Part shown: piece after piece, positions 1 through 35,226 of the stretch | Numbering within the stretch: position 1 is the stretch's first letter | Layout of the letters: each line of letters starts with the position of its first letter | Assembly: GCA_017616735.1 (NCBI GenBank) | Contig: JAFZXP010000075.1 | Span: 1 to 35,226 of the forward strand | Source of the DNA: Bacteroidales bacterium | Lineage (GTDB): Bacteria; Bacteroidota; Bacteroidia; Bacteroidales; F082 | Reading direction: 5' to 3' | DNA length: 35,226 nt | Translations under genes and position numbers: made by a program | The notes under the pieces: model-generated | What the model saw: the letters and a program-made list of their open reading frames with translations, nothing else | Told to the model about the DNA's origin: nothing | Databases searched by the model: none

Positions 1-1173
1 ATGAGCTTCATGCCTAACTCGGGTGCCAGCGGCGAATATGCCGGTCTGCTCACCATCCGTCGTTACCAAGAGGCCAACGGTCAGGGTCACCGCAACATCT
101 GCTTGATCCCCGCTTCAGCCCACGGTACCAACCCCGCTTCAGCCGCTATGGCTGGCATGCAAGTGGTGGTGGTTGCTTGCGACGAGCACGGCAACATCAA
201 CCTTGAGGACGCTAAAGCTAAGGCTGAACAATACAAGGATAACCTGGCCGCCTTCATGGTCACCTATCCTTCCACTCATGGCATCTATGAGGATGGCATC
301 CGCACCCTCGTGAAACTCGTTCACGACAACGGCGGTCAAGTCTACATGGACGGTGCCAACATGAACGCCCAGGTCGGCTTGACCAGCCCAGGCTTCATCG
401 GTGCTGACGTGTGCCACCTCAACCTGCACAAGACCTTCGCTATTCCTCACGGCGGTGGCGGTCCTGGTGTTGGTCCTATCGGTGTTGCCGAACATCTGAA
501 ACCTTACCTGCCCTCTCACATCCTGTTCCATTGCGGTGGCGACAAGCAGGAAGGCGCTGTTTCAGCCGCTCCGTTCGGTAGTGCACAGATTCTCACCATC
601 ACCTACTGCTACATCAAGATGCTGGGTGGTGAAGGCCTGAAGAAAGCCACTATGGGTGCCATCATGAACGCCAACTACCTGAAGGAAAGACTGAAGGACT
701 ACTATCCGATTCTGTATACCGGCAACCACGGCCATGTGGCTCACGAGATGATTCTCGACATCAACGGCATCAATAAGACTGTTGGTGTTGCCGCTATCGA
801 TATTGCAAAACGTCTGATGGACTACGGCTTCCACGCACCGACAGTGGCATTCCCGGTTCACGAGACTTTGATGGTCGAACCTACCGAGAGCGAGCCATTG
901 GCCGAACTCGATAGACTCGTTGACGCTATGATCAAGATTCGTCAGGAAATCAAGGACATCGAAGACGGTAAAGCACCTCAGGGCGACAATATCATCTCAC
1001 ACGCTCCTTACACAGCCGAGATGTTGATGGCCAACGACTGGAACTTCCCATTCAGCCGTGAAGAGGCTGGCTTCCCGCTCAAGAGCGATGTTCAGGATAA
1101 ATACTTCCCGCACGTCACCCGTATCGACGACGCCTTCGGCGACAGAAATCTGGTTTGCAGAGTGATGGAGTAA
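1..1173 (+). CDS. gcvP: Glycine dehydrogenase (decarboxylating), C-terminal part
   Basis: This is the P protein of the glycine cleavage system, a PLP enzyme that decarboxylates glycine and passes the aminomethyl group to the lipoyl H protein. Only the last ~390 residues are present; full P proteins are about 950 residues, so the gene begins before the window and the ATG at base 1 is an internal methionine. Visible hallmarks are the [12 protein letters not shown] segment, the PLP-lysine motif [18 protein letters not shown] (Lys at codon 144 here) and the [21 protein letters not shown] segment. The stop is followed by a heptamer repeat array and a strong hairpin terminator. Family assignment is secure. 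Confidence 0.97.
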
Positions 1174-1175
1174 GA

Positions 1176-1205
1176 GACTTTAGCCTTTAGACATTAGACG
1201 TTAGT
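1176..1205. repeat. Heptamer tandem array 1 (GACnTTA units)
   Basis: Four 7-bp units (GACTTTA, GCCTTTA, GACATTA, GACGTTA) start 3 bp after the gcvP stop and run into the terminator hairpin. The reverse complement has the form TAAnGnC shared with the other arrays in this window. Confidence 0.85.
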
Positions 1206-1206
1206 C

Positions 1207-1245
1207 AAATAGCCGTTAGGTTTGCAACCCAACGGCTATTTTTTA
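1207..1245 (+). terminator. Intrinsic terminator of gcvP
   Basis: AATAGCCGTT (1208-1217) pairs with AACGGCTATT (1231-1240) and is followed by a T run. It closes the gcvP transcript. Confidence 0.85.
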
Positions 1246-1259
1246 TATTAATATCGATT

Positions 1260-1293
1260 CAAAAATAGAGCCGCTTTGTCAGAAGCGGCTCTA
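1260..1293 (-). terminator. Intrinsic terminator of the large T9SS cargo gene
   Basis: TAGAGCCGCTT (1266-1276) pairs with AAGCGGCTCTA (1283-1293). Read on the minus strand the stem is followed by ATTTTT, so it terminates the minus-strand gene that stops at 1322. Confidence 0.85.
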
Positions 1294-1335
1294 CTAAAGA
1301 CTAAAGACTAAAGACTAAAGTCTAACGACTAACGA
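1294..1335. repeat. Heptamer tandem array 2 (CTAAAGA/CTAACGA)
   Basis: Six 7-bp units: CTAAAGA three times, CTAAAGT, then CTAACGA twice. On the minus strand the array supplies the TAG stop and the last codons (Val-Ser-Arg) of the 2277-residue protein. Confidence 0.9.
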
Positions 1336-4300
1336 CTACCTTAACTCCCATCATCTCCTTGCCATCAGCGATTCTAATGATATAGACGCCTTCGGCGAGG
1401 TTGTGACGGATTACGTTGCTGCCTGTAGCGATTGTCGCGCTCAGCACTGGCTGTCCGAGGATGTTGTATACCTCAACGTTTAATGCGGCGTTGAAGTTGT
1501 TTTCAATCATCAGCTCGTTCACGTTGTTCCACACGCTGACGCTGTAGGCGAGAGATTCGCCAATGCCATCGTCGCTGACTGTGCCGCTGACTGTCACTGT
1601 TGTTGTAACGTCATCGTTAACATCAATGGTGATGATGCCTTCGTAATTACCAACTTCTTCGCCGTTGAGTCTTACGTAGACTGTTGTCGGCTCGAGTGTC
1701 GGCTCGCTGACAGGAACTGTTATCGAAGCGCTGGTGTACAGCTCGCCGTCCAATGAAATCTCGAAGTCGCTGTTGTCGAGTGTCAATGTCAGGAAGCCTT
1801 CCGGCAGGTTGCCGCCGTTCACCACGAATGTCTGAGCTTCTGACGGACCGTAACCAATCACGTGTGTCAAACCGCTCAAAACGTTAGGTGTAGCTGTGAG
1901 ATACGGATCGGTGCCCATGTTGGCGATAATCATGATGTCGTCAACCTCCCAAGCTGCTGCTCCGTCATTGAGAGTGCTGATGTAACGGAATCCGATGTTG
2001 CACATCATGCCGCCGAAGCCATTGAGTGAAATCAATCCTGACTCTGTCCAGCTGTAGCCGCCTGTCGACATTTCATATGTCAGCGGAATCCATTCGGCTG
2101 CTGTAGGATCCTGACCGTCGTAGTCGTTGGTGAAGTAGAGCTCGAGATCCGGACCGCTGTAGTTCTTGGCGTTCATGAATGTAAGTGTCACGTTCTGTCC
2201 TGCATACTGGTTCAAATTGAATGCAGGTGAGATGCACCACTGCTCATTGTCGGTGTCGTCGTTGTAACCGTTGGCGTAAGCGTAGTGGTTGTTGTTGTAT
2301 GTAGCAACCGACCATGGTTTGTTGCCTTCCACTGTCACAAATTCCCAACCGTTCATTTCGCCTTCCCAATCCTGTTCAAGGATAATCACGACATCGCTCA
2401 TGATGATGTAGCTGGCTGTGGCGATAGCACTGTTGTCGTAGCCTTCCATCATGGCGATGGCTTTGATGGTCATGTCTTCGTCAACAATAATGGCTTCGGT
2501 GTAGACTGTCGATGCGGCTGTCGGGTCGCTGCCGTCCAATGTGTAGTAAATTGTTGCGCCTTCTGTCGAACATGTGATTTCAACTTCGATAGCTTCGTAG
2601 TATGTGCCTGATGCCATGCTGAACACCGGTGTCGCCACGGTAGGAGTGACCGAGCCACCTTGCACGAACAGGTCGAGATAGAAGTTGTAGTCGGAATTTG
2701 CGAGGTTTTGTGTCGAGTAAGCTCCGAACTTGTGTGAAGCGTTCTTTGCGATGCCACGGTTTGTGGTGGTGCCGTTGGTGATTACGAAACCTGTGTAGTT
2801 AGGAATCATAGCGCCTTCTTCAGATGTTTCGAGAGCAATGTTCCATTCGGTGTTCACGTTGCCGGCGAAGTTGGTGCTGCTGCTGTAGCCGAGGCTGTCG
2901 CCCTCTGCGTTCACGAGGATGATGACATCGCCGTCGAGTGTCACATTCCAAAGGTATGTGTCGGCGTCGTCAGCAATCTCGGCAGGAAGTGTTTCGACAC
3001 CGCCGTTGTTGACAGAAGTGAAGAGCACTCCGTCAGGTTTGCCTGAAACCACTGCCGGCATTGCATAGTAACCGTTGCCTATAGTAGCATCGTAACGTGC
3101 TGCAAGAATCACTTGATCGCCGTTGGCCAGGCCGCTGAGCGAGTAGATTCTGTTCCAGTCATCGCCAGGAACCGGCTGCTCGGTAACTGTACCGCTTAAT
3201 GTCACTGTTGCTTCATTACCTGAAGACGCATAGATGTTAACAGTCTCGTTGTACTGACCGATTTCTGTACCGTTCAATCTGACGTAGATCGTGGTGGCTT
3301 CAAGGTTTGTGACATCCTCGAAGAAGATCTCGTCGTCATATTCTTCGTCGTCAAGAGAAATCTCAAATGGACTATAAACAGACACGTTTATGCTACCTGT
3401 TGTTCCGCCTGGTGCTGGAGAGATATTGCCTGCTGTCAAAACAAATGTCTGCGATGCTGATGGACCTTCGTCAATATGGTGTGTGAATCCGCTCAAAGCG
3501 CTAGGTGTCACTGTCAGATATGGATCTGAAGTGAATCCCATCAATGTCACATCATCAACCTCCCAAGCTGCAGCCTCAGTCTCTGTTGAAGTGTACTTGA
3601 ACCCGATGTAGCAGTTTTCACCTGTGAAGTCGGCCAAGTCGATAGTGCCTGATTCAGCCCATGCAAATGAGCCTGTCGATTTGACGAACTCGAGTGCGAC
3701 CCATGTTGCTGTTGCTGGGTGTTCACCGTCGTAGTCGTTCGAGAAGAACAGCTCCAAATCAGGACCGCTGTAGTTCTTGGCATTTCTGAATGTCAATGTG
3801 ACGTTGCTGTAAGCGCTGATGTTGAATGCGGGTGAGATGCACCACTGGGTGTTGGCGCCGCCGTTGTAGCCGTTGCCGTAAGCGTAATGGTTGCCGCTGT
3901 ACGATGCAATTGTCCAAGGCTTGCTGCCTTCCACTGTTACAAACGACCAGCCGTTCATGCCGTTCTCCCAATCTTGCTGGAAGATGGTGACTGCACCTAT
4001 TATAATATTATACTCGGCTGTGGCGATGTTACTGTTTTCGTAACCTTCCTTCATGGCGATAGCCTTGATGGTTACATTGCTGGCCACTTCAATAGCTTCG
4101 GTATATACTGTGCTGTTGGCTGTCGGGTCGCTGCCATCCAGAGTGTAGTAGATGGTTGCATCGGCTGTGCTGCAAGCAATCTCAACATACTGAGTATCGA
4201 AGTATGTGCCGCCTTCAGGATTGAAGGTTGGAGTGGCGCATGTAAGTGTGCCGCCGCCTTCGGTAGCGAACATGTCGAGGAAGAAGTTGTAGTTGTTGGC

Positions 4301-7300
4301 AGTCATGTTCTGGGTGTGGTATGGGCCGAAGTTGTGGTTGCTGTTCAGGGCGATTGCTCTGACTGCATTGTTCACGTTAGTCACGACAAAGCCGCCGTAG
4401 TTAGGAACCATGGCTCCTTCTTCTGAAGTCTGGTAGGTGATGGCCCAGGCTGTGTTGTCACCGCCTGTTGAGAAGTTGGTGCTGCTGGTGTAGCCGAGCA
4501 CTTCACCGGCGTGGTTGGTGAAGATGTAATTGCTGCCGTCGATTTCCACGGTCCAGAAGTAGATGCTGTCGGCGTCTGCGATTGTGGTCGGCAGAGTCTC
4601 GCCTGAGGCAGATGTGGCGCTGGTGAACAACACACCGGTTGGTTTGCCCGATGCCTGTGCTGTCATTGCATAATAGTCGTTGGCATTATCGTCGAAACGT
4701 GCAGCGAACACCACCTTCGAACCGTTGCTGATTTGTGAGAGATCGGTGATGCGGGTGTAGTTGCTTGGCTGCACCGGCTCAATCACGTCGCCGCTTACTT
4801 CAACTGATATCGTCTGAGCGCCTTCTGAGCTCATGGTTAAGCTTTCGGTGTATGTTCCGATTTCCAAACCGGCTTTAAGTCTGACATAGATGTGGATGTT
4901 GTTGAATGTGGCAGCTCCGCTGATTCTGATTGAGGTTTCAGGTGTGAAGTAATTGCCGCCCACTGATGAGATCTCGAAGTTTTCTGATGGATAGACATAA
5001 GCTGCGCCTGTGAGGTTGCTTGCACTCAAATCGAACGATTTGATTTGTGACGGGCCTTCGCCTTCCTGATAGCTGAAACCTGTCAAGCTGGTCGGGTTGG
5101 CCACCAGAGTAGGATACACAGGGTGTTCGAAGGTTACGTCGTCAGCGCTGTTGATGCGCAACTGTGGAGCGTTGTAGCATCCCAAAACACCGGTCACTGT
5201 CACGATGTCGTTTTCCAAAAGGCCTTCAACTGCAGGCATCTTGTAAAGGTTCAATGTGCTTTCGCCTTGTGTGATAGGGGTGTTGCCGCTTGTGTTGATA
5301 GTGCCAATTGTAGCCTCAACGATTTGTACGCGCGTCGACTGCAACATGTTGTCGCCTGCGTAGTCAGCCAAAATCTCGGCAATTGTCTTTACGGCCACAG
5401 GCAGTGTGTTGCCGTTTGAAACTATAACAAACTGGTTGGCGTCGTTGCCTTTGATTCCTGTGAGCTCGACAAGGCCGCTGTATGTTGTCTTCTTACCGTA
5501 TCCCATAACCATGTCACCAAGTGCCAAAGTTGCAGGAACGGTGTTGTTGTTAAGATAGAGGTCGATACCGGCTGTTTCGTCCTGTACGTAGACGTTGCGT
5601 CCGTCGATGAATGTCACAACACCCTGAACCAGAGCATATTGGTTGTTGGCCAAAGCTCTTGCGGCGGCTATTGTCATCTGCTCGACAATGGTGTAGGTGG
5701 CTGATGCGATTGAACTGTTGTTCATGCCTTCTTTTACAGCCATGGCCTTGATGGTGGCTGTAGCGTTCACTGCAATAGCCTCTGAGTAGACGTTGCTGTT
5801 GACTGTCGGATCTGTGCCATCGGTTGTGTAGTAAATTGTCGCACCCTCGGTGGCGCATGCCAAAGTCACCTGCTGGGCTGTGATGAATGTGCCGGCTGCA
5901 GGGGTGAAGGTAGGTGTTGCCACAGTTGCCAATTCAGTAAATGTTGCATTCACTGTGACATCAGAGGCTGGCATAACAAACTGCATCGTTGTCTGATTGA
6001 TGTTGGTTGTTGTGGTGCCGTATGTGTATGTCAAAGTTGACAACTCATATCCTGATGCAGGTTGAGCTGTCACTGTAATTGTGGCGCCTTCTTCAGCTGA
6101 TGTAGGAGCTGCTGTCACTGTACCATTGGTGATGCCTTCGGCGATGCTAACAGTGTAATATGTAGGTGTCGGTGGGGTAGGGACGTCACCTGCTTTGTAC
6201 AAGTAAACATCCAACTGACCGCTGCCATAGCATGAGAATGGAGAACCATTAGTGTTGAGTCTTATCCAGTTGCGGGTGTTGGTACCTTGTGCCTTGATGG
6301 TCGCAACGCCACTCGATTCGATTTCGATGGTCCACAATCCGTTGGCATCGTTTTCTGCCTGAACCTTCAAATAATTCGATGATGAACTTGCAGCATAGAG
6401 ATAACCCTCATTAACAGCATCATACAATGTCCACTTGCCGTCGGTCTGACCTAAGGTCAACTCAAAAACGCCGCCTTCATTGGTGGTTGCAGGTGTTAAT
6501 GTGATGACGTTTTCAACTGGGGTCACGTCGACAGACGGTCTGTTGTTTGTGCCTTGCTTGCCTAATGCCTTATAGTTTTCACCCTTGATACCTACGATGA
6601 TGTATTTATCGCCAGCAATCAAAGCGTTAGCATTGGTAATCAGCGTGTAAGCGGTTTCCTGTGCAGGTGGAGTAGGCTGTGTAATCTCATAAACTGCTGT
6701 GGCAATCTCGCTGTTGTTCATTCCCGACTTCACGGCCATTGCCTTCACTGTGGTGTTCTCACTGATGGCGATGGCAGCGGTATAGGTAGTGCTGTTTGCG
6801 GTTGGGTCAGTGCCATCCAAGGTGTAATGGATGGTAGCGCCTTCAGTAGCGCAAGCAATTGTAACGTTCTGTGCCTCGGTATATGTTCCTGCTGCTGGTG
6901 TGAATGTAGGTGTTGCAACGGTCTCTATTGGTGTAATAACTTCTTCAAAGTCATCAGCGCTACGTGGAGCGACCTGCTTTACAGAATTACCGCTCTGCCA
7001 ATAAACAATGTAAACGCCGTTGACGTTGTATTGCTTACCGCTTTCCAACGATGAAATTGGGTTAGGGTTGAGATTGAAGTTGTTGTAAGGTGTGATTGTG
7101 TTTTCTGAATTATCAACAAATGTCGAGCCATTGTATGTCAATGTACCCAAATTGACAGGAGTACCGTAGTTTCTCACTTCAAGAGCATTGATTGTTGTGG
7201 TTAAAGTTGGAACCTCTTGCCCAGATGTTACAGTCAAATCTGTTGCCTTAACGCCTGTAAGCTCCGCATAATGGTTTTGATACAGTAATGCGTTACAAAC

Positions 7301-8155
7301 CACTGTGCCATTGAGTTTGTCGCCGGCTGTGAATCCGTGACTATTCTGGTATATCACAAAACCATACTGTCCGTCTGTGATGATGGCCTGTCCGCCTTTA
7401 ACTCCTGAAACATACCAATTGTTAAATGTTACACTAACTTGTGTGGCTGTCGTTCCAACAGATTCGGCAAAATCCCACAATCCTGCAACGGTCGTGATTG
7501 ATGTTAACTGCTGGATGGTGTATGTCGCTGTCGCAATATTACTGTTGTCCATTCCCGTCTTCACAGCCATTGCTTTCACTGTTGTTGTCGCGCTGATGGC
7601 GATAGGAGTGGAGTAGGTGGCGCTTGCTGTTGTAGGGTCGTTGCCATCCACAGTGTAATGAATTGTGGCACCGTCGGTTGTGCAGGCAATAGTCACATTC
7701 TGAGCTTCATAGTATGTTCCAGCTGCCGGTGAGAAGGTTGGAGTGGCAACAGTCTGTTGACCGCTGCCATTTGAATAAGTCACTACTATTGACGAAAAAC
7801 GTGCCTGACTGCCTAATGTCTGTGACCATTCGTTTGTTGACAGTCCTGTGTATGATGCATCCAAACCTCCGGTGTAAGAAGAACCGGCAAATGTGAAATC
7901 AATCTGTGTAATGGTGTTTGTTGAAGAGATGGTGATGACGCCGTTTTTGTAACAACGAATTTGTGTGGTGACAAAACCTTTGTCGCAACTAAAAGTAACA
8001 CCATCCACAGTAGCTTCAATTAGACTTCCTGTTCCTGATGTACCAGTTTGATCCCAACTGGTTGATGTAGTGAAAGTAGCTGTCTGTGCATAGCAAATGC
8101 TACTTGTCATCAACAGCCAAAATGCTGCTAAAAGAAAAGTAAATTTTCGTTTCAT
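1322..8155 (-). CDS. Giant multi-domain secreted protein with T9SS sorting domain
   Basis: A 2277-residue exported protein. Residues 1-23 are a signal peptide (cut expected after CYA). Five chitobiase/hexosaminidase C-terminal-like repeats begin near residues 136, 411, 743, 1307 and 1840, each with an ATPTF...GTY start and an ATIYYTxDGxDPT core. Other modules include OB-fold-like segments (about 230-400 and from 828), an InlB-type repeat (about 668-740), and two choice-of-anchor-J/cleaved-adhesin-like domains near 1390 and 1924 (DWENGMNGWSFVTVEG and DWEGEMNGWEFVTVEG). Residues about 2200-2277 form a type A T9SS sorting domain (VEVYNILGQPVLSA, EGVYIIRI). The protein is probably exported by T9SS and held at or released from the surface. 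No catalytic domain is recognised; a binding or adhesin role is inference. The region from about 1133 to 2190 reads as two copies of a ~535-residue unit. A promoter and a terminator bracket it as a single gene. Confidence 0.85.
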   Translation of the reverse strand: MKRKFTFLLAAFWLLMTSSICYAQTATFTTSTSWDQTGTSGTGSLIEATVDGVTFSCDKGFVTTQIRCYKNGVITISSTNTITQIDFTFAGSSYTGGLDASYTGLSTNEWSQTLGSQARFSSIVVTYSNGSGQQTVATPTFSPAAGTYYEAQNVTIACTTDGATIHYTVDGNDPTTASATYSTPIAISATTTVKAMAVKTGMDNSNIATATYTIQQLTSITTVAGLWDFAESVGTTATQVSVTFNNWYVSGVKGGQAIITDGQYGFVIYQNSHGFTAGDKLNGTVVCNALLYQNHYAELTGVKATDLTVTSGQEVPTLTTTINALEVRNYGTPVNLGTLTYNGSTFVDNSENTITPYNNFNLNPNPISSLESGKQYNVNGVYIVYWQSGNSVKQVAPRSADDFEEVITPIETVATPTFTPAAGTYTEAQNVTIACATEGATIHYTLDGTDPTANSTTYTAAIAISENTTVKAMAVKSGMNNSEIATAVYEITQPTPPAQETAYTLITNANALIAGDKYIIVGIKGENYKALGKQGTNNRPSVDVTPVENVITLTPATTNEGGVFELTLGQTDGKWTLYDAVNEGYLYAASSSSNYLKVQAENDANGLWTIEIESSGVATIKAQGTNTRNWIRLNTNGSPFSCYGSGQLDVYLYKAGDVPTPPTPTYYTVSIAEGITNGTVTAAPTSAEEGATITVTAQPASGYELSTLTYTYGTTTTNINQTTMQFVMPASDVTVNATFTELATVATPTFTPAAGTFITAQQVTLACATEGATIYYTTDGTDPTVNSNVYSEAIAVNATATIKAMAVKEGMNNSSIASATYTIVEQMTIAAARALANNQYALVQGVVTFIDGRNVYVQDETAGIDLYLNNNTVPATLALGDMVMGYGKKTTYSGLVELTGIKGNDANQFVIVSNGNTLPVAVKTIAEILADYAGDNMLQSTRVQIVEATIGTINTSGNTPITQGESTLNLYKMPAVEGLLENDIVTVTGVLGCYNAPQLRINSADDVTFEHPVYPTLVANPTSLTGFSYQEGEGPSQIKSFDLSASNLTGAAYVYPSENFEISSVGGNYFTPETSIRISGAATFNNIHIYVRLKAGLEIGTYTESLTMSSEGAQTISVEVSGDVIEPVQPSNYTRITDLSQISNGSKVVFAARFDDNANDYYAMTAQASGKPTGVLFTSATSASGETLPTTIADADSIYFWTVEIDGSNYIFTNHAGEVLGYTSSTNFSTGGDNTAWAITYQTSEEGAMVPNYGGFVVTNVNNAVRAIALNSNHNFGPYHTQNMTANNYNFFLDMFATEGGGTLTCATPTFNPEGGTYFDTQYVEIACSTADATIYYTLDGSDPTANSTVYTEAIEVASNVTIKAIAMKEGYENSNIATAEYNIIIGAVTIFQQDWENGMNGWSFVTVEGSKPWTIASYSGNHYAYGNGYNGGANTQWCISPAFNISAYSNVTLTFRNAKNYSGPDLELFFSNDYDGEHPATATWVALEFVKSTGSFAWAESGTIDLADFTGENCYIGFKYTSTETEAAAWEVDDVTLMGFTSDPYLTVTPSALSGFTHHIDEGPSASQTFVLTAGNISPAPGGTTGSINVSVYSPFEISLDDEEYDDEIFFEDVTNLEATTIYVRLNGTEIGQYNETVNIYASSGNEATVTLSGTVTEQPVPGDDWNRIYSLSGLANGDQVILAARYDATIGNGYYAMPAVVSGKPDGVLFTSVNNGGVETLPAEIADDADTYLWNVTLDGDVIILVNAEGDSLGYSSSTNFAGNVNTEWNIALETSEEGAMIPNYTGFVITNGTTTNRGIAKNASHKFGAYSTQNLANSDYNFYLDLFVQGGSVTPTVATPVFSMASGTYYEAIEVEITCSTEGATIYYTLDGSDPTAASTVYTEAIIVDEDMTIKAIAMMEGYDNSAIATASYIIMSDVVIILEQDWEGEMNGWEFVTVEGNKPWSVATYNNNHYAYANGYNDDTDNEQWCISPAFNLNQYAGQNVTLTFMNAKNYSGPDLELYFTNDYDGQDPTAAEWIPLTYEMSTGGYSWTESGLISLNGFGGMMCNIGFRYISTLNDGAAAWEVDDIMIIANMGTDPYLTATPNVLSGLTHVIGYGPSEAQTFVVNGGNLPEGFLTLTLDNSDFEISLDGELYTSASITVPVSEPTLEPTTVYVRLNGEEVGNYEGIITIDVNDDVTTTVTVSGTVSDDGIGESLAYSVSVWNNVNELMIENNFNAALNVEVYNILGQPVLSATIATGSNVIRHNLAEGVYIIRIADGKEMMGVKVVVSR

Positions 8156-8219
8156 TTTGTTGAATTTTTATTGTTATTATATCTATTTTTACCTATTCCC
8201 ACCAAGTATAATAATTCTA

Positions 8220-8250
8220 CAAAATTACAACAAAATAATCATTTAACCAA
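8220..8250 (-). promoter_or_regulatory. Bacteroidetes-type promoter for the large cargo gene
   Basis: On the minus strand, TTG (8248-8250, within GTTTG), 20 bp, then TAATTTTG (8220-8227). This fits the Bacteroides sigma-ABfr form and leaves a leader of about 60 nt. Confidence 0.75.
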
Positions 8251-8262
8251 ACAAAAACACAA

Positions 8263-8308
8263 AAAAATGTTGATAACTCGCAAAAGTTGCGAAGTTATCA
8301 ACATTTTT
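8263..8308 (-). terminator. Hairpin terminator after the TIGR02757 gene
   Basis: AAAAATGTTGATAACT-CGCAA pairs with TTGCGAAGTTATCAACATTTTT with a single bulge and a 3-nt loop. A/T runs flank both sides, so it could work in either direction. Its place between two minus-strand genes makes it the terminator of the upstream one. Confidence 0.85.
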
Positions 8309-8330
8309 AAGGTTTTAAGGCTTGGTAGAA

Positions 8331-9095
8331 TTACATCAATTCCACTCCAAATAAAGCAAAATCATACTTTACCGGATCCTCAGCGTCAAACTCCCTCAAT
8401 CTTGTAGTCAGCAGTTCAACGGTTTGCCGGTCGTTGCTTTTGCGGTCAATCAGTCCCAAATTTCGCGACACTCTGGCCACATGCACATCCAAAGGTATCA
8501 TCAAGTCTTTTGGTTGCAGGCGTTTCCACACTCCCAAATCAACTATGCCGTCATTCCTAACCAGCCATCGCAATGCCATATGCAGCCTCTTGCACGCCGA
8601 ACCTTTCTTGGGCTCGTCGCAACATGGGTTGGATATGTGTTTGCTGGCGCATCCGTTGGCTTGGGATATCAAATCCCTGAAAGTTTGAATTCCTTTCCAA
8701 ACGTCATGTTCCTCATTATAAAAAATATTCTCTAAACTATTGTTACTGCGACCACCTGCGGGAATCTCGTATAAATACTTCAAGCCACGGCAATAATACA
8801 TCAAATCGCGGTTGAAAAACGTTCTGTGGACACATTTGTCGGGCTTCAGTGTCTTGAATCCCTCCGACATTATGTAGTCGTATGGCGACCGACCCATTAC
8901 TTCCAGCATGCGGTTGGCTGAATTGAGAATCATTTTTCTGTTACCCCAGGCAATGGTTGCCACCAGAAACGACACGATTTCCACGTCGTGAATGTCGGAA
9001 TACCTGTGCGGAAACTGCACCGGGTCGTCTTTGATAAACGCCTCGGTGTTGTTTTTAGCCACCAACTCGTCCAGATAATTCTTCAAATTCTCCAT
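8331..9095 (-). CDS. TIGR02757 (DUF2400) family protein
   Basis: A 254-residue conserved protein common in Bacteroidetes and other bacteria; its biochemical role is not established to my knowledge. Family hallmarks are the DPVQFPHRYSD motif, then EIVSFLVATIAWGNRKMI near the N-terminus, and DPVKYDFALFGVE at the C-terminus. The segment PLDVHVARVSRNLGL (Asp at residue 203) resembles the catalytic-Asp segment of endonuclease III-type HhH-GPD glycosylases, so a DNA-repair-like fold is a reasonable but unproven inference. I chose the ATG at 9095 rather than the one 15 codons upstream because a TAnnTTTG element (9110-9117) lies between them and family similarity begins at MENLKNYLDELV. Confidence 0.85.
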   Translation of the reverse strand: MENLKNYLDELVAKNNTEAFIKDDPVQFPHRYSDIHDVEIVSFLVATIAWGNRKMILNSANRMLEVMGRSPYDYIMSEGFKTLKPDKCVHRTFFNRDLMYYCRGLKYLYEIPAGGRSNNSLENIFYNEEHDVWKGIQTFRDLISQANGCASKHISNPCCDEPKKGSACKRLHMALRWLVRNDGIVDLGVWKRLQPKDLMIPLDVHVARVSRNLGLIDRKSNDRQTVELLTTRLREFDAEDPVKYDFALFGVELM

Positions 9096-9109
9096 AACAA
9101 TTTTTTTTG

Positions 9110-9140
9110 CAAATATATAAAAAATGTAGGGGCAAATCAA
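9110..9140 (-). promoter_or_regulatory. Promoter of the TIGR02757 gene, overlapping an upstream terminator
   Basis: Minus-strand TATATTTG (9110-9117) with TTG (9138-9140) 20 bp upstream. The -33 box lies inside the hairpin of the preceding gene's terminator. The leader to the ATG at 9095 is only about 10 nt. Confidence 0.75.
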
Positions 9141-9152
9141 TTTGCCCCTACA
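9118..9152 (-). terminator. Terminator of the Asp-box T9SS cargo gene
   Basis: A near-perfect 28-bp palindrome (9125-9152): TGTAGGGGCAAAT, 2-nt centre, ATTTGCCCCTACA. On the minus strand TTTTTTA follows. Its GTAGGGGC...GCCCCTAC ends resemble dispersed palindromic repeats seen in other genomes; that similarity is from memory only. Confidence 0.85.
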
Positions 9153-9155
9153 AAA

Positions 9156-9190
9156 TCTAACGTCTAATGTCTAACGTCTAAAGTCTAATT
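9156..9190. repeat. Heptamer tandem array 3 (TCTAAnG)
   Basis: Five 7-bp units (TCTAACG, TCTAATG, TCTAACG, TCTAAAG, TCTAATT). The last unit overlaps the TAA stop of the minus-strand gene ending at 9189. Confidence 0.9.
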
Positions 9191-11120
9191 ACTTCACAAC
9201 AACCTTTGTTGTCTGGTTGTTTGCGTTGACGAAGTAGATACCTGACTCGAGGTTGACGTTGATGTCTTTCACGTTCTTGTAGGTCTTGACCAACTGACCA
9301 ACTGTGTTGTAGATGTTCACATCTGAAGCATAGTTGAGGTTGACCTGGAATGAACCCTGAGCTGGGTTAGGATAGACGTTCATTGTCTGAGCGGCGTGGA
9401 TGTTGTTCTCCTGAACACCATCATACCATTCGTTCAAATAAACCTTAACAGCTACATAGTGATTGTCTGATGAATCTGGGTCATCACCCTGTACGAATGT
9501 GCCAGGATACATGTCGAACTGTGAGCAAACCCAAACATAGTCGCCGTCAGCATCGCTGTAAACGTATGGGATGGCTTGGTCGTAGACCATTTCTGTCATT
9601 CCTGACTCGAAGCCTGTGAGAACCTGCTCTCTGCCTTCCCATGTGATACCATTGTCGTATGACACGTTCACAAACAATCTGTAGTAGTAAACGCCGTCCA
9701 GTAAGTATAAATCGTCAGCATCCTGAGCGATCATTGACCAGAAAGCGTAGATAGCGCCATTGCTCTTGTCATAAGCCATTGTTGCGAATGCGCATCTGCC
9801 GCTGTTATACTTACCATGGCTGTCGGTTCCAAGGTCGCCAACAGCAACCCAATAGTAACCATCCTCACCATATTCAACACCATGAACTACATTGCCGTTG
9901 TCGTCGAGACCTACGAGGTCGCCAATGTACTCAGGAAGCTGCTCGTGAGTAGCGTCTGACCAATATGGTGCGCTGCCATAAATGTCGTAGTACATGTAAG
10001 TTGTGTCCATGATGAATGGCTGGCCAACTTCACCGATACCGCCTTCGCAAAGCGCGTTCTTAGGAAGAGTTTCGCTCCAGTAACCAACGCCACCGAGTGA
10101 TGGATAGTATGAACCGCTACCAGGCTCACCTGTGCTGCCGTTGAATTCGTAAACAACGCAGAGATTGTCATCGTTGTCGAAGATTGCGTTTGTCCAACGA
10201 GGATAGAAGAATACTCTCTCGCCAAAGTCGGTGTGGACACCAGCGTGCTGGTAGAACACTCTGTCTGACCATGTCTCACCGTTGTCTTCTGAAATGACGA
10301 GCTTGCCATCTGACCAAGCGTTGTTCAAAATGAATGAAACGCGGTTTGGTTTTGCAGGATCATAAAGCATGAAGTATGTTACATTTGAACCGGCATCTGA
10401 CAGTTCGTTTGCAGTCATGCCTGGAAGAATCTCGGCTTCTCTTGTCCATGCGCCATTTGCATACTGATAGTAAATGATAGGATCGGTGTATGGATCTTCG
10501 CCACCATTGTTTGTGCAGAGCACGTGGATGATGTCAAGGCCTGGGCCTGAGCACTGTACCACCGGCCAGCAAGGATCAGAACCTGCCGGAGCCGGCATAA
10601 CGATACCTTCACCAAAGCTTGCGGTTGGGTTGTTGCGGAAATCTTCGTTGATGAAGATTCTGCAGTCATCTGCTGTGTGGGCAGCAATCACAAGACCGTT
10701 CTGTTTGTAACGGGCAACGCAACCAAAACCAGTCTTCACACCTTCAGCGCGTAATTCGTTGAATTCCCATTCGCCAACGGCCGGGTCGAACCATGCCAAT
10801 CCGGTACCACGATCTGAGTAATTGGTTGTGGTGGCAAGAGTGTAGCACATTACTGCAAAACCGTCAGGCCATACAGCTGTGTAGTTTCTTGCGCCGGCGT
10901 TTGTCTGCCAGTCGTAAGTTGAATAAGCCAACTCAGTGACTTCTGGAGCCACCATGATGCTTCTTGTTGCTGATGGGAAGTTGGCCATAACAGCCTCTTC
11001 ACCTCTGAACACCTGCTGCTGGGCAGGATTCATCTTCATGTTCTTTGAAACGCCTTTTACCTGAGCGAATCCTGTGACGGCCATTGCCATCACGAGTGCT
11101 AATGTAAATAATCTCTTCAT
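9189..11120 (-). CDS. T9SS-secreted protein with Asp-box (BNR-like) motifs
   Basis: A 643-residue exported protein. Residues 1-19 form a signal peptide ending in GFA before Q20. Two Asp-box-like motifs, SEDNGETW (near residues 275-282) and SYDNGITW (near 487-494), suggest a sialidase-like beta-propeller, but I see no sialidase catalytic set, so I do not call it an enzyme. Residues about 575-643 are a type A T9SS sorting domain: MNVYPNPAQGSFQVNL, then VNIYNTVGQLVKTY, ending SGIYFVNANNQTTKVVVK. It is probably moved across the outer membrane by T9SS, as is the giant protein downstream. It stands alone, with its own promoter and terminator. Function is unknown. Confidence 0.85.
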   Translation of the reverse strand: MKRLFTLALVMAMAVTGFAQVKGVSKNMKMNPAQQQVFRGEEAVMANFPSATRSIMVAPEVTELAYSTYDWQTNAGARNYTAVWPDGFAVMCYTLATTTNYSDRGTGLAWFDPAVGEWEFNELRAEGVKTGFGCVARYKQNGLVIAAHTADDCRIFINEDFRNNPTASFGEGIVMPAPAGSDPCWPVVQCSGPGLDIIHVLCTNNGGEDPYTDPIIYYQYANGAWTREAEILPGMTANELSDAGSNVTYFMLYDPAKPNRVSFILNNAWSDGKLVISEDNGETWSDRVFYQHAGVHTDFGERVFFYPRWTNAIFDNDDNLCVVYEFNGSTGEPGSGSYYPSLGGVGYWSETLPKNALCEGGIGEVGQPFIMDTTYMYYDIYGSAPYWSDATHEQLPEYIGDLVGLDDNGNVVHGVEYGEDGYYWVAVGDLGTDSHGKYNSGRCAFATMAYDKSNGAIYAFWSMIAQDADDLYLLDGVYYYRLFVNVSYDNGITWEGREQVLTGFESGMTEMVYDQAIPYVYSDADGDYVWVCSQFDMYPGTFVQGDDPDSSDNHYVAVKVYLNEWYDGVQENNIHAAQTMNVYPNPAQGSFQVNLNYASDVNIYNTVGQLVKTYKNVKDINVNLESGIYFVNANNQTTKVVVK

Positions 11121-11183
11121 AATGTTAATGAATTGGTTAATAAATAATTTTTAATTGTATTCAGTTTTATACATTATACAATG

Positions 11184-11213
11184 CAAAATTACATTTTTTT
11201 TTAATTCATGCAA
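11184..11213 (-). promoter_or_regulatory. Bacteroidetes-type promoter for the Asp-box cargo gene
   Basis: Minus-strand TTG (11211-11213), 19 bp, TAATTTTG (11184-11191). Leader to the ATG is about 60 nt. Confidence 0.8.
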
Positions 11214-11275
11214 CAAAAAAGTTAAAAAAAATTAAAGTCCCATAATTAATAAGGTATTAACATTATTAAAAAAAT

Positions 11276-11303
11276 CTAATGGCTAATGGCTAATAGCTAA
11301 TGG
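11276..11303. repeat. Heptamer tandem array 4 (CTAATGG)
   Basis: Four 7-bp units: CTAATGG, CTAATGG, CTAATAG, CTAATGG. The array lies directly upstream of the kdsA -7 element, the only array placed at a gene start rather than a gene end. Confidence 0.9.
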
Positions 11304-11311
11304 CTTTTTTA

Positions 11312-11319
11312 TATATTTG
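11312..11319 (+). promoter_or_regulatory. -7 element of kdsA
   Basis: TATATTTG, an exact TAnnTTTG match, 14 bp before the ATG. No clear TTG lies at the expected upstream distance because array 4 occupies that position. Confidence 0.65.
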
Positions 11320-11333
11320 CAAAAAATTTCAAC

Positions 11334-12149
11334 ATGATAACCCAAAGCAATTATCCTTTTTTGAAAGGACTTAAGCCTAACCGCTTTTTCCTGCTGGCCG
11401 GGCCATGCGTTATTGAGGATGAACAATCGCCATTTTATATAGCCGAAACGCTTGTTAAAATCACTCAAAAATTTGATATTCCTTATGTTTTCAAGGGTTC
11501 GTATCGTAAGGCCAACCGCTCGCGCCTGGATTCGTTCCAGGGAATTGGCGACGAAAAGGCTTTGAATGTTTTGAGAAATATCAAAAAGGAATTCGGCGTG
11601 CCTGTTGTCACCGACATACACTCGTGCGAGGAGGCGGCCATGGCGGCTGAATATGTCGATATACTTCAAATTCCGGCATTTTTGTGCCGCCAGACCGATT
11701 TATTGATTGCTGCCGCCAAAACGGGCAAAACCGTCAATATCAAGAAAGGCCAGTTCTTGTCGGGCGCTTCAATGCGATTTGCTGTCGATAAGGTGATGCA
11801 GTCGGGCAATCAGTCGGTGATGCTCACCGATAGGGGCAATTTCTTCGGTTATCAGGATTTGGTAGTTGACTATCGCAACATTTACGATATGCAACAGTGT
11901 GATGTTCCGGTAATAATGGACGTGACACATTCTCTGCAGCAGCCAAACCAAACCGCCGGAGTTACCGGTGGCCGTCCGGAAATGATTGAACTGATATCAA
12001 AAGCCGCGATTGCAGTTGGTGCCGACGGACTGTTTATGGAAACACATCCCAATCCGGCCGTGGCAAAATCAGACGGTGCCAATATGCTGCGTCTCGACCT
12101 CGTGGAAGGACTGCTCGAAAAACTCGTGAGAATAAAAGAAGCGCTTTAA
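11334..12149 (+). CDS. kdsA: KDO-8-phosphate synthase, metal-dependent type
   Basis: 271 residues. It condenses phosphoenolpyruvate with D-arabinose-5-phosphate to give 3-deoxy-D-manno-octulosonate-8-phosphate, a cytoplasmic step in lipopolysaccharide core synthesis. Family motifs include AGPCVIE near the N-terminus, FKGSYRKANRS, LQIPAFLCRQTDLL, NIKKGQFLSG and METHPNP. Cys25, His199, Glu236 and Asp247 have the same spacing (174, 37, 11) as I recall for the metal ligands of the Aquifex enzyme (Cys11, His185, Glu222, Asp233). It therefore belongs to the metal-dependent class rather than the E. coli type, which has Asn at the Cys position. Its TAA stop lies in the heptamer array shared with aat, which it faces. 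Confidence 0.96.
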   Translation: MITQSNYPFLKGLKPNRFFLLAGPCVIEDEQSPFYIAETLVKITQKFDIPYVFKGSYRKANRSRLDSFQGIGDEKALNVLRNIKKEFGVPVVTDIHSCEEAAMAAEYVDILQIPAFLCRQTDLLIAAAKTGKTVNIKKGQFLSGASMRFAVDKVMQSGNQSVMLTDRGNFFGYQDLVVDYRNIYDMQQCDVPVIMDVTHSLQQPNQTAGVTGGRPEMIELISKAAIAVGADGLFMETHPNPAVAKSDGANMLRLDLVEGLLEKLVRIKEAL

Positions 12150-12194
12150 CTGTCAACTGTCAACTGTCAACTGTTAACTGTCAACTGTTAACTG
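12146..12194. repeat. Heptamer tandem array 5 (TCAACTG/TTAACTG), seven units
   Basis: Exactly seven 7-bp units in the order T-C-C-C-T-C-T at position 2 (TTAACTG or TCAACTG). The kdsA stop (12147-12149) and the aat stop (12174-12176) both lie inside it, and aat's last residues LTVDS are encoded by it. Confidence 0.95.
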
Positions 12195-12926
12195 CATCAA
12201 CTCTGCTGAGCCATTGCCCCAGTTGCCGACCAAGCTTTGTTCGTTGACGAGTCTTTTCAATGTTTTGATAAACTCCTTGCGCGGTATCGGAGCCGCTCCG
12301 AGCCGTTTCATGTGGCTGGTTTCCTGCTGGGCGTCAATTAGCTCGAAGTTGTTTCTGATTAAAAACTGACATAAATTGTAAAACGCCACTTTCGAAGCTT
12401 CGGCCTTGGTGTGGAACATCGACTCGGCGCAGAATACCTTGCCAATCGATACCCCGTAAAGTCCGCCAACCAGCTCGTTGTCAAGATATGTCTCAACCGA
12501 GTGGGCGAAACCTAATTCATGCAATTCGCAATAAGCCGATATCATGTCTTCGCTTATCCATGTGCTGGACTCGTCGGCGTCGTCGGGCTCTTCCTCAATC
12601 TGATCGTCGGTGCGCGGCACTGTGGCGCATGCTCTGATCACTCCTTCGAAATTTGTATCAAAAGAGCATGAGTATCGGTTGGATTCCAGCGTTTTCCACA
12701 ATGATTTTGTCATCTTCAGGCCGGATGGTTCCATGACCATGCGAGGGTCGAGCGACCACCACAGAATAGGTTCGCCGTCGGTGTACCATGGGAATATCCC
12801 CGAACGATAGGCGATGAGTAGCCTTTCGGGCGATAAGTCACCGCCAATGGCAAGCAATCCGTCTTTGGTGGCACGGCTTACCGGCGGGAAATCAAATACC
12901 TCATCTTTCAACATGTAAATCGGCAT
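12174..12926 (-). CDS. aat: Leucyl/phenylalanyl-tRNA-protein transferase
   Basis: 250 residues. Aat adds Leu or Phe from aminoacyl-tRNA to proteins with N-terminal Arg or Lys, marking them for ClpAP by the N-end rule in the cytoplasm. Visible motifs are FPPVSRATKDGLLAIGGDLS, YRSGIFPWY, WWSLDPR, TWISEDMISAY, the HSVETYLDNELVGGLYGVSIG segment, FCAESMFH and IDAQ. Between ACATVPR and TWI there is an acidic stretch (DDQIEEEPDDADESS) that I recall as much shorter in the E. coli enzyme. The C-terminal LTVDS is repeat-encoded. The gene converges on kdsA and diverges from truA. Confidence 0.96.
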   Translation of the reverse strand: MPIYMLKDEVFDFPPVSRATKDGLLAIGGDLSPERLLIAYRSGIFPWYTDGEPILWWSLDPRMVMEPSGLKMTKSLWKTLESNRYSCSFDTNFEGVIRACATVPRTDDQIEEEPDDADESSTWISEDMISAYCELHELGFAHSVETYLDNELVGGLYGVSIGKVFCAESMFHTKAEASKVAFYNLCQFLIRNNFELIDAQQETSHMKRLGAAPIPRKEFIKTLKRLVNEQSLVGNWGNGSAELMQLTVDS

Positions 12927-12957
12927 ATCTTAAGTTTTTGAGGTTAAAATCACAGCA

Positions 12958-12988
12958 CAAAGATAAATAATAATTTTCAATAATGCAA
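12958..12988 (-). promoter_or_regulatory. Promoter of aat
   Basis: Minus-strand TTG (12986-12988, within TTTG), 20 bp, TATCTTTG (12958-12965). It lies back to back with the truA -7 element. Confidence 0.75.
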
Positions 12989-12996
12989 ATATTTTT

Positions 12997-13004
12997 TAAT
13001 TTTG
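12997..13004 (+). promoter_or_regulatory. -7 element of truA
   Basis: TAATTTTG, an exact TAnnTTTG match 17 bp before the ATG. No good -33 box is seen. Confidence 0.6.
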
Positions 13005-13021
13005 CCGGGTAAAAAATTTCT

Positions 13022-13750
13022 ATGAATCGCTATTTCTTACATCTGGCTTACAACGGCAAGGCTTATCATGGCTGGCAGATTCAGCCTGGCGACGTTACCG
13101 TGCAGGAGACGTTGGAAAAATGCATAAGTCTGAAGCTGAAGCAAACTGTCAGCATTATCGGGTGCGGGCGTACCGATACCGGGGTCAACGCTCGCAATTT
13201 CTATGCTCATTTCGAGAGCGAGCCGATTGAAGATTTGCAACAGTTTGTGTATCAGTTGAATGTGTTTCTGCCGGATGATATTGTGGTGTTTCGCTGCTGG
13301 CAGGTTGCGCCTGATTTTCACGCTCGTTTCGATGCCAAGTCGCGTACATATCACTACTACGTGACGCGAACCAAAAATCCGTTTCATACCGACGATGCGC
13401 TTTACGTGTATGGCAAATTGGATGTGAATAAAATGAATGAAGCGGCAAAGATACTTTTTGAATATCAGGATTTTACAAGTTTTTCGAAGCTTCATACGCA
13501 GGTCAAGACCAACAATTGCAGGATAATGGAAGCCAGATGGTATGAAGACGGTGATTTGCTTGTGTTTCGTATAAAAGCCGACAGGTTTCTGAGGAATATG
13601 GTGCGGGCGATTGTGGGGACGCTGCTTGAAGTCGGTAAGGGTAAGATGACTCTTGACGGCTTTCGCGCTGTTATCGAACAAAAAGACCGCTGCTCAGCTG
13701 GCACTTCAATGCCGGCTCACGCCTTGTTTTTAGAAGAAGTGACGTATTGA
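13022..13750 (+). CDS. truA: tRNA pseudouridine(38-40) synthase
   Basis: 242 residues. TruA converts uridines 38-40 in the tRNA anticodon arm to pseudouridine. The catalytic Asp is Asp52 in GCGRTDTGVNA. Other family segments are YNGKAYHGWQIQP near the N-terminus, FHARFDAKSRTYHYYV, DFTSFSK and the FLRNMVRAIVGTLLEVGKGK stretch. Length is typical. It has its own -7 element and is followed by a long hairpin that separates it from the converging GH97 gene. Confidence 0.97.
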   Translation: MNRYFLHLAYNGKAYHGWQIQPGDVTVQETLEKCISLKLKQTVSIIGCGRTDTGVNARNFYAHFESEPIEDLQQFVYQLNVFLPDDIVVFRCWQVAPDFHARFDAKSRTYHYYVTRTKNPFHTDDALYVYGKLDVNKMNEAAKILFEYQDFTSFSKLHTQVKTNNCRIMEARWYEDGDLLVFRIKADRFLRNMVRAIVGTLLEVGKGKMTLDGFRAVIEQKDRCSAGTSMPAHALFLEEVTY

Positions 13751-13760
13751 TTAATACTCC

Positions 13761-13836
13761 AAAACCATATGAAAAATCAGTCTCGGGTAAAGCTTTAGGC
13801 TTTACAGGCCTGATTTTTTCATATGGTTTTTCCGTC
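13761..13836 (+). terminator. Long stem-loop after truA, likely terminator and repeat-family member
   Basis: AAAACCATATGAAAAATCAG (13761-13780) pairs with CTGATTTTTTCATATGGTTTT (13810-13830). The loop holds an inner hairpin, GTAAAGC-TTTAG-GCTTTAC, and CCGTC follows the right arm. The outer design and the trailing GTTTTTCCGTC match the three elements at 24.0-24.4 kb, so it appears to be a diverged member of that family. Confidence 0.75.
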
Positions 13837-13871
13837 AATTGCTTCAGAGAGGCTTTACAGGCCTGATTTTT
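13797..13871. repeat. Direct repeat: part of the stem-loop element duplicated
   Basis: AGGCTTTACAGGCCTGATTTTT occurs at 13797-13818 and again at 13850-13871. The second copy is followed by CACACGG rather than CATATGG, so it looks like a half element next to the full one. It lies just after the stop of the GH97 gene on the minus strand. Confidence 0.8.
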
Positions 13872-13883
13872 CACACGGTAAAA

Positions 13884-15896
13884 CTAGTTAATGATAATTA
13901 CAGCGCCGCCGCCACTCGCTAATTTCACTTTGGCAGTGGAAACACTTTCTGTATTTATTTCGAAATAAACCGCGTAATCCTCGGCGTTTTTATTGGCGTT
14001 GACGCCATCTAGGTAGGTGGTGCGCCTGTGGCATTCAACACCCAATCGGCTTAAGTCGATGTCAATTTCCCGGGCTTCCCAGTTGGTAATTGCCCCGATA
14101 TACCAAACATCGCCCGAGCGTCTTGCGATTACCGCATATTCGCCAAGTTTGCCGTCGAGGGCTATAGTTTCGTCCCAGACGGTGGGTATGCTGGCAATCA
14201 GTTGGGTGCATTCCTGATTTTGCATATACTTGGTGGGGCTGTCACACATCATGTTGAAAGGCGATTCGAAAATTACATATTCTGCCAGCTGATGGCAACG
14301 GGTGCCTTGGCTCATCGGGTTGGTGTAGATGGCGCGGAAGTGGTGCTTGGTGGCGTTGTCCATGGCTCCTTGGGTGTAATCAAGGTTGCCGGCCACCATT
14401 CTGATGTAAGGCACCATGCATTCATAGTCAACCTGATGGAGGTCGTCGTCCCATTTTGATTGCTCCAACCCGTATACTCCCTCGAAATTCAGCACGTTAG
14501 GGTAGGTGCGGCTTAGTCCTGTCGGCTTGTAAGCTCCATGAAAATCAACGAATAAGTGATATTTGGCCGCCATAGCCGCCATGCGGTAGTAGAAGTCAAC
14601 CACCTTCTGGTCGTCGCGGTCCATAAAGTCGACCTTGAATCCTTTGATTCCCATCTCGCTGTAGTGCTTGCACACATGCTCCATGTCGCAGTCGATGGCG
14701 TAATAACCTGCCCAAAGCACAAGCCCGACGTTGCGCTCGTTGGCGTAAGCGACAAGCTCTTCCAAATTTATCTCAGTGACAACTTGGAACAAATCGGCCT
14801 GCTTGTTCACAGCCCAACCTTCGTCCAAAATCACATACTCTATGCCGTTTTTCGACGCGAAATCAATATAATATTTATAGGTGTCGTTGTTGATGCCGGC
14901 CTTGAAATCAACATCTTTGCCCCAGATGTTCCAGTTGTTCCACCAGTCCCAAGCCACTTTTCCAGGCTTAATCCAGCTGACATCCTTCACTCTGGAAGGT
15001 GAGGCGAGTTTGTAAACCATGTCGCTGTTCATCAGCTGGGCGTCGTTTTCCGAAATGACAATGGCACGCCATGGAAAATCGCGGGTTCCATTGACTTTTG
15101 CAATGTAGTTCTCGCGTTCTTTTACCACCATCTGCAGCATGTTGTGACCGCCTTGTTCCTCAACTTTCGGATAGGTTGCCTGCACGGCTTCGAGGCTGTT
15201 GCCTTCGCCTTTGCGGAAGAAAGTGCCGGGATAATCTTCCAGATCCGACTCCACGATGACTGCTTTTTTGCCGTCTTTCAGACATATTAATAAAGGTGTG
15301 AAAGCGATGCGTTCGACATCCATCTTTGAAATAGAATCTATAGTATATTGGCTTTCGAATGATGTGAAAAACTGCTGTGTCAGGAAGTCGCCTTCGCCTT
15401 TGCGGGCATTCACGTATGGAATATATGCCACGTAATCGTCGTCAAAACAATAATTTACGTTTTCTTTCCTGATGATTATCGGCTTTTTGAATTTTGTAGA
15501 GAAACGATAAGCCACCCCGTCGTCAAATGCTCTGAAAGTCAAGGAATAATTTTTGGAGAAATTGATAATCAATTCGTTATAATTGTTTTCGACTTTTGAT
15601 TTCTTGTAAAAATTGGCATTTATAACATCATTGACCGAGTTGGTCTTGATATTTTTCACTGATCCTTTTAATCCTAAAATAGTTCCGTCGCCCAACTCCA
15701 TAGAAATTGGTGAATCATTGATAATTGTAGTGTTATCGTGCTTCACCGAATAAACCACCTCGTCGCCGACACTGATTGTTATTTCAATTTTCCCGTCGGG
15801 TGATTTTAATTTGTATTCGGTGTTTTTGGCCGCATTTGCGCCATAAGCCACATTGATTCCGATTACTACCGCTAAGAATAACACTAATTTCTTCAT
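13884..15896 (-). CDS. Glycoside hydrolase family 97, retaining type
   Basis: 670 residues with a signal peptide (residues 1-19, ending AYG), so periplasmic or outer membrane-associated. GH97 enzymes act on alpha-linked sugars: the SusB group are inverting alpha-glucosidases and the BtGH97b group are retaining alpha-galactosidases. The catalytic barrel shows AWDWWNNWNIWG, YVILDEGWA, GIKGFKVDFMDRDDQ, DFHGAYKPTGLSRTYPN and NFEGVYGLEQSKWD. Asp423 (in KVDFMD) and Glu478 (in GLEQ) are 55 apart, as I recall for nucleophile Asp415 and acid/base Glu470 of BtGH97b. The inverting-type Glu after DAH is replaced by Gly in DFHGAY. An alpha-galactosidase-like retaining enzyme is inferred; the substrate is not proven. 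No SusC/SusD pair is adjacent. Confidence 0.92.
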   Translation of the reverse strand: MKKLVLFLAVVIGINVAYGANAAKNTEYKLKSPDGKIEITISVGDEVVYSVKHDNTTIINDSPISMELGDGTILGLKGSVKNIKTNSVNDVINANFYKKSKVENNYNELIINFSKNYSLTFRAFDDGVAYRFSTKFKKPIIIRKENVNYCFDDDYVAYIPYVNARKGEGDFLTQQFFTSFESQYTIDSISKMDVERIAFTPLLICLKDGKKAVIVESDLEDYPGTFFRKGEGNSLEAVQATYPKVEEQGGHNMLQMVVKERENYIAKVNGTRDFPWRAIVISENDAQLMNSDMVYKLASPSRVKDVSWIKPGKVAWDWWNNWNIWGKDVDFKAGINNDTYKYYIDFASKNGIEYVILDEGWAVNKQADLFQVVTEINLEELVAYANERNVGLVLWAGYYAIDCDMEHVCKHYSEMGIKGFKVDFMDRDDQKVVDFYYRMAAMAAKYHLFVDFHGAYKPTGLSRTYPNVLNFEGVYGLEQSKWDDDLHQVDYECMVPYIRMVAGNLDYTQGAMDNATKHHFRAIYTNPMSQGTRCHQLAEYVIFESPFNMMCDSPTKYMQNQECTQLIASIPTVWDETIALDGKLGEYAVIARRSGDVWYIGAITNWEAREIDIDLSRLGVECHRRTTYLDGVNANKNAEDYAVYFEINTESVSTAKVKLASGGGAVIIIN

Positions 15897-15926
15897 ATCT
15901 TAAATCTTTAAATTTTTAATTTGACA

Positions 15927-15934
15927 CAAATTTA
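15927..15934 (-). promoter_or_regulatory. -7 element of the GH97 gene
   Basis: Minus-strand TAAATTTG, an exact TAnnTTTG match about 30 bp before the ATG. No clear -33 box is seen. Confidence 0.55.
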
Positions 15935-15966
15935 TATCAAAATTTATTTCATATCTAAAAATTATT

Positions 15967-15974
15967 TAATTTTG
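15967..15974 (+). promoter_or_regulatory. -7 element of pepE
   Basis: TAATTTTG, 23 bp before the ATG, in a divergent arrangement with the GH97 promoter. Confidence 0.6.
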
Positions 15975-15997
15975 TAAAAATTTTAACGGATATAAAT

Positions 15998-16762
15998 ATG
16001 AGAAACTTACTTTTAATCAGCAATTCCACAAACTTTGGTGAAACATATCTGGCTTGGGCAATGACCCAGCTTGAACAATTTTTCGACAAGAACAAACTCG
16101 GTGCCGACAGCAAGGTGGCTTTTGTGCCATTCGCTGGCGTTTTCATCGGCGGCAATCCTTATCCGAATAGCTATGACGCTTATACTGAAAAGGTTAAGAA
16201 GGTTTTTAACGAGAAACTTGGCGTGAAGAAGTTTGTTTCGGTTCACGAAGTTGAGGACAAAGTAGGTCTGGTTAAAACTGCCGACTGCATAGTTGTCGGT
16301 GGCGGCAACACTTTCCATCTGGTTGCCGAGTTGCATAAATTCGGCTTGATGCAGGCAATCGCTGAATGCGCCAACAACGGCACACCTTATATAGGATGGA
16401 GCGCCGGCTCGAACATCGCTTGCCCTACACTTTGTACCACAAACGATATGCCTATTGTGCAGCCAGCTAGCTTTAACACATTGAATCTCATCCCATTCCA
16501 GATAAATCCTCACTATCTTGATCCGCATCCAGAAATCGACAAGATGATTAAACATGGTGGTGAGACCCGCCAGGACCGCATCAACGAATATCTGGCTGTG
16601 CGTCAGGAGATGAAAGTGGTTGGTTTGCGTGAGGCTACAGCGATCTGGGTTGTCGGCGACAAATATTACCTCAAAGGCGGCAAGAAGATGATGATTTTCC
16701 AATATGGCAAAGAACCTGTTGAACTTGAGCCGAATCAGGAAATCACCGGATACGTACTCTAA
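15998..16762 (+). CDS. pepE: Dipeptidase E (alpha-aspartyl dipeptidase, family S51)
   Basis: 254 residues. Cytoplasmic serine peptidase that cleaves dipeptides with N-terminal aspartate. The nucleophile is Ser135 in IGWSAGSNIACP; His172 in INPHYLD lies 37 residues later, the same spacing I recall for Ser120 and His157 of the Salmonella enzyme. VVGGGNTFHL, DMPIVQP and the conserved Glu in GLREATAIWV also fit. Other PepE proteins are about 230 residues, so this one is slightly longer, mainly in the N-terminal half. It stands alone between two promoters. Confidence 0.93.
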   Translation: MRNLLLISNSTNFGETYLAWAMTQLEQFFDKNKLGADSKVAFVPFAGVFIGGNPYPNSYDAYTEKVKKVFNEKLGVKKFVSVHEVEDKVGLVKTADCIVVGGGNTFHLVAELHKFGLMQAIAECANNGTPYIGWSAGSNIACPTLCTTNDMPIVQPASFNTLNLIPFQINPHYLDPHPEIDKMIKHGGETRQDRINEYLAVRQEMKVVGLREATAIWVVGDKYYLKGGKKMMIFQYGKEPVELEPNQEITGYVL

Positions 16763-16819
16763 AATATGAGTAACATTAAATAAAATTCACAAAAATTTTT
16801 ATTGTCTAATAAAAATGTT

Positions 16820-16827
16820 TATCTTTG
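16820..16827 (+). promoter_or_regulatory. -7 element for the LPP20-like/Ca2+ ATPase/aroQ run
   Basis: TATCTTTG, an exact TAnnTTTG match. It overlaps the upstream TTG at 16825, ruling that out as a start and supporting the ATG at 16846. Confidence 0.7.
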
Positions 16828-16845
16828 CGGAGTAAATTGTTAGGT

Positions 16846-17787
16846 ATGATAAAAAGATTACTCATTGTTTTAGTTGTAATGCTGGTTCCGCTTTGTGCCG
16901 TGGCGCAGAAGAAAGGTTTCAAAAGGGTTGAATGCGTGCCTAAGCAAAAGCCGGCATGGGTAACCGAAGAGGAGCGTAAGGATTATTATTACATTAAAAA
17001 TCAGGAAGGCGCGACATTGACCGAGGCTAAGAATATCGCTATGACCGAAGTGATGAACTCGATTTGCAGATCAGTAGCAGTGATTGTTACAGGCGATATG
17101 ATAGATGAGGGAAATATCTCAATAATTGGTGATGAAACGGTATTTATTGAGAACTACAGAAGCAAGACTCAGACTAAGATTGCCAAACTTCCTGCTATTC
17201 AAGGCATATCCGATCAAAAGGCTGATGTGTACTACGAGCATTATTACAAAAGGAAAACAGGTGAAGAGTACTACGTTGTCTGCATGAGATATCCTTTCAA
17301 CGAGTTTGAAAGACGTGATCTGATTGAAGCATACAACAAGCAAGAGCAATTTATCAACGACGAGATAGACCGTTATGATGATGAGGTTGAAGTGGTCAGC
17401 AGCGTCGAGGCAATCAATAAGAACATAACAGACTTGAATCTGCTTAAGAAAGAGCTTTTTGATGATGATTCCAGAGTTGGGAGAATAAACGCGATAATCA
17501 AACTGTATACTGATATTCTAAAATCGTTGACAGTTGAACTGATGGAAAACCGTCCGGGCTTCATGTCGGTGCGCTTGACGTATAAAGGCAAAGTGATTAC
17601 AACATCACGCAAGCCTAAGGTGGCCTCTGATTGCGCCAATGATTTTGATGTCAGATACGACAAGGATAAATGGACAGTGGCTTTTGACAGTGGATATTGC
17701 TACGAGCAGGACGATCCGACAGTAAAAATTGTGTTCACTGCCGGTAACAGCAAGCCAACCAAACAAGTAAGAATTAAATTCAGATAA
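16846..17787 (+). CDS. Exported LPP20-like protein, first of three
   Basis: 313 residues from the ATG at 16846. Residues 1-20 are a signal peptide (MIKRLLIVLVVMLVPLCAVA). The mature N-terminus (KPAWVTEEERKDYYYIKNQEG) followed by regularly spaced Ala in TEAKNIAMTEVMNSICRSVAV resembles the LPP20 lipoprotein domain (Pro-x-Trp, then a helix of A-x3-A repeats), but there is no lipobox. The middle (about 160-220) is charged and probably helical; the end is beta-rich (MSVRLTYKGKVITTSRKP). Probably periplasmic. First gene of a tight run with two more LPP20-like genes, the Ca2+ ATPase and aroQ. Precise role unknown; the LPP20 link is a judgement from pattern, not from a search. Confidence 0.7.
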   Translation: MIKRLLIVLVVMLVPLCAVAQKKGFKRVECVPKQKPAWVTEEERKDYYYIKNQEGATLTEAKNIAMTEVMNSICRSVAVIVTGDMIDEGNISIIGDETVFIENYRSKTQTKIAKLPAIQGISDQKADVYYEHYYKRKTGEEYYVVCMRYPFNEFERRDLIEAYNKQEQFINDEIDRYDDEVEVVSSVEAINKNITDLNLLKKELFDDDSRVGRINAIIKLYTDILKSLTVELMENRPGFMSVRLTYKGKVITTSRKPKVASDCANDFDVRYDKDKWTVAFDSGYCYEQDDPTVKIVFTAGNSKPTKQVRIKFR

Positions 17788-17844
17788 ATAATTATGCGGA
17801 AGCCGAAAAGCATAGAGTAGGCGTTAACTAAAATTTCAATTAAA

Positions 17845-18393
17845 ATGAAAAAAATCGGTTTATTAATGTGTGCCGCACTTCTCGGAATGTTTGTTATTTC
17901 TTGCGGCTCAAGCAAAAAGACAGCAGCTCCTAAAGATGAACATTGCTGCTTGTCAACACCAGATGCATTCAGAGCAGAAGGTTCTTTCTTGGCACAGTAT
18001 GAGTCAATGGAACCAAAAGCAAAATCAAATGCTGCCAACAATGCACGTCAGGAACTCGCTACAATGATGGAAGCAACAGTGTCAAGAGTTATTGAAAACT
18101 ATGCTTCAACCTACAATGATGGCGATGCTCAGGATTTCAAAGAAAGTGTTAAAGAACTCAGCCGTACTGTTGTGAAACAGACCATTAAGAATTCAGTCCC
18201 AGCTATCCCGGGTTGGAGCGAGAAGAGAGAAAAAGGCACCATGTACTATGTCTGCCTCGAAGCCGATCCTAACGCTCTCCTCAACGGTATCAAAGAGAAA
18301 GTCTCTAACGATGCTAAGCTGAGAACAGACTTCGAATATGAGAAGTTCAAACAGATCTTCGAAAAAGAAATGGAAAACCTTAATAACAATTAA
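17845..18393 (+). CDS. LPP20-like lipoprotein
   Basis: 182 residues. A lipoprotein signal ends in FVISC with Cys20 as the lipidated residue. The body has the LPP20 pattern: the helix KAKSNAANNARQELATMMEA, then a second helical stretch (ESVKELSRTVVKQTIKNS), then a beta hairpin reaching GTMYYVCLEADPNALL. Such lipoproteins sit in the outer or inner membrane facing the periplasm; their function is generally not known. The TAA stop overlaps the next gene's ATG by one base, which indicates translational coupling. The gap from the previous gene is 57 nt with no clear promoter. Confidence 0.8.
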   Translation: MKKIGLLMCAALLGMFVISCGSSKKTAAPKDEHCCLSTPDAFRAEGSFLAQYESMEPKAKSNAANNARQELATMMEATVSRVIENYASTYNDGDAQDFKESVKELSRTVVKQTIKNSVPAIPGWSEKREKGTMYYVCLEADPNALLNGIKEKVSNDAKLRTDFEYEKFKQIFEKEMENLNNN

Positions 18394-19736
18394 TGGTTAG
18401 GAAACTATTTACAATAGTATTTTTTACCATTTCTGTTAGCCTTTGTGCTACGGAGAATACAGTAAATACAGGGAGCCGCAATTACGGCTCCTCTGTATGT
18501 GCTGTAGGGAATGATTTGCCGGCGTGGTTCTTTAATCCGACAGGCCCAATCGGTGTGTCGGATATGTATCTGCAGGAAGATGAGGCTCTCAATCAGGCTA
18601 TCGTACGCGCGCTATTTATGTACATGGTGTCGGAGAAAATGAATCTGATGTCGGTGTACGAATTGTATTACCACAACGAAGTGGTGGGCGATAAAAACTC
18701 TGTCAACGAACAGCAATCGCACTGCATGGCGGCATTCAACACCAAAAACCAATATCTGAAATATGAAATAGCCGAATTGTTTTACACCGAATACGATGAG
18801 GCTGTGGTTATGCTCAATGTTATAAAAGGCTCTAAAAAAGACCGCATGAAGGAAGCCCGTTGCGAAGGCGAATACATGTATTATTTTGACGGAGCCAAAA
18901 AGTATCCTGAGTATGGTGACAGGATATCGATCGTTGTGAACACTCCAGACGAGTTTGTGGAGCATGAGGAGTGGCTGACAAAAACCGAAAGAAACATAGC
19001 GTGGGTGTATTCAACCACCGACACTGTGACAAACAGAATACCTGAAAAGTGGCTCTATTATAAAAATGGCGGCTCTACAACAACAAACGCCGTGAGCCAA
19101 AACACCAGACATGGACTGTGGCATGCCATAACGGATACCTTTATGCAGTCGCTGTCTAACTTTACACCTCGAAAAACCTTGCTTGGAAGCACTAATGCCA
19201 ATGCTTCGGGCATTTCCGGATATAAAGACGACATGGATTATCGCAACAAAGTGCAAGACTTGACGCGCTTGGTTTACAAGGCCGAATTGTCATGCAATAT
19301 TGTGTCCTTGTCAATTGACAATGGTGTCCTGTATGCCGACTGGAATATGGCTGAAACAGGACAGAGCGGCACCAAACCGCAGGGCAGTGGCAATACTTAT
19401 TCTTACGAATCGGCTGGATATCAGGGAAATATAGCTTCAGAGCCTTCAAAGTCGAAGAACGAGGCCAAGCGCATCGCTTTGATGTTTGCCAAAAATGAAA
19501 TAGCCAGAATGGCAAAGGCTAATGTCGCCAGTGTCGCCGACGATTTCGCGATCAGCGAGGAAGCGGCATTCTACATGAAATATTGTGATTCAACACAAAT
19601 GTCGACCAACATGCTGTTGATTGACGCTGAAGATGTGCTGCTGGAAGAGCCGACATTGGTAGATGGTTTTTATCGTGTAAGAATGGAATCGCGCATTAAT
19701 AACAAAAATGTGATACCATTCATCAAAAAGAAATAA
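18393..19736 (+). CDS. Exported protein with LPP20-like segments, third of three
   Basis: 447 residues with a signal peptide (MVRKLFTIVFFTISVSLCA). The N-terminal part reads LPAWFFNPTGPIGVSDMYLQ followed by EALNQAIVRALFMYMV, which recalls LPP20 (Pro-x-Trp-Phe then an Ala-rich helix). A second such helix lies near the C-terminus, from KNEAKRIALMFAKNEIARMA onward. The middle third is not recognised. It is coupled to the preceding lipoprotein gene by an ATG/stop overlap and is followed after 9 nt by the Ca2+ ATPase. Probably periplasmic, perhaps a partner of the other two LPP20-like proteins (inference). Specific function unknown. Confidence 0.65.
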   Translation: MVRKLFTIVFFTISVSLCATENTVNTGSRNYGSSVCAVGNDLPAWFFNPTGPIGVSDMYLQEDEALNQAIVRALFMYMVSEKMNLMSVYELYYHNEVVGDKNSVNEQQSHCMAAFNTKNQYLKYEIAELFYTEYDEAVVMLNVIKGSKKDRMKEARCEGEYMYYFDGAKKYPEYGDRISIVVNTPDEFVEHEEWLTKTERNIAWVYSTTDTVTNRIPEKWLYYKNGGSTTTNAVSQNTRHGLWHAITDTFMQSLSNFTPRKTLLGSTNANASGISGYKDDMDYRNKVQDLTRLVYKAELSCNIVSLSIDNGVLYADWNMAETGQSGTKPQGSGNTYSYESAGYQGNIASEPSKSKNEAKRIALMFAKNEIARMAKANVASVADDFAISEEAAFYMKYCDSTQMSTNMLLIDAEDVLLEEPTLVDGFYRVRMESRINNKNVIPFIKKK

Positions 19737-19745
19737 ATTCACCAT

Positions 19746-22472
19746 ATGAAATATCAGGGCTTAAATGCCAAACAAGTTGAAGAAAGCCGTGCCAAACACG
19801 GCTTAAATATTTTAATTCCGCCTAAAAAGGCATCGCTTTTTTACCAATTTATCTGTAAGTTTAAAGACCCGCTTATCCGCATATTGCTGATAGCCTTGGT
19901 GCTGGCGGTCGGAGTGGCTGTATATCAGTTTTATACATCCGACGAGGGATACGGTGTGCTGCTCGAGCCGCTTGGAATCTTGATGGCTGTGATTTTGGCC
20001 ACTGGCGTGGGATTCATATTCGAAGTGAGCGCCAACAAAAAATTCGACATTCTTAACCAGGTTAACGACGATGAGACTGTCAAGGTGGTGCGTGACGGCA
20101 ATGTCACTATGGTGCCTAAACGCGAAATTGTGGTTGGCGATATAGTGATGGTGGAGACAGGTGACGAGGTGCCTGCCGACGGCGTGCTGCTTGACGGATT
20201 CGGGCTGCAGGTAAACGAGGCCGACCTGACAGGCGAACCTATGGCTCGCAAAACCACCGAGGAGAGCGAGTTTGACCACGAAGCCACTTATCCTTCCAAC
20301 TGTCTGATGCGTGGCAGCAAAATCATTGACGGACATGGTGTGATGCAGGTGGTGAAAGTGGGAGAGGCAACCGAATGGGGAAAGGTGTATAAAGGCTCGC
20401 AGATAGAAAGCAACATAAAGACTCCGCTTAATATTCAGCTCGACAAACTTGGACGGGTGATTAGCGTGGCAAGCTATATGGTGGCAGCTGCTATCATCAT
20501 TATTCGTTTTGTGATGTACTTCACATGCCTTGAAACAGGCGCCGACGGCATCGATTGGCTCGACTTTGTCAGATATGCTCTGGGCACTTTGATGATGGCG
20601 GTGACCATTATAGTGGTGGCTGTGCCTGAAGGCCTGCCGATGAGTGTAACGCTTAGCTTGGCCTTGAGTATGCGTCGAATGCTTACGGCTAACAATTTGG
20701 TGCGTAAGATGCATGCCTGCGAGACCATGGGAGCCGCCACTGTGATTTGCACCGACAAGACCGGTACCTTGACTCAAAACCGAATGGCACTTAGCGACGT
20801 GTTGATATACAGCGAGTTCGACAAACTGTTGGAGGAGTGTATCTCGGTAAACACAACGGCTTTTCTGGATGTCACAGACAGCAGCAAGATAAAGGTTATA
20901 GGCAATCCTACCGAAGGCGCGCTGTTGCTGTGGCTGCACGGCATGGGGGCCAATTATCTGGAATACAGGGAAAACATGCACATCTATCAGCAGGTGCCGT
21001 TCTCAACCAAGTATAAATTTATGGCAACTGTGGTTGAATCAAAGGTGTTCAACAAGCCGATGTTTTATGTAAAAGGCGCCCCTGAGATAGTTTTGCGTCA
21101 CTGCAACAGAGTCTTGACCAAAGACGGATTGGCTCCGATAGATTCATATTTGGGCGATATCGAAAAACAAATTGACGGATATAACAACAGAGCCATGCGT
21201 ACTTTGGCTATCGCGTACAAGGAAGGCGATCCCGAGGAGCAGTCGTTCGACCCAATGACCGACGATTTGGTGGCCAATAACCTGATTTTCCTGGCTGTGG
21301 CAGCCATTGCCGACCCGGTGCGCCCGGATGTGGCCGAGGCTATCGAAAGCTGCATGAACGCCGGCATAGATGTTAAAATTGTCACCGGCGACACTTCGGC
21401 AACAGCTATAGAAATCGGACGTCAGCTTGGAATGTGGAAAGATACCGACCAACGCGATTTTAACCATATCACCGGCAAGGACTTTGAAGAGTTGTCGGAT
21501 GAAGAAGCCAAACGCCGCATACCAATGATAAAAATAATGTCGCGGGCGCGTCCTATGGACAAGGAACGTTTGGTGCGCCTGCAGCAAGCAGTGGGTGAGG
21601 TGGTCGCGGTAACGGGCGACGGTACCAACGACGCGCCCGCTCTTAAGTCGGCTCAGGTCGGGTTGTCGATGGGCGATGGCACCAATGTGGCCAAAGAAGC
21701 GTCGGATATCACTATTCTCGACAACTCATTCCGCAGCATAGCGCTCGCTGTGATGTGGGGACGTTCGCTTTATTTGAATATTCAGCGTTTTATATTGTTC
21801 CAGCTGACAATCAATGTGGCGGCTTGCCTGATTGTTATGGTTGGCAGCTTGCTGGGTACCGATTTGGTGCTTACAGTCACACAGATGTTGTGGGTGAACC
21901 TGATAATGGACACCTTCGCAGCCATGGCGCTGGCATCGTTGCCGCCTTCAGAGAGCGTGATGAAAGAAAAACCTCGTTCAAAGAATGCGCACATCCTTAC
22001 TAAGCCGATGATTAACAATATATTCATTGTGGGTGTGTCGTTCTTTGTGTTGCTGTTCGGATTTGTGCAGTATTTCAAGCATTGTGATGTGGCATCGATT
22101 TCGGATTTGTCGTTGCGCGACTATCTGCTCAGCTTCTTCAATTTCAATATCGTGGCTGACGAGAGCTATACTCTTTACGAGCATACATTGACATTTACAT
22201 TGTTTGTCTTTATTCAGTTTTGGAATCTCTTTAACGCTAAGGCTTATCATACAGGAGCATCGGCTTTCAAGCATATTTCGAAAAACTTTGGCGGTTTTGA
22301 TCTGGCGTTGCTGATAATACTGGCAGGGCAGGTGCTGATTGTCAATTGCCTCAGCGATATGTTCAATGTCGAGCCTTTGGGCTGGCGCGATTGGCTGGTA
22401 TGCTTTGTGGGCACCAGTCCGGTGCTGCTGATAGGGGAATTCATCAGGTTGTTCATCAAAGATAAATGCTGA
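19746..22472 (+). CDS. Calcium-translocating P-type ATPase, PMCA type
   Basis: 908 residues, inner-membrane P2-type cation pump that exports Ca2+ by ATP hydrolysis. Order of parts: N-terminal cytoplasmic region, M1 (RILLIALVLAVGVAVYQF), M2, actuator domain with TGE (residues 162-164), M3/M4 with the VAVPEGLPMSVTLSLALSM motif typical of PMCA/SERCA pumps, phosphorylated Asp337 in CTDKTGTLTQNRM, nucleotide-binding KGAPEIVLRHC, hinge TGDGTNDAPALK (from 623), then M5-M10 with TINVAACLIVMVGSL and WVNLIMDTFAAMALASLPP. The M6 Asn and Asp fit a single-site PMCA-like pump. No C-terminal calmodulin-like tail. It follows the LPP20-like genes after 9 nt and overlaps the region before aroQ, so it is very likely co-transcribed. 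Confidence 0.94.
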   Translation: MKYQGLNAKQVEESRAKHGLNILIPPKKASLFYQFICKFKDPLIRILLIALVLAVGVAVYQFYTSDEGYGVLLEPLGILMAVILATGVGFIFEVSANKKFDILNQVNDDETVKVVRDGNVTMVPKREIVVGDIVMVETGDEVPADGVLLDGFGLQVNEADLTGEPMARKTTEESEFDHEATYPSNCLMRGSKIIDGHGVMQVVKVGEATEWGKVYKGSQIESNIKTPLNIQLDKLGRVISVASYMVAAAIIIIRFVMYFTCLETGADGIDWLDFVRYALGTLMMAVTIIVVAVPEGLPMSVTLSLALSMRRMLTANNLVRKMHACETMGAATVICTDKTGTLTQNRMALSDVLIYSEFDKLLEECISVNTTAFLDVTDSSKIKVIGNPTEGALLLWLHGMGANYLEYRENMHIYQQVPFSTKYKFMATVVESKVFNKPMFYVKGAPEIVLRHCNRVLTKDGLAPIDSYLGDIEKQIDGYNNRAMRTLAIAYKEGDPEEQSFDPMTDDLVANNLIFLAVAAIADPVRPDVAEAIESCMNAGIDVKIVTGDTSATAIEIGRQLGMWKDTDQRDFNHITGKDFEELSDEEAKRRIPMIKIMSRARPMDKERLVRLQQAVGEVVAVTGDGTNDAPALKSAQVGLSMGDGTNVAKEASDITILDNSFRSIALAVMWGRSLYLNIQRFILFQLTINVAACLIVMVGSLLGTDLVLTVTQMLWVNLIMDTFAAMALASLPPSESVMKEKPRSKNAHILTKPMINNIFIVGVSFFVLLFGFVQYFKHCDVASISDLSLRDYLLSFFNFNIVADESYTLYEHTLTFTLFVFIQFWNLFNAKAYHTGASAFKHISKNFGGFDLALLIILAGQVLIVNCLSDMFNVEPLGWRDWLVCFVGTSPVLLIGEFIRLFIKDKC

Positions 22473-22474
22473 TT

Positions 22475-22897
22475 ATGAAGATACTCATTCTAAACGGTCC
22501 CAACCTTAATCTGATAGGCCGACGCGAGCCTGAAGTGTATGGTACACAATCGCTTGATGATTTCTTAAACGATATGAAAAAACGTTTTCCACAGCATGCG
22601 ATTGACGTTTTCCAAACCAATCACGAGGGCGTTCTGATTGATAAGTTGCATGAGGCTATGGATTGTTATGACGGCGTGGTTATCAACCCGGGCGGTTATG
22701 CGCATACTTCTATAGCATTGGCTGATGCCATCCGTGCTATTGGAAAACCTGTGGTTGAAGTGCATATTTCAAATATCTACCAGAGGGAAGAGTATCGTCG
22801 GCATTCATTTACAGCCGAGGCTTGTGTGAAAGCTATAGCCGGTCACGGCCTTGAAGGCTACGCCGAAGCTGTCACCTACCTAACGACTAACGACTAA
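22475..22897 (+). CDS. aroQ: 3-dehydroquinate dehydratase, type II
   Basis: 140 residues from the ATG at 22475. The enzyme dehydrates 3-dehydroquinate to 3-dehydroshikimate in the shikimate pathway and usually forms a dodecamer. Key parts: ILNGPNLNLIGRREPEVYG with the catalytic Tyr, FQTNHEG, VINPGGYAHTSIALADA, VEVHISNIYQREEYRRHS with the catalytic His. Another ATG at 22466 lies inside the ATPase coding end; the later ATG fits the family start (MKILILNGPN). The C-terminal LTTND is encoded by heptamer array 6. The gene converges on the GT2 gene with only 3 bp between stops. Confidence 0.96.
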   Translation: MKILILNGPNLNLIGRREPEVYGTQSLDDFLNDMKKRFPQHAIDVFQTNHEGVLIDKLHEAMDCYDGVVINPGGYAHTSIALADAIRAIGKPVVEVHISNIYQREEYRRHSFTAEACVKAIAGHGLEGYAEAVTYLTTND

Positions 22898-22914
22898 AGA
22901 CTAAAGACTAAAAT
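22880..22914. repeat. Heptamer tandem array 6 (CTAACGA/CTAAAGA)
   Basis: Units CTAACGA, CTAACGA, CTAAAGA, CTAAAGA and a partial CTAAAAT. The aroQ stop (22895-22897) and the GT2 stop (22901-22903) on opposite strands both lie in it. Confidence 0.9.
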
Positions 22915-23923
22915 CCCCCTCACTAAGCTCGGTGTACAGTTTCTTTTTTTCAAGGAAATGCTTGAAAACAATGTTCTTCTGGTAAATCCGCGACACTTTG
23001 GTGTGTTTTAGCGTTTTTCTCTTTTTTCTCAGCACCGGCAGATGTCTGTAGAAACTCAGATGTGCTCTTGTAACAGCCCAAAGGTCGGGTAAACTGCCTT
23101 GCGCGAGGAACTTGAGTCCTGCGATCCAATCCAGCAAAATACGGTAGGCTATGGTGCCGAAAACAGCGCCGTCGGGCAGGTTTTTCACCAAAAGCGACAG
23201 ATTGTTGCGGAAGTTGAGATATGTCTTGCGGGCTGAGCTTTTTGGCAAGGTGCCGCCGCCTATGTGATAAACTTTCGACTGAGGGCAGTACATCACCTTG
23301 AATCCTTCGTTTTTAACGCGCCAGCAGAAGTCAATCTCTTCCATGTGGGCGAAGAAACTGTCGTCTAGGCCGCCAAAGCGATGATAAATGTCGGAACGCA
23401 CGAACATACAGGCTCCTGTTGCCCAGAACACCTCTTTCACATCGTCGTATTGCCCGTGGTCGGTTTCCAGATGCTGGAACACTCTGCCGCGACAGAAAGG
23501 ATATCCGTATCTGTCGATGAAACCGCCGCCGGCTCCGGCATATTCAAACTTCTCTTTATCGTGGAATGACAAGATTTTCGGCTGGCAGGCCGCTATTGAG
23601 GTGTCGCTGTCCATCAATGTTATGACGGGCTCGATCCAATGCGGTGTCACTTCGATATCTGAATTCAGCAGGCAATAATACTCTGCGTCAATCTGTCGTA
23701 AAGCAAGGTTGTAGCCAGTCGAGAAGCCGCCGTTCGATTCGTTGAGAATCAAGCGGATGTCGGGGTAGTTCTCTTGTATGAAACTGACTGAATTGTCGGT
23801 GGAGGCGTTGTCGGCTACAACGATATCGGCTACATCGGAGCTGTGCTCGATGACATTCGGAAGAAATCTCTCCAGAAATTGCTGCCCGTTGTAATTCAGT
23901 ATGACTACCGCCACTTTTTTCAT
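22901..23923 (-). CDS. Glycosyltransferase family 2
   Basis: 340 residues, GT-A fold, probably acting at the cytoplasmic face of the inner membrane in surface polysaccharide synthesis. The nucleotide-sugar part shows VAVVILNYNGQQFLERFLPN, VVADNASTDNS and a DxD-like LLNSDIEVTPHW; the acceptor side shows ATGACMFVRSDIYHRFGGLD, FFAHMEEIDFCWRVKNEGF and VYHIGGGTLPKSS. This pattern is that of rhamnosyltransferase-like GT2 enzymes; the actual donor cannot be told. The basic C-terminal tail (RKKRKTLKHTK) may contact membrane. The last residues are encoded by array 6. The -7 promoter box lies 5 nt before the ATG, so the mRNA may have almost no leader. Confidence 0.9.
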   Translation of the reverse strand: MKKVAVVILNYNGQQFLERFLPNVIEHSSDVADIVVADNASTDNSVSFIQENYPDIRLILNESNGGFSTGYNLALRQIDAEYYCLLNSDIEVTPHWIEPVITLMDSDTSIAACQPKILSFHDKEKFEYAGAGGGFIDRYGYPFCRGRVFQHLETDHGQYDDVKEVFWATGACMFVRSDIYHRFGGLDDSFFAHMEEIDFCWRVKNEGFKVMYCPQSKVYHIGGGTLPKSSARKTYLNFRNNLSLLVKNLPDGAVFGTIAYRILLDWIAGLKFLAQGSLPDLWAVTRAHLSFYRHLPVLRKKRKTLKHTKVSRIYQKNIVFKHFLEKKKLYTELSEGDFSL

Positions 23924-23928
23924 GACGG

Positions 23929-23936
23929 CAAAAATA
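23929..23936 (-). promoter_or_regulatory. -7 element of GT2, directly against the start codon
   Basis: Minus-strand TATTTTTG, then CCGTC, then the ATG. Since Bacteroidetes transcripts start a few bases after the -7 box, this predicts a leaderless or nearly leaderless mRNA. No clear -33 TTG was found. Confidence 0.55.
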
Positions 23937-24017
23937 CAAAAAATTTTGATATGAAATGATTTTAAACTATTTGCTTTATAGAGTTTTTTGACTTCAATAT
24001 TTTATATTTTACAGTTT

Positions 24018-24097
24018 GACTGCAAACTATGCAAAAAGCCGCAGGCTAATTTTTTCAGCTAACGCAATGCCTGCTATTTTTTGCATAGTTTTCCGTC
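24018..24097. repeat. Stem-loop element, unit 1
   Basis: GACTGCAAACTATGC (24018-24032) forms the left arm and GCATAGTTTTCCGTC (24083-24097) the right arm, pairing as AAACTATGC/GCATAGTTT with a mismatched TGC/TCC step and an outer GAC/GTC. The core has inner arms GCAGGC/GCCTGC flanked by A and T runs. It is identical, base for base by eye, to unit 3. Confidence 0.9.
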
Positions 24098-24170
24098 TAT
24101 TGAACTTCAATACTTAAAACTTTTTCAACTACACTAAACTCTACACTTTCAACTCTAAACTTTCTTTTAT

Positions 24171-24251
24171 GACTGCAAACTATGCGAAGCCTCACTTCAG
24201 GGGTGAGGCTTTTGGCCTCACATTCGTGATGCTTTCGCATAGTTTTCCGTC
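24171..24251. repeat. Stem-loop element, unit 2 (different core)
   Basis: The outer arms are the same as units 1 and 3 but the core is unrelated: GCGAAGC..GCTTTCGC, then alternating GCCTCAC/GTGAGGC blocks that can form an inner hairpin GTGAGGC-TTTTG-GCCTCAC. That inner hairpin aligns with GTAAAGC-TTTAG-GCTTTAC in the element after truA, with paired changes on both sides. Confidence 0.9.
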
Positions 24252-24284
24252 TTTAATACTTCAATATTTTACATTTTATAGTTT

Positions 24285-24364
24285 GACTGCAAACTATGCA
24301 AAAAGCCGCAGGCTAATTTTTTCAGCTAACGCAATGCCTGCTATTTTTTGCATAGTTTTCCGTC
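24285..24364. repeat. Stem-loop element, unit 3
   Basis: 80 bp identical to unit 1, including the core, plus the preceding AGTTT. The two copies lie 267 bp apart with unit 2 between them. Confidence 0.9.
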
Positions 24365-24374
24365 TTTTATACCA

Positions 24375-24417
24375 TAAAAAACGATAAGGGACTTGATTTG
24401 CATCAATATCCCTTATC
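24375..24417 (-). terminator. Terminator of the GWxTD gene
   Basis: GATAAGGGA (24383-24391) pairs with TCCCTTATC (24409-24417), and an inner TTGAT/ATCAA extends the stem. On the minus strand GTTTTTTATGG follows. Confidence 0.85.
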
Positions 24418-24460
24418 AAACAAAGTATGTGTGGTATTGTGGTATGTTAAAAAATCGCTT

Positions 24461-25942
24461 TTATCTTGGATTGTCGTAGTAATCCTTAGCTTTGTCGCCG
24501 TATGAATCTGGATTGGCGACGCCGTCGACACCGTAATCGAAGTAGGTGCCGTAGGTTCTCTGATAGATTTCTGTGGTCCATCTGAAGTTGTTGAGCTCGC
24601 CGACAGCGTCAGAATGTATAAGCTTGAAGTCGTTGGTGACCAAATCGCGTGTCATGAACACGAACTTCTTGTTGCGCTGGGTTCCGAGGCTGTAGTAGTG
24701 CCAAATCTCATAAGGGAAGGCGCCTGGCTCGTTGTAGCTTTGGACGATTCTGTCTGGAGCTCCGTATTTGAGGAACACAACGCCTCTGTCTGACTCGTAG
24801 CCTTTGTGGGTGAGGGTTTTGAATGAAGCGTTGACTCTTTGCACCTGAGCGTAGTAGTCGCGCCATGCCTGTTCAGGATCGAGCTTGTTGCGACTCGACC
24901 AGAATGTGTAGAAGAACTGCTGCATGGTAATCAGGTCGTTGGTTTTTATGAGTTCCTCGCCATAGTCTCTCTCAACCAATGTTGAAATAGGCGAGAGGGT
25001 TCTGATATATTCGCGAATTGTATCCAGGTTGTGGATTCCTCCGGTGAACACTTCGTCGGTGTTGATGCTTGCCAGCATTGTGTTATCCACTTGGTAATAA
25101 GGATTGCTTCTTTGGAAAAACATGCGGTTCAAGCCAATCACTTCATTGTTTCTGTCGCGGGCTTCCAGCACAAGGTAATAGTTTCCTGACGGGAGGTTGG
25201 TAATGTCTATGTTGTTGATGATGACATCAATGTCTTTGGCTGTCATTCTCTTTGTGAAGAAGAAATTGTTGAGTATGGTGCCGTTTTCGAAGGCGCTGAT
25301 GTATGTGTTAAGCAAATATTTGTCGTCGCCCAACTGTTTTTTGGCGTTGTAAATCTCAGCGTAGAATGACAGCTTGTTCATGGTCTCGGGATAGAACGGA
25401 AGCATCATCGGGATGAGATTGTAGCCATTCTTGGACATTCCGTTGTCAACGCTGGCTTTGGAATAGCTTTCGAGGCCAATGATGCTCGATATGCAAATAT
25501 TTTCCGGATAATCTATAACCAGCATCTCGTCAACGTGGAATGGGTTGCTCGATTTGTTGTTGGCATCCTCAAGGGTTACATCCATTGTATATGGACCGTT
25601 TTCAAGCGAATAGCGTTGCATATCCATGAAAAAGCCGCTGATGTTGGTTGTGTCGTCAACGTAAGGGCTTGTGAGTGAATATTTTCCGAAATTCTTGATG
25701 GATTCACCTTGTTTAAATAAGATGGTTACATTGACAGTGGCGTTGTATTGTCCGTTGACATCTTTGGTGTAAATGAGGCTGCTCTTGTCGAAGGTGATGT
25801 ATGTTTCAATGTATGGACTGGCTCCGTTGCTGGGAATGTTGAAAGTGGCGTATGAAATATACGAATTCAGGGCTTTCTTCTGTTGAGCGCTGACACTTGC
25901 TGCCATTAAAACCATCAAACTTACTAACAAGAACTTTTTCAT
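24461..25942 (-). CDS. GWxTD domain-containing exported protein
   Basis: 493 residues with a signal peptide (MKKFLLVSLMVLMAASVSA). The C-terminal part carries the segment that names the family, here GYESDRGVVFLKYGAPDRI near residues 380-400, with Tyr in place of the usual Trp. Then come FPYEIWHYYSLG and KKFVFMTRDLVTNDFKLIHS. The N-terminal ~300 residues look beta-rich. GWxTD proteins are found in Bacteroidetes and some other phyla; no biochemical role is known to me. I chose the ATG at 25942 because the promoter boxes at 25969-25999 lie downstream of the longer alternative start at 25999. Probably periplasmic. Confidence 0.85.
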   Translation of the reverse strand: MKKFLLVSLMVLMAASVSAQQKKALNSYISYATFNIPSNGASPYIETYITFDKSSLIYTKDVNGQYNATVNVTILFKQGESIKNFGKYSLTSPYVDDTTNISGFFMDMQRYSLENGPYTMDVTLEDANNKSSNPFHVDEMLVIDYPENICISSIIGLESYSKASVDNGMSKNGYNLIPMMLPFYPETMNKLSFYAEIYNAKKQLGDDKYLLNTYISAFENGTILNNFFFTKRMTAKDIDVIINNIDITNLPSGNYYLVLEARDRNNEVIGLNRMFFQRSNPYYQVDNTMLASINTDEVFTGGIHNLDTIREYIRTLSPISTLVERDYGEELIKTNDLITMQQFFYTFWSSRNKLDPEQAWRDYYAQVQRVNASFKTLTHKGYESDRGVVFLKYGAPDRIVQSYNEPGAFPYEIWHYYSLGTQRNKKFVFMTRDLVTNDFKLIHSDAVGELNNFRWTTEIYQRTYGTYFDYGVDGVANPDSYGDKAKDYYDNPR

Positions 25943-25968
25943 GATGCACAATTTTTTTGTTTCAATTG

Positions 25969-25999
25969 CAAAAGTACATCGCTGAAAAAATTTTGTCAA
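25969..25999 (-). promoter_or_regulatory. Promoter of the GWxTD gene
   Basis: Minus-strand TTG (25997-25999), 20 bp, TACTTTTG (25969-25976). It decides the start codon: a start at 25999 would lie upstream of transcription. Confidence 0.75.
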
Positions 26000-26082
26000 G
26001 GCTTTTGGGCCTGTTTTTTATCGAAATATATCGAAAAATCTTTTGTAACTAATTAAGATACAGATTGTTATATAACTTTGAA

Positions 26083-27609
26083 TCAGTATCTTATGCCACG
26101 CAAAAAACTGGGAATAAAGTGCTCCAACTCCTCTTCGGTATGTAAAATATCTTTGATTCTGTTGCTGCGCTTGTTGGCCGAGCCATAGGTTTGTTTCAGC
26201 AAAACAGCAATTTCCAGGTCGGTAAATCCCATCAGACTGAATATTATAAATCTGATGTCGGAAGGGGTGAGATCGGGGTAAAGCTCTAATAATGTGTGTG
26301 TTAGGTTGGGGAATGATTCGTTGAATGTGGTGGTGAGCGTAACCAGCTTGTTTTTGGTCAATGCCAAACGTGGATAGTCACTAACCGTCTTTATCAGAAT
26401 CTGTTTGCCTTCCAGTGAATTTTTTATATCGTTGTAGATATTGGAACCGACAAAACACTTGTAGTTGTCATCAAAAGGGTGGAGGCTAGGCAATGTTTCA
26501 TCTGTGGATGGTGTGTTGTTTTTGCTGCGGCGGCTGTAAACGATATAGATTGCAACCATTAATATAATAAGGAGTACAACCACAATTGTCAGTATCCAGT
26601 TGGAACGTCTTAAATTGCCTGAGTTTTCAAGGTTTTTCGGATTGTTTTCGTTGATGTATTGCTCATAAAGGGCTTCCATTTCGACACGTGTCGGGGTTAG
26701 ACGGGCTTCGGCCGACTGCGCCTTGGCCTGGTATTGCGCGAATTCCAGCTCTTTTTGATGGTCGTTGAGCGAGAAGTAAACGCTGGCAAGCATTTCGGCC
26801 GACTGGAGTTTCATGTTCTGATTGCCTTGCTCAAAACAATTCAAAAGGTGTGGCAGAGCTTCACTATATTGGTTGGCGTTGTAAAAATGACAAGCTGTAA
26901 AATGTTGGTATTCAATATTATGCGGGTTTTTTGTCGATATTTTTCGATATATTGAATCGGCCGATTCGGTGTCGAAAACGTCGTATAAAGCTATGCCTTT
27001 TTTAATTTGTATGATATCTGACTGATGCTCGGTGAGGTTTTTCTTGGCTTCGGCTGTCTCGTAGTTGATAAGGGCAATGTTCGGAATGTGATTGCGCTGG
27101 TAAAGATCGCCAATTTTCAACAGCATATCAATGACTTCGTGCTGACGGTTGGCATTCTCATATTGTGAGAGGGCATCGTCGTAGAAGTGTGACGACGGCT
27201 TGAGGCTGTTGACATCGGCATAAACGTCGCCAAGGCGCTCGAATATCTGACCCAGATAATGATAATCGTCGTTGGTCGGACGATTTTCAATCGAAAGGAA
27301 CGACTGCTGGCTTTTGCATGCTGTTATCAATGCCCGCGCCGCATCAAGCGATTCGTTGTTCTTGTGGTGGCTGACACCTTTTTGATAATAAATCTGCGAC
27401 ATTTTTTCAAGAAAAGAAGGGTCGCTGGCGTAAAAAACAGCGCAACTGTCGGCCATTTTTGCCAGTCTGTCAAGCTGCTGGCTGTCGCTGTTGAAATTAT
27501 TTTCAAACCCGATAATCTCCTCTGGCACAAGCCGGTTGCGACAGGCATTGAAACACAACGCCATGATTAGCAATAGGATGAGTGTGATATGTCGCTTGCA
27601 GATAGTCAT
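26083..27609 (-). CDS. TPR protein with one membrane span and a C-terminal HTH-like domain
   Basis: 508 residues from the ATG at 27609. The N-terminus is a signal sequence ending in FNAC, a possible lipobox. Residues about 40-320 read as tetratricopeptide-like helical pairs. A single transmembrane segment (WILTIVVVLLIILMVAIYIVY, about 338-360) is followed by a basic RRSK stop. The cytoplasmic C-terminus contains DLTPSDIRFIIFSLMGFTDLEIAVLLKQTYGSANKRSNRIKDIL (about 446-490), which resembles the LuxR-like HTH ends of Bacteroidetes TPR regulators. This suggests a membrane sensor that signals to DNA; target unknown. A longer start 26 codons upstream is unlikely because a -7 box (27618-27625) precedes the chosen ATG. 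Confidence 0.75.
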   Translation of the reverse strand: MTICKRHITLILLLIMALCFNACRNRLVPEEIIGFENNFNSDSQQLDRLAKMADSCAVFYASDPSFLEKMSQIYYQKGVSHHKNNESLDAARALITACKSQQSFLSIENRPTNDDYHYLGQIFERLGDVYADVNSLKPSSHFYDDALSQYENANRQHEVIDMLLKIGDLYQRNHIPNIALINYETAEAKKNLTEHQSDIIQIKKGIALYDVFDTESADSIYRKISTKNPHNIEYQHFTACHFYNANQYSEALPHLLNCFEQGNQNMKLQSAEMLASVYFSLNDHQKELEFAQYQAKAQSAEARLTPTRVEMEALYEQYINENNPKNLENSGNLRRSNWILTIVVVLLIILMVAIYIVYSRRSKNNTPSTDETLPSLHPFDDNYKCFVGSNIYNDIKNSLEGKQILIKTVSDYPRLALTKNKLVTLTTTFNESFPNLTHTLLELYPDLTPSDIRFIIFSLMGFTDLEIAVLLKQTYGSANKRSNRIKDILHTEEELEHFIPSFLRGIRY

Positions 27610-27617
27610 ATTCGGTA

Positions 27618-27625
27618 CAAAGATA
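27618..27625 (-). promoter_or_regulatory. -7 element of the TPR/HTH gene
   Basis: Minus-strand TATCTTTG, 8 bp before the ATG at 27609. The leader is very short. Confidence 0.6.
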
Positions 27626-27678
27626 GATGATTTTTCGATGGCAATTGTGAGTTGTTTAAAAAATTTTTCAAAAAAATC

Positions 27679-27707
27679 TTGTCGCATTAAAAACTTTTGT
27701 ATTTTTG
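27679..27707 (+). promoter_or_regulatory. Promoter of the tRNA-Ser genes
   Basis: TTG (27679-27681), 18 bp, TATTTTTG (27700-27707), ending 4 bp before the mature tRNA 5' end. Confidence 0.7.
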
Positions 27708-27711
27708 CAGC

Positions 27712-27796
27712 GGAGATATGGCAGAGCGGTCGATCGCGGCGGTCTTGAAAACCGTTATACAGAAATGTATCGGGGGTTCGAATCCCTCTGTCTCCG
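27712..27796 (+). tRNA. tRNA-Ser (anticodon TGA)
   Basis: 85 nt. Acceptor arms GGAGATA and TGTCTCC pair with one G-T wobble. The anticodon stem-loop is GCGGT-CTTGAAA-ACCGT (anticodon TGA). There is a long variable arm (ATAC..GTAT) as expected for serine, and a T arm GGGGG-TTCGAAT-CCCTC. The discriminator is G; CCA is not encoded. Confidence 0.95.
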
Positions 27797-27800
27797 CTGA

Positions 27801-27826
27801 GAGCAACTCAATCGGGTTGCTTTTTA
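27801..27826 (+). terminator. Terminator-like hairpin between the two tRNA genes
   Basis: AGCAAC (27802-27807), 8-nt loop, GTTGCT (27816-27821), then a T run. It may reduce read-through from the first to the second tRNA gene. Confidence 0.6.
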
Positions 27827-27841
27827 TTTGTAAAAAGGTTA

Positions 27842-27928
27842 GGAGAGATGCCAGAGTGGTCGAATGGGGCGGTCTCGAAAACCGTTGAACGCTTTCGCGT
27901 TCCAAGGGTTCGAATCCCTTTCTCTCCG
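27842..27928 (+). tRNA. tRNA-Ser (anticodon CGA)
   Basis: 87 nt. Acceptor arms GGAGAGA and TCTCTCC pair. The anticodon loop is CTCGAAA (anticodon CGA). The long variable arm is GAACGC-TTTC-GCGTTC and the T arm is AAGGG-TTCGAAT-CCCTT. The discriminator is G; CCA is not encoded. Confidence 0.95.
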
Positions 27929-27932
27929 CAGC

Positions 27933-27967
27933 TTAGACCTTAGACATTAGACCTTAGACGTTAGTCT
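27933..27967. repeat. Heptamer tandem array 7 (TTAGACn)
   Basis: Units TTAGACC, TTAGACA, TTAGACC, TTAGACG, TTAGTCT, starting 4 bp after the second tRNA. The last two units form a terminator hairpin. Confidence 0.9.
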
Positions 27968-27978
27968 GAGGTTTTTTT
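27952..27978 (+). terminator. Terminator built from heptamer units
   Basis: CCTTAGAC (27952-27959), loop GTTA, GTCTGAGG (27964-27971), then seven T. The stem is 8 bp with one T-G wobble. The switch from TTAGACG to TTAGTCT makes the array self-complementary here. Confidence 0.75.
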
Positions 27979-28013
27979 ATTGTAAATTATGTAGAAAGTT
28001 CCGGGTATTTTGT

Positions 28014-28021
28014 TATCTTTG
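28014..28021 (+). promoter_or_regulatory. -7 element before the NTF2-like lipoprotein gene
   Basis: TATCTTTG, an exact TAnnTTTG match, about 32 bp before the chosen ATG at 28054. Confidence 0.6.
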
Positions 28022-28053
28022 CGGGATATAAACGCATAATGGGAATACAATAT

Positions 28054-29904
28054 ATGAAGAGAATCGTTTTACTGTCAGTCTTGATGATGCTTGTGGCTTG
28101 CTGCCACTCGCAGGAGAACCGCAAAAACCGTAAAGAAGCTGAGAAGTTTAAGGCCAATGCCGAATACTATTGTGGCGAGAGTGGGGAGTGTAAGAATCTG
28201 CAAAAGGCTGACGACGCCGCGGTGACGAGTCTGCTTGAGGCTATCTTTAACGACAAGACCTTGCAATGCCTGTATTTTGCCGACTCCGACTCTGACAACG
28301 ATGAGCAGCGGACCAGGGCTCTTGTGACTTTTAGAGACCAACTTAAGAAACAATCCACCGATCTGGTGCTCAACGATGCCAACGGCTCGGCCAAGGTGTT
28401 CAGGTATATCTCGAAGGCCGACTTCTCCCAAATGTGCGCGCAGAGAGAGAAGACCATCATCAATTACATAGCCGAGGGAAGATGTGCAGAGGAGAACCTG
28501 AAGTATGGCGTCGCCCTGCGTTATTATTACTGGGCTTTGATGCTCTGCTATTCGCATCCCAATGGCGCGAATCTTTACTACCAGTACGACAACCTCAACA
28601 GCTATCCGACGAGCAAGTGGCTGCATAGGCATATCGATGATGTGCTCAACAGCATAGCGATACAGCCAAGACGTCAGGAGAAGGCCGGCGACAATGAGTT
28701 TATATTGCAGATTACCAATGGCCATGACGGACTGGAAGGCTTGGATTTCTCATATAACAATGGCAATGGCTTGGCCAAAGGCTATACGCAAAACGGCTTA
28801 AGCTATATCAAAATGGTTGACAGCGACATGAGCGAAGTCGCCATATCAATTGATTTGGAGAATAAAACGATAGTAAAAGGCTTTGATTCAGAGGTTTATG
28901 CAATTATTGACAAGCTGGATGAGCAGATTTATTTTCCGAGTGCCAGAAAGGTTGTGAATATCGAAAAGGCCAAAAAAATAAAGAGCTTGGACGATGTCAA
29001 GACGCATTCCGATACTAAGGTCGGTGCCGAATTGGAACGATCCGAATTGTTTGTCAATGCCATGTCGTCGCCTCATGCCGAATATGCCAAGGTGATGAAT
29101 GATATCGAGAAGATATTGTCAAAAAAAGGCGATAGGAAAGCCGATGAGCTGGAGCCGTATTTCACCCCCGAGGGGATGACGCTGATGCGTAAGCTGCTCA
29201 GCTACGGCAAGGTGGGGGTGGTAGGCAAGCCGACATATTATTTCATAGATTTCCGCGATGAGGTTATATGCCGCGCAATACCTATGCGGTTTGACTTTTC
29301 GCACAATGTCAGCTTCTTGCGCGACATAGTGTTCCGTTTCGATCCCAAGACTAAAAAGGTGAAGTCTATAGCCTTCCGCAATTCGGATATCACTGAAAGC
29401 CAGATATTTAACAAGGAATTGTGGTCGAAAGACGCAAGGTTGACGCTGATCAATTTCCTCGAAGACTATCAAACGGCCTATGCTTTGCAGCGTAAGGATT
29501 ATCTGCAGCAGGTGTATTCGGAAAGCGCCCTTATCGTCGTTGGCTCGGTGCTGAAGGAGACGAAGAAGAGTGATAACTTCCGCATGAAGCAGGAGGTGAA
29601 GATCAAGTATGACACACTGTCGAAAAGCCAGTATCTGACAAGGCTCAACCGTGTGTTCGACAATAACGAGTTTGTCAACCTGAGCTTCTCGAATACCAAT
29701 TTCAACACTGTAAGCGGCAAACAGAACGTGATAGGCGTGCAGCTGCGGCAGGAGTACTTCTCGAGCAGCTACAGCGATGTCGGCTATCTGTTCCTGATGG
29801 TTGACTTGCGCGACAAGCTGCCGGTTATTCATGTCAGAACATGGCAGCCTAATGAGACGCCGGTTAACGAGCTTATCGACAACACTTCTTTTATATTCCA
29901 ATGA
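28054..29904 (+). CDS. Putative lipoprotein with NTF2-like C-terminal region
   Basis: 616 residues. The N-terminus MKRIVLLSVLMMLVACCHSQ carries a lipobox (LVAC), so it is probably a lipoprotein. An ATG five codons earlier is possible, but the signal peptide begins at MKR. The N-terminal third is helical with Cys residues (EYYCGESGECKNLQ) and a helical-repeat-like stretch. From about residue 470, the pattern LINFLEDYQTAYALQRKDYL followed by QQVYSESALIVVGSVL matches the start of NTF2-like folds, and the end (YLFLMVDLRDKLPVIHVRTWQP) fits its last strands. I do not recognise the rest. It lies 48 nt upstream of the PEGA/FGE-like gene with no clear promoter between, so the two are likely co-expressed and may act together at the cell envelope (inference). 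Confidence 0.65.
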   Translation: MKRIVLLSVLMMLVACCHSQENRKNRKEAEKFKANAEYYCGESGECKNLQKADDAAVTSLLEAIFNDKTLQCLYFADSDSDNDEQRTRALVTFRDQLKKQSTDLVLNDANGSAKVFRYISKADFSQMCAQREKTIINYIAEGRCAEENLKYGVALRYYYWALMLCYSHPNGANLYYQYDNLNSYPTSKWLHRHIDDVLNSIAIQPRRQEKAGDNEFILQITNGHDGLEGLDFSYNNGNGLAKGYTQNGLSYIKMVDSDMSEVAISIDLENKTIVKGFDSEVYAIIDKLDEQIYFPSARKVVNIEKAKKIKSLDDVKTHSDTKVGAELERSELFVNAMSSPHAEYAKVMNDIEKILSKKGDRKADELEPYFTPEGMTLMRKLLSYGKVGVVGKPTYYFIDFRDEVICRAIPMRFDFSHNVSFLRDIVFRFDPKTKKVKSIAFRNSDITESQIFNKELWSKDARLTLINFLEDYQTAYALQRKDYLQQVYSESALIVVGSVLKETKKSDNFRMKQEVKIKYDTLSKSQYLTRLNRVFDNNEFVNLSFSNTNFNTVSGKQNVIGVQLRQEYFSSSYSDVGYLFLMVDLRDKLPVIHVRTWQPNETPVNELIDNTSFIFQ

Positions 29905-29952
29905 TTGAAATGTTGAATAAATGATTATTTTTTTTACAATAAAATTATCGCG

Positions 29953-31821
29953 ATGAAAAGACATATATTACTATCAGTATTTGTTTTGCTTGGATTGGTT
30001 GCATTTGCCCAGAGTCCATTGAAAATGGTGAGTTTTCATAAGAACCCTGATGAGATTGTTGATTTTAGGGAACTTAAGGAGAAAGCCGGCCGCGACTCTG
30101 ATTTGGACGGCAACAAGGCGGCGAGGATCAGGATTAAGGCACAAGGCTTCGACGAGAAGAAGATGCTTGACTTCACCGTGTTTCCGCGTCCGGGAATGGA
30201 AGTGATATACAAAGAGTTTCAGCAGGGCGAGATGTGGGTTTACGTCTCTTCCAAGGTTCAGGGTACTCTGGTGATAAAATACATGGGTGAGTTTGAGTTC
30301 AAACTGCCCAACAAACTCGAACCCAAGTGCGGCTATGATTTGGTGCTGGGCATGGAGACGGCGACTTTGGTGATAAGCACCATCCCTTCGGATGCCGAGA
30401 TTTTTGTCGACGGCAAGAAGGTGGGCACAGGCTACGGCAGCGCCGCCATATCGGTGGGCAGCGAGCATCGTTACAAGGTGTCGCGCGATTATTATATCCC
30501 TGAGGAAGACGTGGTTAAGTCTGACGAGGCGGTGAAGATTACGAAGCAGATAGAGCTTAGGCCCAATTTCAGTTATATCACGATAAAGACCGAACCCAGC
30601 GGAGCTGATATTTATATCGACGGCAAGAAAGTCGGCATCACACCCTATCTGTCGGAGATGATAGAGTTCGGCCGCAGAAGGGTGGAGCTGAAGAAAAGCG
30701 GCTACGAGCCATACGTTAAGGTGGTGACGATAAAACCTGAGGAAGAGGAAAACACGCAGCTCGCCAACGTGAAGCTCGAGGCGGTGCGAGTCCCGATGGG
30801 AAGCATGGAACTGACGTCCAATCCAACGGGCGCGGTGATAACCATCAACGGCCGCCAATACGGACAGACGCCTAAGACCTTGACCGACCTGGAAGTGGGA
30901 ACCTACACTGTCTATTTCTCGAAGGAAGGCTATCAGAACCTCTCTCAGACCGTAACAGTGAAAGATGGCCAGAAAGAGACTCTGGCGGTGACCATGACCA
31001 AGGCCAGTGTCACTCAGCAGCCGGTGCCGACGACGCCAATGGCGACAAGTGGTTCTACAAATGGAATAAGCACGACAACAGCATCTGGCAACCGTATCTT
31101 CACCGTGAACGGCGTTTCGTTTGAGATGGTGGCGGTAAAAGGAGGTACGTTTACGATGGGAGGAACTTTAGAACAAGGAAGTGAGGCTGAAAGTGACGAG
31201 AAACCTACACATAGTGTGACTTTGAGCGACTACTACATTGGAAAATTCGAGGTGACACAAGAGCTTTGGTATGCTGTTATGGGAACTACTATAAAACAAC
31301 AGCGCGACAAAGCCAATACGTCATGGCCAATGAGAGGAGAAGGGAACAATTACCCGATGTATTACATAAGTTGGAACGAGTGTCAGGAATTCATTACAAA
31401 ACTTAATCAGAAGACAGGAGCTAACTTTAGGCTTCCTACGGAGGCTGAGTGGGAATACGCTGCGAGAGGAGGGAACAAGAGTAACGGTTACAAATTCAGC
31501 GGCAGCAATAGTATTGACAATGTTGCGTGGTACACAAGTAACAGCGGAAGCATGACACATCCTGTCGGGACGAAATCGCCTAATGAACTCGGTATCTACG
31601 ACATGACAGGCAATGTTTGGGAGTGGTGTCAGGATTGGTATGGGAACTACAGCAGTGGCAGTCAGACAAACCCAACAGGGCCTTCTACTGGCTCGAGCCG
31701 CGTGAATCGTGGCGGTAGCTGGGGCGACAACGCCAAGTACTGCCGAGTGTCGAGTCGCAATCGACTAGTCCCGATTATCGCTTCATCACTTCTGGGCTTC
31801 CGCCTCGTTCTAGTCCGATAG
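29953..31821 (+). CDS. PEGA-domain protein with FGE-sulfatase/C-type lectin-fold head; likely DGR target
   Basis: 622 residues. Signal peptide 1-19 (ending AFA). An N-terminal domain (20-135) is shared with the gene at 33964. Three PEGA domains follow: about 137-205 (IPSDAEIFVDGKKVGTG), 207-275 (TEPSGADIYIDGKKVGITPY) and 283-350. A Thr/Ser/Pro-rich linker leads to a formylglycine-generating-enzyme-like domain (389-622): MVAVKGGTFTMGG, RLPTEAEWEYAARGG, GNVWEWCQDWYGNY, RVNRGGSWGDNAKYCRVSSRN and GFRLVLVR. Of the two FGE active-site Cys, only the second aligns (Cys597); the first position is Asp592, so formylglycine synthesis is unlikely. The end matches the architecture of DGR variable proteins, in which this fold displays variable residues before GFRL. 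It is probably exported and surface-facing, with PEGA repeats as a stalk; ligand unknown. Confidence 0.85.
   Translation: MKRHILLSVFVLLGLVAFAQSPLKMVSFHKNPDEIVDFRELKEKAGRDSDLDGNKAARIRIKAQGFDEKKMLDFTVFPRPGMEVIYKEFQQGEMWVYVSSKVQGTLVIKYMGEFEFKLPNKLEPKCGYDLVLGMETATLVISTIPSDAEIFVDGKKVGTGYGSAAISVGSEHRYKVSRDYYIPEEDVVKSDEAVKITKQIELRPNFSYITIKTEPSGADIYIDGKKVGITPYLSEMIEFGRRRVELKKSGYEPYVKVVTIKPEEEENTQLANVKLEAVRVPMGSMELTSNPTGAVITINGRQYGQTPKTLTDLEVGTYTVYFSKEGYQNLSQTVTVKDGQKETLAVTMTKASVTQQPVPTTPMATSGSTNGISTTTASGNRIFTVNGVSFEMVAVKGGTFTMGGTLEQGSEAESDEKPTHSVTLSDYYIGKFEVTQELWYAVMGTTIKQQRDKANTSWPMRGEGNNYPMYYISWNECQEFITKLNQKTGANFRLPTEAEWEYAARGGNKSNGYKFSGSNSIDNVAWYTSNSGSMTHPVGTKSPNELGIYDMTGNVWEWCQDWYGNYSSGSQTNPTGPSTGSSRVNRGGSWGDNAKYCRVSSRNRLVPIIASSLLGFRLVLVR
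31699..31818 (+). other. Candidate DGR variable region (VR)
   Basis: Covers codons 583-622. Invariant-looking parts are RVNRGGSW at the start and LGFRLVLVR at the end, the latter encoded by CTGGGCTTCCGCCTCGTTC, which would be the place for an initiation-of-homing sequence. Between them, codons 591-593, 595-596, 601 and 604-613 are a run of unlike codons (GGC GAC .. AAG TAC .. CGA CTA GTC .. ATT ATC GCT TCA TCA CTT) where related proteins usually have Asn-rich (AAC/AAT) stretches. GTC, ATC, GCT, ATT and CTT could each arise from AAC or AAT by changes at A only. No template repeat is present in the window to compare with. Confidence 0.6.
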
Positions 31822-31892
31822 TTTAACTCCGGAAATAAAATCCGCATTGACTTAAGCTGAAAGAGAAGCACAGGATAACTTGGAATGAAACA

Positions 31893-31918
31893 GACTCGAG
31901 CGAGGGACGAGCCGAGTC
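31893..31918 (+). other. GC-rich hairpin downstream of the candidate VR
   Basis: GACTCG-A-GC (31893-31901) pairs with GCCGAGTC (31911-31918) with one bulged A and a 9-nt loop; no T run follows, so it is not a typical terminator. It lies 75 bp after the VR. Several DGRs have a hairpin or cruciform just 3' of VR that aids homing; whether this is one is inference. The remaining DNA to the KilA-N promoter shows nothing else I recognise. Confidence 0.5.
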
Positions 31919-32061
31919 GTTGAAAGGAAAGGAATCCGGTGCGAAAAATAAAAAACATAGAAACTTCGGTTTGGGGTGACTTAAGGCATTGATACTGAAT
32001 GTTTTATTTTTTGTAGAAAAGATTAGCCGTTTTTCATACGACTAATTCTTTGGTGTGGTTG

Positions 32062-32069
32062 TAACTTTG
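32062..32069 (+). promoter_or_regulatory. -7 element of the KilA-N gene
   Basis: TAACTTTG, an exact TAnnTTTG match 26 bp before the ATG. No good -33 TTG is found. Confidence 0.6.
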
Positions 32070-32095
32070 CCGTGTTAACTTAAAAATAAATTAAT

Positions 32096-32902
32096 ATGGC
32101 AAAAATTACAGTTAAAGACGTTGATGTCACGGTTTTAAAGATTAATGAGAATGATTACATATCATTAACTGATATTGCGAAATCCAGAGATGCAGTAAGG
32201 ACTGATTATATATTGCAAAACTGGATGCGTATACGAAACACGATAGAATTTCTTGGACTATGGGAAATATTCTATAATCCAAGTTTTAACCCCATCGAAT
32301 TCGATGGGTTTAGATTGGCAAGTGGTTCAAATACATTTTCCCTAACACCAAAAAGATGGATAGAGTCGACCAATGCCATTGGAATAGTATCACGAAGCGG
32401 ACGATATGGCGGGACATTTGCTCATAGAGACATTGCTTTTGAATTTGCTACATGGGTGAGTTCTGAATTTAAATTTTATCTCATAACTGAATATCAACGA
32501 TTAAAGGCTGATGAGAATAAACGAAACGAATGGAGCGCAAAGCGTGACCTGGCAAAAATAAACTATTATATCCACACCAGTGCCATCAGTCGGAATCTCA
32601 TACCGGCGAGATTGAACAAACAACAGATCAATTATATCTATGCTTCGGAAGCTGACGTTTTGAATATGGCGTTGTTTGGCATGACTGCTAAGGAATGGCG
32701 TGAACAGAATCCAGAGTTACAAGGTAATATGCGGGATTATGCGGAAATCAAGCAATTGATATGCCTGTCGAATCTCGAAAATCTCAACTCGGTATTGATA
32801 AACGACGGTATGCCGCAAAATGAGCGGCTGGAAAAACTTAACCAGATAGCGATACAACAGATGACGTTGATTGAAAACACCGGAACCAAGCTGTTGGAGT
32901 AG
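32096..32902 (+). CDS. KilA-N domain-containing protein
   Basis: 268 residues, no signal peptide. The N-terminal ~130 residues match KilA-N, a putative DNA-binding domain of phage and large-virus proteins: ENDYISLTDIAKSRDA, LQNWMRIRNTIEFLGLWE, FDGFRLASGSNTFSLTPKRW, then SGRYGGTFAHRDIAFEFATW and FYLITEYQRLK. The C-terminal half (YIHTSAISRNLIPARLNKQQ, YASEADVLNMALFGMTAKEW) is the region usual in Bacteroidetes and Firmicutes chromosomal members. These proteins are common in mobile and defence-rich regions; cellular role unknown. It has its own promoter and sits between two PEGA paralogues, next to a toxin-antitoxin pair. Confidence 0.9.
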   Translation: MAKITVKDVDVTVLKINENDYISLTDIAKSRDAVRTDYILQNWMRIRNTIEFLGLWEIFYNPSFNPIEFDGFRLASGSNTFSLTPKRWIESTNAIGIVSRSGRYGGTFAHRDIAFEFATWVSSEFKFYLITEYQRLKADENKRNEWSAKRDLAKINYYIHTSAISRNLIPARLNKQQINYIYASEADVLNMALFGMTAKEWREQNPELQGNMRDYAEIKQLICLSNLENLNSVLINDGMPQNERLEKLNQIAIQQMTLIENTGTKLLE

Positions 32903-32961
32903 AAGATGCAGAATAAATAACTGCGACAACTTTCAGTCACGAAACGCGCACAAAAAGTTTG

Positions 32962-32996
32962 ATGTTTTGAGGTCGAAAATTTCGACCTCAAAACAT
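32962..32996. repeat. Perfect 17-bp inverted repeat with 1-bp centre
   Basis: ATGTTTTGAGGTCGAAA (32962-32978), A, TTTCGACCTCAAAACAT (32980-32996). It lies between the converging KilA-N gene and the toxin-antitoxin operon. No T run follows on the plus strand; on the minus strand CAAACTTTTTG follows. It could be a bidirectional terminator, an operator or a mobile-element end. Confidence 0.85.
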
Positions 32997-33073
32997 GACA
33001 AAAGAGGTGGAATGCCTCAGGCAATGATGTCTCGAACTTAAGGTCTTTGTTTGTGATGGGGTGGATTCCGCGT

Positions 33074-33379
33074 CTACTTAACAATTTCGATCCTCAAACC
33101 TAGAGCGCTGATAATGCTGTATATGGTTGAGATTGTCGGGTCAATCAGGCCATTTTCAATTCGCGAGATGTAGCTTTTGTTGGCCCCAATGCGCTTGCCA
33201 AGTTCGGTTTGTGATATATTCTCCTCTTTTCTTGCATCACGAATAAGTCGTCCCATATAATAAGCATAAGCTTTATTGCGGAACTCTGTTCTTTCGGGTG
33301 ATCCGACTATACCGTATCTGGCATCTAAAACTTCATCATAACTGTGAAGCATTCCTTTCTCTGTATTCATAGTATTCAT
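33074..33379 (-). CDS. HigA-type antitoxin, XRE family HTH
   Basis: 101 residues (98 if the second ATG at 33370 is used). A helix-turn-helix of the Cro/CI type covers about 55-95: ENISQTELGKRIGANKSYISR then IENGLIDPTISTIYSIISALG. The N-terminal part probably contacts the toxin. It is the second gene of a toxin-first pair and overlaps the toxin's end by 35-44 bp, as expected for translational coupling. It is expected to neutralise the toxin and repress the shared promoter. Confidence 0.88.
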   Translation of the reverse strand: MNTMNTEKGMLHSYDEVLDARYGIVGSPERTEFRNKAYAYYMGRLIRDARKEENISQTELGKRIGANKSYISRIENGLIDPTISTIYSIISALGLRIEIVK

Positions 33380-33683
33380 TTTTAATTCTTATCGCTTTTT
33401 CAATTTCTTTAACAGGTGTTTTCTGTGATTTCTTTTTAAATCCATTGAATAAAACAACAATATTGCCTTTGTCAAAAACAAAAAACACCCTGTAAATGTT
33501 GCCTTCCCATTCAATGCGAAGTTCAAACAAACCGTCTTTGATATGCTTGATGAATTTCGGATTTAATCTTTCACCCCTTTTTAACATGTCAAGCACATAA
33601 TCAACTTTTTCTCTTGCGGAGTTATTTAAAGATTTTATAAAGTTCTTAAAATAATCCCCATAATAAACCAGTCTTCTTTCCAT
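33336..33683 (-). CDS. HigB/RelE-like toxin (phage Gp49-like family)
   Basis: 115 residues from the ATG at 33683. The core GLFELRIEWEGNIYRVFFVF followed by DKGNIVVLFNGFKKKSQKTP and a C-terminal EIEKAIRIKNEY helix are typical of the Gp49-like/HigB group of RelE-superfamily mRNA interferases, which cut mRNA on the ribosome. The TTG two codons earlier is excluded because it lies inside the -7 promoter box (33687-33694). That box ends 3 nt before the ATG, so the transcript may be leaderless. The antitoxin gene follows with overlap. Confidence 0.88.
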   Translation of the reverse strand: MERRLVYYGDYFKNFIKSLNNSAREKVDYVLDMLKRGERLNPKFIKHIKDGLFELRIEWEGNIYRVFFVFDKGNIVVLFNGFKKKSQKTPVKEIEKAIRIKNEYYEYRERNASQL

Positions 33684-33686
33684 TGG

Positions 33687-33716
33687 CAAAAATACAAAAG
33701 TTTCAATATATTACAA
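33687..33716 (-). promoter_or_regulatory. Promoter of the toxin-antitoxin pair
   Basis: Minus-strand TTG (33714-33716), 19 bp, TATTTTTG (33687-33694), then CCA and the ATG. A full match to the Bacteroidetes promoter form with almost no room for a leader. Confidence 0.75.
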
Positions 33717-33737
33717 CATTTATTAATAAATTTTTTT

Positions 33738-33797
33738 CGAAATCATGAAATTGTGTAAATGCCTAAAGATACGTAGGGTTTCGCAATTTCAGATTCG
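33738..33797. repeat. Imperfect inverted repeat upstream of the toxin and PEGA promoters
   Basis: CGAAATCATGAAATTGTG (33738-33755) and CGCAATTTCAGATTCG (33782-33797) are imperfect complements around a 26-nt loop. It lies between divergent promoters and could be an operator or structural site; no function is shown. Confidence 0.55.
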
Positions 33798-33906
33798 GTT
33801 ATGCGATGGCAAAGATACAAAAAATTTTTCAATTTGCAGTTGACAATTTTTAAAATATGTGCATTGAACTGGGCTGAATGCGGTGCAGAATGGATGAAAA
33901 TATTTC

Positions 33907-33937
33907 TTGCTTTTTCAAACTGAAGTTCTTAATTTTG
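33907..33937 (+). promoter_or_regulatory. Promoter of the second PEGA gene
   Basis: TTG (33907-33909), 20 bp, TAATTTTG (33930-33937). The leader to the ATG at 33964 is about 20 nt. Confidence 0.75.
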
Positions 33938-33963
33938 CAAGATTAAATTGTAAGGTTTTCAGT

Positions 33964-35226
33964 ATGAAGAGGTTTTTTCTTTTTTTGTCTTTGTTTTTCA
34001 CTGTGATATCAGCGTTTGCCCAGAGCTCTCCGCTAAAGATGGTAAATTTTCACAAGCTCCCCAATGAGATAGTCGATCTGAAGGCGTTGAAAGACGAGGT
34101 TGGCCGTGATACTGATTTGGACGGCAACAAGGCTGCGTTGGTGAGGGTGAAGGCCCAGGGCTTCAGCGAGAAGACTATGCTCGACTTCAGCTGTTATACC
34201 CGAGGCGTTGAAATGATTGTTCAAAAGCATAAGAACGGTGAGTGGTGGTGGTATCTGGGTTCAAATTGCCAGGGCTCGATTGTGATAAAATACATGGGAG
34301 AGTATGAATTCAAGCTTCCGAATAAACTTGACGCCAAAGGCGTGTATGAGTTGGTTTTGGGCATGGAAACAGCCACTTTGGTGATAAATGTGGTGCCGCA
34401 AACAGCTGATATTTATGTTGATGGCAATAAAATAGGCACAGGATATGGCAGCGCCGCTATCTCGGTGGGTAGTGAGCATCGCTATAAGGTTACCTGCGCT
34501 GATTATATTCCTGAGGAAGATGTCGTTAAAAGCGACAAGGCTGAAAAGATTGAGAAACAAATCGAGTTAAGACCTAATTTTGGCTATATCACAATAAAAA
34601 GCGAGCCGAGCGGAGCTGATGTTTACGTTGATGAAATTAAGGTCGGTACCACTCCGTATCTGATGAAGAAAATCAAGCTTGGCAGGCACACTGTTGAGAT
34701 TAGAAAATACGGCTACGAGTCGCAAGCCGACATGGTTATTATTAAAGTTGATGAGGTTAACAAGCAATTTGAAAATGTAAAACTCGTTGAGGATAAAAGC
34801 GTGCCGCAGCAAACGGCAGTTGTGCGGCAGCAAACGGCTGTTCCACAGCAGCAGACGCCGCCGCCGGTGGCAAGTAATACTAATACTTCTGTGAATAATA
34901 ATTCGTCCAATGGCGTTTTCTCCGTTTCTTCAAGCAAGAAAGTACAATTTTCAAAAGGCAACCTGCAATATCAGGCTTCAACCAAAACTTGGCGTTTCGC
35001 CGAGCACCAGTGGGATGTGATTGGCGAGGCCAACAAAAACATCTCCTCAAGCTACAGCGGTTGGATAGATTTGTTCGGTTGGGGTACAAGCGGCTACAAC
35101 GGCAAGAACCCGTGGATGATTAGCACCACAAGCACCGACTACGGCAACGGCGAGAGAGACATAGCGGGAACAAACTACGACTGGGGCGTTAACAACACCA
35201 TATTGAACGGTGGTGGCAAGAGCTGG
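33964..35226 (+). CDS. PEGA-domain protein with a different head domain (cut by window end)
   Basis: 421 codons are open to the end of the window with no stop. A signal peptide (MKRFFLFLSLFFTVISAFA) precedes a domain matching the gene at 29953 (SPLKMVNFHKLPNEIVD, GRDTDLDGNKAALVRVKAQGF, FKLPNKLDAKGVYELVLGME). Two PEGA domains follow (from about 137 and 207: VPQTADIYVDGNKIGTGYG and EPSGADVYVDEIKVGTTPY). A Gln/Pro/Asn-rich linker (about 280-314) leads to a head starting FSVSSSKKVQFSKGNLQYQA with TWRFAEHQWDVIGEAN and SYSGWIDLFGWGTSGYNG. I recall this head from many Bacteroidales surface proteins, with no assigned function. The linker joins the shared stalk to a different head than the FGE-like one. 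It has its own promoter. Confidence 0.85.
   Translation, partial: MKRFFLFLSLFFTVISAFAQSSPLKMVNFHKLPNEIVDLKALKDEVGRDTDLDGNKAALVRVKAQGFSEKTMLDFSCYTRGVEMIVQKHKNGEWWWYLGSNCQGSIVIKYMGEYEFKLPNKLDAKGVYELVLGMETATLVINVVPQTADIYVDGNKIGTGYGSAAISVGSEHRYKVTCADYIPEEDVVKSDKAEKIEKQIELRPNFGYITIKSEPSGADVYVDEIKVGTTPYLMKKIKLGRHTVEIRKYGYESQADMVIIKVDEVNKQFENVKLVEDKSVPQQTAVVRQQTAVPQQQTPPPVASNTNTSVNNNSSNGVFSVSSSKKVQFSKGNLQYQASTKTWRFAEHQWDVIGEANKNISSSYSGWIDLFGWGTSGYNGKNPWMISTTSTDYGNGERDIAGTNYDWGVNNTILNGGGKSW

Follow-up and report, generated by a model that had tools for sequence, protein, structure and literature searches.

The C-terminal end of the PEGA-FGE protein P0001 is very probably a DGR-type variable region (VR), carried on a head of the FGE/TvpA type and once diversified by an HRDC-type DGR whose reverse transcriptase (RT) and template repeat (TR) are now elsewhere or lost. 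The window analysed here is the whole of contig C44, a stretch of 35,226 bases, and its features are collected in Table 1. An earlier note on this DNA had proposed a DGR target, and as to its kind that proposal holds: the VR, once frame-corrected, fits the templates of related DGRs at non-A bases, the protein joins an FGE/TvpA head to a PEGA stalk, and RT and TR lie beside the heads of same-genus relatives. Likewise, the placing of a DGR-type variable region at the end of a PEGA/FGE-like protein is borne out by Pfam matches to PEGA and FGE-sulfatase, by the match to TvpA and by homology to DGRs of the same genus.

The target protein and its genomic neighborhood

P0001 matches the Pfam families PEGA and FGE-sulfatase (the latter at 4.4e-50, residues 391-619), its N-terminus resembles a signal peptide by eye, and it is probably a PEGA-stalked, surface-exposed protein. 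The position in its head that we take to be the first of the FGE active-site cysteine pair is probably not occupied by cysteine. By sequence, the best solved relative is TvpA of Treponema denticola (2y3c, E 6.4e-42); PvdO and formylglycine-generating enzymes follow at a wide distance, with E about 1e-25. The tail that the earlier note had pointed out in the region 31699-31818 is present there and reads RVNRGGSW-GDNAKYCRVSSRNRLVPIIASSLL-GFRLVLVR-stop. The spacer between RGGSW and GFR is 24 residues long (591-614; DNA 31723-31794, the start taken from coordinates and the end counted), and the variable stretch starts directly after RGGSW. Like DGR targets of the TvpA/FGE type, P0001 carries its VR at the C-terminal end of a C-type-lectin/FGE head, and a changed loop of this head would be displayed at the cell surface by the PEGA stalk.

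Table 1. Features of the window around the target gene.
Feature	Position	Strand	Basis
Upstream neighbor P0002, no Pfam family	28039-29904	+	31% identity, E 4e-88 to an open reading frame of L032
Target gene P0001, 622 aa, PEGA stalk and C-terminal FGE/C-type-lectin head	29953-31821	+	Open reading frame, Pfam, match to 2y3c
Probable DGR-type VR, variable codons on a fixed scaffold	31690-31821	+	DNA match to same-genus TRs and VRs, tail profile
Inferred -1 shift (one base fewer than in relatives and templates), exact place uncertain	31761-31766	+	MAFFT, DGR-aware alignment, gap-pair test
Codons apparently read out of frame; P D Y R F I T in the alternative frame	31770-31790	+	11.6 versus 1.9 bits over six spacer codons
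Inferred +1 shift restoring GFRLVLVR, exact place uncertain	31785-31791	+	MAFFT, DGR-aware alignment, gap-pair test
Element X, VR-side flank; its reverse complement lies 3' of the TR in relatives	31821-31857	+	Flank alignments, MAFFT
Large imperfect palindrome (outer arms 31868-31876 and 31934-31942)	31866-31950	+	z -4.7, 0 of 200 shuffles fold as well
KilA-N gene, where L032 has HRDC, RT and TR	32096-32902	+	Pfam KilA-N 1.2e-17
HTH and Gp49-like gene pair, toxin-antitoxin-like	33074-33689	-	Pfam
Second PEGA-stalk paralogue P0003, cut by the contig end	33964-35226	+	No FGE match in the part present

The order of genes upstream and at the target is shared with L032, a complete DGR of the same genus, in which a P0002 homologue (31% identity) and a target homologue (41%) are followed by HRDC, RT and TR. 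No avd or HRDC accessory gene was found beside the target in the window, and the KilA-N, HTH and Gp49-like genes come next instead. The stalk of P0003 matches that of P0001 at 65% over 280 aa. The palindrome downstream of the target has a centre that occurs once in the window's own assembly at up to 3 mismatches and is conserved in another genome of the genus, G081, and one pair of its outer arms differs on both sides, being G-C in G081 and A-T in the window (by eye).

Relation of the variable region to templates of complete DGRs

We searched 99 same-genus genomes, the window's own included, with the DNA of positions 31640-31830, and obtained VR matches in 20 of them, again including its own. 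Six of these 20 (G002, G008, G022, G029, G041 and G076) encode an RT of the FGE-type DGR family at E <1e-80, with an adjoining AAC-rich TR. The complete DGRs of the genus consist of an FGE-tail target, an RT with IGNLTSQ and YMDD motifs, and the AAC-rich template. Cognate VR/TR pairs were available at 10 loci: eight complete HRDC-type DGRs from these six genomes (L032, L033, L034, L035, L036, L041, L042 and L057), and L176 and L187, added from a set of 80 loci. In the 11 resulting comparisons (L176 has two VRs), 12-19 of the 30-35 template A positions are changed as against 0-1 of the 67-72 other bases, with L034 and L041 requiring a gap (DGR-aware alignment). Such A-directed changes are the DGR signature and show that this DGR family has worked in this genus. 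An HRDC protein of 149-160 aa adjoins the RT in all 10 loci (Pfam E 2e-6 or better), and the template begins no more than 30 bases past the RT frame in eight of them; in L187 it overlaps the end of the RT open frame and in L057 it precedes the RT. The complete same-genus DGRs resemble the window in their head, VR pattern and 3' flank, and L032 in its upstream gene as well, but they carry HRDC, RT and TR, all three of which are missing from the window.

For a profile of the tail, 103 distinct FGE tails with a 24-residue spacer were taken from 111 tails in the loci; this set is uncleaned, at least two of its members (L048 and L049) being non-DGR tails and another (L187) a translated TR. Across it, near-fixed A, C, R, V, S, R, P and R alternate with high-entropy positions. 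Compared with 10 templates, the window shows an average non-A mismatch of 22% after correction for the frameshift described below, and 30% without it. The corresponding value for other VRs against foreign TRs is 20% (72 comparisons, the VRs of L034 and L041 left out), while three non-DGR FGE tails reach 41-47% in an ungapped comparison. Since the corrected fit of the window is about that of other VRs to foreign templates, we conclude that the segment is a DGR-type VR.

The two halves of the VR differ in this respect. Over the first 60 columns, mean mismatch between window and templates is 34% at A and 15% at other bases, as compared with 49% and 18% for other VRs against foreign templates (72 comparisons). 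In the second half, mean non-A mismatch amounts to 54% in the present frame and to 35% after frame correction (41% with the gap placement of MAFFT), so that an excess remains over the 23% of other VRs against foreign templates. A fixed scaffold with variation at template A is found in both halves, in the second only after frame correction and less well than in other VRs. It is very improbable that P0001 is an ordinary FGE-domain protein which has no DGR history and whose variable stretch arose by divergence of a loop. FGE domains are indeed common, and further FGE loci in the window's own genome have tails that are not VR-like, but the window DNA is nearer to DGR templates than are the three non-DGR FGE tails, the VR-side flank X is kept, and the tail pattern is that of the family.

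An apparent compensated frameshift within the variable region

The earlier note had read the unlike codons 591-613 as one variable stretch. The spacer at 591-614 is indeed variable, but codons 604-613 appear to be unlike the family mainly because they are read out of frame, through a compensated shift. Judged by alignment and profile, about ten VR codons seem to be translated in a shifted frame, with the GFRLVLVR anchor intact. The alternative frame, PDYRFIT, has the P and the R that the family conserves, and against the profile of other tails it scores 11.6 bits over six codons, versus 1.9 in the present frame. In the present frame, the P is followed by I, I and A at positions usually held by D/G, Y/S and R, and these residues are found there in 0, 2 and 1 of 102 other tails. 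Only two of the 103 tails prefer the -1 frame, namely the window (gain 9.7 bits) and L181 (9.8 bits). A +1 reading gains in three (L175 by 3.7 bits, L020 by 0.5 and L181 by 0.3), indicating that small gains arise by chance. When one gap pair was allowed, the gain of the window was the largest of all 103 tails (5.3 mismatches; next 3.2, median 1.3), and MAFFT, given the DNA of the window, of the G081 gene and of a second VR-type gene from the window's own genome (on contig C6), placed unprompted a gap and an extra base in the window at these two shift sites. The FGE tail of L181 (Prevotellaceae RUG330), the middle of which fits the family better at -1, is perhaps another compensated VR frameshift.

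One of the two shifts may have been made by template slippage during reverse transcription, or by drift after loss of the machinery, and the other would have been kept by selection for an intact C-terminus. Slippage of the DGR RT is discussed, for indels in multiples of three, in a part of a 2026 paper (PMC12875486). We consider it unlikely that assembly of a mixed VR population created the frameshift pair artificially and that the real gene reads PDYRFIT in frame. The named relatives are nearly all metagenome assemblies, a type liable to such errors, and the VR of G029 (L041) is likewise +1 relative to its template; however, two exactly compensating errors that leave an open frame are improbable, and the Prevotellaceae record L181 seems to contain such a pair too.

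Inverted flanks of variable region and template

In HRDC-type DGRs of this order, the roughly 35 bp 3' of the VR recur in reverse complement 3' of the TR, pair by pair, an apparently new feature. This rule was first noticed in the initial ten loci. The inverted alignment of the two flanks beats all 300 shuffles in nine of them (L032, L033, L034, L035, L036, L041, L042, L057 and L187), L176 being the only one that does not exceed its shuffles, and direct alignment yields scores of 7-10. The flanks vary between DGRs, and the cognate TR flank ranks first for nine of the ten VRs and second for L187. The cognate score averages 18.9 versus 9.1 for swapped pairs, and none of 100000 permutations is as good.

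We extended the set by searching 393 genomes of the order. On a first pass, 17 new loci entered and 10 had a VR/TR pair, of which five (L217, L218, L219, L221 and L224) exceeded the 99th percentile of their shuffles; because the flank start had often been placed too far downstream, the boundary rule was altered after that result. L229 and L230 were dropped before the extended test (no RT motif; no pair). The extended set comprised 25 loci, 20 of them with a pair and 10 of these new. In 17 of the 20 the best-ranked flank is the cognate one; overall means are 17.45 versus 7.5 and, again, 0 of 100000 permutations are as good. L036 and L187, whose flanks are similar to each other, rank second, and L041 ranks 17th because its boundary was placed inside the VR (an earlier run gave 17 against a null maximum of 14); the boundaries of L034 and L228 are doubtful as well. 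All 500 shuffles are beaten in 14 of the 20 loci, seven of which are among the 10 new ones (L214, L215, L217, L218, L221, L224 and L227). An HRDC gene lies beside the RT in 19 of the 20, and L219 has none in the frame tested.

The Bordetella phage BPP-1 DGR likewise has an A-directed VR ending a C-type-lectin protein and a recognition element just downstream. That element is a cis hairpin (PMC3240598), in which we found an 8-bp GC stem, whereas the element of HRDC-type loci has its reverse complement 3' of the TR. No GC-rich cis hairpin like that of phage DGRs is present in the VR flanks of HRDC-type loci: depending on the locus, perfect cis stems in the 20 reach at most 3-7 bp, the one of 7 bp being A/T-rich, as against BPP-1, VHML and L060, whose stems measure 8, 7 and 6 bp and enclose loops of 3-4. 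In the prophage DGR of the window's own genome, described below, cis stems do not exceed 4 bp. Six phage-type control loci were taken, of which four had a VR/TR pair and two (p00 and cr60_1) had none; their flanks were 60 bases long and all others 50. Inverted-flank scores in these controls were 8 for VHML (226 of 500 shuffles), 8 for L060 (91 of 500), 5 for the own prophage (480 of 500) and 13 for BPP-1, which is reached by 8 of 500 shuffles and is a weak signal against a clean split between phage-type and HRDC-type DGRs.

Element X of the window is nearly identical to that of the G081 gene and gives its highest score (16) against the L042 TR flank, and about 100 bp of 3' flank are nearly the same in the window and G081. 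The window accordingly has a VR-side 3' recognition flank like those of related DGR targets. Four of the 99 same-genus genomes contain an X-type pattern, which is in VR orientation in the window's own genome and G081, and without TR context in G013 and G082 (by eye); with up to 3 mismatches allowed, the own assembly contains X only once. The inverted flank is not described in the examined parts of PMC3240598, PMC3521204, PMC8144416, PMC4891356, PMC6642488, PMC12875486, PMC4372165, PMC10743442 and PMC10907252; the 2018 NAR survey or other reports may have it.

We tentatively suggest, with slightly more doubt than assurance, that HRDC-type DGRs of this order find their targets via a split, trans-acting inverted repeat in place of the cis hairpin of phages. 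Alongside the VR, single-stranded target DNA would serve as docking site for the template RNA (or cDNA), which has a 3' flank complementary to X, and mutated cDNA would then take the place of the VR. The opposite orientation of the flank at the TR would keep the template from serving as a target.

Search for the machinery in the window's own genome

The assembly to which the window belongs comprises 2,079,695 bases in 78 contigs and is 80.5% complete. No DGR-type RT is present in the window, that is, in the whole of its contig, which agrees with the statement of the earlier note that none lies nearby. That note had placed the template repeat and RT outside the window or in trans, and neither a TR, a cognate RT nor an HRDC accessory gene was recovered from the assembly at its 80.5% completeness. 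The search of these 2.08 Mb for a near-copy of the VR, by which the template was to be found, gave none: the VR query and X return only themselves. A loose template pattern gave 12 matches, each with one mismatch, compared with 14 for its backward control. The proposed search for a DGR-type RT did reveal one such enzyme, and it is not the cognate one. This sole RT match, 34% identical and of a prophage-type DGR, lies on contig C15 (L102, reverse strand, about 5000-6900) and has its own VR/TR pair with 21 of 22 mismatches at A, by which it is ruled out as the enzyme of P0001. A weak match to the HRDC accessory gene (28% identity, HRDC part only) was also rejected; it lies inside a 751-aa frame that is perhaps RecQ. 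Viral contigs gave 0 exact matches to one template string. The earlier note had tied the rejection of its reading to a complete genome; since the assembly is only 80.5% complete, these absences do not amount to that.

The own genome contains a second VR-type PEGA-FGE gene on contig C6 (L100, 735-2576), a contig without RT. By eye, this gene lies downstream of rpoC and a small gene; it is followed by DUF5618 (Pfam) and then, again by eye, by an apparent transposase start at the contig end. Its non-A mismatch to templates is 26%, and element X is absent. Two PEGA-FGE genes on contig C69 were considered as VRs and rejected as not VR-like by eye.

Heads without a nearby RT are common, given that 77 of 80 loci of related heads lack an RT with this motif in the flanking sequence covered and that 14 of the 20 VR-bearing same-genus genomes are without an FGE-type RT at E <1e-80. 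In G078 (L004/L037), listed as 100% complete, there are two tandem VR-type genes whose tails, compared by eye, differ in the first two bases of variable codons and nowhere else.

Relic or remote target

The VR of P0001 would have been diversified by an HRDC-type DGR whose RT and TR either lie in the roughly 20% of the genome that is unassembled and act in trans, or have been lost, in which case P0001 would be an orphan target. We favor loss of the machinery over a remote and active DGR, although our confidence in loss is evenly poised. According to this preferred reading P0001 is a relic target that has lost its DGR core and has a drifting VR, with the frameshift pair as one sign of this decay. 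The KilA-N gene occupies the site of HRDC, RT and TR in L032, most VR-bearing genomes of the genus are without the RT as noted above, and the second-half non-A mismatch exceeds that of other VRs even when frame-corrected. In T. denticola, target genes are also found in isolates lacking RT and TR and are thought to be leftovers, as stated in a part of PMC4891356. On the other hand, the first-half non-A mismatch of 15% is not above that of other VRs against foreign templates (18%), the frame and C-terminal anchor are kept, and the genome is incomplete.

That a complete HRDC-type DGR in the unassembled part of the genome still rewrites the VR in trans, the shifted frame being a recent variant, is possible but on the whole doubtful. 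The incompleteness of the assembly leaves room for such a DGR, heads without a nearby RT are common, X and the 3' flank shared with G081 are kept, and trans diversification is reported for another bacterium in a part of PMC10907252. However, the own assembly has neither a TR nor a second copy of X, G081, which shares X, also has no RT match, and neither has G078 with its two tandem VR-type genes.

Among known systems, the TvpA DGR of T. denticola has an FGE-type C-type-lectin head with a C-terminal VR, as in the window. The window differs from it by its PEGA stalk and compensated VR frameshift, and the window's relatives by their HRDC accessory gene and by flank X with its inverted TR copy, the comparison covering the flanks of these relatives alone. 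The incomplete or trans DGR loci of Thiohalocapsa PB-PSB1 have targets away from RT or TR, like the window; at two of those loci a remote template matches all non-A sites, as described in a part of PMC10907252, whereas none was found for the window.

DGR targets that are separated from their RT are easily missed, and a part of PMC8144416 acknowledges that its own survey would not detect remote targets. The compensated VR frameshifts of the window and, probably, of L181 suggest that loop sequences beyond the reach of A-to-N changes are accessible to such proteins. If HRDC-type DGRs do recognize their targets by a split inverted repeat, the window, which keeps the VR half, would remain accessible to any DGR with the matching half, even after loss of its own core. 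With an address element readable beside the VR, remote targets could be identified and assigned to their DGR from sequence alone, and direct tests of target recognition would become feasible outside phages.
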